Shown: one piece after another, positions 1 through 64,000 of the stretch
Position numbering within the stretch: position 1 is the stretch's first letter
How the letters are laid out: every line of letters begins with the position of its first letter
Assembly (NCBI RefSeq): GCF_024320785.1
Contig: NZ_JANDBC010000003.1
Coordinates: 310,001-374,000 of the forward strand
DNA: 64,000 bases
From: Gracilimonas sediminicola
GTDB lineage: Bacteria; Bacteroidota; Rhodothermia; Balneolales; Balneolaceae
Direction: 5' to 3'
Position numbers and translations under genes: made by a program
Notes under the pieces: model-generated
What the model was told of the DNA's origin: nothing
What the model saw: the letters and a program-made list of their open reading frames with translations, nothing else
Databases searched by the model: none

Positions 1-343
1 TTTTTTTCTTCAGCTTTAGCGATCCGTTCCCGGGTTCCATCACATATACATTCTTAAACTGATTAGCGGTGATGAAGTAAAAGCCTTCCGCATTTCTGAT
101 CAGGCGGACTTCCTTTATTTGATGGGTACTGTCATTCTCTCCAAACTCTTTTTTATGGAATGGAGCCACATTAAAGGTAATGCCATGACGGACGTCAGTT
201 ACCGTTCCATCTTCATCCGGGGTCAGTACGGATTCGATTTGGTGGGCATAGTTCACATTTTCGACCACAAACGTCTTGCAGGCTGTGCCTAACATCACGA
301 TTGAAGCCAACAAAATAATCGGAATAAGTTTTTGGGGTCTCAT
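1..343 (-). CDS. Lipoprotein, partial (3' end outside window)
   Basis: Reading the minus strand from an ATG at 343 gives an open frame of 114 codons that runs off the window at base 1, so the C-terminus is missing. The N-terminus is a lipoprotein-type signal: basic start (MRPQK), a hydrophobic stretch and Cys22 in MLGTAC. The mature part is soluble and hydrophilic, and contains no domain I recognise. It follows apt by 66 bases on the same strand and could be cotranscribed with it. Lipid anchoring is inferred from the signal only; the function is unknown. Confidence 0.7.
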   Translation of the reverse strand, partial: MRPQKLIPIILLASIVMLGTACKTFVVENVNYAHQIESVLTPDEDGTVTDVRHGITFNVAPFHKKEFGENDSTHQIKEVRLIRNAEGFYFITANQFKNVYVMEPGNGSLKLKKK

Positions 344-409
344 TTTCGTGTCCTCAATTACTATTAGTTGTTCAAGCAATTGTAGTCACGAAATCGAATA
401 TTGTTCCGG

Positions 410-952
410 CTACTCGATAAGAATACTTTCTACCGGTACATTTTGGGTGAGTTGATCCCGTCCGTTCAGAAATGAAAGCTCGATTATAAAGGAATAGCCT
501 ACTATTACACCGCCAAGCCGTTCAATCAATTTAGAAGCCGCCGAGGCCGTCCCTCCTGTAGCAATCAGATCATCATGAATGATCACTTTGGCTCCTTCAA
601 AAATGGCATCCTCATGAATTTCGACCTGATCTTCACCGTATTCCAGGGCGTAGGTTTCCGAAAGAGTTTTGGCCGGAAGCTTTCCGGGTTTGCGAACGGG
701 CACAAAACCGGCGTTCAAATCCTGGGCAAGATTGGTTCCGAACAAAAAACCTCGGGATTCCAGCCCCACCACATAATCCACCGATTTATGGCGAAATGGC
801 TGAGCAAGCATATAGGAAGTAAGTTCAAGCGCCCGTTTGTCCTGCAATAGCGTGGTGATATCCTTAAACTGAATTCCTTCTTTGGGAAAATCCGGGATGG
901 TTCGGATGGTTTCGGATATAAAATCTTTTATGCTTTGCTCTACTTTTTTCAT
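410..952 (-). CDS. apt: Adenine phosphoribosyltransferase
   Basis: Purine salvage enzyme converting adenine and PRPP to AMP in the cytoplasm. The 180-residue length is normal for the family. The PRPP-binding loop is VIIHDDLIATGGT at residues 123-135, and the upstream PDFPKEGIQFKDIT block near residues 20-33 is typical of Apt. The loop has His where many homologues have Val or Glu before the two Asp. It is divergent from tadA with 58 bases between the starts, so both promoters must lie in 953-1010. The start at 952 gives the standard N-terminus. Confidence 0.96.
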   Translation of the reverse strand: MKKVEQSIKDFISETIRTIPDFPKEGIQFKDITTLLQDKRALELTSYMLAQPFRHKSVDYVVGLESRGFLFGTNLAQDLNAGFVPVRKPGKLPAKTLSETYALEYGEDQVEIHEDAIFEGAKVIIHDDLIATGGTASAASKLIERLGGVIVGYSFIIELSFLNGRDQLTQNVPVESILIE

Positions 953-1010
953 TCAAATAGGATTAAGTTCGCGCCAAGGTAGTTAATTCGAAGGATAGCA
1001 ATCAAGTTTT

Positions 1011-1487
1011 ATGAGTGAAATTGAAGGACAAGTTTGGCAGAAACATCATCGATTTATGGCACGAGCTTTTATGCTGGCCGAACAGGCTTTTGATGAAGGC
1101 GAAGTACCCGTTGGAGCTATCGTTGTTCGGAATGAGCAAATCATTGGGAAAGGCTATAATCAGGTTCAGCGATTAAACGATCCGACAGCACATGCTGAAA
1201 TGATTGCGATCTCAGCCGCCTGCGAAACCATGGATGAGAAATACCTCAGCGAATGCACTTTGTACGTGACCCTTGAGCCCTGCCCTATGTGTGCCGGAGC
1301 GGCGGTATGGAGTAAGCTTGGTGGAATTGTATTTGGCGCAACAGATGCCAAAGCCGGAGGCTGCGGCAGTGTTTTCAATATCTCATCGAATAAAAAACTC
1401 AATCACCAGGCAGAAGTGATACAAGGCGTGATGGAAGCTGAATGCGAGCATCTGATGAAGGCTTTTTTTAAGGACCGGCGTGACTAA
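1011..1487 (+). CDS. tadA: tRNA-specific adenosine-34 deaminase
   Basis: Deaminates the wobble adenosine of tRNA-Arg to inosine. It shows the zinc-dependent cytidine-deaminase fold signature: His61 and Glu63 in TAHAEM, and Cys91 and Cys94 in PCPMCAGA. The flanking NDPTAHAE and LNHQ blocks are TadA-like rather than guanine-deaminase-like. At 158 residues it is the usual TadA size. It is transcribed away from apt, and the next gene in the same direction starts 85 bases downstream. A broader nucleoside deaminase is the only realistic alternative. Confidence 0.92.
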   Translation: MSEIEGQVWQKHHRFMARAFMLAEQAFDEGEVPVGAIVVRNEQIIGKGYNQVQRLNDPTAHAEMIAISAACETMDEKYLSECTLYVTLEPCPMCAGAAVWSKLGGIVFGATDAKAGGCGSVFNISSNKKLNHQAEVIQGVMEAECEHLMKAFFKDRRD

Positions 1488-1572
1488 TAAAATTCCTGTT
1501 TTTAACTAAAAATTAGTACTATCCGCTGACTAATCAATATCAGGAGAGCCACTTTAACCTAATCAAGTTGAC

Positions 1573-2013
1573 ATGGCTGACGAACAAGAAAAAAACGGAA
1601 TAACTACCTGGTTTTGGGTGGTTGGATGGGGTGCTCTTCTCTGGAATTTACTGGGTGTAATGTCTTACATCATGACGGTAACAATGAGTCCTGAAGTAAT
1701 GGCTGAACTGCCTTCTGCACAACGAGAACTAATGGCTAATACACCGGCTTGGGCTACTGGGGCTTTTGCTTTCGCCGTATTTGGGGGAGCATTAGGCTCA
1801 TTATCCCTCTTACTGAAAAGAAAAGTAGCTCTTCCCCTCTTCATTGTTTCCTTTATCGGAATTGTGGTGCAGCTATATCACTCGTTATTTATGAGTAATT
1901 CCATCGAAGTATATGGACCGGGTGGCGCTGTTATGCCAATCATGGTTTTGTTATTTGGGATAGGCCTGATTTGGATAGCCAGAAATGCAATATCAAAAGG
2001 TTGGCTGAAATAG
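1573..2013 (+). CDS. Small four-helix membrane protein, function unknown
   Basis: The protein is 146 residues with four predicted membrane segments (about residues 15-37, 62-82, 86-106 and 118-136), a charged N-terminus and a short basic C-terminus. I do not recognise a catalytic motif or a named family. It follows tadA by 85 bases and is followed by a candidate terminator, so it is either the end of the tadA transcript or a single gene. An inner-membrane location is inferred from hydrophobicity. Confidence 0.75.
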   Translation: MADEQEKNGITTWFWVVGWGALLWNLLGVMSYIMTVTMSPEVMAELPSAQRELMANTPAWATGAFAFAVFGGALGSLSLLLKRKVALPLFIVSFIGIVVQLYHSLFMSNSIEVYGPGGAVMPIMVLLFGIGLIWIARNAISKGWLK

Positions 2014-2105
2014 TCCGACTGCATGTAACTTCAGTAGTAGAAGAAATAGAGTACCCCAAAAACCCAAACCCTGTACTCGGGTAGATTTTAAAGAATCGTA
2101 AGGTT

Positions 2106-2139
2106 AAATCATAATTTATTTATGTATTTATGATTTTTT
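2106..2139 (+). terminator. Candidate intrinsic terminator
   Basis: A 9-bp AT-rich stem (AAATCATAA at 2106-2114 with TTATGATTT at 2128-2136) runs into a T-tract ending at 2139. It lies about 90 bases past the membrane-protein gene in the right orientation. The stem is weak, so this is tentative. The rest of the 2014-2209 gap shows nothing further. Confidence 0.4.
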
Positions 2140-2209
2140 CTATTTGGACTTACTCTGAATTAGCACTGTTTTCTAAAACTCCCGGGCCAGATAGTGATCA
2201 TTGACATCA

Positions 2210-3022
2210 TCAGGCATAATCTTTTTTAGCGGCCAGATAAACCACATGCCATTTGATCTTAAGCTTGTTGTTGCATTTTTGATCCCAGTGATCTACCAGC
2301 AGCCGGAATTGTTTTGACGTCAGAGCGTTTCCCTTCACATTTTCAGAAGCACCTATTCGTTTTAAATGACGAAAGAAATCAATAGATGATTCAAATTCCT
2401 GGAAAAGATCATTCTCATAGTAATCAATTTGCATTGGACCCATCGACAACTTAACCACCACTTCTTCCACATCGGGTAAAGGATTGGACGTGTAAGGAAG
2501 CCCAAGCTCCAGGCAGTGTTCGTACCATTGTTCAAAGGAATGATTACCGGGAAAAGAACATAGCAGCAATCCGCCCGGCTGTATAGATTGGGACAGATTT
2601 TCCAGCGATACGGATGTATCCTTAAACCAATGAGGGGCAAAATTACTGACAACCATGGCATAGTTAGTATCTCCCTCATCAAACTCATCGGCATCTAACA
2701 CCTGAAACTGAATCTTATCAGAAATTAGTCCCTCTTTTTCCAATTCAGATTTGCAGAACTCCACCATTTTAGGTGAGGCATCGGTAATCAAAAACTCTTT
2801 ATCCGGGAAATGCTCTATGAGCTGACGAGTCAGAAAACCTGTACCGCAACCCACTTCAAGAATAGGCCCGGACGGTAAAAGCTCCCTCCAGGGCAATAGC
2901 GATGATATTAGTCCATCGGCTACCTTCTTTTGAATTTCTGCTTCCTGATGATAGGCTTCTGCAGCATTACCAAAACTACGGGCTATTCGGCTGATGTCGT
3001 TTTCTTCTGTAATTTCCATCAT
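2210..3022 (-). CDS. bioC: Malonyl-ACP O-methyltransferase BioC
   Basis: SAM-dependent methyltransferase that caps malonyl-ACP so that fatty acid synthesis can build the pimeloyl chain of biotin. The class I SAM motif ILEVGCGTGF is at residues 54-63. The N-terminal FGNAAEAYHQEA block and the middle SNFAPHW segment match BioC rather than generic methyltransferases. Two tandem ATGs (3022 and 3019) begin inside the upstream esterase-like gene, so the two coding regions overlap by 44-47 bases in different frames. Other biotin genes are not in this window. The exact substrate is inferred from BioC-type motifs and the neighbour. Confidence 0.85.
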   Translation of the reverse strand: MMEITEENDISRIARSFGNAAEAYHQEAEIQKKVADGLISSLLPWRELLPSGPILEVGCGTGFLTRQLIEHFPDKEFLITDASPKMVEFCKSELEKEGLISDKIQFQVLDADEFDEGDTNYAMVVSNFAPHWFKDTSVSLENLSQSIQPGGLLLCSFPGNHSFEQWYEHCLELGLPYTSNPLPDVEEVVVKLSMGPMQIDYYENDLFQEFESSIDFFRHLKRIGASENVKGNALTSKQFRLLVDHWDQKCNNKLKIKWHVVYLAAKKDYA

Positions 3023-3716
3023 GCTGAAAAATAGGAATCATTGCATTGATAAACGACCAGCATTCTTCATAATGCGTTACGGGCAACCCGTGCCCTGCTT
3101 CCTTTATAAAATGATAGACGGCATTCCCTTCGGTAATCTCGGTAAATTTTTTACCCCGGTTGTGCGAGAGAATTTTGTTGCTCCCTCCGTCCAGACTAAT
3201 GATCGGCTTCCCGTTTTTTATTCTTTGCAGATCAAAGGAATCGGTATGTAGCTTTTTCAAATCCTTCAAAAGCAACTCACCGTCAAGTTTTCCCTTTGGG
3301 ATATTCTTTTTTTTATCGGGATGAAATGCCTTCTTCCAGTATTTTTTAAGTACCTCTCTTGGGTCCTTTTCAAAATCTGAAATCATTGCTTTAAGTGCTT
3401 TTTGTGATTCTAATCGTTCCTTTTCATCCTGTGGGTGAAAATCACAAAATCCATTGAAGATTATGATGCAGGTTGCTTGTTCAATTTGCTCCTCAGGGCA
3501 CCAGTGCAAGCCAAAAGAATGCAAGAAAAGAGCTTTATGCTTCGAATTGCCTGAGAACCCGGGATGCTTTTCATCCAAAAAATAACCACGATCTGCAGTT
3601 TTAAATAAAACACCCTCAGGCAGAATAGACTTCCAGTCTTTCCAAAACGACGAATCAAAGCCCCATCCGTGGTAGGAAATAATTTCTAAATCAAGCTTTT
3701 CTTTCGATATATGCAC
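2976..3716 (-). CDS. Alpha/beta hydrolase, probable pimeloyl-ACP methyl ester esterase
   Basis: Small alpha/beta hydrolase of 246 residues starting at a GTG. It has an HGWGFDSSFW oxyanion-type segment at residues 16-25, a nucleophile elbow LHSFG with Ser67, and a C-terminal AGHGLPVTH block that supplies the likely catalytic His. The layout resembles BioG/BioH-type esterases, which remove the methyl group that BioC adds, and the gene overlaps bioC directly. I infer the role from that linkage. The fold is recognisable, but I cannot say which of the non-homologous esterase families (BioH, BioG, BioK and others) it belongs to. Confidence 0.75.
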   Translation of the reverse strand: MHISKEKLDLEIISYHGWGFDSSFWKDWKSILPEGVLFKTADRGYFLDEKHPGFSGNSKHKALFLHSFGLHWCPEEQIEQATCIIIFNGFCDFHPQDEKERLESQKALKAMISDFEKDPREVLKKYWKKAFHPDKKKNIPKGKLDGELLLKDLKKLHTDSFDLQRIKNGKPIISLDGGSNKILSHNRGKKFTEITEGNAVYHFIKEAGHGLPVTHYEECWSFINAMIPIFQHDGNYRRKRHQPNSP

Positions 3717-3757
3717 GTTCTGATCAATCTATATCTTAGTTAACTCTTATTTAATGA

Positions 3758-4861
3758 TCAGGATGCCGGATCTTCTGCTGATGGCGTCCAGGTAGAGTCA
3801 GATTCAAACGTCCGCCCCATAGCCCTGAACTGGCGTACGAACGGGAGTTTCTTTCTTACACTGGGTGCAAATTGGTTGTAATCGATCATGAACAAGCGAT
3901 TGGTATCGGGATCATAATAAGTGAAATTCACAAAGGGTCCACCCATCAGTCCGTTTACCATGTACCAGGTACCACGGGTTTCGTAGGCAAGTAGCCGGCC
4001 TTTCTGAAAGCTTTCGGTAATAATGGGGCGTATTTCAGGACGGTTCGTATAGGTCTGGACATACATAGAGTCACGAGCGCCTTTGATATACTCCTGAGAA
4101 AGGGAGTCACGGGTATTGATAATCCATTCGTCATCCAGGAATGAAATATCATCAACGTTGTCTTTATACCAAATCCACATCCAGCGGTCGTTTTGTGGAA
4201 GGAAACGACGGTAACTGATGAAATTAAGGGTGTCTATATTCTTGATATAATCGTGCTGGAACCGAACTTTAAAACCTCGGTTTTGCCATAACGAATCTGA
4301 AAGCTGTGTTTGTTCTTTCTTTTCGTACACAAAATACTCCCAGCGCTGAAGCTCTTTTTGAAGCATGTTACTGAGCAATGAGTTTTCTGTATTTCTGATT
4401 TTTTGAGCTAAAAGTGAATCGGAAGACGAACTTAAAATCAACACATATTGATCCCTGTACCATTGATCTTCCACCGGGAATGCGAAACTTTCACCTTCCT
4501 TGACTCGCTGTTCAACCGACTCGTCCAGGAAGCCGCGAATTTGCCGGCCGGTGTTGGAATCCTCATCAATGGGAGCGGCAAAAATTACGTTCTTTTTGCT
4601 CTTAAGGCGGTCTAAATGCGATTGAGAGCGGATTTGTGTAAACTGAAGGTCATAATACGGTTCTCCGTTTGGAACGGTTAACACCCACTTTCCAAATACA
4701 TCTCTGATGGCTTCGGCTGTTTGGCTTTCCCATTTGGTGGAATCCATAACCACAACTACTTCGCGGGTATTTCCTTCAGCCAAAGGGCGGTAATCTCCAT
4801 CACAGGAGACAAAAAGAAGAGCAACGGCTGAAACAATTATAGAACCTAATGTTAATCGCAT
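3758..4861 (-). CDS. DUF4837 family lipoprotein
   Basis: Lipoprotein of 367 residues with signal and lipid-attachment Cys20 in LLFVSC. The mature protein resembles the Bacteroidota family DUF4837, whose function is not known: an early block reading EVVVVMDS, then repeated Trp/Tyr-rich segments with paired Arg-Asp motifs. It begins 9 bases after the end of trpA on the same strand, so it is probably read as the last gene of the trp transcript. That link may be positional only. Forty-one bases separate it from the biotin pair downstream. Confidence 0.8.
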   Translation of the reverse strand: MRLTLGSIIVSAVALLFVSCDGDYRPLAEGNTREVVVVMDSTKWESQTAEAIRDVFGKWVLTVPNGEPYYDLQFTQIRSQSHLDRLKSKKNVIFAAPIDEDSNTGRQIRGFLDESVEQRVKEGESFAFPVEDQWYRDQYVLILSSSSDSLLAQKIRNTENSLLSNMLQKELQRWEYFVYEKKEQTQLSDSLWQNRGFKVRFQHDYIKNIDTLNFISYRRFLPQNDRWMWIWYKDNVDDISFLDDEWIINTRDSLSQEYIKGARDSMYVQTYTNRPEIRPIITESFQKGRLLAYETRGTWYMVNGLMGGPFVNFTYYDPDTNRLFMIDYNQFAPSVRKKLPFVRQFRAMGRTFESDSTWTPSAEDPAS

Positions 4862-4870
4862 AATGAATAA

Positions 4871-5668
4871 TTAATTTCCAAATTTCAGTGAGTGAACGAA
4901 AGAAAACAACGCTGATTGCCATCCTTCATTCGGGTAGTTTTTCTTGATGGTATCAATTAAGGCACTACCAACAATAAAACCATCGGCATTTGATGCGATA
5001 TCAACCGCATCCTCATGAGATTTGATGCCAAAACCCACCATCACCGGGTTATGAGTGATATTGGTTTTTACCCGTTCTATAAACCGATTCACAGATTTTG
5101 ACACTTCCTCACCTTCTCTGGCACCGGTTACCCCGGTAACGGAAACGCAATATACAAATCCCTGTGACTTTTCATCGGCTTGCTTCATCCGCTCATCGCT
5201 GGTGTTTGGTGCAACGAGATAGATCAGAGACAGCTTCGAATTTTTGGCATGCTGCTCAATAATCCCGCCTTCTTCAATGGGGATATCCGGAATAATCAGT
5301 CCGTCAACGCCCGCTTCTTCGGCTCTGGCGCAGAACTTCTCAACTCCATAACGCAGTACCGGGTTCATATATCCCATCAAAATTATGGGGATTTCCGATT
5401 GTTTACGGACTTCCTTCACCATTCCGAAGATTTTCTCCATGGTAATACCATTCTGAATAGCTACATCGCTGGAATACTGAATTGTAGGCCCATCCGCTAA
5501 AGGATCACTGAACGGCATACCAAGCTCGATGATATCGGCTCCGTTTTTTTCGAAGCCAAGGATGAGGTCAACGGTAGCGTCTAAATCAGGAAAGCCGGCG
5601 GTTAGAAAAAGACTCATCAGCTTTGAGTCGTTTCCCTTTTCTGTAAATGTATTTTGAATTCGGTTCAT
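4871..5668 (-). CDS. trpA: Tryptophan synthase alpha subunit
   Basis: Cleaves indole-3-glycerol phosphate to indole and glyceraldehyde-3-phosphate and passes indole to TrpB. The catalytic acids are visible: Glu48 in IIELGMPFSDP and Asp59 in LADGPTIQ, equivalent to Glu49 and Asp60 of the E. coli enzyme. The length of 265 residues is normal. The C-terminal GFGIKSHEDA and GFIVGSA phosphate-binding blocks are intact. It is the last biosynthetic gene of the operon and is separated from trpB by a 120-base gap that holds a palindromic repeat. Confidence 0.97.
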   Translation of the reverse strand: MNRIQNTFTEKGNDSKLMSLFLTAGFPDLDATVDLILGFEKNGADIIELGMPFSDPLADGPTIQYSSDVAIQNGITMEKIFGMVKEVRKQSEIPIILMGYMNPVLRYGVEKFCARAEEAGVDGLIIPDIPIEEGGIIEQHAKNSKLSLIYLVAPNTSDERMKQADEKSQGFVYCVSVTGVTGAREGEEVSKSVNRFIERVKTNITHNPVMVGFGIKSHEDAVDIASNADGFIVGSALIDTIKKNYPNEGWQSALFSFVHSLKFGN

Positions 5669-5693
5669 TAAACTAAAAATAACTTCTTTTATG

Positions 5694-5785
5694 GAACACG
5701 GAAAACGCTGATACTAAAAAAGATTTACACTGATTGATGGTTAGTAAATCTGTGAGAATCCATTTAATCGGTGTCACCCGTGTTC
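5694..5785. repeat. Palindromic intergenic repeat, trpA-trpB gap
   Basis: GAACACGG at 5694-5701 is complemented by CCGTGTTC at 5778-5785, and an inner pair GATTTAC/GTAAATC lies between them. The element nearly fills the gap. Similar ends recur in the next gaps of the operon, so I treat these as one degenerate family. In RNA it could fold into a long imperfect hairpin. Confidence 0.6.
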
Positions 5786-5788
5786 GAT

Positions 5789-7009
5789 TCAATTTTCCTT
5801 CTCGCGGATGAACTCCGAAATCGTGCCCATGTCTTTATCGCCGCGGCCGGAGCAATTCAAAATTATAATATCGTCTTTCGATGTTTCCGGCATTAGCTTT
5901 TCCAGCCATGCAAAAGCGTGAGCGGTTTCCAGAGCCGGGATAATTCCTTCGGTTTTCGAAAGCAATTTCACGGCATCCATGGCTTCATCGTCCGTAACAG
6001 CATGATAGTTCACCCTTCCCAGATCTTTTAAATGCGCATGTTCAGGCCCTACACCCGGGTAATCCAGACCGGCACTGATAGAATGAGCCAGCTCAATCTG
6101 GCCCTCCTCACTTTGTAGTAAGTAGCTCAGCGAACCATGTAATATGCCCGGGGTTCCTTTACTCATGGTTGCCGCAGTCTGTCCGGAGTCAACACCGAAA
6201 CCGGCCGCTTCTATTCCTATAATGTTCACATCCTCGTCATCAATAAATGGATAGAAGAAGCCAATGGCGTTCGACCCGCCGCCTACGCAGGCAACCAGGT
6301 GGTCCGGATTTCGCCCTTCATATTCATGAACCTGATTCTTGGTTTCCCGTCCGATAACCTCATGAAAATAGCGTACCATCATGGGGTAAGGATGAGGGCC
6401 AACTACCGACCCTATGATATAAAATGTGGTATCTACATTGGTTACCCAATCACGGATGGCTTCATTGGTAGCATCTTTCAGGGTTTTTGAACCACTGCTT
6501 ACCCCTCTTACTTCTGCACCGAGCAGGGTCATACGATCTACATTCAATTTCTGGCGAACCATGTCTTCCTCTCCCATGTACACCACACAATCGAGTCCAA
6601 ATTTCGCACAGGCCGTGGCCGTAGCCACTCCATGCTGACCGGCACCTGTCTCAGCTATGATTCGCTTTTTACCCATTCGTCGGGCCAATAAAACCTGTCC
6701 AATCGCATTGTTAATTTTATGTGCACCGGTATGACACAGATCCTCTCGTTTCAGATAGATTTTGCCCTTACCGTAATGTTCGGTTAAGCGATTCGCAAAG
6801 GTTAACTTGGTAGGCCGTCCGACATATTCATCCAATAACGATTTGAATTCTTTTTGAAAAGTCTCGTCGTTTTTAGCCTTTTGGAATTCCGCTTCCAGCT
6901 CCTGAATGGCAGGGATTAGAATTTCCGGCACAAATTTACCGCCAAATTTGCCGTAATACCCACGTTCATCGGGAAAGGTATATTTCTTTGTCTTAGTTTT
7001 TGTGCTCAT
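5789..7009 (-). CDS. trpB: Tryptophan synthase beta subunit
   Basis: PLP enzyme joining indole and serine to make tryptophan. The PLP lysine is Lys98 in GAHKINNA, the catalytic Glu is Glu120 in AETGAGQHG, and the C-terminal SGRGDKD block binds the serine/PLP end. I start it at the ATG at 7009 (406 residues). A longer frame begins at 7054, but its extra 15 codons are translated from the palindromic repeat, and family members begin with the [15 protein letters not shown] region. There is no clear Shine-Dalgarno site. It forms the alpha2-beta2 complex with TrpA. Confidence 0.97.
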
Positions 7010-7028
7010 AATATCATCATTGAGTAGA

Positions 7029-7071
7029 AACACGGATAAAACAGGTCCTGTCAACCCGCTTAATCCGTGTT
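7029..7071. repeat. Palindromic intergenic repeat, trpB-trpF gap
   Basis: Perfect 9-bp arms AACACGGAT (7029-7037) and ATCCGTGTT (7063-7071) enclose a small inner ACAGG/CCTGT pair. It shares the CACGG core with the trpA-trpB element and fills most of the 65-base gap before trpB. No T-tract follows, so a terminator is unlikely. Confidence 0.6.
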
Positions 7072-7074
7072 CTG

Positions 7075-7734
7075 TTAATTTGCTTCCAAAGCTCTCATTT
7101 GATCCATGAAGGCTTCAATTTTTTCAAAATCTTTAAGTCCTGGTTTCTGCTCCAGGCTGCTTGATATATCCACAGCATAAGGCTGAACCGTATTGATTGC
7201 TTCATGAATATTTTCTGCATTCAATCCACCGGAGAGGAAAAACGGTATATCGATATCAGCTTCATTCAGCATATCCCAGTCAAATGATTTCCCGGTTCCG
7301 CCCCAAAGTCCATCAATTTTTGTATCAAAAAGAAGAAAGTCGGCCACTTCAGAATACTGATCTATTTGATGTTTCAGTAAATAAGGAACCGTTTCCTGCT
7401 GAATATGAATCACTTTTATGATGGGCTTTTCCACCAGTTCACAGTACTCAACCGATTCATCTCCATGAAGCTGAACATAATCCAGCCCGGTTTCTTTGGC
7501 TATTCGGTTAACGTCATCTAAAGGCTGATTTACGAAAACACCGACTTTCTCAGGGCCTTCCAGCCAATTAATGACAGCTCCGGCTTCTCCGGGTTCAATA
7601 TACCGGGGACTGTTTTCATAAAAGATAAAACCCAGGTAATCCACCAAAGCTCCGGCTGCAAACCGTGCGTCTTCAAGGTTCGTTATTCCGCAAATCTTAA
7701 TTCTTGTTCTGTGGTTCTGTGCAGTCATAATCAT
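7075..7734 (-). CDS. trpF: Phosphoribosylanthranilate isomerase
   Basis: Catalyses the Amadori rearrangement of phosphoribosylanthranilate to CdRP. The N-terminal RIKICGITN block carries the catalytic Cys15, and LLFDTKIDG in the middle carries the general acid Asp. The C-terminal [11 protein letters not shown] and AVDISSSLE segments bind phosphate. It is 219 residues from the ATG at 7734; a second in-frame ATG two codons later (7728) is equally possible. It is a separate gene, not fused to trpC as in enterics. Confidence 0.95.
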
Positions 7735-7742
7735 TGTTGATG

Positions 7743-7833
7743 GAACATGGGTAAAGCGGATGTAAAGGGTAGTCGCTGATTTAATAAGTGCATTATCGTG
7801 AAAAAATATTCAGCATCTGTATCATCCATGTTC
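7743..7833. repeat. Palindromic intergenic repeat, trpF-trpC gap, reaching into trpC
   Basis: GAACATGG at 7743-7750 pairs with CCATGTTC at 7826-7833. The distal arm lies inside trpC and encodes its last residues (Glu-His-Gly and the stop), so the element appears to have supplied the gene's 3' end. The arms differ by one base from the GAACACGG copies nearby. Confidence 0.5.
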
Positions 7834-8658
7834 TACATCTTCTTTTTCTTTTTGTAAACGTTCAAATTCTTCTTCGGTCTGTTCAATTAAATCTTTTATA
7901 GCCTGACCGGGGTCGTCTTGTCTCATAAAATACTCACCTATCAGAGCAGAATGGATTCCTTCTTTTTGCAATAAAGCCAGATCTTTTCCGGATGATAACC
8001 CGCTTTCGGAAACCAACACCGTTCCTTCCGGTGCTTGTTGAAGAATTCCGATGCCACGATGCACATCCACCTCAAAATTCTTAAGATCACGATTGTTTAC
8101 GCCCAGTATATCAACCAATTCGAAATTAATTCGATTGAAGTCTTCCTGATCATAACATTCAACCAAGGCATCCAATTCAAATTCCCGGGCAGCATGCAAT
8201 AGTTCATTCAGTTGAGATCCTTCTGTAATGGCAACTATTATTAAGGCTGCATCTGCTCCGTATGCTTTCGCCTCTTTCATCTGATAGGGATCAATGATGA
8301 AGTCTTTTCTCAATAATGGAAGCTTAACTCTATTTGATATCGCCTCCAGGTATTTCAAATCGCCCTTAAAAAAAGGCTGGTCGGTCAAAACGGAAATAGC
8401 TGATGCCCCTCCCTCTTCGTAGCGTAGTGCGATGTCAACCGGATCAAAATCGGGGCGGATAATTCCTTTAGATGGAGAGGCTTTTTTTACTTCTGAAATG
8501 ATAGAAACAGACTCGTTGTCTCTCAGTGCGCCTTTGAAGGAAATGCTCTCCTTCTCGAAACCCTGAAAGGAATTGAAGTCGTTAAACGAAACCTTCCTCC
8601 TTCGTTTGGCTAAATCTTCGGCCGTCTTTTCAACTATTTGATCAAGAATGTTGCTCAT
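7822..8658 (-). CDS. trpC: Indole-3-glycerol phosphate synthase
   Basis: Converts CdRP to indole-3-glycerol phosphate. The (beta/alpha)8 barrel signature residues are present: Glu56 and Lys58 in ISEVKKASPSKG, Lys118 in LLRKDFIID, and downstream VLVSESGL and ALIGEYFM phosphate-site blocks. It is 278 residues, slightly long because of a charged Glu/Lys-rich tail whose end coincides with a palindromic repeat arm. It starts 3 bases after trpD ends. Confidence 0.96.
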   Translation of the reverse strand: MSNILDQIVEKTAEDLAKRRRKVSFNDFNSFQGFEKESISFKGALRDNESVSIISEVKKASPSKGIIRPDFDPVDIALRYEEGGASAISVLTDQPFFKGDLKYLEAISNRVKLPLLRKDFIIDPYQMKEAKAYGADAALIIVAITEGSQLNELLHAAREFELDALVECYDQEDFNRINFELVDILGVNNRDLKNFEVDVHRGIGILQQAPEGTVLVSESGLSSGKDLALLQKEGIHSALIGEYFMRQDDPGQAIKDLIEQTEEEFERLQKEKEDVEHG

Positions 8659-8661
8659 AAA

Positions 8662-9702
8662 TCAGTATTTAAACGTCCCCATTGCATCGTTGGTGGCATC
8701 AATAAAGTCATTCAGCATCTTACGGGCTTTGCCGGATTCAAGTGCTTCAACAGCCAATTCCTTGGCTTCTTCCAATTTCTCAACCTTTCCTGATGCCTGA
8801 ATAGCAAATGTGGCATTTAACAGAGCAATATTTTGCTGAGCTTCGGTCGCTTTATTTGCCATGATATTCGTTAGTATCTCTGCATTTTCTTTCTTGCCGC
8901 CGCCCATAAGGTCATCCATCTCCACTTTCTTAAATCCAATGGATTCAGGGTCAAACAAGATGGAGGTGGAGACTACTTTATCTTTCAGTTCAAAGATCTC
9001 GGATTGAGAAGTTAAGCTCACTTCATCAAGTCCATCATGAGCATTGAACGTGTAAGCAAAGTCTGTATCAAGATTGGCAAGGATGTGAACCATTTTTTCG
9101 GCTACTTCTTTACTGAAAGCACCGATTACATATCGCTGAACTTCGGCGGGATTAACCATTGGACCTAAAATGTTAAAAAACGTCCGGAAGCCAAGTTCAC
9201 GGCGTGTCGGCATCACATACTTCATGGCTGGATGAAACATCGGGGCAAACATGAAAGCCATTCCCACTTCATCAAAAACCTGCTCCACTCCTTCTTTACC
9301 GAGCTCAATAGCGGCCCCTAAATGTTCTAAAACATCAGCAGAACCACATTTACTGGATGCGCTACGGTTTCCATGTTTAATTAAAGGCACTCCCGCTGCA
9401 GCCGTAATTAAGGAAGCTGCAGTAGATATATTGAAGGTGCCTGACTGGTCTCCCCCGGTTCCAACAAGATCGATAGCTCCCGTAATATCCACATCTACTT
9501 TTACGGCTTTGGAGCGCATCACTTTAACAAAAGCGGTCAGTTCTTCTACCGTTTCTCCTTTCAACCGCATAGCTGTAAGGAAACCGGCAATTTGTTCTTC
9601 AGAGACCTCGCCCGACATGATCAGGTTTAGCGCTGTTTCAGCCTCAATTTGGGAGAGGTCTTCAGAAAATGAAAGTTTGTAGAGAATACTTTTGAAATCC
9701 AT
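8662..9702 (-). CDS. trpD: Anthranilate phosphoribosyltransferase
   Basis: Transfers the phosphoribosyl group from PRPP to anthranilate. The family motif GTGGD is at residues 81-85, followed by the FNISTAAS and KHGNRSASSKCGSAD blocks that bind PRPP and anthranilate. It is 346 residues and is not fused to TrpG. Its ATG overlaps the trpG stop as TAATG, implying translational coupling. Confidence 0.97.
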   Translation of the reverse strand: MDFKSILYKLSFSEDLSQIEAETALNLIMSGEVSEEQIAGFLTAMRLKGETVEELTAFVKVMRSKAVKVDVDITGAIDLVGTGGDQSGTFNISTAASLITAAAGVPLIKHGNRSASSKCGSADVLEHLGAAIELGKEGVEQVFDEVGMAFMFAPMFHPAMKYVMPTRRELGFRTFFNILGPMVNPAEVQRYVIGAFSKEVAEKMVHILANLDTDFAYTFNAHDGLDEVSLTSQSEIFELKDKVVSTSILFDPESIGFKKVEMDDLMGGGKKENAEILTNIMANKATEAQQNIALLNATFAIQASGKVEKLEEAKELAVEALESGKARKMLNDFIDATNDAMGTFKY

Positions 9703-10265
9703 TATTGTCGCAACCAGTTTTGAATTAATTTAGGTCCTTCGGTAGTAAGAATGCTTTCCGGGTGAAATTGGATCCCCTGGATGGGATACTCTTTGTGGCG
9801 AATACCTTGAATCACTCCGTCATCCGAATGAGCTGTGATTTCAAGTACATCCGGGATACTATCCGGATCTAACACCAGGGAATGATATCGGGTAGCTGTG
9901 AAGTCTTTTTCCGTTCCTTCAAATATAAACTCCCCGTTATGTGATACTTTCGAAACCTTGCCGTGCATAAGCTTAGGAGCGTGAGTAACTTTAGCCCCAA
10001 ACACTTCTCCAATAGCCTGGTGACCCAAACAAACTCCCAATACTGGCGTGTCTTTCCCCATCTCACGGATAATTTCTTCGGTGATTCCCGCTTCATTCGG
10101 ACGCCCGGGGCCGGGAGAAATGAGGATCTTAGAAGGCTTCAAAGCCCTGATCTCATCCAGCGTCATTGCATCATTTCGAATGACTTTATAATCATCTGTT
10201 TCAGCTGCAACCAAATGAACAAGGTTGTAAGTGAAGGAGTCGTAGTTGTCAATAATAAGGATCAC
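9702..10265 (-). CDS. trpG: Anthranilate synthase glutamine amidotransferase subunit
   Basis: Supplies ammonia from glutamine to TrpE. The class I amidotransferase triad is visible: Cys79 in GVCLGHQ and the His-Glu pair in IQFHPESI, with the oxyanion strand ISPGPGRP at 49-56. It has 187 residues from a GTG at 10265. That GTG lies in a CACAGAT end of a repeat-like gap, and no better start exists upstream. It could also serve aminodeoxychorismate synthase (PabA role), as many such subunits do. Confidence 0.94.
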   Translation of the reverse strand: MILIIDNYDSFTYNLVHLVAAETDDYKVIRNDAMTLDEIRALKPSKILISPGPGRPNEAGITEEIIREMGKDTPVLGVCLGHQAIGEVFGAKVTHAPKLMHGKVSKVSHNGEFIFEGTEKDFTATRYHSLVLDPDSIPDVLEITAHSDDGVIQGIRHKEYPIQGIQFHPESILTTEGPKLIQNWLRQ

Positions 10266-10397
10266 AGATTCATAGGATTTAAAGATTTTTCAGATGTTAA
10301 ACATGATGGAATAGCATTCATAAGTCAGGGTTGTGACGAATTTTCTTCGAATAATAGTAAATCAGCGACCATCCATTCTATCCGCATCATCTGTGTT
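10261..10397. repeat. Possible degenerate palindromic repeat, trpS-trpG gap
   Basis: The 139-base gap between trpS and trpG is bounded by ATCACAGAT (10261-10269) and ATCTGTGTT (10389-10397), an imperfect inverted pair resembling the ends of the other trp gap repeats. The interior is AT-rich and shows no gene. This copy is much weaker than the others. Confidence 0.35.
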
Positions 10398-10404
10398 CCA
10401 AATT

Positions 10405-11391
10405 TTAAAAGTGCCTCACTATTCCCGTTACTTCTCTTATGGGTTCCATTACAGATTCTGCTCGTTCTCTGGCCTTTTTACCCCCTTCTCTTAATACATC
10501 GTGTACATAATCCAGGTCCTTAGCCAGTTCATGCCGTCGATCGCGTGCATCTCCAAAATACTCCTCAATCATTCCAAGCAGTTCTTTCTTAGCATGACCG
10601 TAGCCATATCCACCGGCTTTATATTTGGCTGCTATCTCGTCTTGAGTGTCTTTATCGGCAAACAGTTTGATGAGGGCAAACACATTATCACTTTCAGGAT
10701 CTTTGGTATCTTCAAGCGGTGTTGAATCTGTTTCAATAGACATGACTCGCTTCTTCAGGGCCTTTCCTTCCGCAAATATATCGATGGTATTATTGTAGCT
10801 TTTACTCATTTTGCGACCATCAATTCCGGGAACAACAGCCACTGATTTCACAATGTGTTCTTCCGGTAGTTTGAGGTATTCACCACTATACGTATGATTA
10901 AATTTGCCGGCAAGATCGCGGGTAATCTCAATATTCTGCTTTTGATCTTCCCCTACAGGGACTATATCGGAGTGATAAATAAGGATATCAGCTGCCTGCA
11001 GGATCGGGTATGTGAATAAGCCGATGTTCGGGTTGAGCCCGGCGGCGATTTTATCTTTATAGGAAACTCCTTTCTCCATGAGAGACACAGGAGTCAAAGT
11101 TCCGAGTATCCAGGCCAGTTCCGTGACTTGCGGCACATCAGACTGGGCAAAGAAGGTCGCTTTGTTGGGATCTAATCCCAATGCCAGGTAATCAAGTGTT
11201 ACATCAATTGTATTTTGGCGAAGCTGTTCTCCATCGTTCAATGAAGTCAGCGAATGGAAATTGGCGATGAAGTAAAAGGCTTCTCCCTCCTCCTGCATAG
11301 CTATATGCTGACGGATCGCCCCGAAATAGTTTCCGATATGAAGCTTTCCTGAAGGCTGAATTCCTGATAAAATTGTTTTTGTGTCGCTCAT
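10405..11391 (-). CDS. trpS: Tryptophanyl-tRNA synthetase
   Basis: Class I aminoacyl-tRNA synthetase charging tRNA-Trp. HIGN is at residues 18-21 (SGKLHIGNYFGA) and KMSKS at 194-198 (DGRKMSKSYNN). The 328-residue length is standard. It lies between trpE (8 bases) and trpG, inside the biosynthetic operon and downstream of the attenuator, so its expression should rise when charged tRNA-Trp falls. No second trpS is in the window, so whether this is the only copy is unknown. Confidence 0.97.
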   Translation of the reverse strand: MSDTKTILSGIQPSGKLHIGNYFGAIRQHIAMQEEGEAFYFIANFHSLTSLNDGEQLRQNTIDVTLDYLALGLDPNKATFFAQSDVPQVTELAWILGTLTPVSLMEKGVSYKDKIAAGLNPNIGLFTYPILQAADILIYHSDIVPVGEDQKQNIEITRDLAGKFNHTYSGEYLKLPEEHIVKSVAVVPGIDGRKMSKSYNNTIDIFAEGKALKKRVMSIETDSTPLEDTKDPESDNVFALIKLFADKDTQDEIAAKYKAGGYGYGHAKKELLGMIEEYFGDARDRRHELAKDLDYVHDVLREGGKKARERAESVMEPIREVTGIVRHF

Positions 11392-11399
11392 AAACTGTG

Positions 11400-12860
11400 T
11401 TATTGAATATCTAAAGCTACGCTAAGCGCCTGTATGAGTGCGCCCGCTTTGTTCTGTGTTTCTTCAAATTCTTTGGTGGGATTACTGTCGGCAACAATGC
11501 CCGCACCGGCCTGAATATAGGCTTTGTTATCGGTTACCACCATGGTGCGGATGGCAATACAAGTATCCATGTTTCCGGAAAAATCGAAATAACCAACCGC
11601 ACCGGCGTATATTCCACGCTTGGTCGTTTCCAGTTCGTCGATGATTTCCATGGCTCGTATTTTTGGAGCCCCACTTACAGTTCCGGCCGGGAAGCACTGC
11701 ATAAGTGCATCTACCGACGTTTGATCTTCGCGAAGCTCACCAACCACATCACTTACAATATGCATAACGTGTGAATATCGCTCGATAACCTGATTTCGTT
11801 CCATCTTCACCGTTCCGGCTTTGCTAACGCGGGAAAGGTCATTACGCCCCAGATCCACAAGCATAATGTGTTCTGCCACTTCTTTGGGATCGTTTTTTAA
11901 ATCTTCTTCGAGAGCAAGATCTTCTTCATGTGTTTTCCCCCGCGGCCGGGTTCCCGCAATGGGCAAAACCCGTGTTTCTCCTTCCTGAACCCGAACCAAT
12001 ACTTCCGGTGAGGAGCCCACCAGTTGAAAATCTTCAAAATCCAGATAGAATAGATACGGAGATGGATTTACCATTCTTAATGCCCGATACAACATAAAGG
12101 GATCACCGCTCATATCGGCTTCAAACCGTTGAGAAAGTACTACCTGGAATATATCACCTTCATAAATGTGCTCTTTAGCCTTGTCAACAATATCTTCGAA
12201 ATAATCCTGATCCATATTGCTTGCCAGCGACTCGGTATCAATACTAAACGAACGGTTTTGATAATTGGAATTCAGGGCCGCTGCTTCCATTTCGTCGAGA
12301 CATTGCTGAGCATTCCGATAGGCTTCATCGATGTCTTTTTCTTCATCTACAAAAACCGTTCTTATCAACACTACCTGGTGCTTCACATGATCAAAAGCGA
12401 AAATCTCATCATAAAAAGCCCAGATAGCTTCCGGCAGGTTAAGATCATCATCAGGTACATCGGGAAGATCTTCAACCAGGCGAAAGGTATCGTAAGCAGA
12501 GAATCCAACCGCCCCTCCTTTCAATCGCGGAAGTTCGGGGAGTGTGGGTTCGGAATAGGCTGTGGTCAGTTCTCTGAGCTTGTCGAAATAACCCTGATCG
12601 ATTTTATCTGTTTTCCCTGCAGACTCAAGAGTTGTCTGCTCTCCATCAAACATCAGTTTTTGATAGGGATTTCTTCCAATAAAGGAATAGCGGGCCAGCT
12701 GCTCCCCGCCCTCTACCGATTCCAGTAAGAATGGGAACTCAGCCCCCTCCCGGATATTCATAAAAAGTGAAACCGGAGTAAGTACATCGGCCAGCAATCT
12801 GCGATATACCGGGACAGCCGTATAATTTTTACTAAGCTCTATAAATTGATCTTTGTTCAT
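11400..12860 (-). CDS. trpE: Anthranilate synthase component I
   Basis: Makes anthranilate from chorismate with ammonia from TrpG. The feedback site LLES is at residues 45-48 (Ser48 contacts tryptophan in studied enzymes), so allosteric inhibition by Trp is expected. The C-terminal chorismate-binding half carries PIAGTRPRG, DLGRNDL, the SGAPK block and the YAGAVGYFDF strand. It is 486 residues and is the first structural gene after the attenuator. The start ATG at 12860 follows a large inverted repeat. Confidence 0.97.
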   Translation of the reverse strand: MNKDQFIELSKNYTAVPVYRRLLADVLTPVSLFMNIREGAEFPFLLESVEGGEQLARYSFIGRNPYQKLMFDGEQTTLESAGKTDKIDQGYFDKLRELTTAYSEPTLPELPRLKGGAVGFSAYDTFRLVEDLPDVPDDDLNLPEAIWAFYDEIFAFDHVKHQVVLIRTVFVDEEKDIDEAYRNAQQCLDEMEAAALNSNYQNRSFSIDTESLASNMDQDYFEDIVDKAKEHIYEGDIFQVVLSQRFEADMSGDPFMLYRALRMVNPSPYLFYLDFEDFQLVGSSPEVLVRVQEGETRVLPIAGTRPRGKTHEEDLALEEDLKNDPKEVAEHIMLVDLGRNDLSRVSKAGTVKMERNQVIERYSHVMHIVSDVVGELREDQTSVDALMQCFPAGTVSGAPKIRAMEIIDELETTKRGIYAGAVGYFDFSGNMDTCIAIRTMVVTDNKAYIQAGAGIVADSNPTKEFEETQNKAGALIQALSVALDIQ

Positions 12861-12874
12861 CTAGTTTGGTTAAT

Positions 12875-12927
12875 CGTTATTCGTGAATCGTTTACTTCAC
12901 GGATCGATTAACGATTCACGAATAACG
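12875..12927. repeat. 18-bp perfect inverted repeat in the trpE leader
   Basis: CGTTATTCGTGAATCGTT (12875-12892) is exactly complementary to 12910-12927, with a 17-base spacer. It lies between the attenuator terminator and the trpE start codon, so the read-through mRNA could form a stable hairpin about 15 bases before the ATG. No T-tract follows, so it is not a terminator by itself. It may protect or process the message, or be a REP-like element. Confidence 0.8.
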
Positions 12928-12947
12928 GTTTACGAACATTCAGAAAT

Positions 12948-12982
12948 AAAAAAACCCACAATTCCTGGGGAACAGTGGGTTT
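12948..12982 (-). terminator. trp attenuator terminator hairpin
   Basis: In the minus-strand RNA an 8-bp stem AAACCCAC/GTGGGTTT (12982-12975 with 12959-12952), extended by an inner UUCC/GGAA stem across a 2-base mismatch, is followed by a run of U from 12954 to 12948. This is a textbook intrinsic terminator between the leader peptide and trpE. Its 5' arm overlaps the strand that can pair with the end of the leader peptide coding region. Confidence 0.9.
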
Positions 12983-13044
12983 GCTTACATTCTTATCTAT
13001 CGTTCAATCTACGTACGAGACCCACTGTTATTTGTAACAACAGG
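12971..13044 (-). promoter_or_regulatory. trp attenuator pause (1:2) and antiterminator (2:3) structures
   Basis: Segment 1 (13044-13035) and segment 2 (13030-13021) form a 10-bp stem with three G-U pairs and a CAAA loop. Segment 2 extended to 13020 also pairs perfectly over 10 bp with segment 3 (12980-12971), which is the 5' part of the terminator. The Trp codons (13053-13045) lie directly before segment 1. A ribosome stalled there would cover segment 1 and free segment 2 for antitermination, while one reaching the stop codon would cover segment 2 and allow termination. The pairing is read from sequence; the mechanism is the known enteric trp logic. Confidence 0.88.
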
Positions 13045-13083
13045 CCACCACCAAGCATTAATTTGAACGATTTGTTTTTTCAT
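13009..13083 (-). CDS. trpL: trp operon leader peptide
   Basis: A 24-codon minus-strand frame from the ATG at 13083 to TAG at 13011-13009. It contains three consecutive Trp codons (Asn-Ala-Trp-Trp-Trp-Pro, residues 9-14). Trp is the rarest residue, and a run of three immediately upstream of alternative RNA stems and a U-tailed terminator identifies a leader peptide whose translation rate senses charged tRNA-Trp. It is not expected to have a function as a protein. It is too short for routine gene callers. Confidence 0.9.
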   Translation of the reverse strand: MKKQIVQINAWWWPVVTNNSGSRT

Positions 13084-13107
13084 AACGCGTCGAATATAAC
13101 GGCATAG

Positions 13108-13136
13108 CAAAGTACATGCAATACGAAGTTCCACAA
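13108..13136 (-). promoter_or_regulatory. Candidate trp operon promoter
   Basis: On the minus strand TTG (13136-13134) lies 19 bases from TACTTTG (13114-13108), which resembles the Bacteroidota -33 TTG / -7 TAnnTTTG pattern but is one base short in the -7 box. It would place the transcript start near 13101, about 18 bases before the leader ATG. An overlapping enteric-like pair, TTGCAT (13121-13116) with TATATT (13098-13093) at 17-base spacing, is also present but would leave almost no 5' leader before trpL. Confidence 0.4.
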
Positions 13137-13146
13137 TTTATGAAGT

Positions 13147-13167
13147 TTAAATCCGTATTGGATTTAA
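13147..13167. promoter_or_regulatory. Palindrome, possible operator in the divergent trp/lipoprotein region
   Basis: TTAAATCC (13147-13154) and GGATTTAA (13160-13167) form an 8-bp inverted pair with a 5-base spacer. It lies just upstream of the candidate trp promoter and about 50 bases before the plus-strand lipoprotein gene. It has the form of a dimeric repressor site, but I know of no matching regulator and only one copy is seen. Confidence 0.3.
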
Positions 13168-13217
13168 GAACCATGAATCCTTACCATTAGAAATAATCTT
13201 TTAGCAGCAAAATTATT

Positions 13218-14018
13218 TTGAAGCACCTATTCATCTACACTACTCTTTTGCTTGGTTCAAGCATCGTGTTTCTTTCTTGTGATTCGACCACTTCACCAAA
13301 AGATATATTTGAGGAAAGCCCGGTAATCCAAAGCTTTAATGTATCGCCTCAGAATGTGCAATTCACATCAGCTGATGATGGTGTTAAGGATACAACAGTG
13401 ATAGTCACCTTTTCAGCAGAAACAGAGAATCTGTCTGAAGGTGTAGTCCCCAGAATAATTATTACCGACCGAAATTCCGGCCAGGTAGAGTTGCAACAGG
13501 ATATGGAAGTAACATCAACTAATGGTGAATTTACTCTTGAGGTGCCGTTTGAAACCAAGACTACTTTCTTTCAGGATTTTAAAGTGAATGCCATTGTACA
13601 GAATCCTGAAACCAGCGATTTTAATTATGCTACGGCTTCGCTTAAGATCACCGGATTTTCGGTAGAACCCCCTGAAATCCTAAGTGTAAATAATCCTGAA
13701 GAGCTACAGCGACCTACACAAGGAGAAGCTGCGGTAGGTTTTTTAGCAAAAGTTTCTGACGTTGAAGGTATGGATTCTATCAGAGGAGTGTTCCTTCGTT
13801 TGATCAGTCGTGAAAGCGGAGAAGTATCAGGCTCACCATTCCAACTTTATGATAACGCTTCAAATGGTGATCAGGTAGCGAGTGATTCTGTTTTCACAAG
13901 AGTGTTTGTGTTTAATTCAGAAAATGAACTTCAAACCTATGATGTGTTTTACTATGCGATTGACCGTGGAGGTTTAACCAGTGATACAGTTTCAACAACC
14001 TTTAGTATTGTTGAGTAA
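13218..14018 (+). CDS. Exported lipoprotein with Ig-like character
   Basis: The protein has 266 residues from a TTG start (no ATG fits). The signal ends in SIVFLSCDS with the lipid-attachment Cys at residue 21. The mature part is beta-rich, Ser/Thr/Asp-rich and repeats patterns such as DTTVIVTF and a C-terminal YDVFYYAIDRGGLTSDTV that resemble Ig-like or cadherin-type beta-sandwich modules. It ends exactly at the start of the next gene (TAA then ATG), so it is coupled to the exported-protein/PorV operon. Its role is unknown; surface or periplasmic location is inferred. Confidence 0.8.
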   Translation: MKHLFIYTTLLLGSSIVFLSCDSTTSPKDIFEESPVIQSFNVSPQNVQFTSADDGVKDTTVIVTFSAETENLSEGVVPRIIITDRNSGQVELQQDMEVTSTNGEFTLEVPFETKTTFFQDFKVNAIVQNPETSDFNYATASLKITGFSVEPPEILSVNNPEELQRPTQGEAAVGFLAKVSDVEGMDSIRGVFLRLISRESGEVSGSPFQLYDNASNGDQVASDSVFTRVFVFNSENELQTYDVFYYAIDRGGLTSDTVSTTFSIVE

Positions 14019-15680
14019 ATGAAGAAATTTATAACAGCCCTTACTTTTTTATTTCTTCCTTTTGTTGGCATAGCCCAAGTTTATGGTCCACTGAATCCAG
14101 ACCGCGAAACCACCAACACTATTCGGGTAAATGGAGTTAGCACTATATTAGCTTTCGGTGATACCGTTTGGATCAGCCCTTCCCTGAATAGAAATATCAA
14201 TAATAACGCGGAATGGTTCACACCTGAAAACGCTGATAGCGTAGTCAATGGCATTGGACGTGTGTATTCGCTGGAGCTTGGACAAGATACCGTTTTAGCA
14301 GGTCTTGGCTATACGAATACGGAAGCCGAAGGAAGTCCCCAAACCGCATTCGGATACTATTTTTCAGTGGATGGTGGCGATTCATGGCGTTTTGAGCCCC
14401 CAGTCCTCGACCCTGATCCTCCATCGAAATGTTTTTCAGATGACCCTGATTTTGAACGACCATCCAGTGCCGGGGATTACGATCCGGATTGCGATATACA
14501 GTTTACCTACGGCGGGATAACTTACAATCGCATTCGTTTTACAGTCCCTGAGCAAGCGCCGCCCTATGAAGTAGATTTTCAAAATAACGTTGTTTATTCA
14601 GCTAATTTCGGAGGCGGGTTAATCCGAAGTCGGGATTTCGGTGATACCTGGGAGCGGGTTATTCTCCCCCCTGACAATGTTTCCGAAATGACCCCGGATG
14701 ATGATTACACCTGGAGTTCGGATATCATATTAGCGAACGGAGACGTCACGCAGATTAACCGTTATGATCCCAGAAGTAAGTTTGGACTGAATCTGCGTGT
14801 TTTTGGGGTGCATATCGATTCACAGAACCGGGTTTGGGTGGGAACCGGCAACGGAGTGAATGTTTCGGATAATGCATTATCAGCCCCGACGGATAGTGTT
14901 CGCTGGTCGCACATTACATTTGATGGATCTAACAACGGACTTATCGGAAATTGGGTAATCGAGATTAAAGAAGAACCGGGCACCGGGAGAATATGGATGA
15001 CTAACCGGGTGATAGAATCCGGAGTGGAAGATCAGGGACTTGTGTACACCGATGATGGCGGCCAAACCTTTACCCAGATGCTGATTGGAGAGCGCATTAA
15101 TGATATTGGTTTTAAGGATGGATATGTATTTGCAACCGGAGAAAATGGCTTGTTCATTTCTCCCAACGGTGGAGATACCTGGATAAAATCACCTCAAATT
15201 AAAAGCCCGAATACCTTCATAAAATCAACCGCTGTTTTTTACTCAGCTACTTCTACTACCAATCGTATCTGGATCTCTACAAGCGATGGACTCGCCTCTC
15301 ATGAATGCTGCACAGCCAACCAGGTTTTTGATAACTGGGAAATCACCCGGGTTAACTTCCCTCTAAAAGGCGGAAATGTTCACGATGAAGGCCGGGATGT
15401 AAACACCTATGCCTACCCCAACCCATTTTCACCGACCGTCCATGAGCTGGTTCGCATCAAGTTTGAAGTAGAAAATCAGGGCAATGTGAACATCCGGGTT
15501 TTTGATTTCGGGATGAATCTCGTCCGGGAAATTGAAAACGCTTCTTTCCCGCCTGGCACTTATGAAGCCGTTTGGGACGGGGTTGACGGAAAAGGCCGTA
15601 AAGTTGCTAACGGAGCTTATATATATGTGATTGATACGCCCGGTACTCGCAAGAATGGTAAAATTTTGGTGGTGGATTAA
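14019..15680 (+). CDS. Exported beta-propeller-like protein with FlgD-type C-terminal domain
   Basis: The protein has 553 residues with an N-terminal signal (cleavage near GIAQVYG). The body carries repeated blade-like segments ending in Asp-box patterns such as SVDGGDSWRF, RDFGDTWERV, TDDGGQTFTQM and SPNGGDTWIK, typical of BNR/sialidase or YCF48-like propellers. The last ~90 residues (from YPNPFSPT through VFDFGMNLVREI, WDGVDGKGR to GKILVVD) match the FlgD Ig-like domain often found at the C-terminus of secreted Bacteroidota-group proteins. It is followed by two PorV/PorQ-like genes, which suggests export to the surface by a type IX-like route. The ligand or substrate is unknown. Confidence 0.82.
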   Translation: MKKFITALTFLFLPFVGIAQVYGPLNPDRETTNTIRVNGVSTILAFGDTVWISPSLNRNINNNAEWFTPENADSVVNGIGRVYSLELGQDTVLAGLGYTNTEAEGSPQTAFGYYFSVDGGDSWRFEPPVLDPDPPSKCFSDDPDFERPSSAGDYDPDCDIQFTYGGITYNRIRFTVPEQAPPYEVDFQNNVVYSANFGGGLIRSRDFGDTWERVILPPDNVSEMTPDDDYTWSSDIILANGDVTQINRYDPRSKFGLNLRVFGVHIDSQNRVWVGTGNGVNVSDNALSAPTDSVRWSHITFDGSNNGLIGNWVIEIKEEPGTGRIWMTNRVIESGVEDQGLVYTDDGGQTFTQMLIGERINDIGFKDGYVFATGENGLFISPNGGDTWIKSPQIKSPNTFIKSTAVFYSATSTTNRIWISTSDGLASHECCTANQVFDNWEITRVNFPLKGGNVHDEGRDVNTYAYPNPFSPTVHELVRIKFEVENQGNVNIRVFDFGMNLVREIENASFPPGTYEAVWDGVDGKGRKVANGAYIYVIDTPGTRKNGKILVVD

Positions 15681-16735
15681 TGCTGAATAGATTCACACAT
15701 ATCAACAGAACTTTATTCCCGGTCTTCCTCCTCTTGTTTGGGTTGATTTCGCCATCGCTTTTAGCTCAGAACGGTGGCTTTGCCGGAGCATCATACCGGA
15801 TTGGGTACAGCGCCAGGGGAATGGCTATGAGTAACGCCATGAGCGCGGTAACATCTGAAGGCGCTTTCGCCTACTATAACCCTGCACAAGCGGCATTGGC
15901 GTTAGATACCCGCCAGACCGATCTTACGGTTGGAGCGCTTAAATTTGACCGTGTATTCCAAAGTTCAGGCATACACCTGAAACTTCCACCCAGTGCCGGC
16001 ATCTCGTTCAACGTGATGCGAGCAGGAGTAAAAGATATTGACGGCCGAACGGTAAGCGGATATCCAACCGGTTTGTTTACGGTTAATGAATATCAGCTGA
16101 CCAGTAACTTTGGCATCCGGCTTAGTGAAAAATTCAATGCGGGAGTCGGCCTGAAGTTTAGCATGGCTGATTATCACTCCGAGCTTGACAATGCCTTTAC
16201 CGTTGGTGTGGATCTAGGGGCATTATATAATGCCGGAGAATATCTGAACATTGGTTTTTCAGTGAAAGACCTGTTTGCTAATTATTCGTGGAATGCTCAA
16301 AACTTATATAACCTGGATCAGGCCCGGGATGTGGTTAATAACTTCCCTACCCGAATTATATTAGGATTAGCCTACCAGAGAAAGCTTTTCACCGTATCTG
16401 CAGATTTCGAGCTGCAAAGTTATAGCTCCGAAACAGAAACTACTGAGTTTTTTATTGATAACGGGGTTCCATCCACCATCACAACTTCAGAAACCATTAA
16501 CACCAGTTCTTCACAAGTTAGATTAGGCGGCTCATGGAAAGCTCACGAACGTTTTACTCTCCGAGCCGGGTGGAATCTGCCGGAAGCCACGAATATGGAT
16601 AGCTGGGCCTTAAGTAGCGGTTTTTCCATTCACCTGCCATTTGACGTATTTTCCCCTTCCATCGACTATGCGTTTGTGATGGAACCGTACCGAATTTCTA
16701 ACATGCATGTATTTTCCTTACGCCTGAATTTATGA
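15680..16735 (+). CDS. PorV/PorQ family outer membrane protein
   Basis: The protein has 351 residues with a signal peptide ending near LLAQNGGF. The segment YSARGMAMSNAMSA followed by AFAYYNPAQAAL is the family hallmark (small-residue N-plug then Tyr-Asn-Pro-Ala), and the rest is alternating aromatic beta-strand sequence ending in FSLRLNL, as in FadL-like barrels. In type IX secretion PorV carries cargo to the cell-surface attachment complex. The start overlaps the preceding stop (TAATG), so it is coupled to the FlgD-domain protein. Whether it acts in true T9SS or in a related pathway cannot be told here. Confidence 0.85.
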   Translation: MLNRFTHINRTLFPVFLLLFGLISPSLLAQNGGFAGASYRIGYSARGMAMSNAMSAVTSEGAFAYYNPAQAALALDTRQTDLTVGALKFDRVFQSSGIHLKLPPSAGISFNVMRAGVKDIDGRTVSGYPTGLFTVNEYQLTSNFGIRLSEKFNAGVGLKFSMADYHSELDNAFTVGVDLGALYNAGEYLNIGFSVKDLFANYSWNAQNLYNLDQARDVVNNFPTRIILGLAYQRKLFTVSADFELQSYSSETETTEFFIDNGVPSTITTSETINTSSSQVRLGGSWKAHERFTLRAGWNLPEATNMDSWALSSGFSIHLPFDVFSPSIDYAFVMEPYRISNMHVFSLRLNL

Positions 16736-17673
16736 AAACCGTATTCTTCAGCCTTTTTCTATTCATCAGCAGCTCCGCCCTTTTTGCTCAGGGAAGCGGC
16801 TTCGAGATGCTGAGCATTTCTCCAACTCCTTATTCTCTTTCTAAAGCTGAAGCCACCACTTCAATATCCGAAGGGGCAGCTTCTATTTTCTCAAATCCGG
16901 CTTTACTATCCCTTAATGACTATTCCTCCATAGATTTAGGATATTCTTTCTGGATCGCTAACGTGAATAACATTTTTGGTGGTGTAAACTTCAAAAACGG
17001 GCAAAGAGCAGTAGCTTTTTCTTTTTACACCTCCGGAGCTGATGATTATGAAGCCCGAAATAACCCGGGTCCACCAAACGGTGAGTTCTCTATACAATAT
17101 ATCTCTATCTCAGCGGCGTATGCTTATGATTTCAAATACTTTGCATTGGGAGGTGCAATTCAGTATCTGAACGAAGAGAACTTCACTTATCAGGCTAACG
17201 GTTATGCTTTTAATTTCGGAATGGCCAGTGAATTATTTAACGACAAGATTCGGTTTGGGGCATCGGTAACGAATTTGGGAGAAATGGAGAAGCTCAACAT
17301 TAATTCCACCCCTCTCCCTGCGAATTTTAAAGTTGGTACTTCAGCAGATGTACTCAACTTCACCCCACCAAAAAACGATGACTTGCCGGTGTTGGTAACT
17401 GCTTACGCTGATTATGTCTATCCTCTGGTTGAAACGGATGACAAAGATTATGCCGACTATACAGTTCCGGGCTCATATTTTAATTTAGGGCTTTCATTTA
17501 ACGTAGCTGACGTTTTGGAAATCAGCGGTGGATATAAAACCCAGAATAATGTTCGTCCGGTTTCATTTGGGGCTGCCTTCACAACCGACGAGATTACCTT
17601 CAATTATGCATTGGTTCCTTTCAATACCGGCTACGGAACAGTACATTCCATCGGGATTCAGTACAAATTTTAA
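16732..17673 (+). CDS. PorV/PorQ-like outer membrane protein, second copy
   Basis: The protein has 313 residues with a signal ending ALFAQGSG. It carries the same architecture as its neighbour: EGAASIFSNPALLSL near the N-terminus, then beta-barrel strands and a terminal HSIGIQYKF. It overlaps the previous gene as ATGA. Two divergent PorV/PorQ-type proteins side by side suggest either separate cargo or a paired complex. It is closest in feel to PorQ (no RGMAM motif), but I would not assign the name firmly. Confidence 0.8.
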   Translation: MKTVFFSLFLFISSSALFAQGSGFEMLSISPTPYSLSKAEATTSISEGAASIFSNPALLSLNDYSSIDLGYSFWIANVNNIFGGVNFKNGQRAVAFSFYTSGADDYEARNNPGPPNGEFSIQYISISAAYAYDFKYFALGGAIQYLNEENFTYQANGYAFNFGMASELFNDKIRFGASVTNLGEMEKLNINSTPLPANFKVGTSADVLNFTPPKNDDLPVLVTAYADYVYPLVETDDKDYADYTVPGSYFNLGLSFNVADVLEISGGYKTQNNVRPVSFGAAFTTDEITFNYALVPFNTGYGTVHSIGIQYKF

Positions 17674-17684
17674 TAAGGGTATTT

Positions 17685-18701
17685 ATGGAGGCAACTTCTC
17701 TTAAGGAGGTTTATGCATCGGTTAATAATGATGCACGCACCGTTTATGTAGTACCTCTGATCCGGTATTCGCATAAAAAGTCTGATTACTTATACCTGCT
17801 GTACAAAAACCTGATTGAGGAATCGGATTATGATATTCAATCCATAAGTGTGTTCAATCACTTTAAACTGGTTGCCGGCATTCTTTCCAACCGTCAGGCT
17901 ATTCTGCATTACCACTGGCTTGAATTTCAGGATTTTAAGTCCTTGCTGGGCATGCCCTGGAAAATGTTCTGCATCTATTTATTCCATAAGCTGGGTGGCA
18001 ATATTGTGTGGACATTACATAATGAGTTTCCCCATGACCAAAAATACCTGGGGTTGCACCGTTTTCTGCATAAGAAAATGGCGGCTTGGTCGGATGTGCT
18101 TCATGTCCACTGCGAAAAAGCCATGAACATCATGAGCGAACGATTGCAAGCTTCAAAAGAAAAATTTGAGTTAATTCCCCACCCCGCATTTCCGGCTGAA
18201 TCTATTGACAAATCCGTTGCCCGTCAAAATCTGAATGAGCATTATGGTTGTGAATTAAAACCGGAACTCCCTGTAATACTGATGTTCGGTAACATCAGCC
18301 ACTACAAGCAGATAGAGAAAGTAGCTGATTTAGTTATAGATTTTGATTTTGAGTGTAAGCTTCTGGTTGTTGGACCGGTAAAAAAGGGCAACCTGAAGTT
18401 ATTTGATGAATTAAAGGATAAGCAGAAGCAGAGTGCCCAAATCCAAATCATCCCGCAGTTTATTGATGAAAGCCGGGTACCCTGGTTTTACAGTGCCGCT
18501 GATCTTTGTGCTTTTAATTACCGCGAAATCCTTTCCTCTGGCGGTTATCATATGGCTAAAGCTTATGAAAAGCAGATAATAGCCCCGGATTTAGGCTGTT
18601 TGAGTGAAGAAGGAAAAGAGGCGAACGTTGAGTTATTCACCCATCAGGATGAACTGAAACAATTGCTTAAACAGCATTTAAAGGCACGCGCTAATGGCTA
18701 A
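17685..18701 (+). CDS. Glycosyltransferase, GT-B fold
   Basis: The protein has 338 residues. It shows GT-B features: an N-terminal half with HYHWLEFQD and the TLHNEFPHD segment, a central VILMFGNISHYKQ linker strand typical of family 4 enzymes, and a C-terminal acceptor/donor half with FNYREILSSGG followed by YEKQIIAPDLG. The sugar and acceptor cannot be read from sequence. It begins 11 bases after the PorQ-like gene and overlaps the flippase by 8 bases, opening a five-gene polysaccharide cluster. Confidence 0.85.
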   Translation: MEATSLKEVYASVNNDARTVYVVPLIRYSHKKSDYLYLLYKNLIEESDYDIQSISVFNHFKLVAGILSNRQAILHYHWLEFQDFKSLLGMPWKMFCIYLFHKLGGNIVWTLHNEFPHDQKYLGLHRFLHKKMAAWSDVLHVHCEKAMNIMSERLQASKEKFELIPHPAFPAESIDKSVARQNLNEHYGCELKPELPVILMFGNISHYKQIEKVADLVIDFDFECKLLVVGPVKKGNLKLFDELKDKQKQSAQIQIIPQFIDESRVPWFYSAADLCAFNYREILSSGGYHMAKAYEKQIIAPDLGCLSEEGKEANVELFTHQDELKQLLKQHLKARANG

Positions 18702-20097
18702 GCTGAAAGAAAAAGCGTTTTGGATAGCCATTGGTGATGTCGCCGGACGGGGACTTTCATTTCTTACCTCCATTTACCTGGCCCGTACTTTGGGATCTGA
18801 GTTCTATGGGCTTATAACCGTTGCTCTTTCAATCCTTGGCTACGCTACCTGGGTTTCTGATATGGGGCTTATCAGTATAGGAACACGGGAAACAGCCAAA
18901 GAGCCTTCAAAACGTATTTTTCGGGTTTTAGAGATATTCAGGATGAAGCTCTTTCTTGGAATCATTGTTTTGATTGCCTCAACGGTCATCGTTTCCATGA
19001 TAAATACCGGGGAAATTGAGAAGCAGGTTATTTTGGGATACCTCTACTCTATCGTCCCCTATATGGCACTGATGGAGTGGTTTTATGCGGGGAAACAACA
19101 GTTTGGTAAAATCGCCCTGTCTAAAATATTGAACGGACTCATATACTTTGTACTTGTCATTTTTATGGTTCAATCGGTTGAGGATGTAACCCTCGTACCG
19201 GTGCTTTATACCGTTGGTGTGACCATTGCCGCGTTAACGCTTGGTACATTTGCCATCAAGGACAAGCCTTTTTCCCTTCCGTCACGGGGTGTTCAAATCT
19301 ATCCCGACTTGCTCAAATCGAGCTCTATTTTGGGATTAGGTAAGTTCTTTGCTCAAATTGTGCATTTACTTCCCCCTATTTTAATTGGAGGGATATTAAC
19401 ACTTCGTGATGCCGGTTTATATGGAGCTGCCTTTCGAGTGGTAATTATTGCCATGATGATAGACCGGGTTTTTGTGAACTTACTGTTGCCAAACCTTTCA
19501 TCCCTTTGGAGCAGGAATCGGGCCGAAGCCAACATCAAGATAGATACTGTGTTTCGGTTGGTGTCGGCAGGCGGAGCTCTCATAGCCCTTGTAACGGCTA
19601 TTGGTGCAGAGCAAATCATTTCTATACTCTACGGTGATCAATACGCAGAGAGTGTGATTCTGCTCCAGATTCTTTCGGTGATGATTGCCGCTACGTTCGT
19701 AAATAGCCTATTCTCCTTTGGTTTGATAGCCACCAATAAAGACAAAGAATATTTTTTGGCCACTTGTTTTGGCGGAACCATTTCGGCTATCCTCATTTTC
19801 AGTTTTACCGCTCTTGGAAATTCAAAAATGGTAGCAATTTCTGTTTCAGCTGCTGAGGTGATTATTACCTTGTTTACCTACTTCTGGTTCAGGAAAGTAG
19901 TTCCTTTAAACTACCTGAAGCCTCTGCTGGTCAGTTACCCGGCAGCTGTTCTGCTATTCTGTGGTTTTATTTTCAGTCCGCTGATGCCCCTTTTGAATGC
20001 TGCCATTGCTGCGATCATCTTTATCGTTATCATCTATCAGTTTGGCATTCTGAAGCCTGATCAATTTGAATGGGCGAAGAAAAAGGTGCTGGGATGA
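18694..20097 (+). CDS. Polysaccharide flippase, Wzx/MATE-like (MOP superfamily)
   Basis: The protein has 467 residues and about 12-14 membrane helices. The N-terminus AFWIAIGDVAGRGLSFLTSI followed by ARTLGSEFYGLI is the classic opening of Wzx/RfbX-type oligosaccharide translocases. It presumably flips an undecaprenyl-linked glycan built by the neighbouring transferases. Gene overlaps on both sides (8 bases upstream, ATGA downstream) indicate one translationally coupled operon. No Wzy-type polymerase was recognised in the cluster. Confidence 0.9.
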   Translation: MAKLKEKAFWIAIGDVAGRGLSFLTSIYLARTLGSEFYGLITVALSILGYATWVSDMGLISIGTRETAKEPSKRIFRVLEIFRMKLFLGIIVLIASTVIVSMINTGEIEKQVILGYLYSIVPYMALMEWFYAGKQQFGKIALSKILNGLIYFVLVIFMVQSVEDVTLVPVLYTVGVTIAALTLGTFAIKDKPFSLPSRGVQIYPDLLKSSSILGLGKFFAQIVHLLPPILIGGILTLRDAGLYGAAFRVVIIAMMIDRVFVNLLLPNLSSLWSRNRAEANIKIDTVFRLVSAGGALIALVTAIGAEQIISILYGDQYAESVILLQILSVMIAATFVNSLFSFGLIATNKDKEYFLATCFGGTISAILIFSFTALGNSKMVAISVSAAEVIITLFTYFWFRKVVPLNYLKPLLVSYPAAVLLFCGFIFSPLMPLLNAAIAAIIFIVIIYQFGILKPDQFEWAKKKVLG

Positions 20098-21629
20098 AGC
20101 AGCGATTGTGTATAGGAATTCAGGAAAGAAATGCAGCCTGGGATGCTGCATTGAATCAGCTGGGGGTGTGGTATGAAGAAGTGAATTACAACTTAGAACT
20201 GCATCGTGAGTACAGTGTTATAATTCTCAACAAGAAGCCCGTTAAGGCTCAACAATCAGCCCTGAAATCCTTTGTAGAAAACGATGGCCGCCTGTTAGAA
20301 ATTGCGGACAATCTGATCTTCCTTGAGAAAAGTCAAACCCGGTCATCCCATGAAGATACACTCATAAATGTTGATCGTGAAGGCTTTCTATCTCATATTT
20401 CTCATGTAGATGTACATACCAAAGTAAGACTTCATAAGGATGGGGAGTTACTGGAAGGTCTGGTTCATTTACCTGCAGAAGACCATTCAAATCTTGCTTT
20501 TTTGGGCGTTGATGTAGCTGAACTGTTACAAACAACCTGTTATAGGAGAAAACGATTCTTTAGCAGAAATGGAGAACATCCGGATGAAATTGTCAGCAAA
20601 GTATCCAAGCATGAGCTTGCTGAAGTGCTTAAAGCTATTTTAAAAGAACTACACTTTCGAAGATCTTTGCCTTTCATCGAAAAGTGGACTTCCCCGACAA
20701 CTAAACCTGTTTTTTGTTTTCGGGTTGACTCTGACTTTGGCGATAAAGAATCCATGGATGATCTTTATGCAACGATTCGTAAACACCAAAAATCGGCAAC
20801 CTGGTTTTTACATGTAGAAGCACATGAGGATTGGCTTTCTCACCTCAAGACCTATGAGAACCAGGAAATTGCTCTTCACGGCTATGAACACGGTACTTCA
20901 GATTCTTTCAAAAAGGTTAACCGGAACATTCAAACCGGCAAAGAGCATCTCGAAAAAGCTAACATTGATTTCAACGGCTTTTGTGCTCCTTATGGTATCT
21001 GGAACACGGCACTTGAAAAATCCCTGAAAAATTCCGGCTTTGAATACACCTCAGAGTTTACCTTTTGCTATGATGGATTACCCCTCCGCCCGGCTGAGGA
21101 AAAACTCCCCCTTCAAGTTCCCATTCATCCTATTTGTACGGGTAGTCTAAACCGCCGTAAATATTCCATTGAGGTTATGAAAGGGTATTTCGAGGATGTG
21201 TTATTAAATAAATTATCACGGTTTGAACCGGCTTTGTTTTATCACCACCCTTTACAGCCCGGGCTTTCTGTTATCGATCACTTGCTGGAACTCACTGATA
21301 TTCACGAATTTGAAAATCTTACTTTTGGTGAGTTTGCTGCCTTTTGGAAAGAACGGGAAAGGTTCACCTTTGAAGCATATTTAGATGATGGAAAAGTAAC
21401 CATTGAAAAATCTTCAAATCCTGATAAGTTGATTCAGGTATCCATGAACCATTCCGAGTTTGATCTGATATCTACAAGTGAGGATATCATCAACCTCACA
21501 AAAACAACAAAATTAAAGTTTTCGAAGCCCTATCTTCCTAAGCCTGAAGAGGTACTTGAAATGAGAAAACGGGATTTGAATCTTCTTAAAACATCACTGT
21601 TAGATTGGAAAAACCGGGGGCGATTATGA
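20094..21629 (+). CDS. NodB-like polysaccharide deacetylase domain protein
   Basis: The protein has 511 residues from the ATG at 20094, which overlaps the flippase stop as ATGA; a longer frame from 20070 is less likely. A NodB-type domain occupies about residues 200-360: the acid motif RVDSDFGD (Asp212, Asp214), the metal-binding HGYEH (His262, His266) and FCAPYGIWN as the third motif. The N-terminal ~190 residues look like an amidotransferase-like regulatory fold, and the C-terminal ~120 residues may be a beta domain. It has no signal peptide, so it would act on a cytoplasmic or lipid-linked precursor. The substrate is unknown. Confidence 0.8.
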   Translation: MKQRLCIGIQERNAAWDAALNQLGVWYEEVNYNLELHREYSVIILNKKPVKAQQSALKSFVENDGRLLEIADNLIFLEKSQTRSSHEDTLINVDREGFLSHISHVDVHTKVRLHKDGELLEGLVHLPAEDHSNLAFLGVDVAELLQTTCYRRKRFFSRNGEHPDEIVSKVSKHELAEVLKAILKELHFRRSLPFIEKWTSPTTKPVFCFRVDSDFGDKESMDDLYATIRKHQKSATWFLHVEAHEDWLSHLKTYENQEIALHGYEHGTSDSFKKVNRNIQTGKEHLEKANIDFNGFCAPYGIWNTALEKSLKNSGFEYTSEFTFCYDGLPLRPAEEKLPLQVPIHPICTGSLNRRKYSIEVMKGYFEDVLLNKLSRFEPALFYHHPLQPGLSVIDHLLELTDIHEFENLTFGEFAAFWKERERFTFEAYLDDGKVTIEKSSNPDKLIQVSMNHSEFDLISTSEDIINLTKTTKLKFSKPYLPKPEEVLEMRKRDLNLLKTSLLDWKNRGRL

Positions 21630-22657
21630 AAGTAGGTTATGTGTCTCCCATGAGTATTGCGGCCGTCAACGGCGGACTCAGAACCCAGGCTTTAATGACG
21701 ACTAAGCATATAACGTCTTTTGGAGTAGAAGCGAAATTGATTTCACCGTGGGATGATATGAAAGCCATGAACCTTGACTTGGTTCATGTATTCGGGGCTT
21801 CCATTGAAAATGTGGGAATTGTAGATCAGGTGAAAGCAATGGGATTGCCCCTCGCCCTTTCTCCGGTTTTCTTTTCCAACCGGAAAGCTGCTTTTATCAA
21901 AAGAGCCCTAAAAATGGAGCGATTGAGCTCTGCTTTTGGCTCCGGAATCCGTTCAGATTTTAGCGTCAAAACCGAATTATGCAGCAAAGCAGATGTCGTT
22001 ATACCAAACACCTCAGCAGAGGCTGATCTCATCCGGGATGGCTTTTCAATTCCTAATGACAAAATTCAGGTCGTTCCAAATGGAGTAGAACAAAAGTTCG
22101 CAGAGGCTCAGCCTCAGTTGTTTATTGATACCTATGGATTGAAAGACTTTGTACTGTTTGCCGGTCAGGCCGGAGCCAAAAGAAAGAATGTAATCAAGCT
22201 GCTTGAAGTAGCTTCTGACCTTGATTCTCCTGTTGTAGTCATCGGTTCTTTTTACAAGGATGAATACGGAGAAAAATGCAGAACTTTAGCAGAAGAAGCC
22301 GACAATGTGACCCTAATCGAAACTCTTGATCATGATTCTGAACTGTTTGCCTCCGCTTATGCTGCCAGCAGCGTTTTTGTGCTTCCCTCCCAGTTCGAAA
22401 CACCAGGAATTGCAGCCATGGAGGCGGCTCTGGCAGGTTCCAAAATTGTTATAACCGAGAAAGGCGGCACCAAAGACTACTTTGATGGATATGCTGAGTT
22501 CATAAATCCGGATTCTTCTAAGTCACTCCTAAGCGGAATAAAAAAAGCGTTGGAAAAAGAATCCTCAGATACCCTGAAAAATCATATTTTTAAGAATTAT
22601 TCCTGGCAACGGGTAGCAGAATTAACGGCTAATCAATACAAAAGAATTTTGGCATGA
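21626..22657 (+). CDS. Glycosyltransferase family 4
   Basis: The protein has 343 residues from the ATG at 21626, which overlaps the preceding stop; an upstream in-frame ATG at 21605 would add seven residues overlapping the deacetylase and is less likely. The GT4 pattern is clear: MSIAAVNGGLRTQ acceptor loop, ADVVIPNTSAEAD, VVPNGVEQKF, the FAGQAGAKRKNV linker, and the donor-site E-x7-E segment QFETPGIAAMEAAL. It is coupled by ATGA to wecB downstream, hinting at an N-acetylhexosamine-containing glycan. Confidence 0.87.
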   Translation: MKVGYVSPMSIAAVNGGLRTQALMTTKHITSFGVEAKLISPWDDMKAMNLDLVHVFGASIENVGIVDQVKAMGLPLALSPVFFSNRKAAFIKRALKMERLSSAFGSGIRSDFSVKTELCSKADVVIPNTSAEADLIRDGFSIPNDKIQVVPNGVEQKFAEAQPQLFIDTYGLKDFVLFAGQAGAKRKNVIKLLEVASDLDSPVVVIGSFYKDEYGEKCRTLAEEADNVTLIETLDHDSELFASAYAASSVFVLPSQFETPGIAAMEAALAGSKIVITEKGGTKDYFDGYAEFINPDSSKSLLSGIKKALEKESSDTLKNHIFKNYSWQRVAELTANQYKRILA

Positions 22658-23748
22658 AGAAGATTCTCATTGCATTCGGAACCCGGCCTGAAGTCATTAA
22701 ACTGGCCCCTGTGATCCTTGAACTCAGGGAGAGTTTGAACGTAACGGTTCTGCATACCGGTCAGCATAAAGAGCTTGTGGATCCCATGCTGTCCCTTTTT
22801 GACATTCAGCCGGATATCAATCTCGATATCATGAAGCCGAATCAGGATTTATTTGAGCTGACCCAATCCCTCTTACCCAAACTGAAGAAAGTAATTGAAG
22901 AGATTGAGCCAGATTTCGTGATGATTCAGGGAGACACGACGACTTCTTACCTTACCGCCTTGTCTTCATACTATCAAAAAATCCCGGTGCTGCATGTAGA
23001 GGCCGGGTTGCGCAGCCATAACCCATACTACCCTTTTCCCGAGGAAATGAACCGGAGGCAAATAACTCATCTGACTCACATCCATTTTGCCCCCACGGAA
23101 CTAAATAAGAAAAATTTACTAAAGGAAGGCATTACTGAGGAAGCGATTTCAGTAACCGGGAATACGGTAATTGATGCATTGAACAGCATTACCAAATCAA
23201 AAGCATTCGACCATTCTGCACCCGACATCCTTTATGATGTGGATGATAACCAAAAACTGCTGGTGCTGACGGCTCACCGAAGAGAGAATCATGGTAAGCC
23301 ATTGGTAAATGTTTTCACGGCCGTAAAACAGCTTTTAGCTTCAAATGACGACCTGATTGTTATTTTTCCGGCTCACCCCAACCCCAATGTGCTGGCTGCG
23401 ATCGAACAAGTTGAAATCAAAGACGAGCGATTTAAACGCACCTCTCCATTTGATTACCTCACCTTTTTGCATGTGCTCCGCCGGGCAGATTTGATACTGA
23501 CCGATTCCGGTGGAATTCAGGAAGAAGCCTCTGCCCTTGGAAAACCGGTGTTAGTGCTCCGAAATGAAACAGAAAGACAGGAGCTGATTGAATCCGGTTT
23601 AGGAAAACTGGTAGGCACTGATCAGAAAACCATTATCAGTGAAGCCAATGCATGGCTTCAATCAGATAATTATCCGAATGCTTCTTCTGTATTCGGCAAG
23701 GGTAATGCAGCAGCTATCATCAAAGAAGTGATTGAAAATCAGCTGTAA
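22654..23748 (+). CDS. wecB: UDP-N-acetylglucosamine 2-epimerase (non-hydrolysing)
   Basis: Interconverts UDP-GlcNAc and UDP-ManNAc. All family blocks are present: GTRPEVIKLAPV near the N-terminus, QGDTTT, HVEAGLRSHNPYYPFPEE, NRRQITH, LTAHRREN and TDSGGIQEEA. The 364-residue length is standard. It closes the polysaccharide cluster and meets pssA tail to tail, the coding ends overlapping by 10 bases. I see no ManNAc dehydrogenase (wecC) beside it, so UDP-ManNAc may be used as such or processed elsewhere. Confidence 0.95.
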   Translation: MKKILIAFGTRPEVIKLAPVILELRESLNVTVLHTGQHKELVDPMLSLFDIQPDINLDIMKPNQDLFELTQSLLPKLKKVIEEIEPDFVMIQGDTTTSYLTALSSYYQKIPVLHVEAGLRSHNPYYPFPEEMNRRQITHLTHIHFAPTELNKKNLLKEGITEEAISVTGNTVIDALNSITKSKAFDHSAPDILYDVDDNQKLLVLTAHRRENHGKPLVNVFTAVKQLLASNDDLIVIFPAHPNPNVLAAIEQVEIKDERFKRTSPFDYLTFLHVLRRADLILTDSGGIQEEASALGKPVLVLRNETERQELIESGLGKLVGTDQKTIISEANAWLQSDNYPNASSVFGKGNAAAIIKEVIENQL

Positions 23749-24569
23749 TCCTGAAATTCATCAACTCCGGCCGGACCATAATCATCGGTAAAAAATTGAA
23801 TAGCCCCAACGATGATTCCCTTCAGCATAAACAATGTGAAGACGGCCATGAGCCCGTACTCTTTGAAGGCCAGAATTAGTACCAGGTAAACAAGGAATAG
23901 TACAAATTTACCCTTCTGCTCTTTAATGGTTTGACGGTCGAACCGGGGAATTTTATCAAAAGGAAGTGTACTAACCATCAAAAAGGATATAACCACTATA
24001 AAAGGGATCAGAACCGAATTCACACCATTCTCAAGAAAGGAAAACAATTCCATAGAGTCTCTGAAGGTCAGGAAGAAAGCACCAAGGATAATGGCCTGGG
24101 CCGGGATGGGTAATCCTACAAAAAAATCAGGCCGTGGGTGGAGTCGTGCATTTACGTTAAAACGAGCCAAACGAACCGCTCCACAAAGTGGCGGCAACGC
24201 GCTTACCATAATTCCCACAAAACCCAGTTCGTGTAAACTCCAGCTGTAAATTAAAAAGCCCGGAGCCACTCCGAATGAAACCATATCACTGATGGAATCC
24301 AGTTCAATTCCAAAATCGCTGGTGGCGTTGGCAAGTCGTGCCATCAATCCGTCAAAAACATCAAATAAACCGGCAAGGGCGATTAGCCACGCTCCCCGTA
24401 TAAAATCCCCGTCCGAAATTGAAATAATTGCCAGGAATCCACTGAAAAGATTCATCAGCGTAAAGAAACTGGGAACAGCGATCTTCTTATTCACCGGCGG
24501 CTTTTGCTCTTTTCTCCGCTGTCGGCGCTGCTTGAAAGAATGATATTTTTTCTGAATTGGATATTTCAT
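23739..24569 (-). CDS. pssA: CDP-diacylglycerol-serine O-phosphatidyltransferase
   Basis: Makes phosphatidylserine. The CDP-alcohol phosphotransferase signature (DG-x2-AR-x8-G-x3-D-x3-D) is complete, starting at DGLMARLAN and ending at the acidic pair of ELDSISD. It has 276 residues with a basic cytosolic N-tail followed by about eight membrane helices. It overlaps psd by 4 bases (ATGA), a usual pairing since Psd uses its product. It is the last gene of the aroE-pssA operon. Confidence 0.94.
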   Translation of the reverse strand: MKYPIQKKYHSFKQRRQRRKEQKPPVNKKIAVPSFFTLMNLFSGFLAIISISDGDFIRGAWLIALAGLFDVFDGLMARLANATSDFGIELDSISDMVSFGVAPGFLIYSWSLHELGFVGIMVSALPPLCGAVRLARFNVNARLHPRPDFFVGLPIPAQAIILGAFFLTFRDSMELFSFLENGVNSVLIPFIVVISFLMVSTLPFDKIPRFDRQTIKEQKGKFVLFLVYLVLILAFKEYGLMAVFTLFMLKGIIVGAIQFFTDDYGPAGVDEFQDYS

Positions 24570-25219
24570 TCGTTAATAACTCCAATAATAGATTCTCCCG
24601 CTTTGGTAGTATCACCCGATTTCACTTTTACCTCTACATTGCCGGGTACAACCACATCCATTCGCGAGCCGAATTTCATAATACCAAATCGCTCTCCGGC
24701 TTTTAACTCGTCCCCTTCCTTAATGTTATACACAATTCTTCGGGCTAAAAATCCGGTGATCTGCCGGAAAAAGATTTTGGTATTGGAAGGATGAAGAACG
24801 CCAAAATCGGCCCTCTCATTAAGTTCAGAAGCATGTTCGGTCCAGGCCATCAGGTATTCTCCGGGATGATACTTGACGTACTCCAACGAGCCGGAAACAG
24901 GATTTCGGTTTACATGCACATTCAACGGGGAAAGAAAAATACTGATCTGTGTAGCTTTATTCTTCAGGTACACGTCTTCATTCACTTCTTTTACAAACAC
25001 CACCTTTCCATCGGCCGGTGAAATAATCAGGTTTTCATCTTCAGGAATATTACGGTCAGGATCCCGGAAGAAAAATACGGTAAGTGCACTCAAAGTCCCC
25101 ATTCCTGCATAAATTACATAGGCAAACCAGTGGTTCAGAAAATAGTAAGCGAATCCACATACCAATATGGAAACGGTTAGTACGAGTGCAATTGTGGGGT
25201 ATCCTTCCTTAGATAACAT
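24566..25219 (-). CDS. psd: Phosphatidylserine decarboxylase, short type
   Basis: Pyruvoyl enzyme making phosphatidylethanolamine. It is 217 residues, the compact class common in Bacteroidota and archaea, with two N-terminal membrane helices. The C-terminal FGSRMDVVVP segment contains the Gly-Ser pair at which self-cleavage creates the pyruvoyl group, and FLSPLNVHVNRNP is the conserved His block. It starts 2 bases after rseP ends and is coupled to pssA. Confidence 0.94.
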   Translation of the reverse strand: MLSKEGYPTIALVLTVSILVCGFAYYFLNHWFAYVIYAGMGTLSALTVFFFRDPDRNIPEDENLIISPADGKVVFVKEVNEDVYLKNKATQISIFLSPLNVHVNRNPVSGSLEYVKYHPGEYLMAWTEHASELNERADFGVLHPSNTKIFFRQITGFLARRIVYNIKEGDELKAGERFGIMKFGSRMDVVVPGNVEVKVKSGDTTKAGESIIGVINE

Positions 25220-25221
25220 AA

Positions 25222-26562
25222 TTAAAGTCCGAAGTATCTGAATGCATCATTAAACATTACAAAAATGAATAATCCAATCATCAGGAAAAAGCCAATTTGT
25301 TGAGCGATCATGCGAACTTTTTCAGAAGGCTCACGACGAGTTATGCCTTCGTAAAGCAGGAACACAAGGTGCCCCCCATCCAAAGCCGGAATCGGCAGAA
25401 TATTCAGGATTGCTAGCGTGATACTCAGTAGCGCCGTAATGTTCCAGAAGCCAATCCACCCCGCCTGATCAGTTGCTTCACGGGTAATGCTGGCTATGGC
25501 AATCGGCCCGCCCAGATTTTGGGTTACCGAAATGTCTCCGGTTATCATCCGGGTAAAACCCTGTACAATGCCTACCGTTTGTTCTACGGTTTGATTATAT
25601 CCTTCACCCACAGATTCCCAAAGTCCATATTCGATACGCATCAAGCCCAAGGTTTGGATTTGGGGAGAAGCAATCCCGATGGTTTTAGTATCCGGGTCAG
25701 GAGTAATTGACGCATAGAAAACAGAATCCTCCCGCTGCACTCCAAAAGTAACCGCTGAGTCTGCATTCTGGATAATCTCTACCAATTGAACCCAGTATTT
25801 GACGGTATCGCCATTTGCTGAAACGATACGATCACCGGCTTGTAATCCGGCTTCGGCAGCGGGTCTTCCGGCAGGAACCGATGAAATTTTACTTGGGAAA
25901 GAATAGGTCGGATCCAAAAAACCACGTGTTTGCAGGCTATCCAGGAAATTTGGAGAAACAGGAACCGAGATTTGCTGTCCGTCTCTCATCACCATGTACG
26001 TCAGATTATTTGAAGTGAGTTCAGAAGCGGAAACCAGTTCATTGAAATAAGCAACTCGTTGCCCGTTCACGCCTACAATTTTGTCTCCGGTTTCGAAGCC
26101 TATTTCATGCAAAATAGAGGTTTCAGGAACATAAATTCCCTCGGTATCATCAATGGGCAGAACGGCCTTACCCTGGCTGTAGGTCAACCCAAAGTAGATA
26201 AAGAATGCCAAAATCATGTTAAAGATAACCCCGGCCGTAATGGTAACAATACGCTGCCAAACCGGTTTACTTCGGTATTCCCAGGCCTCGGGTTCTTTTT
26301 CCAGATGATCGGTATCCATGCTTTCATCAATCATACCGGATATTTTCACATATCCGCCAAGCGGTGTTGCTCCAATACAATAATCGGTGTCTCCTTTTTG
26401 GAAACCCCATACCCGCGGTGGAAATCCAATCGAAAAGCGTTCAACCCGCATTCCGAAAAACTTTGCTGCTAAAAAGTGTCCAAGTTCATGAATAAAAACG
26501 AGGATCATCAGCGCTCCGCCAAAAATGAGGAGCGTATTTAATAAGCTTAAAAACCAGTCCAT
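25222..26562 (-). CDS. rseP: RIP zinc metalloprotease RseP (site-2 protease)
   Basis: Intramembrane protease that cuts membrane-anchored anti-sigma factors and signal peptides. The zinc site HELGH is at residues 25-29 in the first helix and the third ligand is the Asp in LPIPALDGGHL near the C-terminus. Two PDZ-like regions lie between (around EIGFETGDKIVGVNG and EAGLQAGDRIVSANG). It is 446 residues. It sits between dxr and psd, an order also seen in other bacteria, where dxr and rseP are neighbours. Confidence 0.95.
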   Translation of the reverse strand: MDWFLSLLNTLLIFGGALMILVFIHELGHFLAAKFFGMRVERFSIGFPPRVWGFQKGDTDYCIGATPLGGYVKISGMIDESMDTDHLEKEPEAWEYRSKPVWQRIVTITAGVIFNMILAFFIYFGLTYSQGKAVLPIDDTEGIYVPETSILHEIGFETGDKIVGVNGQRVAYFNELVSASELTSNNLTYMVMRDGQQISVPVSPNFLDSLQTRGFLDPTYSFPSKISSVPAGRPAAEAGLQAGDRIVSANGDTVKYWVQLVEIIQNADSAVTFGVQREDSVFYASITPDPDTKTIGIASPQIQTLGLMRIEYGLWESVGEGYNQTVEQTVGIVQGFTRMITGDISVTQNLGGPIAIASITREATDQAGWIGFWNITALLSITLAILNILPIPALDGGHLVFLLYEGITRREPSEKVRMIAQQIGFFLMIGLFIFVMFNDAFRYFGL

Positions 26563-26567
26563 GTAAA

Positions 26568-27716
26568 TTATTTAATAATTGTATGCGCGTAGCTTCGCGT
26601 CTCTTTGTCGATTTCTTTTAACGTCTCTGTGTTCAAACTATCATTCAATACGATGTTAGCCAAACTTTCTTTTACAATTTCAGGGATGTGAATATAACCA
26701 ATTTCTTTGTTCAAAAATCGCTCTACGGCAACTTCATTTGCAGCATTTAAAACGGCAGGTGCGTACCCTCCCTTCGAGATACTATCCATTGCTAATCTAA
26801 CACAGGGAAACTTATCAAAATCAACGGGTTCAAAGGTGAGGTTTTGCGCTTCATTCCAATTCATTCTCGGGGTATCTAAGGGGAACCGATCAGGGTAACT
26901 CAACGCATAAATTATAGGCACTTTCATATCCGGTAAACCCAGCTGTGCTTTACTGGATCCGTCTATAAAAGTAATCATGGAATGGATGATACTTTGGGGA
27001 TGAATGACGGGCTGAATTTTTTCTACGGGAAGATCAAAAAGCCAGTGTGCTTCTATGATTTCCAGGCCTTTGTTCATCATGGTTGATGAGTCGATGGTAA
27101 TTTTTGCTCCCATGTTCCAGTTGGGGTGATCAAGAGCTTGTTCAACAGTAACCTGTTGCATCTGCTCTTTGCTGAACTCCCGAAAAGGTCCGCCACTTGC
27201 TGTAATGATAATCTTTTCGATGTCATCCATCGACTCCCCCACCAAACATTGCAGCATGGCGCTATGTTCAGAATCTACCGGAATGAGCTGAGCCTCAGAT
27301 TTTACGAGTTCGGCCATAATCAACTCTCCCCCCACTACCAGCGACTCTTTATTAGCCAGCGCCACTTTCTTTCCTGAACGAATGGCTTCCAGTGTGGATT
27401 CAAAACCGGCGAAGCCTACCAGACTGTTCAAAACCGTATCTACTTCAGGCAGAGAAGCTATGGCAGGAAGATGCTCAGCACCCGACATCACTTTGGTTCC
27501 GGACACAGCTTGTTTCAAGTTAGTATAGTATTCTTCATTGCTGATAAGTACGTATGCAGGATTGAATTCATGAACCTGTTCTGCCAGTAATTCCCAGTTA
27601 GAATGGGCGGTAAGAGCAACGATTTCAAACTTATCGGGGTGCTGTCGTGCTATCTCAAGCGTCTGTGTTCCAATGGATCCGGTCGATCCCAGAATAGCCA
27701 GTTTTTGTTTCTTCAA
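26568..27716 (-). CDS. dxr: 1-deoxy-D-xylulose-5-phosphate reductoisomerase
   Basis: Second step of the MEP isoprenoid pathway. The NADPH-binding GSTGSIGTQ is at the N-terminus. The metal and substrate site is carried by PVDSEHSA, ITASGGPFR and the TMMNKGLEIIEAHWLF block. It is 382 residues from a TTG start at 27716; no ATG is available before the GSTGS motif. It lies 5 bases before rseP. The isoprenoid product also feeds undecaprenyl carriers used by the polysaccharide clusters, but that link is general. Confidence 0.96.
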   Translation of the reverse strand: MKKQKLAILGSTGSIGTQTLEIARQHPDKFEIVALTAHSNWELLAEQVHEFNPAYVLISNEEYYTNLKQAVSGTKVMSGAEHLPAIASLPEVDTVLNSLVGFAGFESTLEAIRSGKKVALANKESLVVGGELIMAELVKSEAQLIPVDSEHSAMLQCLVGESMDDIEKIIITASGGPFREFSKEQMQQVTVEQALDHPNWNMGAKITIDSSTMMNKGLEIIEAHWLFDLPVEKIQPVIHPQSIIHSMITFIDGSSKAQLGLPDMKVPIIYALSYPDRFPLDTPRMNWNEAQNLTFEPVDFDKFPCVRLAMDSISKGGYAPAVLNAANEVAVERFLNKEIGYIHIPEIVKESLANIVLNDSLNTETLKEIDKETRSYAHTIIK

Positions 27717-27758
27717 ATCCTTGTCGATTTAGTTCCTTGTGAAATTAAGCAATGATTA

Positions 27759-28658
27759 TTAAAAACCCATTTCTTTTGCCACTTCATACATTTGTGCATG
27801 AGCAATCACCGTATCATTAAGTGTAGGGGCATATCCCCCTGAGAGTAACAATACCAGAGGCAGATTTCGTTGGGTGATGGTTTCGATAACAATACGCTCT
27901 CTTTCCCTGAGTCCATTAAGGGTAAGTGATAACCGACCAAAATGATCGGCTTCTAACGGATCAATTCCACCTAAGTAATACACAAGATCAGGGTTGAAAT
28001 CATGTAGAATTGAATCGAGTGCGGAAATAAGGGCTTTATGGTAATCTTCGTCTTCGGTTTTATCGGGCAGACCAACATCTAAATCGGAAGGCGGTTTCTT
28101 GAACGGATAGTTCTTTTCTCCGTGAATAGAGAACGTAAATACACTGGGATCATCTGCAAAAATATGAGCCGTTCCGTTGCCCTGATGAACATCACAATCG
28201 ATTACCATCACCTTATTCACCCACTTTGATTGCTGTAACACTTTAATGGCCACTGCCACATCATTAAATACGCAGAATCCTTCTCCTAAATCCGGCATGG
28301 AATGATGGGTGCCACCCGCTAAATTACCGGCAATCCCATCCTGCAGGGCCATGAGTCCGGCATTGATGGTCCCCTGAACAGCCAGCCTGGAACGTATAGC
28401 AAGAGATTTACTCCAGGGTAATCCCATTCTCCGCTCTTCCTTCCGGTCCAGGGTTCCTTCCCAGATTGCTTGCGCGTACCTGGGCGTGTGTGCCATAATC
28501 AGGTTTGAATGGTCGACCATGGAAGGCTCTATGATTTCGGAAGTTTTAAGAACCCCACGATCCAATAAATAGCGATGCAGGCCACTGAACTTCTTCATCG
28601 GGAAGATATGATCATCAGGCATATCGGCAACGTAACCGGGGCTGTAGCTAACTCTCAA
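27759..28658 (-). CDS. Histone deacetylase-family protein (acetoin utilization type)
   Basis: Zinc amidohydrolase of the class II/AcuC-like HDAC family. The key blocks are GGTHHSMPDLGEGFC (active-site His pair) and DCDVHQGNGTAHIF (zinc Asp and His), with YYLGGIDPLEADHFG supplying the other acid. It has 299 residues from a TTG start that keeps the conserved YSPGY N-terminus. The substrate in bacteria is uncertain: acetylated proteins, polyamines or small amides. It sits between pgeF and dxr in an operon of lipid and cell-wall precursor genes. Confidence 0.88.
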   Translation of the reverse strand: MRVSYSPGYVADMPDDHIFPMKKFSGLHRYLLDRGVLKTSEIIEPSMVDHSNLIMAHTPRYAQAIWEGTLDRKEERRMGLPWSKSLAIRSRLAVQGTINAGLMALQDGIAGNLAGGTHHSMPDLGEGFCVFNDVAVAIKVLQQSKWVNKVMVIDCDVHQGNGTAHIFADDPSVFTFSIHGEKNYPFKKPPSDLDVGLPDKTEDEDYHKALISALDSILHDFNPDLVYYLGGIDPLEADHFGRLSLTLNGLRERERIVIETITQRNLPLVLLLSGGYAPTLNDTVIAHAQMYEVAKEMGF

Positions 28659-28673
28659 GGTGTAATAAAATCT

Positions 28674-29420
28674 TTAGTTCAATTTGATGATTCCCATCAT
28701 TCGGCCGCTTTTGTCTTTCTGCCGGCGATACGAATAAAAGTTTTCATCTTCTATAGTACAGGAATCATCAATTTCAATATGATCGCTTTCAATGCCTTCA
28801 TCCAACAGCTGCTGCCTGACAAAAGCCTTTAGGTTAACATGGGGTTTGGCATAATTCGTTCTGTCCACAAACCGGTCAGGAAATTCAGTTGCTACTTCTT
28901 CCCCAACCTCAAAATTTTGGAGAGAAATACACGGACTCACATATACTTTAACATATTCTGATTCAGCTCCAAGTGCCTTCATTTTTCGGATTGTTTTTGG
29001 CAAGATATCAGCAACTGCTCCCCTCCAACCGGCATGAGCGGCTGCAATTACTTTATTCTCACTATCTGCGAGTAGTACAGCAGCACAATCGGCTACCTGT
29101 ATGGCGAGGGCTAACCCGGGTTTGGTGGTTACGAAACCATCGGTTTCCTCATAGATCCCCCCTTCGATCACTTCTTTAATATCCGTTTTGTGAACCTGAA
29201 CTCCATAAGCTATTTGCTTTTCATCCAGACCAATCTCTTTTAATAATCGCTGGCGATTTTCAAGAACAGCGGACGCCTTTTCAGCAGTATTAAGCCCTAA
29301 ATTTAAACCGGGAATATCTCGATTGGGATGAACCAATTCCTGATTTCGCAGCGTGAACCAGCTGGAAACAGAGTCATTATTCAGCAGATCCGGTTTTATA
29401 TGCTTAATTCGTGAAGACAT
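28674..29420 (-). CDS. pgeF: YfiH/LACC1-type peptidoglycan editing factor
   Basis: The protein has 248 residues. The copper/zinc-like triad of the family is visible: His77 in YGVQVHKTD, Cys112 in VADCAAVLL and His129 in AAAHAGWRG. Family members are reported as polyphenol oxidase-like or purine-nucleoside-cleaving enzymes, and as editing factors that prevent misincorporation in peptidoglycan. Its 5' end overlaps aroE by 17 bases. The physiological substrate here is not evident. Confidence 0.88.
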   Translation of the reverse strand: MSSRIKHIKPDLLNNDSVSSWFTLRNQELVHPNRDIPGLNLGLNTAEKASAVLENRQRLLKEIGLDEKQIAYGVQVHKTDIKEVIEGGIYEETDGFVTTKPGLALAIQVADCAAVLLADSENKVIAAAHAGWRGAVADILPKTIRKMKALGAESEYVKVYVSPCISLQNFEVGEEVATEFPDRFVDRTNYAKPHVNLKAFVRQQLLDEGIESDHIEIDDSCTIEDENFYSYRRQKDKSGRMMGIIKLN

Positions 29421-30255
29421 CTTCTAACTTCATTTTTATGAGTCCGGTTGGGAATTCTTGCCCTGTCCAGAGTTTAAATGCTTTCGCTCCCTGGTAAATC
29501 AGCATGTCTAAACCCTCTACTGGAATTCCACCCGCTGCTTTGGCTTGTTTCAGAAATTTTGTTTCGCGGGGATTATACACCACATCATAGCATATTTTAT
29601 CAGATAGAAATTCTGCCTCTTGATCTTTTACAGGAGAAGCATCGGTATTGGGTGTCATTCCCAGCGGCGTGGCATTTATAATAATGGCTGCTTCTTCAGC
29701 ATAAGCATTCCAGTTTTCATAATTACACATAATAATATCGGATTGCTCATCATATCGGCCCGGGCGACGAGAAACCATCACAATCTCTTCAACCCCAAGT
29801 TCACGCAGTGCATAACAAATAGCTTTGGTCGCACCGCCGGTTCCGAAAATAATAGCCCGTTCACCGGCAAGCTGATCTTCATACTCCTCTACAGGAACAC
29901 GGAAACCATATTCATCGGTATTCTCTCCAATAATTTTTCCGTCTCGTTTTACAATGGTATTGATGGCCCCGATTTGTGCGGCCTCCATGCCCAGCGTGTC
30001 AATGGCATCAAACAATGTTTCTTTATAAGGGATGGTAATGTTTGCCCCAAGGAACTCTAACCGGTTAAAGTGGGCAATCAGGGTTGATATCTCACTGTTA
30101 CGGACGGCTACGGCGTGATATTCGGCCTTCAATCCGTGATGATCCAGAGCCGTATTGTGCATTAAAGGAGAAATGCTGTGGCTTATTGGACTGCCTATTA
30201 ATAAATAATGAGGTTGACGGCTCGATTCTGACTGTAAAAACTCGCTGAAATCCAT
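29404..30255 (-). CDS. aroE: Shikimate dehydrogenase
   Basis: Reduces 3-dehydroshikimate in the route to chorismate, the precursor used by TrpE in this window. SHSISP at residues 25-30 and the NITIPYKE block (catalytic Lys) are present, with GTGGATKAI for NADP binding and the C-terminal LIYQGAKAFKLW. I start at the ATG at 30255 (283 residues). A longer frame from 30306 would translate through an intrinsic terminator hairpin and is rejected. Confidence 0.95.
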   Translation of the reverse strand: MDFSEFLQSESSRQPHYLLIGSPISHSISPLMHNTALDHHGLKAEYHAVAVRNSEISTLIAHFNRLEFLGANITIPYKETLFDAIDTLGMEAAQIGAINTIVKRDGKIIGENTDEYGFRVPVEEYEDQLAGERAIIFGTGGATKAICYALRELGVEEIVMVSRRPGRYDEQSDIIMCNYENWNAYAEEAAIIINATPLGMTPNTDASPVKDQEAEFLSDKICYDVVYNPRETKFLKQAKAAGGIPVEGLDMLIYQGAKAFKLWTGQEFPTGLIKMKLEDVFTN

Positions 30256-30273
30256 ACGTACTTTAATAATGAC

Positions 30274-30303
30274 AAAAAAAATGCGCATCGGTGAGATGCG
30301 CAT
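30274..30303 (-). terminator. Intrinsic terminator upstream of aroE
   Basis: In minus-strand RNA the arms ATGCGCATC and GATGCGCAT (30303-30295 with 30289-30281) enclose a UCACC loop, and eight U follow (30281-30274). The stem is GC-rich, perfect and U-tailed. It ends the SRPBCC gene transcript 35 bases past its stop, so aroE needs read-through or a promoter of its own in the 18 bases left before its ATG. Confidence 0.85.
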
Positions 30304-30337
30304 CAAGTAATGTAAATAATATAAAGATTGAAATACC

Positions 30338-30814
30338 TTATGCGGTAACTTCTTCTTCGGTCTCTTCCGTTGGCTCGATTGGAGTTTCTTTGAAGGTTCC
30401 GCCTTCAGCTAATTCCTTGAATTTCTCGAGGTCTTTCTTGAGCTGAGCAGGTGAATCTTCAATGAAAGAAGCCAATTCTTCTTCAGGATCACCGAAAAAT
30501 GTACGGTAGTCCAGAGAAAACTCAACGCGTGTGCGTTCGCCGTTATCAAGCGGAGTAAATCGAATAGTTCCGGTTTGATTCAGATTACCGTTGATAGTAA
30601 TCCAGGCAAAGCGAGTATTACGAAGGTTATCGATAAGATTGGTTGTCCACTGATACTCTTCTCCTCCAATGTCAGTCTTGTATTCGAAAGTTTGAGAGTT
30701 AACTCTCTCTACTAAATCTATACGTTCCAGAAACTTAGGGAATTCAACTGGGTTAGAAAGGAGCTCGTATACTTTGGCAAGAGGTAGATCAATTTCGATT
30801 CTTTCGTGCGCCAT
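30338..30814 (-). CDS. SRPBCC/START-like domain protein
   Basis: The protein has 158 residues. The opening IEIDLPLAKVYELLSNPVEFPKF is the first strand and helix of the SRPBCC (polyketide cyclase/START) lipid-binding fold, and GTIRFTPLDNGERTRVEF is its antiparallel core. The C-terminus is an acidic Glu/Thr tail. It has no signal peptide, so it is cytoplasmic. It is transcribed alone, bounded downstream by a strong terminator. The 231-base gap upstream (30815-31045) shows no convincing gene. The ligand is unknown. Confidence 0.82.
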   Translation of the reverse strand: MAHERIEIDLPLAKVYELLSNPVEFPKFLERIDLVERVNSQTFEYKTDIGGEEYQWTTNLIDNLRNTRFAWITINGNLNQTGTIRFTPLDNGERTRVEFSLDYRTFFGDPEEELASFIEDSPAQLKKDLEKFKELAEGGTFKETPIEPTEETEEEVTA

Positions 30815-31045
30815 AATTTATTACTTGGTAGTTATGATCGTTAGAATTGTATTCTTTTGATGAACTGGTTGTCATGGAAACAGGCAGGACTCATCCAGAT
30901 TGCTTTAAATTTACGGATAAAAAGATTAAGCCTCAATGTTCATCACAGATAAATAATCGGATAACCGTAAAGTTTTTTAAAAAAGACTCCCCCGCCTCCC
31001 TTTTGTTACACCAATATCATTGTTTAAAAAATAACAGCGGATAAA

Positions 31046-31648
31046 TTAAAGCGATGAGTGCAGGTCCTTAAAGATATCATCGTGAATCGAATCTTTATCC
31101 TGCCCCGCGTCAATGGTTTTAAAACGGGTTTCGGTTTTGGCTAAATGTTCAAATCCGTCAAATACCCGTTTGAAAAAAGAATCTCCTGAGAGCTCCATCC
31201 GGTCTTTTTCGAAGTTCTTGGTCCGCTCGGCAGCCTCTTCCAGGCTAAGCCTCAAATAAAAAGTAAAATCAGGAACCAGGTTGTGCGTAGCTGCGGCATT
31301 GATTTGATTAATTTGTTCGATGGGCATGCTCTTGCGCCCAAACCCCTGGTAAGCCGTTGTAGAGTCATAAAAGCGATCCAGGATTACTATTACATCTTTT
31401 TTAAGCAGAGGACGCACTTTCTCGGCAACCAGCTGTGAGCGCGCTGATGAAAACAGCAAGAGCTCAGTTACCGGGTCAATATCCAGTTCGGGGTTTAGCA
31501 GCATTCCGCGAATCATCTCAGAGACATCGGTTCCTCCGGGCTCCCGAAATACCTCCACTTTATGCCCCAGCTTGATCAATCGTTCTTTTAGCAGGGAAAT
31601 CTGTGTGGACTTCCCGCTTCCGTCTATTCCTTCAAATGTAATTAGCAT
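31046..31648 (-). CDS. tmk: Thymidylate kinase
   Basis: Phosphorylates dTMP to dTDP. The P-loop GIDGSGKST is at residues 7-15, DRFYDSTTAYQG is the DRX motif that binds dTMP, and the lid region AAERTKNFEKDR follows. It is 200 residues, standard. It diverges from metG with 181 bases between the two starts. That gap contains a GC-rich palindrome (CCGCTCCGCTGCGG near 31722-31735) and a GAACC/GGTTC pair but no gene. Confidence 0.95.
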   Translation of the reverse strand: MLITFEGIDGSGKSTQISLLKERLIKLGHKVEVFREPGGTDVSEMIRGMLLNPELDIDPVTELLLFSSARSQLVAEKVRPLLKKDVIVILDRFYDSTTAYQGFGRKSMPIEQINQINAAATHNLVPDFTFYLRLSLEEAAERTKNFEKDRMELSGDSFFKRVFDGFEHLAKTETRFKTIDAGQDKDSIHDDIFKDLHSSL

Positions 31649-31829
31649 GGAGTAAAGTTAAGGAGAAATGAGGAACAGAAAAATAGATCACGTTTTTGAA
31701 TTATGATTAATTCTGGTACCGCCGCTCCGCTGCGGAACCCAATTACGAGGTTCAAATTATTCTCTTAACACCTTAAACATTAAACCCACCATTTCTTATC
31801 TTCGGAAAAAAGACGGATAAAACTCATTC

Positions 31830-33869
31830 ATGCCCAATAAAAAAAGAATTCTTGTTACTTCGGCGCTGCCCTATGCCAACGGACCTATTCACCTTGGTCA
31901 CCTTGCCGGAGCTTACCTCACTCCTGACTTTTACTGCCGCTATAAACGCCGTACGGATGCCGATGTAGCCTTCATCTGCGGATCCGACGAGCACGGTGTG
32001 CCCATAACCATCGCCGCAGAAAAAGAAGGTGTTTCTCCTCAGGATATTGTGGATCGCTATCATGAGATGAATAAGAAGGTATTTGAAGATTTTGGAATCA
32101 CCTTCGACTATTATGGAAGAACCAGCTCCAAAGTTCATCATGAAACTTCCCGGGAGTTCTTTACCAATCTGCACGAGAAGGGATTCTTTAAAAAGAAAAC
32201 GGAAGAGCAGCTATATGATCCCAAGTCGGATATGTTCCTCCCCGATCGCTATGTAAAAGGAACTTGTCCTAATTGTGGTTTTGAAGAAGCTTACGGTGAT
32301 CAGTGTGAAAACTGCGGAACCTCCCTTTCCCCAACGGAATTAAAAAATCCGGTCAGTGCTTTGTCCGGAGAAAAGCCGGAGCTCAAAAAAACTGAGCACT
32401 GGTACATGCCGCTGGGAGATGTTCAACCAAAACTCGAGAAATGGATCGACAGTCGCGAGAACTGGAAGCCCAATGTAATGGGTCAGGTTAAAAGCTGGCT
32501 GAATGACGGACTTGCTGATCGAGCTGCCACCCGCGATTTAAGCTGGGGCGTTCCGGTACCTCTTGATGAGGCCAAAGGCAAAGTATTATATGTGTGGTTC
32601 GATGCTCCTATCGGATATGTATCGGCCACCAAAGAATGGGCGCAGGAACAAGGCAAGCCGGAGCTCTGGAAAGATTTTTGGCAGGATGAAGATACCGAGC
32701 TATACCACTTTATTGGTAAAGATAACATTGTGTTCCACTGCATTATGTTCCCTGTTGTATTGATGGAGCATGGTGATTATGTATTGCCCAAAAATGTGCC
32801 GGCAAATGAGTTTTTAAACCTGGAAGGCAAGAAACTATCCACCTCACGGGGTTGGGCTGTTTGGTTGCATGAATACCTGGATGTTGAGAAATTCAATCCC
32901 GACCTGCTTCGGTATGCGCTTGGGACTACCCTGCCGGAATCAAAAGATTCTGATTTCTCCTGGAAAGATTTCCAGACCAGAGTAAATACAGAGCTGGCGG
33001 ATGTATTGGGTAACTTCACCAACCGCTCTCTTTCCTTCACGGCTAATTATGCGGACGGAAAAGTACCCGAGCTTATTGAGCCTTCCGATTTAGATAAGGA
33101 AACCTTGCAGTCAATCCGTGATCAAAAGGAGAAAATTACCCAGGCTTATGAGAACTTCCGATTTAAGGAAGCCATCAACGAAACGATGAATCTGGCTCGT
33201 ATTGGTAATCGCTATTTTACAGAAACCGAGCCATGGAAAACACGCAAAGATGATCCGGTCAAATGTGGGAATACGCTATATGTGAGTCTGCAAATCAGTG
33301 CGGCTCTCTCCTGCTTGTTTGATCCTATTCTCCCTGCTAAAATGAAACAACTCAGAGCTCAATTTGGGTTAAGTGATAATTTCAGTTGGGATGACATCAC
33401 CCCGAATATGCTGGAAAAAGGTACTCCTGTTAACCAGGGCGACATTCTATTTGATAAAATTGAGGACGAACTCATAGAAGAACAAATTCAAAAACTGTAC
33501 GATAAAGCTAAAGCCGCCGACCCGACCCCGGATGTTCCTGAATTAAAGGATGACATCGAATTCGGAGATTTCATGAAGCTGGATCTGCGAGCCGGCAAAA
33601 TCCTTACGGCTGAGAAAATCGAAAAGTCTGACAAGCTTATTAAGTTTACGGTGGATATCGGGCTGGAGAAGCGCCAGATTGTATCCGGAATTGCCAAGCA
33701 TTTTAACGCAGAGGACCTTCCTGGCCAAAAAGTGAGTGTGGTGGCAAACCTCGCTCCTAAAAAGCTGATGGGTGTTGAAAGCCAAGGTATGATTTTGATG
33801 GCTGAAGACTCTGAGGGAAATCTGAAGTTCGTAGAAACGGACGCCGAACCCGGAAGTACGATTACATAG
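31830..33869 (+). CDS. metG: Methionyl-tRNA synthetase
   Basis: Charges tRNA-Met. HLGH is at residues 21-24 and the KMSKS-type loop is KLSTS at 335-339. A zinc knuckle with CPNC and CENC pairs lies near residues 146-162. The last ~110 residues (from FGDFMKLDLRAGKI) are the C-terminal EMAP/Trbp111-like tRNA-binding domain, so this is the long, dimerising form at 679 residues. An intergenic inverted-repeat element follows it directly. Confidence 0.97.
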   Translation: MPNKKRILVTSALPYANGPIHLGHLAGAYLTPDFYCRYKRRTDADVAFICGSDEHGVPITIAAEKEGVSPQDIVDRYHEMNKKVFEDFGITFDYYGRTSSKVHHETSREFFTNLHEKGFFKKKTEEQLYDPKSDMFLPDRYVKGTCPNCGFEEAYGDQCENCGTSLSPTELKNPVSALSGEKPELKKTEHWYMPLGDVQPKLEKWIDSRENWKPNVMGQVKSWLNDGLADRAATRDLSWGVPVPLDEAKGKVLYVWFDAPIGYVSATKEWAQEQGKPELWKDFWQDEDTELYHFIGKDNIVFHCIMFPVVLMEHGDYVLPKNVPANEFLNLEGKKLSTSRGWAVWLHEYLDVEKFNPDLLRYALGTTLPESKDSDFSWKDFQTRVNTELADVLGNFTNRSLSFTANYADGKVPELIEPSDLDKETLQSIRDQKEKITQAYENFRFKEAINETMNLARIGNRYFTETEPWKTRKDDPVKCGNTLYVSLQISAALSCLFDPILPAKMKQLRAQFGLSDNFSWDDITPNMLEKGTPVNQGDILFDKIEDELIEEQIQKLYDKAKAADPTPDVPELKDDIEFGDFMKLDLRAGKILTAEKIEKSDKLIKFTVDIGLEKRQIVSGIAKHFNAEDLPGQKVSVVANLAPKKLMGVESQGMILMAEDSEGNLKFVETDAEPGSTIT

Positions 33870-33898
33870 TTGTATACCATTAGAATAGCATTAATTAT

Positions 33899-34050
33899 GT
33901 CATCGCGAGGAGCATCGGTGCCTAAATTTCAACTCAGTTATAATTCGACGCGTCGATCTCCCTTACTATTTGGGATGTTGCTATCCCAAGTTTGCTTCGT
34001 CGTTTCGCTTCCCAAACTGACATTAATAAACTTGTCTCCTCGCAAAGACA
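33899..34050. repeat. MITE-like inverted-repeat element between metG and the GH13 gene
   Basis: The ends TGTCATCGCGAGGAG (33899-33913) and CTCCTCGCAAAGACA (34036-34050) are inverted repeats matching at 13 of 15 positions. Inside are nested palindromes: TGGGAT/ATCCCA around 33970-33988 and a GAAGCGAAACGACG-like core on the minus strand. The composition differs from the neighbouring genes. From memory it resembles short repeats with GCGAGGAGC and GACG cores that are widespread between genes in Bacteroidota-group genomes. No transposase is encoded. Confidence 0.7.
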
Positions 34051-34075
34051 GTCCTCTTTTTTTGGAATACACTAA

Positions 34076-36094
34076 ATGAAATTAGAAACTGAAAATACTT
34101 GTACCATCGAGGGTCTCGAGGAATATCCCTTAGGCTATACCTGCCGAGGAAGTCAGACCGTTTTTAGGCTTTTTGCACCTAAAGCAACATCAGTGGCCGT
34201 CATTATCTACGATGAATATGAGCACAAGGCCGGACTCGAATTTCCTTTAGAAAAGAACGAACACGGCATCTGGGAAACACTTATACAGGACACGTTCTAC
34301 GACAAATGGTATGCGTATAGAATTAATGGACCCGAGGATGACCCGTTTTTTGAACCTACCGAATACCACATAGCTGACCCAAGAAGCCGGCATGTGACCT
34401 CAACCAATCACCACCTGCAATTCCCAAAAACAAAGATTGTTGAGAACAACACATTTGATTGGGAAGGTGATGACTATGTGACGCCTGAAGATCCCAGAGA
34501 TCTGATTATTTACGAAACTCATATTAAGGATATGGTGGCCCATTCCTCTGCAAAAACCTTTGTGCAGGGAATTTATAATGATTTTCGAGAGGCTGAGGTT
34601 GGGGGAATCCGTCACCTGAAAAAGCTCGGAGTGAATGCGGTAGAGTTTCTTCCCCTTCAAAAGTTTGGGTATTACGAGCCACCATTCAACGAAGAAACCT
34701 ACGAAGGGGTAAAAAACACCTGGAATCCCTATGCCAGAAATTACTGGGGATATATGACCTCCTTCTTCTTTGCCCCGGAAACAATATATGCTTCTGATGC
34801 TTCGCTGGAACCCGGACAGGTTGTGGGCAACAGCACAAAAGCAGCCAACGAGCTGAAGTCGTTGGTTAAGGCCCTTCACAAAGAAGAAATATCCGTCATT
34901 ATGGATGTGGTGTACAATCATGCCTCGCATTATGATTTGAATCCCCTTAAGTACACAGCCAAAGATCATTACTTCCGGCTGGATGAAATGGGGAACTACC
35001 TGAATGATAGCTGGACGGGCAATGACATCGACACCTCCCAAAAGCATGCCCGGGAACTCATCGTAGAATCTGTTAAACACTGGATGAAGGAATACCACAT
35101 TGATGGATTTCGGTTTGATTTGGCTGGCATCATCGATTGGGAAACCATTGATCTTATTAAAGAAGAAGCCCGAAAAATCAACCCCGATGTTATTCTTATT
35201 GCCGAACCCTGGGGCGGAGATTATAAACCGGCCGGCTTCTCGGACCATGACTGGGCTTGCTGGAATGATAAAATCCGAAATGGATTCAAAGGATATCACC
35301 CCAAAGAAAGTAAAGGGTTCATTTTTGGTGAAACCGATCCCAACCTCTCCCGCTTTGGCATCGAAAACTTATTAAGAGGTACGCTGGAATCCGGAGAACA
35401 TGGCTTGTTCAATCATTCCGGTCACTCGGTAAATTACCTCGAAAGTCATGATGGATACACATTGGGAGATTATATCCGAATTGCTTTGGATCATTCAAAA
35501 GCTGATACCGTTTTTGAAGACAAAAGAACACTCACATCTCTTTCTGAAAAAGAAGGGAAAATTGCGAAATTGGCTGCGCTATCTTTATTCGTTTCTCAGG
35601 GTATAGCCATGATGCATGCCGGGCAGGAATGGGCACGCTCAAAAATGATTCAGGATCCGGCCGGTATTGATCCGAAAAATGGAATGCTGGATCACGACAG
35701 TTACAATAAAGACAATGAGACGAACTGGCTGAATTTTAATGAAATCAGTCTCAATAAATCTTTATTTGAATATTATAAAGGATTGATAGACTTACGGTTA
35801 GATGCCCCGGCTTTAAGAAAGGCAGCACCGGATGAGATTAATTTCAAAGTATATAACGATCCGCTTCATATCACCTTTTCCATTGACGGAAAAAGTTCAG
35901 GTGATATGTACGATTACTTTGTATCATTGAACGCAAGCAAAGAGCATGCATACGAAATTATACTTCCTGATGGCTATTGGGAAATCGTTGTAAACCCCGA
36001 CAAAGCGGGATCTTCAACCATTCAAAGTGTTGAAAAATCAATGATTGTTCCCGCTACTTCAGGAGTTGTATTAAGAAAGTTGCGTGTGAGCTAA
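34076..36094 (+). CDS. GH13 alpha-glucan debranching-type enzyme (pullulanase/isoamylase-like)
   Basis: The protein has 672 residues with no signal peptide, so it is probably cytoplasmic. The N-terminal ~120 residues are a CBM48-like beta domain (FRLFAPKATSVAV, DKWYAYRING). GH13 regions: DVVYNHA; nucleophile Asp348 in GFRFDLAG; acid/base Glu377 in AEPWG; transition-state Asp459 in ESHDG. The NYWGYMTSFFFAPE segment is the pullulanase-type YNWGYDP counterpart. Cleavage of alpha-1,6 branches in glycogen or related glucan is the best inference; an alpha-1,4 specificity cannot be excluded. Confidence 0.85.
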   Translation: MKLETENTCTIEGLEEYPLGYTCRGSQTVFRLFAPKATSVAVIIYDEYEHKAGLEFPLEKNEHGIWETLIQDTFYDKWYAYRINGPEDDPFFEPTEYHIADPRSRHVTSTNHHLQFPKTKIVENNTFDWEGDDYVTPEDPRDLIIYETHIKDMVAHSSAKTFVQGIYNDFREAEVGGIRHLKKLGVNAVEFLPLQKFGYYEPPFNEETYEGVKNTWNPYARNYWGYMTSFFFAPETIYASDASLEPGQVVGNSTKAANELKSLVKALHKEEISVIMDVVYNHASHYDLNPLKYTAKDHYFRLDEMGNYLNDSWTGNDIDTSQKHARELIVESVKHWMKEYHIDGFRFDLAGIIDWETIDLIKEEARKINPDVILIAEPWGGDYKPAGFSDHDWACWNDKIRNGFKGYHPKESKGFIFGETDPNLSRFGIENLLRGTLESGEHGLFNHSGHSVNYLESHDGYTLGDYIRIALDHSKADTVFEDKRTLTSLSEKEGKIAKLAALSLFVSQGIAMMHAGQEWARSKMIQDPAGIDPKNGMLDHDSYNKDNETNWLNFNEISLNKSLFEYYKGLIDLRLDAPALRKAAPDEINFKVYNDPLHITFSIDGKSSGDMYDYFVSLNASKEHAYEIILPDGYWEIVVNPDKAGSSTIQSVEKSMIVPATSGVVLRKLRVS

Positions 36095-36130
36095 GCTTAA
36101 AATATTTTACCTTTTCATTTAAATTATCCT

Positions 36131-36137
36131 AAGGAGG
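36131..36137 (+). promoter_or_regulatory. Strong ribosome binding site fixing a TTG start
   Basis: AAGGAGG lies 7 bases before the TTG at 36145. This is the clearest Shine-Dalgarno sequence in the window, where most genes lack one, and it decides the start of the NSS transporter. Confidence 0.8.
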
Positions 36138-36144
36138 AACACAC

Positions 36145-37551
36145 TTGGCTGGAACAACCACAACCGACCGCGGTTCATGGAATTCAAAACTTGGCTTTGT
36201 ACTCGCAGCTGCCGGCTCAGCGGTAGGACTTGGTAACATTTGGGCTTTCCCTACTAAAGTTGCTACCGAAGGCGGTGCCGCTTACCTGTTAATTTATCTG
36301 TTATGTACCTTTGCGATCGGTTTTCCGGTGATGGTAGCCGAGATTACGATTGGTAGAAAATCAGGCAAAAACCCTGTTGGTGCATTTAAAGCTATCAGTT
36401 CCAGTAAATTTTTCCCTTTGGTGGGATTATGGGGTGTTATTTGTGGGGTGATGATTCTCTCCTTCTATACGGTAGTAGCCGGTTGGGCTTTTGGTTTCGC
36501 CTTTGAGGAAATCTTCTACTTCTTGGCTAGTTCCGAACTATTACAAAATCTATTTGGTGGAATTGGTTGGGAATCATATTCAGCGAGCATGAAAGGTGCC
36601 GCAGACTGGCTTACGGATACTGGAAATGGATTTAAAAACGCGATTATTGCTACCGTTTTCATGCTGGGGACTATTAAGATTATTACCGCCGGTGTAAGCG
36701 ATGGGATTGAACGCGCTACCAAAGCAATGATGCCCTTACTTATCGGGATTATTGTGGTGATGATTATTTATGTACTACTTCAACCCGGAAGTGCTGAAGG
36801 TGTGAGTATTTACTTATTACCGGATTTCAGTAAAATTAATGCAGGACTGATCTTTTCTGCCATGGGTCAGGCTTTCTTCTCCCTCTCTTTAGGGATGGGT
36901 GCTCTTATCACTTACGGTTCTTACCTGAATAAGAAAGAGAATATTCCTCAGGCAGCAGCTTTTGTAACCTTAGCTGATGTGGGAATCGCCTTTTTAGCCG
37001 GTTTACTTATTGTACCGGCGATGTACCTTGCTCAAAGTCAGGGTATCAACATTAATGCTGGTGGTTCATTGGCCTCCAGTACCGATCTTGTTTTCCAAAT
37101 ACTTCCTGCCCTCTTCCACACCATTGGCGGTTCTGTAGGTATGTTATTAGGAGTGACGTTCTTCCTGCTGCTTAGTATTGCAGCACTCACATCAACCATT
37201 TCGCTGTTGGAAGTACCGGTTTCGTACGTGATTGATGAGTTTGAAGTACAGCGAAAGAAAGCAGCCTGGATGGTAGGTTTGGGTATTTTGGTTGTTTCCA
37301 TCACCGTTGCCTTCTTCCCCGCCTTAATCGGTTGGTTCGACTACCTGTTCAGCACCATCGGTTTACCTCTTGGTGGATTTTTAATCTGCTTGTTTGTGGG
37401 TTATGTATGGAAAACCGACCAGGCTTTGAACGAAATGGAATACGGGTTTGCGGGTATCAAACAAACCCTGTTTTCTAAAGTTTGGCCTGTTTTCATCAAA
37501 TATATTTGTCCTGCAGCCATTCTCTATAATTTGATCTCGAATTTCATCTAA
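36145..37551 (+). CDS. Sodium-dependent transporter, NSS (SNF) family
   Basis: The protein has 468 residues and about 12 helices in the inner membrane. The family signature is in helix 1: GFVLAAAGSAVGLGNIWAFP, with the sodium and substrate site residues Gly-Leu-Gly-Asn, followed by GGAAYLLIYLL. LeuT-like bacterial members cotransport amino acids with sodium. It starts at a TTG fixed by the AAGGAGG site, an unusual combination. It sits alone between the GH13 gene and efp. The substrate cannot be read from sequence. Confidence 0.9.
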   Translation: MAGTTTTDRGSWNSKLGFVLAAAGSAVGLGNIWAFPTKVATEGGAAYLLIYLLCTFAIGFPVMVAEITIGRKSGKNPVGAFKAISSSKFFPLVGLWGVICGVMILSFYTVVAGWAFGFAFEEIFYFLASSELLQNLFGGIGWESYSASMKGAADWLTDTGNGFKNAIIATVFMLGTIKIITAGVSDGIERATKAMMPLLIGIIVVMIIYVLLQPGSAEGVSIYLLPDFSKINAGLIFSAMGQAFFSLSLGMGALITYGSYLNKKENIPQAAAFVTLADVGIAFLAGLLIVPAMYLAQSQGININAGGSLASSTDLVFQILPALFHTIGGSVGMLLGVTFFLLLSIAALTSTISLLEVPVSYVIDEFEVQRKKAAWMVGLGILVVSITVAFFPALIGWFDYLFSTIGLPLGGFLICLFVGYVWKTDQALNEMEYGFAGIKQTLFSKVWPVFIKYICPAAILYNLISNFI

Positions 37552-37618
37552 ACTCATTTGTTATCCAAGTGGGCAGGTGGTATTTTTGAGCGAAATTTAT
37601 CGGAGGAAAACTTAAAGA

Positions 37619-38188
37619 ATGTCTAAAGTATCAACATCAGATTTCAGAAACGGTATGGTTCTGGATCTGGACGGAGAACTCTACTCCATCACTGAGTTTC
37701 AGCACGTAAAGCCGGGTAAAGGCCCTGCTTTCGTCCGCACGAAGCTTAAAGGAATTGTAAACGATAAGAATATTGACAAAACCTGGCGTTCAGGTGAAAA
37801 TGCAGAAGCTGTCCGGGTTGAAACCCGTGAGTATCAGTACCTCTATAACGATGGAGAACTTTTTTACCTGATGCACACCGACACCTACGAGCAAATTCCC
37901 GTGAACGCATCCCAGGTAGAACGAAAGGGGTTCCTGATAGATGGCCACAACTGTGTTGTGGTTGTAAACGCTGACGAAGAGTCGGTGTTATATGTAGAAC
38001 CCAAAGATCATATTGAAGCCACGGTAGAACAAACAGATCCCGGTGTTCGTGGCGACACCGCACAAGGCGGAAGTAAACCCGCTACATTGGAATCTGGAGC
38101 TACGGTTCAAGTTCCACTTTTCATCAACGAAGGCGAGAAAATTCGCGTTGATACCCGAACCGGAGAATATATAGAACGAGCTAAATAA
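37619..38188 (+). CDS. efp: Translation elongation factor P
   Basis: Relieves ribosome stalling at polyproline stretches. It is 189 residues with the three-barrel layout; the tip loop KPGKGPAF has Lys34, the position that is modified in enteric EF-P. The modifying enzymes are not in this window. GGAGG lies 12 bases before the ATG. It heads the efp-accB-accC-gcvH run, an order known from many bacteria for the first three. Confidence 0.96.
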
Positions 38189-38196
38189 GACTTATC

Positions 38197-38673
38197 ATGG
38201 ATTTAAAACTGATCAAAAACATTTTAGACATGATCGCCGAGAGTGATGTTAACGAAGTATCTCTCGAAGAAGGCGATTTCAAAATTAAAGTTAAGAAACA
38301 GGGTGAAGTTCAACAGGTTACCTATTCACAACCTGCCGCAGCGCCTCAAGCACCGGCTCAGCCTGCTGCTCCCGCACAACCGGCAACAACTCCTGCTCAG
38401 GGAGAATCGGATGACTCAGCGCCACAGGCTGAAGGTGATACGGTAACTTCCCCTATTGTTGGTACTTTTTATGAATCTCCATCACCCGACTCTGATCCTT
38501 TTGTGAAAGTTGGAGATAAAGTTTCTAAAGGCGACACGCTTTGTATTGTGGAAGCCATGAAGATCATGAATGAAATTGAAGCTGAATTCGGCGGAACGGT
38601 AAAGCAAATCCTGGTGGATGATGCTCAGCCCGTTGAATACGAACAACCACTTTTCATTATTAAAAAAGACTAA
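38197..38673 (+). CDS. accB: Biotin carboxyl carrier protein of acetyl-CoA carboxylase
   Basis: Carries biotin between the biotin carboxylase and carboxyltransferase of acetyl-CoA carboxylase. The biotinylated Lys122 is in [11 protein letters not shown]. An Ala/Pro/Gln-rich flexible linker spans about residues 45-75, and the N-terminal ~35 residues are the assembly segment. It is 158 residues, standard. It lies 8 bases after efp and 9 bases before accC. Confidence 0.97.
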
Positions 38674-38682
38674 GCGGCTTTC

Positions 38683-40035
38683 ATGTTTAAAAAAATTCTG
38701 ATTGCCAACCGAGGAGAAATTGCACTGCGAATTATTCGCACCTGCCAGGAAATGGGCATCAAAACTGTAGCCGTGTATTCTACAGCTGATGCTGACAGCC
38801 TTCATGTTAAATTCGCTGATGAAGCGGTTTGCATTGGTCCGGCTGCCGGTAAGGAAAGTTACCTCAAAATCCCAAGCATCTTAGCAGCTGCCGAAATTAC
38901 AAATGCGGAAGCTATTCACCCCGGTTATGGTTTTTTGGCTGAAAATGCTGAATTCTCCCGTATTTGCGGAGAGCATGACATTAAATTTATCGGTCCATCG
39001 CCTGAAGCCATTGGCAAAATGGGTGATAAATCCGTAGCAAAAGCTACCATGATTGCTAACAACGTTCCGGTTGTGCCGGGAAGTGACGGTGAAGTGGATA
39101 GCTACGAAGAGGCCAAGAAAGTTTGTGATGAGATTGGGTACCCCGTTATCATTAAAGCATCGGCCGGTGGCGGAGGCCGTGGTATGCGTATGGTGATGGA
39201 AGCCTCTGAGCTTGAAAAGAATTACAAAATGTGCCGTAATGAGGCTGAAACCGCCTTTAACAACCCTGCCGTCTATATTGAGCGTTTTGTAACCAACCCT
39301 CACCATGTAGAGATTCAAGTTTTATCTGATCAACATGGCAATCATACCCACTTAGGTGAACGGGATTGTTCGTTACAACGTCGCCACCAAAAAGTGCTGG
39401 AGGAATCTCCTTCTCCCCTAATGACGGAAGAACTTCGTAAGAGAATGGGCGATGCGGCTACCAATGCAGCCAAAGCTGTAAATTATGAAGGTGCCGGAAC
39501 AGTAGAGTTTTTGGTTGATGACGACCACAACTTCTACTTCATGGAAATGAACACCCGGATCCAGGTAGAGCACCCCGTTACCGAAGAAGTAACCGGTATC
39601 GATTTGATTGAAGAACAGATTAAAGTAGCGGCCGGCGAAAAGCTGAAGCCTTTCACACTGGAGTTTAAAAATCATGCGATTGAATGCCGTATTAATGCGG
39701 AAGATCCGGAACATAATTTCCGTCCTTCTGCTGGTGAAATTACCGTATTCCACCCTCCCGGTGGGCATGGAGTTAGATTAGACACGCATGCTTACTCCGG
39801 CTATCGAATTCCACCACATTATGATTCTATGATCGCAAAGCTGATTGTTAGCGCACCAACCCGAGTGGATGCCATCAAGAAAATGAAGCGCGCTCTTAAG
39901 GAATTCATCATTGAAGGAATTAAGACCACTATTCCCTACCACATTCAGCTTATGGATGATGAGAACTTTATTAAAGGGAAGTTTGATACCAAGTATCTGG
40001 AAAGAGAATTTAAATATACACCCAAAGAAGACTAA
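38683..40035 (+). CDS. accC: Acetyl-CoA carboxylase biotin carboxylase subunit
   Basis: ATP-dependent carboxylation of biotin on AccB. An ATP-grasp enzyme of 450 residues: N-terminal [13 protein letters not shown], the glycine-rich loop [11 protein letters not shown] near residues 163-173, HHVEIQVL, and the active-site FLEMNTRIQ-type block (here [16 protein letters not shown]). The C-terminal domain is complete. The carboxyltransferase genes accA and accD are not in the window. Confidence 0.97.
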
Positions 40036-40041
40036 ACAACG

Positions 40042-40422
40042 ATGAGCATACCAGCTGAACTGAAATACACCCGCGAACATGAGTGGATTAAAGATAACGG
40101 CGACGGAACGGCCACCATCGGTATCACCGATTTTGCTCAGGGTGAATTAGGCGATATTGTTTTTGTGGAACTGGAACCTGAAGGCTCAGAATTCTCCAAG
40201 GATGATACGTTCGGAACCGTTGAAGCTGTAAAAACAGTATCGGATCTCTATGCTCCTCTCGATGGGGAAATCGTTGAGCTGAATGAGAAGCTTGAAGATG
40301 AACCAGAATTGGTTAATGATGATCCATATGGCGACGGCTGGATGGTTAAGATCAAAATAGCTGATGACTCTCAGATGGACGACCTGCTCTCAGCTGAAGA
40401 ATACGAAGAAGTCATAGCTTAA
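40042..40422 (+). CDS. gcvH: Glycine cleavage system H protein
   Basis: Lipoylated carrier shuttling the methylamine group between the P and T proteins. The lipoyl Lys64 is in [13 protein letters not shown], and YTREHEWIK and [12 protein letters not shown] are the standard flanking blocks. It is 126 residues. It lies only 6 bases after accC, far from any other gcv gene in view, and so may be cotranscribed with fatty acid genes. A role as lipoyl carrier for other complexes is possible, but the H-protein identity is clear. Confidence 0.95.
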
Positions 40423-40478
40423 CCCTTTCCGGTACAGGCTTTATTTATTTCATTCACTAATATCTTACAAAAAGCTTC

Positions 40479-42029
40479 ATGCACAGCCGACATTCGGAAT
40501 GGATTCTCATCCTTGATTACGGTTCTCAATTCACACAACTCATTGCACGCCGGCTTCGTGAACTTCATATTTACTGTGAAATTCACCCTTACAACGTAAA
40601 CCTGGATGAAGTATCTACACCTACTCCGGGTGGAATCATTCTTTCCGGTGGCCCCAAAAGTGTAAATGACAAGGATGCCCCTGGTCTTCAAGCCAAAATT
40701 ATAGATTGGGATATCCCTATTCTCGGAGTTTGTTACGGACTTCAGTTATTAGCTCATACTGAAATCCCCGGTAGTGTTGAAAAAGCTGAAAAACGGGAAT
40801 ATGGCCGGGCTAATCTTCTTATTGATAATAGTGAAGACCTGTTAAAGGATATTGAAGATGAAAGTGTGGTTTGGATGAGCCACGGTGATCACATTCATGA
40901 GCTCCCTCCTTCCTACGAAATTATCGGGCACACAACGAATGCTAAGGTTGCAGCGGTCCGGCATAAAGAAAATCATATTTATGGAGTTCAATTTCACCCT
41001 GAAGTTGCCCATACCGAACATGGAAAGCAGTTGCTCCAGAATTTTGCCTATACCATATGTGGCCTGAAAGGCGACTGGACTTCCGAGTCTTTTATTGATG
41101 AGCAGATTCAATCTATACGTGAAAAAGTCGGAGATGACAAAGTATTATGTGCCCTTTCCGGCGGAGTAGATTCTACAGTAGTGGCCACGCTTATTCACAA
41201 AGCCATTGGAGATCAGTTACAATGTGTGTTCGTGGACAACGGATTATTGAGAAAAAATGAATTTGAGTCGGTATTGGATCTCTACACGCAGGATTTACAT
41301 CTGCCCGTTAAAGGCGTTGACGCTTCAAAATTATTCTTAGATCGATTAACCGGCATTTCTGATCCTGAGGAAAAGCGAAAGATCATCGGAAATACTTTTA
41401 TCGATGTTTTCGAGGAGGAAATTGGCGACGATGCCGATTTCAAATACCTGGCGCAGGGTACTCTTTATCCCGACGTCATTGAAAGTGTATCTTTCAAAGG
41501 TCCATCTGCAACTATAAAATCACACCACAATGTGGGTGGACTTCCGGAAAAAATGAAGCTCGATCTGATTGAGCCGGTTCGTGAGCTTTTTAAAGATGAA
41601 GTCCGTGAAGTCGGACGTACATTAGGTATTCCTGATCACTTTATAGGACGCCATCCTTTTCCCGGTCCCGGACTTGGAATTCGGGTATTGGGTGAGTTGT
41701 CTGAAGATCGACTCAATTTGTTACGAGAAGCCGATTATATTTTTGTTGAAGAGCTTAAAGAACAGAATTTATACAACGATGTATGGCAAGCACTGGCTGT
41801 CCTGCTGCCGGTTCAAAGCGTAGGTGTAATGGGCGATGAACGCACCTATGAGTTCACCATCGCCCTGAGAGCTGTCACCAGCCTGGACGGTATGACGGCC
41901 GACTGGTCACATCTTCCCTATGAGTTTCTGGCTCATGTTTCGAATCGAATTATAAACGAGATCAAGGGAATTAATCGGGTGGTTTATGATATAAGCTCAA
42001 AACCTCCGGCCACTATTGAGTGGGAATGA
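40479..42029 (+). CDS. guaA: GMP synthase (glutamine-hydrolysing)
   Basis: Converts XMP to GMP. The amidotransferase half holds Cys85 in GVCYGLQ and the [11 protein letters not shown] triad end. The ATP pyrophosphatase half begins with LSGGVDSTV, and the dimerisation domain ends with the conserved TIEWE. It is 516 residues, standard. It starts 56 bases after gcvH and is followed by an AbgT transporter. Confidence 0.97.
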
Positions 42030-42102
42030 TTGTGCTTGTAAAACCCGGTGAAAATCTTATTTTTTGCCTTCAATATTCCAACAATAACTAAGTTGAAATC
42101 TC

Positions 42103-43689
42103 GTGGCTGAATCAACCAAAAAAAAGCAGGCAAAAGAAACCAAAGGCTCTTCTCTCTTTGACAAATTTCTCAATTTTATAGAAAAAGCCGGGAATAAGCT
42201 TCCTGATCCTGCAATGCTTTTTCTCATGTTGCTGGTTTTTGTGTGGATACTATCCGCTGTGCTCTCTCCCATTGATTTTGGAGAAACCCATCCTTTGACC
42301 GGCAACGAGCTTGCCGTTAAGAATTTGCTGACCGGTGAAAGCATGGCTGATTTTTTGGCCAACATGATCAGTACATTTGTATTGTTTGCTCCATTGGGTA
42401 TTGTGCTTGTTGCGATGCTTGGTGTGGGAGTAGCTGAACATTCCGGCTGGATAGATGCAGGGTTGAAAAAGCTTTTGAATTTTACGCCAAAAGCATTTCT
42501 AACCCCCATGCTTATACTGATTGCTATCGTCAGCCACACGGCGGCAGATGCAGGTTATGTATTGGTAATCCCACTTGGCGGAGTGATTTTTTACGCGGCG
42601 GGAAGGCATCCCTTGGCTGGAATTGCAGCTGCTTTTGCCGGTGTAAGTGGCGGGTTTTCTGCCAACTTCATTCCTTCTGCTATCGACCCGCTTATTATGA
42701 GCTTTACGCTTGAAGCAGCAAAAATTCTTGACCCGGATATTGCACTGAATCCATTGAACAATATCTATTTCACCGGGGCCTCCAGTATTCTGATTGTGCT
42801 TGTTGGCTGGTACATCACCGATAAAATCGTTGAACCCCGCCTTGCCAATGTTAAAGTTGACGGAGACGAGGACGAAATGCCCCAGATGGAAACCGTAACT
42901 GATAAAGAAAGCCGTGCTTTCTGGCTTGGATTTGGCGCAATGATACTTGGAATCATTGGTTTGTTTATTTGGGCCTGGCCGGAAGGTTCTGCTCTCCGTG
43001 ATCCAAACTGGGACAACCCGGATGTGAGCTCTCTTTTTTCATTCCAGGCACCTTTGATGCAGGCCATTGTACCCCTGATTTTTATCTTTCTATTAATTCC
43101 CGGTGTGGTTTATGGATATGTATCCGGTAAGTACACATCCTCTAAAGACATGATCGATAATATGAAAAAGTCGATGGAGAGCATGGGCTATTATATTGTA
43201 ATGGCTTTCTTTTGTGCCCTTTTTATCGATGCCTTTTCTGAATCAAATATCGGTCTTTTGGTAGCTCTAAAGGGAGCTAACTTTTTACAGTCTCTGGCGT
43301 TACCCGGGCAGGTTACCATTGTGGGGATCATCATTTTGAGTGCAGTTGTAAACCTGCTGGTTGGCTCTGCCTCTGCAAAGTGGGCTCTTATCGCTCCCAT
43401 ATTTGTGCCTATGCTTATGCAGTTAGGCATTTCACCCGATTTAACTCAGGCAGCATACCGGGTCGGAGATTCCGTTTCTAACATCATAACTCCTTTATTA
43501 CCCTACTTCCCGCTTGTTGTCGTGTTCTGTCAGCGTTACGTTAAGAATACAGGAATCGGAACCCTTATTTCCATGATGCTTCCATACTCGCTAATTTTCA
43601 TGGTTGTTTGGACGATCTTCTTGTTGCTTTACTGGTGGATTGGAATTCCATTAAGCTTTGAGTCTAATTATGTTTACCCGGCCATGTAA
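42103..43689 (+). CDS. AbgT family transporter
   Basis: The protein has 528 residues and about 11-13 membrane helices, from a GTG start at 42103. The AbgT pattern is visible: KLPDPAMLFLMLL near the N-terminus, the SHTAADAGYVLVIPLGG block, SGGFSANFIPSAIDPL, and the C-terminal SASAKWALIAPIFVPM. Family members import p-aminobenzoyl-glutamate or export sulfonamide-like drugs. The direction and substrate here are unknown. It is a single gene with 72-base and 137-base flanks, in which I see nothing clear. Confidence 0.9.
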   Translation: MAESTKKKQAKETKGSSLFDKFLNFIEKAGNKLPDPAMLFLMLLVFVWILSAVLSPIDFGETHPLTGNELAVKNLLTGESMADFLANMISTFVLFAPLGIVLVAMLGVGVAEHSGWIDAGLKKLLNFTPKAFLTPMLILIAIVSHTAADAGYVLVIPLGGVIFYAAGRHPLAGIAAAFAGVSGGFSANFIPSAIDPLIMSFTLEAAKILDPDIALNPLNNIYFTGASSILIVLVGWYITDKIVEPRLANVKVDGDEDEMPQMETVTDKESRAFWLGFGAMILGIIGLFIWAWPEGSALRDPNWDNPDVSSLFSFQAPLMQAIVPLIFIFLLIPGVVYGYVSGKYTSSKDMIDNMKKSMESMGYYIVMAFFCALFIDAFSESNIGLLVALKGANFLQSLALPGQVTIVGIIILSAVVNLLVGSASAKWALIAPIFVPMLMQLGISPDLTQAAYRVGDSVSNIITPLLPYFPLVVVFCQRYVKNTGIGTLISMMLPYSLIFMVVWTIFLLLYWWIGIPLSFESNYVYPAM

Positions 43690-43829
43690 TGCTCTTTATA
43701 GAAATTACCTTTTAAAAGCTTTGCGACGTTGAACTAAACGCACTGTGATATAAACGACACACAAATTCAGAACTTTTTAGCCTTTGCTTAGTTATAAATT
43801 CAGAAACTAACATATTCATACCCTATTTG

Positions 43830-45539
43830 ATGAAACGACTTCTATTTTCTTTAGTACTTCTGTTCACTTTTTCTTTTTCCGCCATCGCTCAATCTATAGA
43901 AACCGGCATTGAGTTTTACGAGGAAGGAAACTACGAACGAGCTCTTCGAATTTTTGAACAATCCAACAATCCGAGTGCTCAGCTATTTGCAGGCAAAAGC
44001 TATTATGCACTAAACAACTTCATCAAAGCAAAGGAATATCTGGGTAAGGTTGACAGCACCTCCTCTGAAATATTCAGCGAAGCTAAATACACGGCTTCTC
44101 TTGCCGATTTCCAGCTAAAGAACTTTGCAGCTTCTCTGGATGCCCTGCATGAACTAAAACAGAATTCACGAGAACCTTCTGTATCACGGGCAGCCTTCTC
44201 TTTTTACCGCGATGTCGTTAACTACCTCACTCTTGAGCAGCGGTTCAATGCTTTCAGAGCTACAAAGTATGATGCTGTACGGCTTGACCTTGTTGAAGCC
44301 GGAATTGGTAAACTGGATTTGGTTTCTGCACGGGCCCTTTTCAAAGCCTATAAGACCAGCACGATCTCGGACACAACCAATTTTGCTTCCATAGAAGCTT
44401 TGCTGGGCGATTCTGCTGCCTATATGCAGCGGTATAATCCGAACCGGTACACCAAGGCTCCATCCGGTTTAGCCTATAACATCGGGGTGGCTCTTCCTCA
44501 GTTTGAAATTGAATCTCCTCAGTTTGAAATCCCCCAACACCTGTACTTTGGTATCCAGCTTGCCGTAGAAAAATTCAACAGTGAGAATACGGATCTGAAG
44601 GCGTTTCTCACCTACAAAAACACCGGTGCTGATGCAGCCAATGCTCCGGCTATTGCTAATGAACTGGCCTGGAACCACGATGCTGATATCATCATCGGCC
44701 CGCTTTTTTCGGAAGTGGCAGTAGCCATGTCTCAATACGCGGAGCTGTATGAAATTCCCATGCTCACTCCCCTTGCCAATTCAGACAGCCTGAACCTTGA
44801 TCACAATTATACCTACCAGTTGAATCCTACCTTTGCGATTCAGGGTCAAAGAATGGCGCAATTTGCCATCCGGAATTTAGGATATGATACGCTGGCCGTA
44901 ATCGCAGAGCGGGGCTCTTTAGGTGAACCCTCAGCCGTGGCTTTTCTTGATGAAGCTCGCAAGCTGGGTGGCGAAGTGGTCAGATATTATGTGGAAGAAC
45001 TTGAGTCAGAAGGCTACGACATAAGTAAATACGCCAGAAACTTTGACCCCGAAGTGGATACGGTTTTCAATTACAATATAGATGCCGTATATGCGCCGTT
45101 TACGGGCAATATCGCCGAGACGCTTATAAGTTCCCTACTCACCAATTTGGAAGCCATAGGAACCGATATGACGGTTTTAGGTTCTGAAGAATGGGAAATG
45201 GCCGATATCGATTCCCGAAATCTCCCGAATACGGAAATTTACTATACCAAGACCTTTGAGCAGAATCCCGGAAATACAGACATAGAAGATTTTGAAAGTG
45301 AATTCCGCCTGCGTTTCGATACCGATCCAAATCGCTTTGCTCTTATCGGTTATGATGCGGCCAACGTGGCATTACGAACTTTGAAAAGAGTACAAAATCC
45401 GGCTTACCTGAAAGAAGGGCTAAAGAAATTCAACAACTACCGCGGACTGATCATGGACGTGAGCTTTCAGAATACCCACATTAATCAGGAAGTGAGCATC
45501 AAACAGCTTCAGGACGAAGAAAGGGCTGGCGAACAGTAA
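43830..45539 (+). CDS. Exported TPR plus periplasmic ligand-binding domain protein
   Basis: The protein has 569 residues from the ATG at 43830 (a TTG codon just before it is less likely). A signal peptide ends near AIAQSIETG. Residues ~20-210 are TPR-like (YEEGNYERALRIFEQ, GKSYYALNNFIKAKEYL). Residues ~215-560 resemble the type I periplasmic binding fold of amino-acid ABC receptors: NIGVALPQF, IIIGPLFSEV, MLTPLANSDSLN, LIGYDAANVALRTL. The TPR-plus-LBP layout recalls LpoA-type activators of penicillin-binding proteins, and mltG lies next to it tail to tail. That parallel is inference. Confidence 0.8.
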   Translation: MKRLLFSLVLLFTFSFSAIAQSIETGIEFYEEGNYERALRIFEQSNNPSAQLFAGKSYYALNNFIKAKEYLGKVDSTSSEIFSEAKYTASLADFQLKNFAASLDALHELKQNSREPSVSRAAFSFYRDVVNYLTLEQRFNAFRATKYDAVRLDLVEAGIGKLDLVSARALFKAYKTSTISDTTNFASIEALLGDSAAYMQRYNPNRYTKAPSGLAYNIGVALPQFEIESPQFEIPQHLYFGIQLAVEKFNSENTDLKAFLTYKNTGADAANAPAIANELAWNHDADIIIGPLFSEVAVAMSQYAELYEIPMLTPLANSDSLNLDHNYTYQLNPTFAIQGQRMAQFAIRNLGYDTLAVIAERGSLGEPSAVAFLDEARKLGGEVVRYYVEELESEGYDISKYARNFDPEVDTVFNYNIDAVYAPFTGNIAETLISSLLTNLEAIGTDMTVLGSEEWEMADIDSRNLPNTEIYYTKTFEQNPGNTDIEDFESEFRLRFDTDPNRFALIGYDAANVALRTLKRVQNPAYLKEGLKKFNNYRGLIMDVSFQNTHINQEVSIKQLQDEERAGEQ

Positions 45540-45543
45540 ACGG

Positions 45544-46629
45544 TTATCGTGTTTCCTGCTCGTTGGCTTGTTGTTCAGCTTCGCGCTGCCTCTTAATTCG
45601 ATATTGCTCACGTAGCCAGCGTCGCCATTTCTCACTTTCCGCCTGGTGCTCACTAAAGGTTCGAGTAAACACGTGTCCACCTTCCGGATTAGCTACCATA
45701 TATAAATAGTCATGGTCTTCCGGATATAGAGTAGCCTCAATGGTGGAAAGACTCGGGTTGGTGATTGGCCCCGGAGGCAAACCCCTGTTCATATAGGTAT
45801 TGTAAGGATGATCTATCTGGTAATCTTCAAAAAGAAGCCGTCTTCGCTCCCCTAAAGCAAAATTTACGGTAGGATCGGCTTGCAGGCGCATCCCCCGGTT
45901 CAGACGGTTCCAATACAATCCACTGATGATTGGTTTCTCATCCTGATTTTTAGCTTCCCATTCCACAATGGATGCCAGCGTAACAACTTCGTCAATGCTC
46001 ATATCCATTTCCTCAGCTTGCTCGTGATACTCTTGCGTGAAGGCATTATCAAATTCCCGCAATACCTTATTCAGAAATTCTTTCGGAGAACTGGTCCAGT
46101 AAATGAGATATGTTTCGGGAAGCATGCGCCCGAAAAGTTCTTCTTTGGAGAGATCTTTCTCAGCCAAAAAAGTACTGTCATTCATTAATGCTAATAAAGA
46201 ATCGGAATCAAAATGCAGGTTCTCGGCTGTAGCTTGAGTGAACCTGTCTGTTGTAATACCGGGTAATATAACTACTGAAACCGGGTCCTGAATTCCCCGT
46301 GCCATTTTTGACAGGAAGCCGTTGTAAGAATATTCTCCTTCAAATACATACCGCCCACGCTGCATCTTTCTCCATCCCAGAATACGTGCCGCCCACTCCA
46401 TTTCGGTTTTATCGAATCCGATGCCTTCACTTTCTAAATACTGTTGCAGGTCTGGTAATCCGGAATTCTCGGGAAGTAAAATCTCCGTCTGTTCTTCAAA
46501 AACCAATGAAGAACCGGATGTAAGTCGAATGAGCCTTGAACTCAATACCATCACTGCGATTAATACAAAAAGCAGGATCGTTGTAATGAATTCGGGCTTT
46601 GTTACCGCAAATTGTCGTTGAATATTCAT
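45544..46629 (-). CDS. mltG: Endolytic murein transglycosylase MltG
   Basis: The protein has 361 residues with one N-terminal membrane anchor (ATTILLFVLIAVMVLSS region) and a periplasmic YceG-like domain. The catalytic block reads ASIVEWEAKNQDEKP with the active-site Glu, followed by SGLYWNRLNRGMRLQADPT, the family hallmark. MltG cleaves nascent glycan strands to set their length. The C-terminus is a charged tail. It converges on the TPR/ligand-binding gene with 4 bases between stops. Confidence 0.94.
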   Translation of the reverse strand: MNIQRQFAVTKPEFITTILLFVLIAVMVLSSRLIRLTSGSSLVFEEQTEILLPENSGLPDLQQYLESEGIGFDKTEMEWAARILGWRKMQRGRYVFEGEYSYNGFLSKMARGIQDPVSVVILPGITTDRFTQATAENLHFDSDSLLALMNDSTFLAEKDLSKEELFGRMLPETYLIYWTSSPKEFLNKVLREFDNAFTQEYHEQAEEMDMSIDEVVTLASIVEWEAKNQDEKPIISGLYWNRLNRGMRLQADPTVNFALGERRRLLFEDYQIDHPYNTYMNRGLPPGPITNPSLSTIEATLYPEDHDYLYMVANPEGGHVFTRTFSEHQAESEKWRRWLREQYRIKRQREAEQQANEQETR

Positions 46630-46792
46630 GCGCTAAAGATACAAATTGAAATGTAAAAGGGAATATCTGATGTAAAGTTGGTCAGCTGTAACAAATTATG
46701 ATTCTGCTGAAACATTCCTTTTTCGTGGTCGTATTTGTTGGGCGAAGAGCAAAGAGCTTTTGGATGCTGCATAAGCACCAAATGCCCTAAAG

Positions 46793-46824
46793 AAAAAAAC
46801 CCGGGCCTTGATCGGTCCGGGTTT
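46793..46824 (-). terminator. Intrinsic terminator after the Omp85-like gene
   Basis: Arms 46797-46807 and 46814-46824 (AAACCCGGGCC against GGTCCGGGTTT, one G-U-type mismatch) with a 6-base loop precede a U-tract in minus-strand RNA (46796-46793). It lies 23 bases past the stop of the barrel gene. The plus strand also reads a short T-rich tail, so partial bidirectionality is possible. The rest of the 46630-46846 gap is featureless. Confidence 0.82.
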
Positions 46825-46846
46825 CTTTATTTAAGCGAGATTGTGT

Positions 46847-48112
46847 TTAGAAAGTTGGATTAAATCGTATCCAGAATGACGTTCTCCCCTCCGAACCAGC
46901 TATTGGTTTTGCGACCTCAGCTCTGAACATCCCAAAACCTAAACCGATGCCGGCATTATGAGAAAGTTCTGAGAAACCAACATCAAAATCAGAGACCGGG
47001 TTTGTCGTTTCTAAGTAACGTTGGTTGAACATGCTCGTTCCGGAATCAAGGAAAAGTGAGATATAAAATGAACTCAAATCCGGCCACCCATCCCGATAGG
47101 AATTACTTTTGCCAAGCTCTACTTCCAGATTACTCAATACCATCTGGTTTCCCGTTAACGACTTAAAGCCCACCGCCCGCATGCTTCCAATTCCACCAAG
47201 AGCAAAGTTTTTGAAATCCGGAGCTTCACCCGTAATACTTCCGGCCATGAGTCTCCACTTGAACAGCGTGGTGTGGTCTAACCGAAAGTAAGACTTTGCT
47301 TCTACCTGGTATTTATTATAGAAGAAATCATTCTCTGTACCTCCAAGGTCAGCAATTTCTGCCTTAGCTGACACCGTTGACCATACCGAAGAATGTCTGT
47401 TTACGGTACGTGGATTTATGGTGAGTCCTAAAGTGAGGCTTTGTTTATTAATTTGCTCAAGGTCACTGTCAATAGCCGGGTTTGGCCGGAAGCTTGAATA
47501 ATTTGAAATCACAGAAAATTCAGTATTCACGTCCAAAGAGCTAAACTCATCTGCATTATAAGATGCTCCAAGTTCTATAAACCGAACCGGTTTGATAATC
47601 GCATAGAATCCGTACCCATCGGCATTGTAATAATCATGATAATCAAAGCCGGTTGCGAATGATGTAAGTGCATTTTCATAAATACCTGTTCGCCAGTAAT
47701 CTTCTGTAGAAGTAGTATTATGAAGGTCTCCTCCCAAGAGCAGCCACTTTCGTTCCGTGCCTATACTCTTCTCAGCACCAATGGAATACTGTAGCTGATC
47801 TTGAGCTACGGAATACCCGATCAACCCGTGAAGGTCAACGTTCTCAATTCCCAGAAAATTAGCGTTATTCCAATCCATCTTTTCTTCCTGATATCCAAGA
47901 AATAATCCATCTACCCTGTTATGTCGAATCATTCCGGAAACGGGATAGGCTGAATAGATCGGATTTTTCACTCCAAAATTACTGCCGGAGTAAAATTTCT
48001 CGTCAATCCCCTCATACAAATCAATACCTTCATAAAAATTGACTTCGAGATCCTGTGCTGGCAACCCAAGTGTAACACTCAGTGCAATCAGAAATGCAGT
48101 TATTACTCTCAT
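46847..48112 (-). CDS. Outer membrane beta-barrel protein, Omp85-like C-terminus
   Basis: The protein has 421 residues with signal peptide ending near GLPAQDLE. The body alternates aromatic and polar residues in 16 or so strand-like segments. The block GGIGSMRAVGFKSLTGNQ resembles the GG...RG(Y/F) lid-loop motif of Omp85/TamA barrels, followed by SNLEVELG and a terminal aromatic strand ending RFNPTF. There are no POTRA domains, so it is a barrel-only member, as seen in bacterial surface antigen and phospholipase-associated proteins. Function unknown. Confidence 0.78.
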   Translation of the reverse strand: MRVITAFLIALSVTLGLPAQDLEVNFYEGIDLYEGIDEKFYSGSNFGVKNPIYSAYPVSGMIRHNRVDGLFLGYQEEKMDWNNANFLGIENVDLHGLIGYSVAQDQLQYSIGAEKSIGTERKWLLLGGDLHNTTSTEDYWRTGIYENALTSFATGFDYHDYYNADGYGFYAIIKPVRFIELGASYNADEFSSLDVNTEFSVISNYSSFRPNPAIDSDLEQINKQSLTLGLTINPRTVNRHSSVWSTVSAKAEIADLGGTENDFFYNKYQVEAKSYFRLDHTTLFKWRLMAGSITGEAPDFKNFALGGIGSMRAVGFKSLTGNQMVLSNLEVELGKSNSYRDGWPDLSSFYISLFLDSGTSMFNQRYLETTNPVSDFDVGFSELSHNAGIGLGFGMFRAEVAKPIAGSEGRTSFWIRFNPTF

Positions 48113-48193
48113 AGTAATGTACCTCGTATTATGTTTCTCTTAAACCACTATGAATAATAACGTTAAAAATACTTTAAAAAGGAAGTCCCGGTT

Positions 48194-48739
48194 CTATGAC
48201 CGAAATACACCGATCAAAAAGGTAATGTGATCATTGAGTTCTTTGCCGATAAGTTCAGCTCCCTTTCTTATATCTTCGCGTGGCACATTGGCTGCGAACT
48301 TGGCATCCTTAAGTTTTTTAGTAACCGATTTCACCTTCATATCCTCAAAGCCGTTAGGCCTCATCAATGAAACAGCGTTCATAAAACCGGATAACTCATC
48401 GCAGGCAAAAAGATATCGCTCAATCTCACTATTCGGTTCTTTACCCGTCCTTTCTGGAGCATGGGCTTTTATAGCTTCAATTACAGATTCAGGATAATCG
48501 TGCTCAGGGAGTATCTCACTTACGGCTTTGTGTGGATGTTCATCCGGGTATTTCTCCCAATCCAAATCGTGTAACAAACCCGCAGTCCACCACTCTTCTA
48601 CCTGTTGTTCTGATTTGTTCAATGTGCGTGCATAACCTTCCATAGCCTTTGCAACCATCATTGAATGATTCAGTAAACTTTCTCCTTTAATAAATTCGTT
48701 TAGCAGCTTAACTGAAGCTTCTCTTTTTATTACAGCCAT
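48194..48739 (-). CDS. HD-domain hydrolase
   Basis: The protein has 181 residues. The metal ligands are arranged as in HDIG-type single-domain hydrolases: His in LLNHSMMVAKAM, the HD pair in AGLLHDLDWEKYPDEHPH, His in IKAHAPER and Asp in FACDELSGFMNAV. Such proteins are phosphohydrolases acting on nucleotides; the substrate is unknown. Single gene, divergent from the cytochrome operon. Confidence 0.85.
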   Translation of the reverse strand: MAVIKREASVKLLNEFIKGESLLNHSMMVAKAMEGYARTLNKSEQQVEEWWTAGLLHDLDWEKYPDEHPHKAVSEILPEHDYPESVIEAIKAHAPERTGKEPNSEIERYLFACDELSGFMNAVSLMRPNGFEDMKVKSVTKKLKDAKFAANVPREDIRKGAELIGKELNDHITFLIGVFRS

Positions 48740-48808
48740 AACATCTGATCTATATTTATGTTCGTATTAACAGTTGCATTAGTTACCCAAATTCATTTAA
48801 CATTCAAC

Positions 48809-48839
48809 AGTTATTTTTAAATAACTAAATAATTATTTA
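48809..48839. promoter_or_regulatory. Two adjacent AT-rich palindromes upstream of the cytochrome operon
   Basis: AGTTATTT-TT-AAATAACT (48809-48826) and TAAATAATTATTTA (48826-48839, perfect) touch each other and end 12 bases before the cytochrome ATG. They could be an operator pair or part of an AT-rich promoter. No regulator gene is adjacent. Confidence 0.4.
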
Positions 48840-48851
48840 ACCAAGGCTAAT

Positions 48852-49256
48852 ATGCGCTATTTTTTTTCAACCCTTATTCTTTTTGTACTATTCTTTAGTG
48901 TTGGTTGTATCAGCAACGTGGAAGATATTTCAGACACTCCTGATATCGATCCAAATGATATTAGTTATTCTGCTGATATTCAGCCAATATTTACCTCAAA
49001 TTGTGGAAGTTGTCACATTAATTCTTCAACAAGCGGGGTTAACCTTACTTCCTACTCTACTACCACGAATAGTGTAGGTTCCGTTGCGGGCGGGCCTATC
49101 GTTGTACCCGGTGAGCCGGGAAACAGTCCGTTAGTAGAAAAAATTAAGCCGGACCCATCCTACGGAAGTCGGATGCCTACCACCGGTCAGTATCTCACCC
49201 CAACAGAAATCGCACAAATTGAAGCCTGGATTACAGGCGGTGCGGAGGATAATTAG
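48852..49256 (+). CDS. Monoheme c-type cytochrome-domain lipoprotein
   Basis: The protein has 134 residues. A lipoprotein signal with Cys19 in FSVGC anchors it. One heme site CGSCH is at residues 51-55 and Met108 in SRMPTTG is a good distal ligand. The ISYSADIQPIFTSNCGSC context is the cytochrome-domain variety often attached to planctomycete and Bacteroidota proteins. It precedes a YceI protein and a DUF5777 barrel by one base and a few bases, so the three are one operon. Electron partner unknown. Confidence 0.88.
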   Translation: MRYFFSTLILFVLFFSVGCISNVEDISDTPDIDPNDISYSADIQPIFTSNCGSCHINSSTSGVNLTSYSTTTNSVGSVAGGPIVVPGEPGNSPLVEKIKPDPSYGSRMPTTGQYLTPTEIAQIEAWITGGAEDN

Positions 49257-49257
49257 T

Positions 49258-49803
49258 ATGAAGAAACTTACAACAACCCTCATTTTAATCTTTGGATTTA
49301 TTGCGACGGCTTCAGCTCAGTCTTATATGACTGAGGAAGGCACAGCTATCTTTCATTCCAGAGTTCCGCTACACACATTTTCCGGTAATTCTGAGAACCT
49401 GACTGGGCTCATTAACCTGAGCAACAACAAAGTTGACTTCTATATCGACTTAACGACCCTGGAAACAGGCATCGAGAAAAGAGATCGAGATATGAAGGAA
49501 ACCCTGGAAACAAAGAAATTCCCTTTTGCAGAATTTTTCGGGGAATTGGTTTCAGATTTTAACCCGGACACAACGGCCGAACAGTCAGTAAAGGTAAAGG
49601 GTGAATTCAAGATTCATGGCGTGAGCCGGGAGGTTACCATTGAAGGAACCCTCCAAATGAAACCGGAAGGACTGTTGGTGAAAGCCAGCTGGATATTACG
49701 TCTCGAGGATTACGATATCGTCCCTCCCAGCCTGCTTTTTGTAAAAGTGGATCAGGAACAGGAAATAGAAATTGAAGCATTATTAAAATCGGTAGATGAT
49801 TAA
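49258..49803 (+). CDS. YceI family periplasmic lipid-binding protein
   Basis: The protein has 181 residues from the ATG at 49258; a longer frame from 49219 overlaps the cytochrome gene and lacks the signal. The signal ends TASAQSYM. YceI hallmarks: FHSRVPLHTFSGNS, the TTLETGIEKRDRDMKE segment, KFPFAEF and KIHGVSREVTIEG. The lipocalin-like barrel binds isoprenoid quinones or similar lipids, which fits with a cytochrome upstream, though the pairing role is inferred. Confidence 0.9.
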   Translation: MKKLTTTLILIFGFIATASAQSYMTEEGTAIFHSRVPLHTFSGNSENLTGLINLSNNKVDFYIDLTTLETGIEKRDRDMKETLETKKFPFAEFFGELVSDFNPDTTAEQSVKVKGEFKIHGVSREVTIEGTLQMKPEGLLVKASWILRLEDYDIVPPSLLFVKVDQEQEIEIEALLKSVDD

Positions 49804-49804
49804 T

Positions 49805-50677
49805 ATGATTATTCGAAAAACAACACTTATCACACTGGTATTTCTTTTCGGCAGCTATTCGCTAAGTGCACAGGTACTGGAACGAAAACGAGCGGTACAG
49901 GACGGACCGGTTGAAGATATTTTTCTTGCGGGAAGTATTGCCGGTTTAAGTACGGTAACTGCTCTGCCCAAAAAGAACATGAACAGCATGGTGATGCACA
50001 ATTTCGGCCTGGTATCGGGCGGAATTGAAGATTTTTATGGCCTGGATGGAGGAGCAGCCGTTCGCTTAGGTATCGACTACGGCGTGACAGACAAGCTCGA
50101 TATCGGGATTGGCCGGACCGGCATTGAAGACGTTGTAGATCTGCGTGCCAAATACGTTATTCTTGAACAACTGAAGTCAGACAAAGTGCCTGTGCAAATT
50201 GCCATTAAAGGTGATGTGGGAATCTCTACCCAAAAAGAAAGGCGTTTTGATTATACCTTTACCGAGCGGCTTAATTATTTCACTTCTGTGATGGTTGCCC
50301 GGAAATTTAACGACAAACTGAGCCTGCAGGTTTCTCCAATGGTTTCCCACTTTAATACTGTAGTAAAAGAACAGAATAACGGTAAGTTGTACAACACCAT
50401 AGTTGGTCTTGGAATAGCAGGCCGGTATAAGTTAAACAACCGAAATGCCCTCGCTTTCGAATACCTGCCCGTGTTGAGAAACAGAAACCCGAACACTAAA
50501 GATCATGTTGCCGTCTCTTTCGAAATCGATACCGGCGGGCACGTTTTTCAGCTCTTTTTTATGAGCGGACGGTGGTTCACCGAACAACACCTGCTTGCCC
50601 GTACCGATACCAATATTCTGGATCTTGATTTCCGGTTCGGTTTTAATATAAACCGTTTCTTTGGCTTGGGTAAATAA
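49805..50677 (+). CDS. DUF5777-like outer membrane beta-barrel protein
   Basis: The protein has 290 residues from the ATG at 49805; an ATG three codons earlier overlaps the yceI stop. A signal ends near SLSAQVLE. The segment LPKKNMNSMVMHNFGLVSGG followed by barrel strands and a C-terminal LDLDFRFGFNINRFFG matches the DUF5777 group that travels with cytochrome/YceI genes in Bacteroidota. Location outer membrane by inference; function unknown. It converges on the TM2 gene with 5 bases between. Confidence 0.8.
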   Translation: MIIRKTTLITLVFLFGSYSLSAQVLERKRAVQDGPVEDIFLAGSIAGLSTVTALPKKNMNSMVMHNFGLVSGGIEDFYGLDGGAAVRLGIDYGVTDKLDIGIGRTGIEDVVDLRAKYVILEQLKSDKVPVQIAIKGDVGISTQKERRFDYTFTERLNYFTSVMVARKFNDKLSLQVSPMVSHFNTVVKEQNNGKLYNTIVGLGIAGRYKLNNRNALAFEYLPVLRNRNPNTKDHVAVSFEIDTGGHVFQLFFMSGRWFTEQHLLARTDTNILDLDFRFGFNINRFFGLGK

Positions 50678-50682
50678 ACCTC

Positions 50683-51024
50683 TTATACGTACGACTGTAT
50701 TTCCTTCGCTACGCCACGGTTATACTGAAAGGCCATGTCTTTGTAATTCACCAAATCAACAATGGTACCGATTAAGCAAAGACCTCCGGTAAAAATGTAC
50801 AGGATGCCCATCCCGATTTGATTCAATAAAAGACGATGCACACCTGCAATCAGGAAAAATCCAAGAATACAGGTAATTAAAACCGTTTGCGGGTCTTTTC
50901 TTCGTGAACGGTACACAGATGCAAACTTAGAAGCCTGTTCATCAGATAAGTCAGAAAGTAACTTCCCGACGTATAGTGCTTCGTCCCCTTCTATTTCCGG
51001 TAAATGATCTATAACGTTAGCCAT
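50683..51024 (-). CDS. TM2 domain protein
   Basis: The protein has 113 residues. A soluble ~45-residue N-terminus (ALYVGKLLSDLSDEQ, YRSRRKDP) precedes a TM2 module of two helices around a short turn (ILGFFLIAGVHRLLLNQIG and ILYIFTGGLCLIGTIVDL). It overlaps the DUF2752 gene by 8 bases. It is the last gene of the minus-strand run that follows the Pel-like cluster. TM2 proteins have no settled bacterial function. Confidence 0.88.
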   Translation of the reverse strand: MANVIDHLPEIEGDEALYVGKLLSDLSDEQASKFASVYRSRRKDPQTVLITCILGFFLIAGVHRLLLNQIGMGILYIFTGGLCLIGTIVDLVNYKDMAFQYNRGVAKEIQSYV

Positions 51025-51340
51025 GCTGTTCCTTATTCGTAGTTAGTTTTGATTCTTGATAAAGCTCTTTCCAAATGTAGATGATTCTTCCTGAGAGGAT
51101 GAAAACGGCGGCCGGTCCGGCTAAATGGGCTTGCAATGCGGATTCAAAATTTCCTCTGAATGTGTAGGATACCGAATGTCCCAATCCCTCACCGGGACAA
51201 TAATCAATGCCAATCCAATCAAAAAAGCAGAGTGAGGTTCCGGCATTTTCAGGACTCATAAGTGCGAGTAACACAAGTCCGGCACTGAACACAAACCACT
51301 CCAAATGTTTTCTTATAAAGCGCATATCCCGACTACGCAT
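51017..51340 (-). CDS. DUF2752 membrane protein
   Basis: The protein has 107 residues with about three helices. The family signature SLCFFDWIGIDYCPGEGLGH followed by RGNFESALQAHLAGP is clear. A second in-frame ATG (51325) gives a 102-residue version. It starts 17 bases after the end of the giant deacetylase/barrel gene, so it is probably in the same transcript. DUF2752 often stands next to TM2 proteins; the function is unknown. Confidence 0.85.
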   Translation of the reverse strand: MRSRDMRFIRKHLEWFVFSAGLVLLALMSPENAGTSLCFFDWIGIDYCPGEGLGHSVSYTFRGNFESALQAHLAGPAAVFILSGRIIYIWKELYQESKLTTNKEQHG

Positions 51341-51357
51341 CTTATTAGGTTAAGTTT

Positions 51358-54300
51358 CTAATTTCTGGGTCTTAACTTTCTGGGAAAGTAATGAGAAATA
51401 GTGAAGAAAAACCGATTTGATCGATACACGTCGCTGGTGGATATTTCACTTCCAATACTGACCTGCCAGAAGTTTTTGAATTTATGTTCGAGCTGAATTC
51501 TTCCTGAGTAAAAGAAGCCTTCCCTTCGTTCGTGTTTACCAAAAATCTCACCCGTAAGCTGCGTACGATAGTCAAAGGTATCGGGGTTGCGGTACCTGAA
51601 ATCAAGTCCAATACCCTGGGCAAAATATTGATCGGGGGTGTAATATGGTATACCTGATAAGAAGCTTTCTGTAGCATCGGCATAACTCACTTCACCCACG
51701 GGCCTGACCCTGAATTTGGTCTCCATCAAATCAAGTAACAGTCGGATTTGCCCTCCATACCTGAACACATCATTGGTATAATATTTCCCGGTTGCTGACA
51801 AGGCGCTTACTACATTCCCATTAAACAAATAATCCTGCCGGTACAGTTGAAGCTGTGCCTGGTAGTAGTCGTTTTGGAGTGAAGTGGATGTGAGCTCTGC
51901 CCCTCCGGTTATCTCAATGGAAGTAAATGCGGAGTCCTTGGTGAAACTCATCCCAATAAGCCCTTCAGGAATGAATTCACTGCCATCAACCAGAACGGTT
52001 GGGCCAATTCGAAATTCAAACTGTTGATTATCAGATCGATGCGTAAACTGATATCCTCCACCCTGGTAATTTAGCGTTCCATTTCCGGTGAGGTTATCAT
52101 CTGAAAACACCAGGTACTCTGATTTGAAGGTATGCGTGTTTTGTCTTCGGTTCCCAAATTGAACAGAAAGCCCACCACGGGCAAAGGTGTTATCGAAGTT
52201 ATCGTTTCTGTATTCTCCAAACAGCGATGTTCTTACGCCTTCTGTCCATCGGTATTCGTCCCTGATTGACTTTCGCTGGTCGGGATCAAAGAACTTCGGG
52301 TATTTTCGAAAGAAGCTTTTTTTCTCTTCATACGGTTTAAAGCCAATTTCATTTCTGATCAGCGTATCAGCAGCCAACCCCTTTTCCCGGTTATTTTCAA
52401 AGAGCGGATATAAAGTGTTGTACGACTGCTCTTCAAATCCTTCATAAAATAAATTTGAGCCAACAAAAGAGCGGAGATCAGCATAATCAGGATTGTTGGT
52501 TATCAGCTCGTTGGCTTTGGCCAGATAAAGTGCATCCAGATTGAGCTGTGAAAGCCAAAATAGCTTTAACTGTTCTTCAAAGTCCGGAGCGTTATTGGCC
52601 CAGAACAAAGCTTTCTCATACTCATTGGCTTCAAAACCGTACATGAGCGCTAAGTTGGAAGCAAACGGGGTTAGTTGATCATAGGCGTAATCGGGAAACT
52701 CTTCCACAAGAGCCATCGTGCTGTCCGGGCTTGCATAATAAATAGATCGCTGAACGGTGAAGGCATAAAGGGAATCTGTTTGAGGACGCATATTCAACAG
52801 TTTCAGCAGATTCTTTTTCATTTCCGGCCAGTTCTCCTGCGATTCGATGGACTTAGTATAACTCAGCAACGTCTCATAGTCATCAGGGGCAAGCTCTAAG
52901 GCTCTCAATCTCCATCGGCGCTCAAAGTCTTCACCAAAAAGTCCGAGTTCGGCTACAACCTGATTCTTAAGCGCTATAACTTTACCCGAACGATGCGCCT
53001 CCCATAATCTTTCCAGGAAAAGTTCAGCCCTGGACTGCATCCCCTCCCAGCCGTAGTAAGTTAACAGGCGATCAATATCATCCTGAACCCATACTTCATT
53101 CCGCAATAATCGATCTTCAAGAATATCTATGGCTCGGGAAATCTGATTAAATTCAACGCTTAAAGAAATGAGCTGCTCTTGATTTGCAACCGTAGGATTT
53201 TGTCGCCACGCCCTAACAGCGTCTTCCATCCGAGTATCCCGCCAATTCCCTGAATCGAAGGCAGAACCATCGGATGCAATGAGGCTATACTGACGAAAGT
53301 TATCGGTTTGATCCCTGACCAGGCTATTGACGAACTGCCGGTCGTAGTAAAATCTCTTGTCAAAATTGGGGACGAAAAACACATCAGATGATACTTTAAA
53401 CTGATATAGATATCCATCCCAAATTCCGGTTCTGCTGTAGCTCAGCCCTTGTTTGTTCAAAGTACTCTCAACTTCCCTCACTTGCTCTTGGGTAACGTAC
53501 ATGTACCAGTGTGTGTTATCATTTGGAAACTTGGGTACGTAATTATTTCTGTATCCCGTGTTAATTTTGATGGACGGTCCGTCTAAGGAATAGTTGGAAA
53601 GCCGCTGCCTCCAGTCTTCGGTTTTTTTACCCCCCAGTGTTGCTGCTACAAATCTATTATTGGGATAATGACGGTACGTATGTTTGACTCTTCGGCTCAA
53701 AAGCTGATATAAACCATACCCATATTCCGGATCTGATTTCCAGCCAAGCCCCAAAGGATTTCGACTCGAGAATTCATCTTCTCTTCGTTGAGTAACCTGA
53801 AATACATCATCGGGATGCACAAAATGATTCCAGATTCCGGTAAGCAGTTGCAAGCCATGTTGATCCATCAGGGAATTTTCATTCATAGTAAAACCACTGC
53901 TTATCCGTGGATAATTGAATAAAGCCGTAGGAGCATAAGGATCGGGGTCAAATTCCCGCCCCTGCCCTTCCGAACGATCTCCAAAATATAGAGAACTCAT
54001 ATATTCTATACTCGGCATACCTTTTATGATAGCCTGAATGCCGATAGAATCAATTTGATTTGTAGGAGGTACATAATTTGTTGGTAAAGGCCCCAATCCA
54101 TCAATTCTCCATCGTTTGCGAGCGGCCTGAAGAGCCGAAACCATGAAGTTCATGTTGTCCCAATCCTCGGACCACAGCGAAAAGTGATTATACCCATGAA
54201 ATGCCAGTTCGTGTCGGGTGTTCTTTATGCTGTTGGCCAGAAAAATACTCCCCTGTATGATATTGTCATTAAAGACGATGGACCCCTGCCTCCATTCCTG

Positions 54301-55299
54301 AAAGTCGAAAGGCGGAACTACATTCGCATTATAATTGAACGCGGTCATTGCTGAGTAAGTAATATCGAAAGAATCGGCTAAGGCTACCATATCCGGCCAC
54401 CAGATTTTACTTACAAATTCGGCATGTGTGACGTCATACTCTTCATCAATAGGCGGCAGCTTTTCATTATAGAGCGGTGCAGGGAAGTCATCCAGGAAAA
54501 TGGTACTCACATCGGCCACCTGGTATGGAATACCTTGCAATCCCCTCAGAATAGATGAGAAAAGAATGCCCCGATAAATCTTCCCTCCAACTACGAAACT
54601 GTTTACCGTCACAACTTCACCCAGCCCAATTTCATTCGAAATTATGAAGGGTTGATCAGGATCCGTTGCAGTACTTGCTAAAATCGAGATATCGTCGCTG
54701 AAGTCTTCCCTATACAATCCAAAATGAGGTAGCAGACCGTCGGGATTATATTGCCTATTCTGCATGCCCGGAAAAGCGTCTTCCTTTAACCGGAATCCCA
54801 CATTTATAGAATCTGCGTCAAAATTAGCATCCTGTTTAATGCCCTGCAGAAAGGAAAACCGGGGGTTATTAATCGGGCCGATAATTACAAGAGAATTCCC
54901 ACGGGTAACAAACTCAACTATCCCCTCAATCTCAGCATCCGATAACTCCTGAATACGTTCAGAAGTTACAATCAGGCTTCGTACCGACTGCGGAATGGAA
55001 AATTCCTGGGTTAAAATTCCAAAGTCGATGGTGAAGTAGGGAATTTTGGTGTAATCAAGTGCTTTCTGAACCTGCTCGGATGCCTCTGCACTGAAATCAC
55101 TTCCCTGGTTCTTAATCACCATAACCAATGGTGAGTTAGATGATACTTCAATCCCGGAAAATCCTCTGAACGAACCGTCTTGCTGGCAGCCTGATAGCAT
55201 GACTACAGAAATTACCATGAACGCCAATGCTGCGCTTTGAATAAACCTGGTAGTTCTGGTTTTTAAGTCCGGTTTGTTATTTGAAGAGTCGTGCTGCAC
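51358..55299 (-). CDS. Outer-membrane lipoprotein: deacetylase, TPR-like region and beta-barrel (PelA/PelB-like fusion)
   Basis: The protein has 1313 residues from a GTG at 55299, overlapping the preceding gene by 23 bases. A lipoprotein signal has Cys38 in LSGC. Residues ~50-260 are a DUF2194-like N-terminal region. A polysaccharide deacetylase domain follows: FLDDFPAP with Asp270-Asp271, HGYNH with His368 and His372, and a Pro-rich third motif (YVPPTN). Residues ~715-1010 are helical and TPR-like (RRWRLRALELAPDDYETLL, NAPDFEEQLKLF). From ~1015 the sequence becomes alternating aromatic strands (FGEYRNDNF, YQFTHRSDN, FRYRNPDTFDY), ending ISHYFPRK, about 300 residues, the size of the PelB barrel. 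In Pseudomonas, PelA deacetylates and PelB exports; here both seem to be on one chain. The fusion is read directly; the Pel role is inference. Confidence 0.78.
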   Translation of the reverse strand: MQHDSSNNKPDLKTRTTRFIQSAALAFMVISVVMLSGCQQDGSFRGFSGIEVSSNSPLVMVIKNQGSDFSAEASEQVQKALDYTKIPYFTIDFGILTQEFSIPQSVRSLIVTSERIQELSDAEIEGIVEFVTRGNSLVIIGPINNPRFSFLQGIKQDANFDADSINVGFRLKEDAFPGMQNRQYNPDGLLPHFGLYREDFSDDISILASTATDPDQPFIISNEIGLGEVVTVNSFVVGGKIYRGILFSSILRGLQGIPYQVADVSTIFLDDFPAPLYNEKLPPIDEEYDVTHAEFVSKIWWPDMVALADSFDITYSAMTAFNYNANVVPPFDFQEWRQGSIVFNDNIIQGSIFLANSIKNTRHELAFHGYNHFSLWSEDWDNMNFMVSALQAARKRWRIDGLGPLPTNYVPPTNQIDSIGIQAIIKGMPSIEYMSSLYFGDRSEGQGREFDPDPYAPTALFNYPRISSGFTMNENSLMDQHGLQLLTGIWNHFVHPDDVFQVTQRREDEFSSRNPLGLGWKSDPEYGYGLYQLLSRRVKHTYRHYPNNRFVAATLGGKKTEDWRQRLSNYSLDGPSIKINTGYRNNYVPKFPNDNTHWYMYVTQEQVREVESTLNKQGLSYSRTGIWDGYLYQFKVSSDVFFVPNFDKRFYYDRQFVNSLVRDQTDNFRQYSLIASDGSAFDSGNWRDTRMEDAVRAWRQNPTVANQEQLISLSVEFNQISRAIDILEDRLLRNEVWVQDDIDRLLTYYGWEGMQSRAELFLERLWEAHRSGKVIALKNQVVAELGLFGEDFERRWRLRALELAPDDYETLLSYTKSIESQENWPEMKKNLLKLLNMRPQTDSLYAFTVQRSIYYASPDSTMALVEEFPDYAYDQLTPFASNLALMYGFEANEYEKALFWANNAPDFEEQLKLFWLSQLNLDALYLAKANELITNNPDYADLRSFVGSNLFYEGFEEQSYNTLYPLFENNREKGLAADTLIRNEIGFKPYEEKKSFFRKYPKFFDPDQRKSIRDEYRWTEGVRTSLFGEYRNDNFDNTFARGGLSVQFGNRRQNTHTFKSEYLVFSDDNLTGNGTLNYQGGGYQFTHRSDNQQFEFRIGPTVLVDGSEFIPEGLIGMSFTKDSAFTSIEITGGAELTSTSLQNDYYQAQLQLYRQDYLFNGNVVSALSATGKYYTNDVFRYGGQIRLLLDLMETKFRVRPVGEVSYADATESFLSGIPYYTPDQYFAQGIGLDFRYRNPDTFDYRTQLTGEIFGKHERREGFFYSGRIQLEHKFKNFWQVSIGSEISTSDVYRSNRFFFTISHYFPRKLRPRN

Positions 55300-57334
55300 G
55301 TCCTTCCTCTGTTGGATAGATATTTCTTAAAACTCCGCCTATAGTTGATTCATCGTCCCTATTTACGATTTCATAAACAATGGCCTCTTCGGTTTCATAA
55401 TATACTCTGACTTTCCTTCCTTCAAGCTGCCGGAATGTTACCAGCCATTGCTCAATATCTCTCATTGTATTCTGAGCATCATACAAAATTCCCTGTTGAA
55501 TAGAGCCATAAGGTGGCTTTTCAACAAACAGAAAGATGCTGGCAGGTGGTACTTCCTGTACTTCCGGGCGTTGATCGTCAGGTACCATTAAATATTGCTG
55601 GTACAGGGAATCGATGACGCCGTAGTTATCCAGAAAAAACTGATAGTTCATGAAAAAGTGCCGGTTCTTAGCCAGCTCACGATCCAGTTCCGGTCCTACC
55701 GTAGCATAAGTGTAAGGTATTCGCTCATTGATGATATCGTAATAGGCGTTGAAAAAGCCGTTGGGTTCTGTTTTGGGAAGCATACTGCTTTTACGTAGCC
55801 CTCCCTGATAGGCAAACAGGAAAACCACCATACCCAACGTTATTATCGGCATGATATAAGGGGTGATTTTCTCAACAGGCTTGATAATCCATTCCAGGAA
55901 AATGAATATTGAGTACATGCTCAACCCAAAGAAAATGCAGATTAGCATCCCGTAAAAACTATTAAGCTGATCCGGATCGATATACACATATTGATAATCG
56001 AAAAACGGGGTGTACAGGTATGAAATGAATACAAAAAGCATCAGAAATACCATCTCATCCCCAATTCGTTTCTTCTTTTGAACAAATAGCCGGATCAGGA
56101 ATCCTGCAAATAAAGTTATACCCGCATAGAAATAGATCAGGCTTAATTCCTCAATGGGTACAATCAGATCTGTGGTAAAGCTGAATACCTGGGTATTAAA
56201 TAGCTGATCCTGGAAAAAAGTGCCAACGCTGAGTCCTGATACCAGGCAATAAATGATGTACGGCGCCAGCGTAAGCACATAGATTGATATCAGGTAGAGC
56301 GTGATTTTTCCAAATCGCTTGAAGAAGTACTTCTGAGGGATAGAAAGAATCCCGACTAACATAAAGGGCAACAACACCATCAAAAGCACAAAAACATTTG
56401 TGAGGCCCGTTGCCACTATTCCCATGAAAATATAGAACCAGGGCGTTTTCCCACCCGACCGTATATTACGGAGAAAGAACAGCATGGTAGGCAATGCAAA
56501 ACATAAGGAGAACGAAAGAGATGTCAGTTCAGATTCAAGCTCCATCGAAACGGGAAGAAAAAGGGTTGGAAACACCGCATAGATAAGAGCTGAAAGCAAA
56601 GCCGCTGATTGGTGCCTTCTTTTTGTAAGATCCCGCATTACCCAGAAAATGATAACGGCCAGGAAAAAGCTGATCAAAGCACCGATGATGTGCAGTATCA
56701 TTTCCGGGCTTACCTGTGTAATGGTACTGAAGAAATTGATAATGGAGTGCATTCCCTTGGGCGTGGGATAACCGGAAAAGTATTCCTGAAGGCTCAGCCC
56801 TTTTACCGCATCCAGTTCAAAATACCACACCCTGCTGAACGGTGCTGAATTCTGAATGGAGGGTATGATTCTAAGCACCGAAGCTAAAATACCTATCCCT
56901 ACAGCAGCAATGGAATATGGATTCTCTGGGTTAATGGTAGGTTTCTTAAAAATTCGTTGTTTGAGGTCGGCCCAGCTCAGGTTTTTTACTTTTTCAATAA
57001 ACAGAACATGGTTAGCTACAATGCGGTTTTCGCCCCGGTTAAAAATATCTGTTACCGTACTTCCCTCCCATTTACGTTTAAAGAAATGCACCAATAGCGG
57101 CAGCATCAAAAGACAAAAAAGAATACTGATGAAGTCATAGATATGGAGATTCACCAGCATAAAGGTTCCAATGATGATCAAACCACCTAAACCTACCCAG
57201 GAAAATACAATACGATCAATTCCCCTTTTCTTTCCGGCGTGTTCAAAAAACAAAGGGGTCACAAAACCAAACACAAAGAGGAAACTGATGGTCAGTCTGA
57301 TCACCGAGAATATGGCTTGAATGTCGTAGCTCAT
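55277..57334 (-). CDS. Polytopic membrane protein of the Pel-like operon, GT-C-like topology
   Basis: The protein has 685 residues with about 12 helices over residues ~8-510 and a soluble C-terminal ~170 residues. The first loop after helix four to five (FSRVWYFELDAVKGLSLQEYF) has acidic residues placed as in GT-C glycosyltransferases, and the multi-helix layout plus soluble tail resembles that superfamily or an O-antigen-type polymerase. I recognise no named family. It overlaps the GH114 gene as ATGA and the giant gene by 23 bases. In position it replaces the PelD/PelE membrane proteins, but it is much longer than either. Confidence 0.72.
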   Translation of the reverse strand: MSYDIQAIFSVIRLTISFLFVFGFVTPLFFEHAGKKRGIDRIVFSWVGLGGLIIIGTFMLVNLHIYDFISILFCLLMLPLLVHFFKRKWEGSTVTDIFNRGENRIVANHVLFIEKVKNLSWADLKQRIFKKPTINPENPYSIAAVGIGILASVLRIIPSIQNSAPFSRVWYFELDAVKGLSLQEYFSGYPTPKGMHSIINFFSTITQVSPEMILHIIGALISFFLAVIIFWVMRDLTKRRHQSAALLSALIYAVFPTLFLPVSMELESELTSLSFSLCFALPTMLFFLRNIRSGGKTPWFYIFMGIVATGLTNVFVLLMVLLPFMLVGILSIPQKYFFKRFGKITLYLISIYVLTLAPYIIYCLVSGLSVGTFFQDQLFNTQVFSFTTDLIVPIEELSLIYFYAGITLFAGFLIRLFVQKKKRIGDEMVFLMLFVFISYLYTPFFDYQYVYIDPDQLNSFYGMLICIFFGLSMYSIFIFLEWIIKPVEKITPYIMPIITLGMVVFLFAYQGGLRKSSMLPKTEPNGFFNAYYDIINERIPYTYATVGPELDRELAKNRHFFMNYQFFLDNYGVIDSLYQQYLMVPDDQRPEVQEVPPASIFLFVEKPPYGSIQQGILYDAQNTMRDIEQWLVTFRQLEGRKVRVYYETEEAIVYEIVNRDDESTIGGVLRNIYPTEEGRAARLFK

Positions 57335-58194
57335 GAGCTCCCGGATTTCAGGGTGTTGGCAACTGAATCGGGCTGAACGGGAAGTTCACTCAAACCAATA
57401 TTACTAATAAAATATGGGCGCCCTAAAGTATCCAGGCGAGCTTTGATTTGCCTTCTTTTGGTATCAGAATCAGCAAAACCTACAATAAAGTACGGCTTAC
57501 CACTTTGGGTGGAATAGTGGTTCAAATATTCAAGCCGGTCGTTGAATTCTGCAGCAGACCGTATCCGGTACTTCTTATTCTCAAAGTCATAGTCGGATGC
57601 GAGGGCCTCAGTTAAAAAAGCGTCAACATCATCGCCGGTTTCTTCCAGTAAAAAAGCTCCCGCATTCTGAATGATTGACAATCCGGGGTATCGCTGCCTG
57701 ATTCCCTCGATCAGCTGAACCATGTAGGGTTGTAAATGAGCACGGTCCGTGGTGGGAGCTACAGCATCAACGGTATCGAGGAACAGACCATCTATCCCTT
57801 TTTCCGTGATAGCAGGCAAAACTTCTGTTAAAATGACCCGCCGGGCTTCAGTACTTTCCAGGTCGATAAAAAAACTATTCCAGTTTTCATTTTTCCCCAG
57901 GAAACCGATTTCGGCTAAACGGGGATAATACCAGCGGTTGGTATCCACTTCTCCAAGTGTGACATAGGCAATGACCTTAGTGCCGGTGGCACGTAAAGCC
58001 TCCATTTCTTCTTTGGTATAAAAGTCGGGCTCTATAATTACCATGCGGTAATTCTGCACCTGTTCCGGTGTTACCTTAGCATAACAAACGCCAAATGGAG
58101 TGTGATCTGTCATAGAAAAGGAAGCCTGTTTTGTGTTGTTACACTGCGTGAAAAGAAGTGCCATTATGCAAATTGCCGAAAACTTCAGTTTCAT
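57331..58194 (-). CDS. GH114-like endo-alpha-1,4-polygalactosaminidase lipoprotein
   Basis: The protein has 287 residues with a lipoprotein signal (Cys18 in LLFTQC). The TIM-barrel blocks of the GH114/PelA-hydrolase family are clear: VIAYVTLGEVDTNRWYYP, ENWNSFFIDL, KGIDGLFLDTVDAV and IIQNAGAFLL. Known members cut alpha-1,4-linked galactosamine polymers, the chemistry of Pel. In Pseudomonas this domain is the N-terminus of PelA; here it is a separate lipoprotein coupled by ATGA to genes on both sides. It may trim or release polymer in the periplasm. Confidence 0.85.
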   Translation of the reverse strand: MKLKFSAICIMALLFTQCNNTKQASFSMTDHTPFGVCYAKVTPEQVQNYRMVIIEPDFYTKEEMEALRATGTKVIAYVTLGEVDTNRWYYPRLAEIGFLGKNENWNSFFIDLESTEARRVILTEVLPAITEKGIDGLFLDTVDAVAPTTDRAHLQPYMVQLIEGIRQRYPGLSIIQNAGAFLLEETGDDVDAFLTEALASDYDFENKKYRIRSAAEFNDRLEYLNHYSTQSGKPYFIVGFADSDTKRRQIKARLDTLGRPYFISNIGLSELPVQPDSVANTLKSGSS

Positions 58195-59816
58195 TCTTCA
58201 ACACCTAACCTCATACATTCTTGCCAGCCCAAAGCTTGTAAAAGCTGAATGGCCGTTGGAATCAATACCATATCAAATTCCACATCGGCACGTTCCATCA
58301 GGTTTTTCGATAATAACTCGAGCCATTCTTCGTCGGTTTTGGAGTCATCACCGGCATACGTTTCTACGAAATCCACAACAAACTCGAACAAGCCGATAAT
58401 TTTCCCGGTCCACGGAATGCTTTCAGACTTCAATCCGGAAGGAGAGCCATTTCCGTTTACCCATTCGTGGTGAGTTTTTATTCCCTCAAGCACGTCGCGG
58501 TGTATCGAGAGCTGCTCAACCAAATTGGCTCCAATAAGAGGGTGCGAAAGCTCACCTCCAATTGTTTTACCCGGCTCAATACTTATAGCCCCCACATAAC
58601 CGATGTCATGAAGCTTGGCTGTTTTGGTGATGATCTCCATCTCGTCATCTTCAAGCCCAAAAAACATTCCGAACCGCTGCACAAAAGCAACCATTCGTGG
58701 GGTGTGAAAACGGGTCTTCTCCCGGCTTTGTTCGATGGCGCGTAACATTTTGTAATACCCATCCATAAGCTGATCTGAGAAAAGCTCATTTTTATAGCGG
58801 TAGTCAAAGAGGTTAGCCAGCGACAACCCTATTTCTTCCAACAATCCTGTAACATCAAGCTTCCCTGCATTGTCGGTTTTCTCAACCATTAGGAAACCGG
58901 ACTGATGCTCTCCGTTAAAATACTCAACATCAACCTGCTTGCCCCACTGTTTTAGAAACTCTTGTCCGAATTCAGTAGCTGAGAGCTTGTCGTCACTATC
59001 TTTAAAGAGGGCTTTTTCTCCTTCAGCCGTAAAATAACCGGCTACTTTTTCCTTCATCCCGATGGATGCAAGCAGCTTATGTCCGCCCGGGGTGAACTCT
59101 ACGATGCAACCGGATTCTACTTTTCTGCCATGGACTACATACCTCAGCATAATCTGGGCGATCCCTTCCGTATTCAGCTTCCCGCTGCCTAAATCCGAAA
59201 CCACATCGTCGATTTTCTGTTCATATTCGCGCTGTGGGTTACTCTCTTCATCATCGAGGGTGATGAGCCAGTTGGCCAGTAATCTCCCCACAATCGATAG
59301 TTTTGGGGTGATTTGATCGGGGCTTTTTGTGTACGGACCTGCGCAGTATATCCCCCACTGTTCTCCATCCTTTTTAAACAAGGGAATATGTTCGCACTGT
59401 CCGATGGAATGTGAGGTTATCCCTTGCTCTTTAAACACCTCATCCATGCTCATTTTCTTTTCCAGGTTCTGCAACTGGTACTCGAAATCTTTTATGTATT
59501 CTTTCTGCTGTGGTGATTGTTTGTGAGGTTCTTGTTCTTCGTTTTTATCACGTAGTATGTTCCTGGTAAGCACATGTCGCCGGTCGAGCACCAATTTATC
59601 GCCCTGCAATCTATACACAAAATGTACGGGTGCCCGGTACAGCAAATCCATCCAGTTTACGATATCGCCGAATGAGGGACTTTTTTTTCGCGACAGGTGT
59701 TCAGCCGATAACTCCCAGAATTCAAGCTGTTGCTCGGTTCCGAAAGCCTCCATTGAGAAAGCCTTGCTAAGCCGATTGCCCACAGTATGTATGTAACTTC
59801 GAACGTCTTTAATCAT
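58191..59816 (-). CDS. GAF-like plus variant HD-GYP-like regulatory protein
   Basis: The protein has 541 residues, soluble. Residues ~1-200 and ~210-340 look like GAF-type sensor regions. Residues ~365-540 form an HD domain of the HD-GYP pattern: HDIGY (His403-Asp404), HPLIG (His425) and HHEWVNGNGSP (His449, His450), then GLKSESIPWTGKI. The signature GYP is GSP (457-459) and the usual Lys after HDxG is Tyr407, so activity on c-di-GMP is uncertain. It lies exactly where Pel clusters carry PelD, the c-di-GMP receptor. It starts 9 bases after the PelG-like gene and overlaps GH114. Confidence 0.8.
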   Translation of the reverse strand: MIKDVRSYIHTVGNRLSKAFSMEAFGTEQQLEFWELSAEHLSRKKSPSFGDIVNWMDLLYRAPVHFVYRLQGDKLVLDRRHVLTRNILRDKNEEQEPHKQSPQQKEYIKDFEYQLQNLEKKMSMDEVFKEQGITSHSIGQCEHIPLFKKDGEQWGIYCAGPYTKSPDQITPKLSIVGRLLANWLITLDDEESNPQREYEQKIDDVVSDLGSGKLNTEGIAQIMLRYVVHGRKVESGCIVEFTPGGHKLLASIGMKEKVAGYFTAEGEKALFKDSDDKLSATEFGQEFLKQWGKQVDVEYFNGEHQSGFLMVEKTDNAGKLDVTGLLEEIGLSLANLFDYRYKNELFSDQLMDGYYKMLRAIEQSREKTRFHTPRMVAFVQRFGMFFGLEDDEMEIITKTAKLHDIGYVGAISIEPGKTIGGELSHPLIGANLVEQLSIHRDVLEGIKTHHEWVNGNGSPSGLKSESIPWTGKIIGLFEFVVDFVETYAGDDSKTDEEWLELLSKNLMERADVEFDMVLIPTAIQLLQALGWQECMRLGVEE

Positions 59817-59825
59817 AGGGATACC

Positions 59826-61460
59826 TCAATATGCAGAGTAATAGAAATAATCGAGATGTTTAAAAAATCTTTTTGCCAAAATTCCGGTGGATATGCTAAA
59901 TACCAGCGATCCGGCGATGAGGCCAATCACAGCATATTCTAAACCAAAAATACGGCTGCACAAAAATCCGGTTATAAAATTCACGAATAGTGAACCAATC
60001 ATGGCATACATCACCATTTCGGGCCGATTCAGTGTAAAAAAGAACAGGCTGTTCAACAATCCATATATCAAAAATAAATAGCCAATGCTTGCCAGCCAAA
60101 AGACCTTAAAGGTCATTGGATTGGCGAAAAAATCTGAAATCTCGGGTACTTCATTTTCAAAAATACGCAGGCTCAATACTCCATAATATGTAATCAGGAT
60201 TGATATACCGCCTACCACCAAAAGCAACAAAATCTGTTTGATATAGAATCTTCGAAAAAAGCGGTTGAACAGTTTAAGCTTTGAAATAACGGCTTTCTTC
60301 TGAGCCGGAATCAGGTTCAGTGAAAAAGAGTGCACGCTATACTCAAGCATGGCAATGGTAATTACCAGGCTAATGAGCGCCCAGTCCATGCCCAACTCAT
60401 ACGGAGTATTAAACCAAATAATGTATTCAGGAGGAGGTGGCCCGGCCGACCATGCCATTAACCGATCCATAAACAGGAAGGTGAAGTAGCAAAATCCATA
60501 CACAAAGTAGCGGTAGGTATTGTAATAACTTACCTCACCCTCCGGCAATGATTGCTTAAAGAGTTCTTGGCGAAGAGCCCGGATCTTCAGCTTATAATAA
60601 ATGTATGCATAAGCGGAGATTATGACGGTAGCCGTTAAAATCCCTAACCATTGGGACAGGTAAATGCCCAGTCCGGCAAAATCCATCCCGAATATCACGA
60701 AAATGGTACCTGATACAATTCCCATTAAAATCATAAACCGCTGCTCGGTCGCAAATAGTACGGATGCCGAAAGTAAAAGCAACGAGATCAGCACCATGTA
60801 AATCATGGACAGAATGATGAGCTGTTGCGGGTAAAAGGGCAAGATCAGGTTAATCCCAAAAATGGCTAAAGCGGCAATGAACACAAAGGGAATCCCAATT
60901 TTCATCACGGCGATGGTAGCTTTTGCAGCCAGGTAATAATTTCCCTCTCCCTTATACTTGGACACCAGCCGGCCCAACGTTTGAATAAATCCACCGGTTA
61001 GAATAAAGGAAACCATGGTACCCAATGCTACTACGGTTGCCTGTGCCTCATTAAAATCAAACCAGGCCCATAAGGCGTACTCAAATACAATAATGGCGAT
61101 GATTTGTGAAAGCATGGGCATGGAAAAAACCATTCCCGCCGTATAATGCTTCGCAAATAGCTTGAGCGTACGCCCTATCCCTCCAAACTTAAACTCGTCG
61201 ACATCTTCCGTAGCATCCCCTGCAGCTTCTTTTTCCTTCTTTTTAATCCGGTTGTACACTTCGTTGCCGAGGTCAAAAACAGAATCGTAGCCATAATCGG
61301 TTTTAGCATCTACATTTCGAACCCCAAGGGATTCGATGGTAGCGGCTACAGCCCATTTACTGATTGGGTTACCGATCAGCTCATATACCCGCTCTGTAAT
61401 ATCCTGAACGGCTTCAGCCTTTGCAGGACGTTCAAGTTGTATTTGATCATGCTCAGGCAT
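59826..61460 (-). CDS. pelG: PelG-like polysaccharide transporter
   Basis: The protein has 544 residues from the ATG at 61460 (a TTG two codons upstream is less likely). About 12 membrane helices follow a ~90-residue soluble N-terminus (ITERVYELIGNPISKW, GYDSVFDLGNEVYNRIKKKEK). The core begins FGGIGRTLKLF, resembling from memory the GIGFELRKL start of PelG, and contains the FLFMDRLMAW and ATEQRFMILMGIVSG segments typical of these MOP-type transporters. It overlaps the PelF-like gene by 8 bases. The transport role follows from the family; the extension may dock the synthase. Confidence 0.8.
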   Translation of the reverse strand: MPEHDQIQLERPAKAEAVQDITERVYELIGNPISKWAVAATIESLGVRNVDAKTDYGYDSVFDLGNEVYNRIKKKEKEAAGDATEDVDEFKFGGIGRTLKLFAKHYTAGMVFSMPMLSQIIAIIVFEYALWAWFDFNEAQATVVALGTMVSFILTGGFIQTLGRLVSKYKGEGNYYLAAKATIAVMKIGIPFVFIAALAIFGINLILPFYPQQLIILSMIYMVLISLLLLSASVLFATEQRFMILMGIVSGTIFVIFGMDFAGLGIYLSQWLGILTATVIISAYAYIYYKLKIRALRQELFKQSLPEGEVSYYNTYRYFVYGFCYFTFLFMDRLMAWSAGPPPPEYIIWFNTPYELGMDWALISLVITIAMLEYSVHSFSLNLIPAQKKAVISKLKLFNRFFRRFYIKQILLLLVVGGISILITYYGVLSLRIFENEVPEISDFFANPMTFKVFWLASIGYLFLIYGLLNSLFFFTLNRPEMVMYAMIGSLFVNFITGFLCSRIFGLEYAVIGLIAGSLVFSISTGILAKRFFKHLDYFYYSAY

Positions 61461-63036
61461 ACTCAAACTCCTCTTCTTTCACATGGTCTAACAACTTCAG
61501 CACCGATTTTACCTGAACACGCTCTTTCCAGGGCGTACGTTCGTTGGCGGCGAGCTTCATATAGGAGTCGTAATACGCATTCACCGATTTTTCGGTGGTG
61601 AATGTAAGCAAAACACGGTCCCGGGCTTTCCTGCCCAGCTCAAGCCGTAAATCATCATCATTCAGCAATGTAACCACCCCTTTTGCAATATCCTGCGGAT
61701 CGCGGGGCTTGCATAAAATTCCACACCCTTCAAGAGCATCCCGTATCCCTCCCACGTCGGTCGCCACAACCGGACGGGCACAGCTCATTGATTCAATTAC
61801 GGTGTACGGGAACCCTTCCGAGATGGAAGTTAAAATGGAGATATCGCCTTCATTGAAAATCATACTGGGTTGATCGTGGAATCCCCCAAAATGAAAAGTA
61901 TCCTCCAGCTGCAGTTCCGAAACCAATTCCTTACATCTGGCTACATATTCTTTATCCACTTCAAGACTACCATATACCTTGAATTGTACCTCCGGGATCT
62001 CTTTTCGAACAATGTCAGCAGCTCGAATCATCGTCTCGATATCTTTTAAGGGAAAAACCTGGGCTACGGCGATCACGGTTGGAACGCCCTGTGTCTGCCT
62101 GGGTTTTGGAGTTGGTTTAAACAGATCCGTATTCACCCCGTTGTAGATAGGTATTATATTTTCCTCAGCTGCCTCAAACCGTTTTTCCCACTCCTTGTTA
62201 GCCGTTGTAACCGGCGAAATCTGGTCGGCCGTATAATACACCGCCCGGCTTACCATAGTTGAAAGATCAACAAGTAATTTTTTTGAAAAGAAAGGCATAT
62301 CGGCCTGCCCTACGTTGATCAACCGCTCCCGCATATATACCCCGTGATCGGTTACCATACTTGGGATGCCTTTTTCATATTTAGCGGCAATAGAGATTAA
62401 TGCCGGAAAACCGGCCAGGGTTGCATGGGTAACATCTATTTCATCAGAAATGGGTGCCGCAACAGGCATTAAAAAATGATACAACCAGCGCATACCAAAG
62501 GTAATGTCAAATACCCGGGGCTGTTCGTTATACGACAAATCAGACGCTTCAAAATTGTTAATGAGCGACTGTTTAAACCCGGTCCACAATAAAGGCTGCC
62601 TCAGGGTTTGTTTGTAGTCGTAGTATTGAAAGTATTTCCAAAGCCCATACAGGATATCACTGATGCGCTTTACATCGGTATAGGGATCAAAAAGGCATTC
62701 GATGAAGTCTTCAAAAATAGGCTTGAAATAGGTGTTGACGACCTTCTTGGATACCCGCGACTTCTTTTCAATTTGATAAGAAAACGGACGGCGGTCGTCG
62801 TAATAGTCTGAGGGCTCATCAACTCCCCACAGTGATATGTGGGTTATCCTTCGTATGTTTTCAGGCAGTCGATACCGGGTTTCAACATAGGGATTACCGG
62901 TAATGGCCAACAGTTCAAAATCTACCTTCTCTACCAGCTCTGTGCACAAGATATGCGACCATGTAGACACACCGCCACCGCTGTAAGGGTATGAACCTTC
63001 TGTCTCGAACAGCACATATGGTTTGTCTTTGCTCAC
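61453..63036 (-). CDS. pelF: PelF-like glycosyltransferase (GT4)
   Basis: The protein has 527 residues from a GTG at 63036. The N-terminal domain has FETEGSYPYSGGGVSTW, the PelF-type opening, and TDHGVYMRERL at 229-239, a strong family mark. The C-terminal GT-B half shows PIYNGVNTDLF, the VAQVFPLKDIETM linker and the E-x7-E block ISEGFPYTVIESM. In Pel synthesis PelF polymerises UDP-GalNAc in the cytoplasm. It overlaps the second glycosyltransferase as GTGA. Confidence 0.87.
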   Translation of the reverse strand: MSKDKPYVLFETEGSYPYSGGGVSTWSHILCTELVEKVDFELLAITGNPYVETRYRLPENIRRITHISLWGVDEPSDYYDDRRPFSYQIEKKSRVSKKVVNTYFKPIFEDFIECLFDPYTDVKRISDILYGLWKYFQYYDYKQTLRQPLLWTGFKQSLINNFEASDLSYNEQPRVFDITFGMRWLYHFLMPVAAPISDEIDVTHATLAGFPALISIAAKYEKGIPSMVTDHGVYMRERLINVGQADMPFFSKKLLVDLSTMVSRAVYYTADQISPVTTANKEWEKRFEAAEENIIPIYNGVNTDLFKPTPKPRQTQGVPTVIAVAQVFPLKDIETMIRAADIVRKEIPEVQFKVYGSLEVDKEYVARCKELVSELQLEDTFHFGGFHDQPSMIFNEGDISILTSISEGFPYTVIESMSCARPVVATDVGGIRDALEGCGILCKPRDPQDIAKGVVTLLNDDDLRLELGRKARDRVLLTFTTEKSVNAYYDSYMKLAANERTPWKERVQVKSVLKLLDHVKEEEFEYA

Positions 63037-64000
63037 TCTTCTGCAGCTTCCTCCACCCGGCTCATATTCATCATTAATGCCTCATAGTCAGAAAAAATAT
63101 GTTCCCAGGTATGATTTTCTTTTACCCGGTCAAAACGGGTATTAACGTACCGATTAAAATGTTGCCGGTTATTCCAAAGCCTTGTTATTTTTCCCGCCAG
63201 GCTTTCCAAAGAAGAACCGGGGGACGATACAAGACCATATTTCTCGGTTAAATCACCTACACGAAACCCAACGGGTAACGCCTTATGAGCTAAAGCCTCT
63301 AACATTACCAGTGGCTGAGATTCGTTGTGGCTGGTTATCGACAAAAAATCAAAATCACTAAAAAAGTTTTTGGCTGGCTGGTTCCAAATACATTCCACTT
63401 CCGGATAATCCCTGCAAACAGATCTAACCTGCTTTTCAAGCTCGTTTTCATTGGCATCACTTAAAAGCATTCGAAATTTAGGAGTGATACTTTGCCCTCT
63501 GAACCCATCCACCAACTCAAAAAAAGCAAGTGGATTCTTCATTTCTGCGCATCGCCCCACCCAACCAATTACCGGCCGATCCGCTCTGCTTTTCTCCGAT
63601 CTGAGCCAGGAAGCCGGGATTCCGTTGGGGATATATTTGATGTCCGTTGCGCCCAATTCTTTTTGATATGGAATATTCGATTCGGAAACCGTAACCACTT
63701 GCTCGGCATTCTTATAAGTGTATAAAGCAAGTTCTTTGAAAGAGGACATCATATTGATTTTATCACGGCTGCCTTCTGGAATTTTATATCCGCATTCCAG
63801 CGCAACCGCTCCCATTTCAATCTCCTTCCAGTAAATGGCATGTTCTGTCAATAGAAGCGGCGTGTCTGTTTGATTAGCAAATCTACTACCCAGCCACCCG
63901 GCAAAACCGGTATTGGTTACATGTACAAGATCAAAATCTGAATCCGAAAGTGTATAGCTCGACAACGACTGATTGTACCAATGTTCCAGGTAAGCCGAAG
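63033..64000 (-). CDS. Second PelF-like glycosyltransferase, partial (5' end outside window)
   Basis: The open frame continues past base 64000 without a start; the in-frame TTG at 63965 is internal because residues upstream (AYLEHWYNQ) are also coherent. The visible 322 codons include LLLTEHAIYWKEIEMG, matching the PelF mark of its neighbour, then KYIPNGIP, VIGWVGRCAEMKNPL as the linker, and SHNESQPLVMLEALA as the donor-site E-x7-E. It overlaps the next gene by 4 bases (GTGA). Two such enzymes in tandem suggest a heteropolymer or a primer/extender pair. Confidence 0.82.
   Translation of the reverse strand, partial: SAYLEHWYNQSLSSYTLSDSDFDLVHVTNTGFAGWLGSRFANQTDTPLLLTEHAIYWKEIEMGAVALECGYKIPEGSRDKINMMSSFKELALYTYKNAEQVVTVSESNIPYQKELGATDIKYIPNGIPASWLRSEKSRADRPVIGWVGRCAEMKNPLAFFELVDGFRGQSITPKFRMLLSDANENELEKQVRSVCRDYPEVECIWNQPAKNFFSDFDFLSITSHNESQPLVMLEALAHKALPVGFRVGDLTEKYGLVSSPGSSLESLAGKITRLWNNRQHFNRYVNTRFDRVKENHTWEHIFSDYEALMMNMSRVEEAAEE

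Follow-up and report, generated by a model that had tools for sequence, protein, structure and literature searches.

A run of minus-strand genes at one end of the window (the whole 64,000-nucleotide stretch of Gracilimonas sediminicola DNA analysed here, G000:C3:310001-374000) probably encodes a Pel-like, synthase-dependent exopolysaccharide operon that would build, trim and secrete an amino-sugar polymer for biofilms. A sequence-only reading of this DNA had proposed a rearranged Pel-like system, and that proposal stands because the operon combines a PelF-family protein, a PelG-like protein recognised through its relatives, a PelA-type hydrolase and a PelADA/CE26-type deacetylase in conserved synteny. 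Judged from these parts, the system should work in a Pel-like manner. It is not classed as canonical Pel because the canonical PelA architecture, PelD and a c-di-GMP supply were sought and not found. The product is likely to be a GalNAc/GalN polymer.

Gene layout and distribution

Nine minus-strand ORFs that overlap by 4–23 bp or are separated by short gaps occupy positions 50683-64000 (Table 1). All nine genes of the sequence-only reading are real, with the first cut by the window edge, but they are not the whole operon. Upstream on the same strand lie the complete GT4a gene (396 aa), a gene for a 311-aa response regulator and one for a 380-aa histidine kinase with a REC-HisKA-HATPase domain plan. 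The DUF2752 and TM2-domain proteins at the other end are peripheral; their genes lie downstream of the core in some Balneolaceae loci only.

Table 1. Operon genes within the window, in window positions.
Feature	Position	Strand	Evidence
GT4a, second GT4/DUF3492 glycosyltransferase	63033..64000, cut by window edge; complete 396 aa at L001:15034-16224	-	PF11997 1.7e-30 (full protein)
PelF-family GT4 glycosyltransferase, 527 aa, presumed polymerase	61453..63036	-	NF038011 161.1 bits; PF11997 1.9e-40
PelG-like multi-TM protein, 546 aa, presumed inner-membrane translocator	59826..61466	-	Family-level PF16933 and hhalign
Degenerate HD-GYP regulator, 541 aa	58191..59816	-	PF13487 2.4e-9; PDB HD-GYP enzymes 7.8e-13
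PelA-type (GH166-like) hydrolase, 287 aa, lipoprotein-like N terminus	57331..58194	-	PDB PelA 4.3e-24
Predicted GT-C-fold membrane protein, 685 aa, C-terminal soluble domain	55277..57334	-	AF2 model, pLDDT 86; structural comparison
CE26 deacetylase-TPR-barrel exporter fusion, 1313 aa	51358..55299	-	PF09960 2.7e-57; PDB 9zau 5e-60; AF2 pLDDT 90
DUF2752 small membrane protein, peripheral	51017..51340	-	PF10825 1.5e-8
TM2-domain protein, peripheral	50683..51024	-	PF05154 1.6e-10

The order PelF-PelG-(HD)-GH-GT-C-(CE26-TPR-barrel) is kept on one strand in 60 of the 61 Balneolota/Bacteroidota loci with enough flanking sequence, 16 of which have the HD gene, and median intergenic gaps in the conserved core are -14 to +4 bp. 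Such constancy excludes chance, and the gene set does not break up in relatives. Within the phylum-level group, 148 genomes were sampled, and 15 of them have a PelG-like protein. Clusters of the fused type are also found in Flavobacteriaceae, Roseivirga and Cytophagales, so the supposed Balneolota-type variant is a variant with conserved synteny but is not specific to Balneolota, and a Balneolota-only reading was rejected. Related unfused sets occur in KSB1, Kryptonia and Chloroflexota. An Aliifodinibius MAG (L043:3257-7119) has a second, broken PelF/PelG/GH/GT-C set directly upstream of its intact one.

Presumed polymerase and translocator families

The identity of the PelF-like protein is borne out by its match to Pfam PF11997 and by a score of 161.1 bits against the NCBIfam PelF equivalog NF038011, which has a cut-off of 100 bits. 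In a tree of 40 proteins, the cluster PelFs all group together in a single clade (98/93), next to plasmid-borne ‘pelF’ genes from Deinococcus and Streptomyces, and GT4a places separately. A branch of 1.72 sets this clade apart from canonical PelFs, which leaves room for a different sugar. The clade lies between canonical Pel on one side and, on the other, the Deinococcus locus, with its Agd3-type deacetylase, and the Streptomyces locus, with GH135 and GH114 genes. Judged by these enzymes, both neighbouring groups are galactosamine-type systems; this favours a GalNAc/GalN product without proving it.

The plasmid loci have features of their own. In Deinococcus aquaticus (L117:7971-15955) the PelF relative accompanies an Agd3-type CBM87/CE protein, and in Streptomyces californicus (L119:5712-15146) it accompanies GH135 (Spherulin4) and GH114 genes; both sets resemble the galactosaminogalactan set of fungi. 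The protein that follows PelF in Streptomyces has an N-terminal domain of ~60 residues in common with the PelG-like family, a 715-aa Streptomyces protein has no relative in a PDB search, and tblastn with a PelG relative returned no match in plasmids.

PelG similarity is invisible in the window protein alone and emerges at family level. In single-sequence Pfam and NCBIfam searches the 546-aa protein matches neither PelG nor any other family, and its family alignment finds no relative in a PDB sequence search. Its nearest named relatives, from Balneola and Gracilimonas, are 77-79% identical. The Pfam PelG model PF16933 matches 6 of 14 members of the PelG-like family (best 9.9e-8), and no member matches Wzx/MATE (MatE) families. 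A profile of the wider family aligns with true PelG from annotated pel operons (hhalign E 7.4e-6, probability 84, 411 columns); the close-family profile A1 gives a non-significant E of 0.082. The outcome that the sequence-only reading had set against itself, that PelF and PelG would match only unrelated GT4 and Wzx families, is thus not what was found. PelF and the PelG-like protein are encoded by a single 1253-aa ORF in a Caldilineae (Chloroflexota) contig (L052:3482-7243); this naturally fused form speaks for a PelF-PelG complex. In a Fusobacterium PelG ORF (L120:9415-11733, 772 aa), a lipobox-like stretch precedes a long C-terminal repeat domain; genes for a barrel-like protein and a hydrolase come next.

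Deacetylase-exporter fusion, hydrolase and GT-C-fold protein

A deacetylase and a TPR-barrel exporter had been proposed, and both parts are found, but in a single protein. Its 1313 residues comprise a lipobox (LSGC) near the N terminus, a CE26/PelADA-like domain (~30-580), a TPR region (~660-1010) and a 16-strand beta-barrel (~1015-1313). The deacetylase part belongs to DUF2194, and its profile matches the structure of B. cereus PelADA (9zau), which was described in 2026 as the founding member of CE26 and CBM114 (PMC13254593); full-length PelA (9cgy), present in the same structure library, is not matched. PelADA catalytic/zinc residues D262, D263, H350, H354, P405, R458, H488 and D491 correspond here to D270, D271, H368, H372, P411/412, R465, H495 and D498, and they are invariant in an alignment of 9 sequences.

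Beyond the deacetylase part, the AlphaFold2 model has ~19 helices and 16 strands. Structural comparison of this exporter part gives BcsC (Z 23.6, rmsd 4.8, 318 aligned), PgaA (22.6) and PelB (22.2, tied with the other two), with porins clearly lower at Z 16 or less. The TPR-barrel profile A9 has no significant hhalign match to PelB, for which the template consisted of two near-identical sequences. Deacetylase and barrel are fused in 66 of 72 DUF2194 ORFs; the other six are cut by contig ends (L068, L074, L111) or belong to KSB1, Kryptonia or Chloroflexota, where the deacetylases lack a barrel. In Pseudomonas, PelA binds the PelB TPRs and this binding boosts PelA deacetylation (PMC12022489), which makes the fusion a Rosetta-stone match, although the deacetylase here is of the Gram-positive CE26 type. 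The fused protein of Fodinibius sediminis (L048:13722-18482) has 1586 aa, and there the hydrolase gene precedes PelF.

The hydrolase had been assigned to GH114. That assignment is significant, but PelA/GH166 is nearer: PelA structures are the best PDB matches (4.3e-24), far ahead of endo-alpha-1,4-polygalactosaminidase 6oj1 (7e-5), and the GH114 label was dropped on this ranking. Residues D140 and E196 are invariant in 13 sequences and align with D160 and E218, given as the PelA catalytic residues in PMC12022489. Beside the operon, many flavobacterial loci (e.g., L030:12851-13846, L078:7282-8304) encode an extra protein of ~335 aa whose C-terminal third contains part of a GH114 domain.

A constant member of the conserved core is the 685-aa membrane protein, which has no Pfam or NCBIfam family and no relative in a PDB sequence search with its alignment. 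Its predicted model has a GT-C fold: the comparison gives VIA Z 22.0 for yeast STT3 (rmsd 7.5, 438 aligned), 17.4 for PglB, 16.2 for AftA and 15.9 for ArnT, and the top 47 structural matches all belong to GT-C enzymes or to GPI-transamidase subunits that are GT-C-like. Members from Chloroflexota, KSB1 and Ignavibacteria have D/E as the acidic residue in the first external loop, a position that Bacteroidota members do not conserve. D453 is kept instead in 39 and D455 in 38 of 45 sequences; both are predicted from helix order to lie on the outer face. The role of the protein may be to attach a lipid-linked sugar, or it may serve purely as a scaffold. No such member appears in published Pel operon descriptions, within the sections covered.

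Regulation, known systems and alternatives

The proposed HD-GYP-like regulator is confirmed as an HD protein, the only HD_5 protein found in the host genome, but it is degenerate. The HD metal histidines are kept and the six HD ligands mostly so; equivalents of PmGH D183, E185, K225 and Y285 are replaced, and D305 is changed to E. None of 36 aligned HD sequences has an equivalent of D183 or K225, both of which are essential in PmGH (PMC4159591). An active c-di-GMP phosphodiesterase appears improbable with this catalytic D/K pair missing, and that role was dropped. The host genome has no PelD by profile (PF16963; the positive control was detected in a Caballeronia plasmid) and no detectable GGDEF protein (controls were detected). 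GGDEF is likewise absent from 12 of 14 further cluster-bearing genomes (10/10 other Balneolaceae-level genomes and two more distant ones); two cluster-bearing genomes of another family do have it. With no PelD, no detectable GGDEF and an HD-GYP protein without the D/K pair, this host is unlikely to use the customary PelD/c-di-GMP scheme, barring c-di-GMP from an undetected source. Such a loss has a precedent in streptococci, which have neither c-di-GMP nor the GGDEF domain of PelD (PMC7112168). PelC, PelD and PelE had been called unrecognisable, which holds across the genome for PelD and, by Pfam/NCBIfam, within the operon for PelC and PelE.

The operon shares with Pseudomonas pelABCDEFG a PelF-family GT4, a membrane protein distantly related to PelG, a PelA-type GH166 hydrolase, a deacetylase and a TPR plus 16-strand barrel exporter fold. 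As claimed, however, its domain distribution differs: canonical PelA unites GH166 with a CE21 deacetylase, whereas here the hydrolase is a separate protein and the deacetylase is of CE26 type and fused to the exporter. A GT-C protein, a second GT4 and a degenerate HD-GYP protein are additional, PelD and GGDEF were not found, and no PelC or PelE is recognised. Gram-positive pelDEADAFG operons (B. cereus; PMC7112168, PMC13254593) also have a stand-alone hydrolase gene, PelF, PelG and a CE26 deacetylase with a CBM114-like N-terminal domain, but here the deacetylase bears an outer-membrane exporter, PelD and PelE are not recognised and the GT-C protein is added. The cellulose and PNAG exporters BcsC and PgaA have the same TPR-barrel fold (Z 22-24) without an N-terminal deacetylase, and their synthases are unrelated to PelF. 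The GT-C protein resembles STT3/PglB, ArnT and AftA in fold but belongs to no Pfam family, and its Bacteroidota members do not conserve the first-loop Asp/Glu. Pel surveys (PMC7112194, PMC7112168, PMC12022489) report on pelB fission, on the splitting of PelA and on Gram-positive loci, and their consulted main-text sections make no mention of this architecture. Openly accessible main texts on DUF2194, CE26 and Bacteroidota Pel likewise hold no description, and the architecture is provisionally regarded as undescribed.

We suggest that, on the cytosolic side, the PelF-type GT4 would join hexosamine units, most likely of GalNAc donated by UDP-GalNAc, into a chain, and that this chain would cross the inner membrane through the PelG-like protein with the GT-C-fold protein as constant partner. 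The CE26 domain, with its conserved residues, would partly deacetylate the chain in the periplasm and could pass it on to the TPR scaffold and barrel of its own polypeptide for export. The separate GH166-like lipoprotein may cut the chain for release or clearance, and the kinase, response regulator and degenerate HD-GYP protein could take over the control exerted in Pseudomonas by PelD and c-di-GMP. Several points count against this explanation: the window PelG has no PF16933 match, profile A1 is not significant, PelB is not matched in sequence, the PelF branch is long, and the second GT4 and GT-C protein suggest a polymer more complex than Pel.

The last of these points could mean that the same architecture makes a chemically different polymer, with the PelF-like protein, GT4a and GT-C protein producing a heteropolymer or a lipid-anchored or branched glycan on part of which hydrolase and esterase act. 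The second GT4, found in Balneolaceae operons and in KSB1, Kryptonia, Ignavibacteria and Actinomycetota sets, fits this, as do the GT-C core member and the position of PelF outside its canonical clade. We nevertheless consider it rather unlikely, with flavobacterial loci keeping the core without GT4a beside PelF, PelA GH166 and CE26 catalytic residues retained, and both neighbouring PelF groups occurring with galactosamine-type enzymes. Simple lineage-specific divergence of an orthodox Pel operon, with all subunits orthologous and c-di-GMP regulation, would account for the PelF and PelG families, the hydrolase and deacetylase parts and the TPR-barrel fold. It is made very improbable by the missing PelD, by the lack of GGDEF in the host and 10/10 other Balneolaceae genomes with the locus, by CE26 in place of CE21, by the GT-C member, by the split and fused domain plan and by the non-canonical PelF. 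Least credible is a capsule or O-antigen-like locus unrelated to Pel, in which GT4 and Wzx-like proteins resemble Pel by chance. GT4 enzymes are common and the window PelG protein alone lacks a PelG match, but its family matches PelG and no Wzx/MatE, Pfam finds no Wzy, Wza or Wzz in the operon, a BcsC/PgaA/PelB-type exporter is fused to a PelADA-type deacetylase, and synteny is conserved.

The preferred reading is that of a Pel-like operon with a likely GalNAc/GalN product. We propose more tentatively, at somewhat less than even odds, that it represents a third architectural class of Pel-like machinery across Bacteroidota: a c-di-GMP-independent galactosamine-type system in which modification and outer-membrane export reside in one polypeptide and a GT-C protein is an indispensable subunit in the inner membrane, where it would use a lipid-linked donor to decorate the chain or take part in translocation. 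The range of Pel-type biofilm polymers would come to include a large phylum of ecological importance, for which the literature sections covered hold no description. Pel-like synthesis would be separated from c-di-GMP, which raises the question of what replaces PelD, and a GT-C-fold subunit would be added to a synthase-dependent exopolysaccharide system. The natural fusion makes PelA-PelB coupling, so far biochemical in Pseudomonas, testable within one protein.
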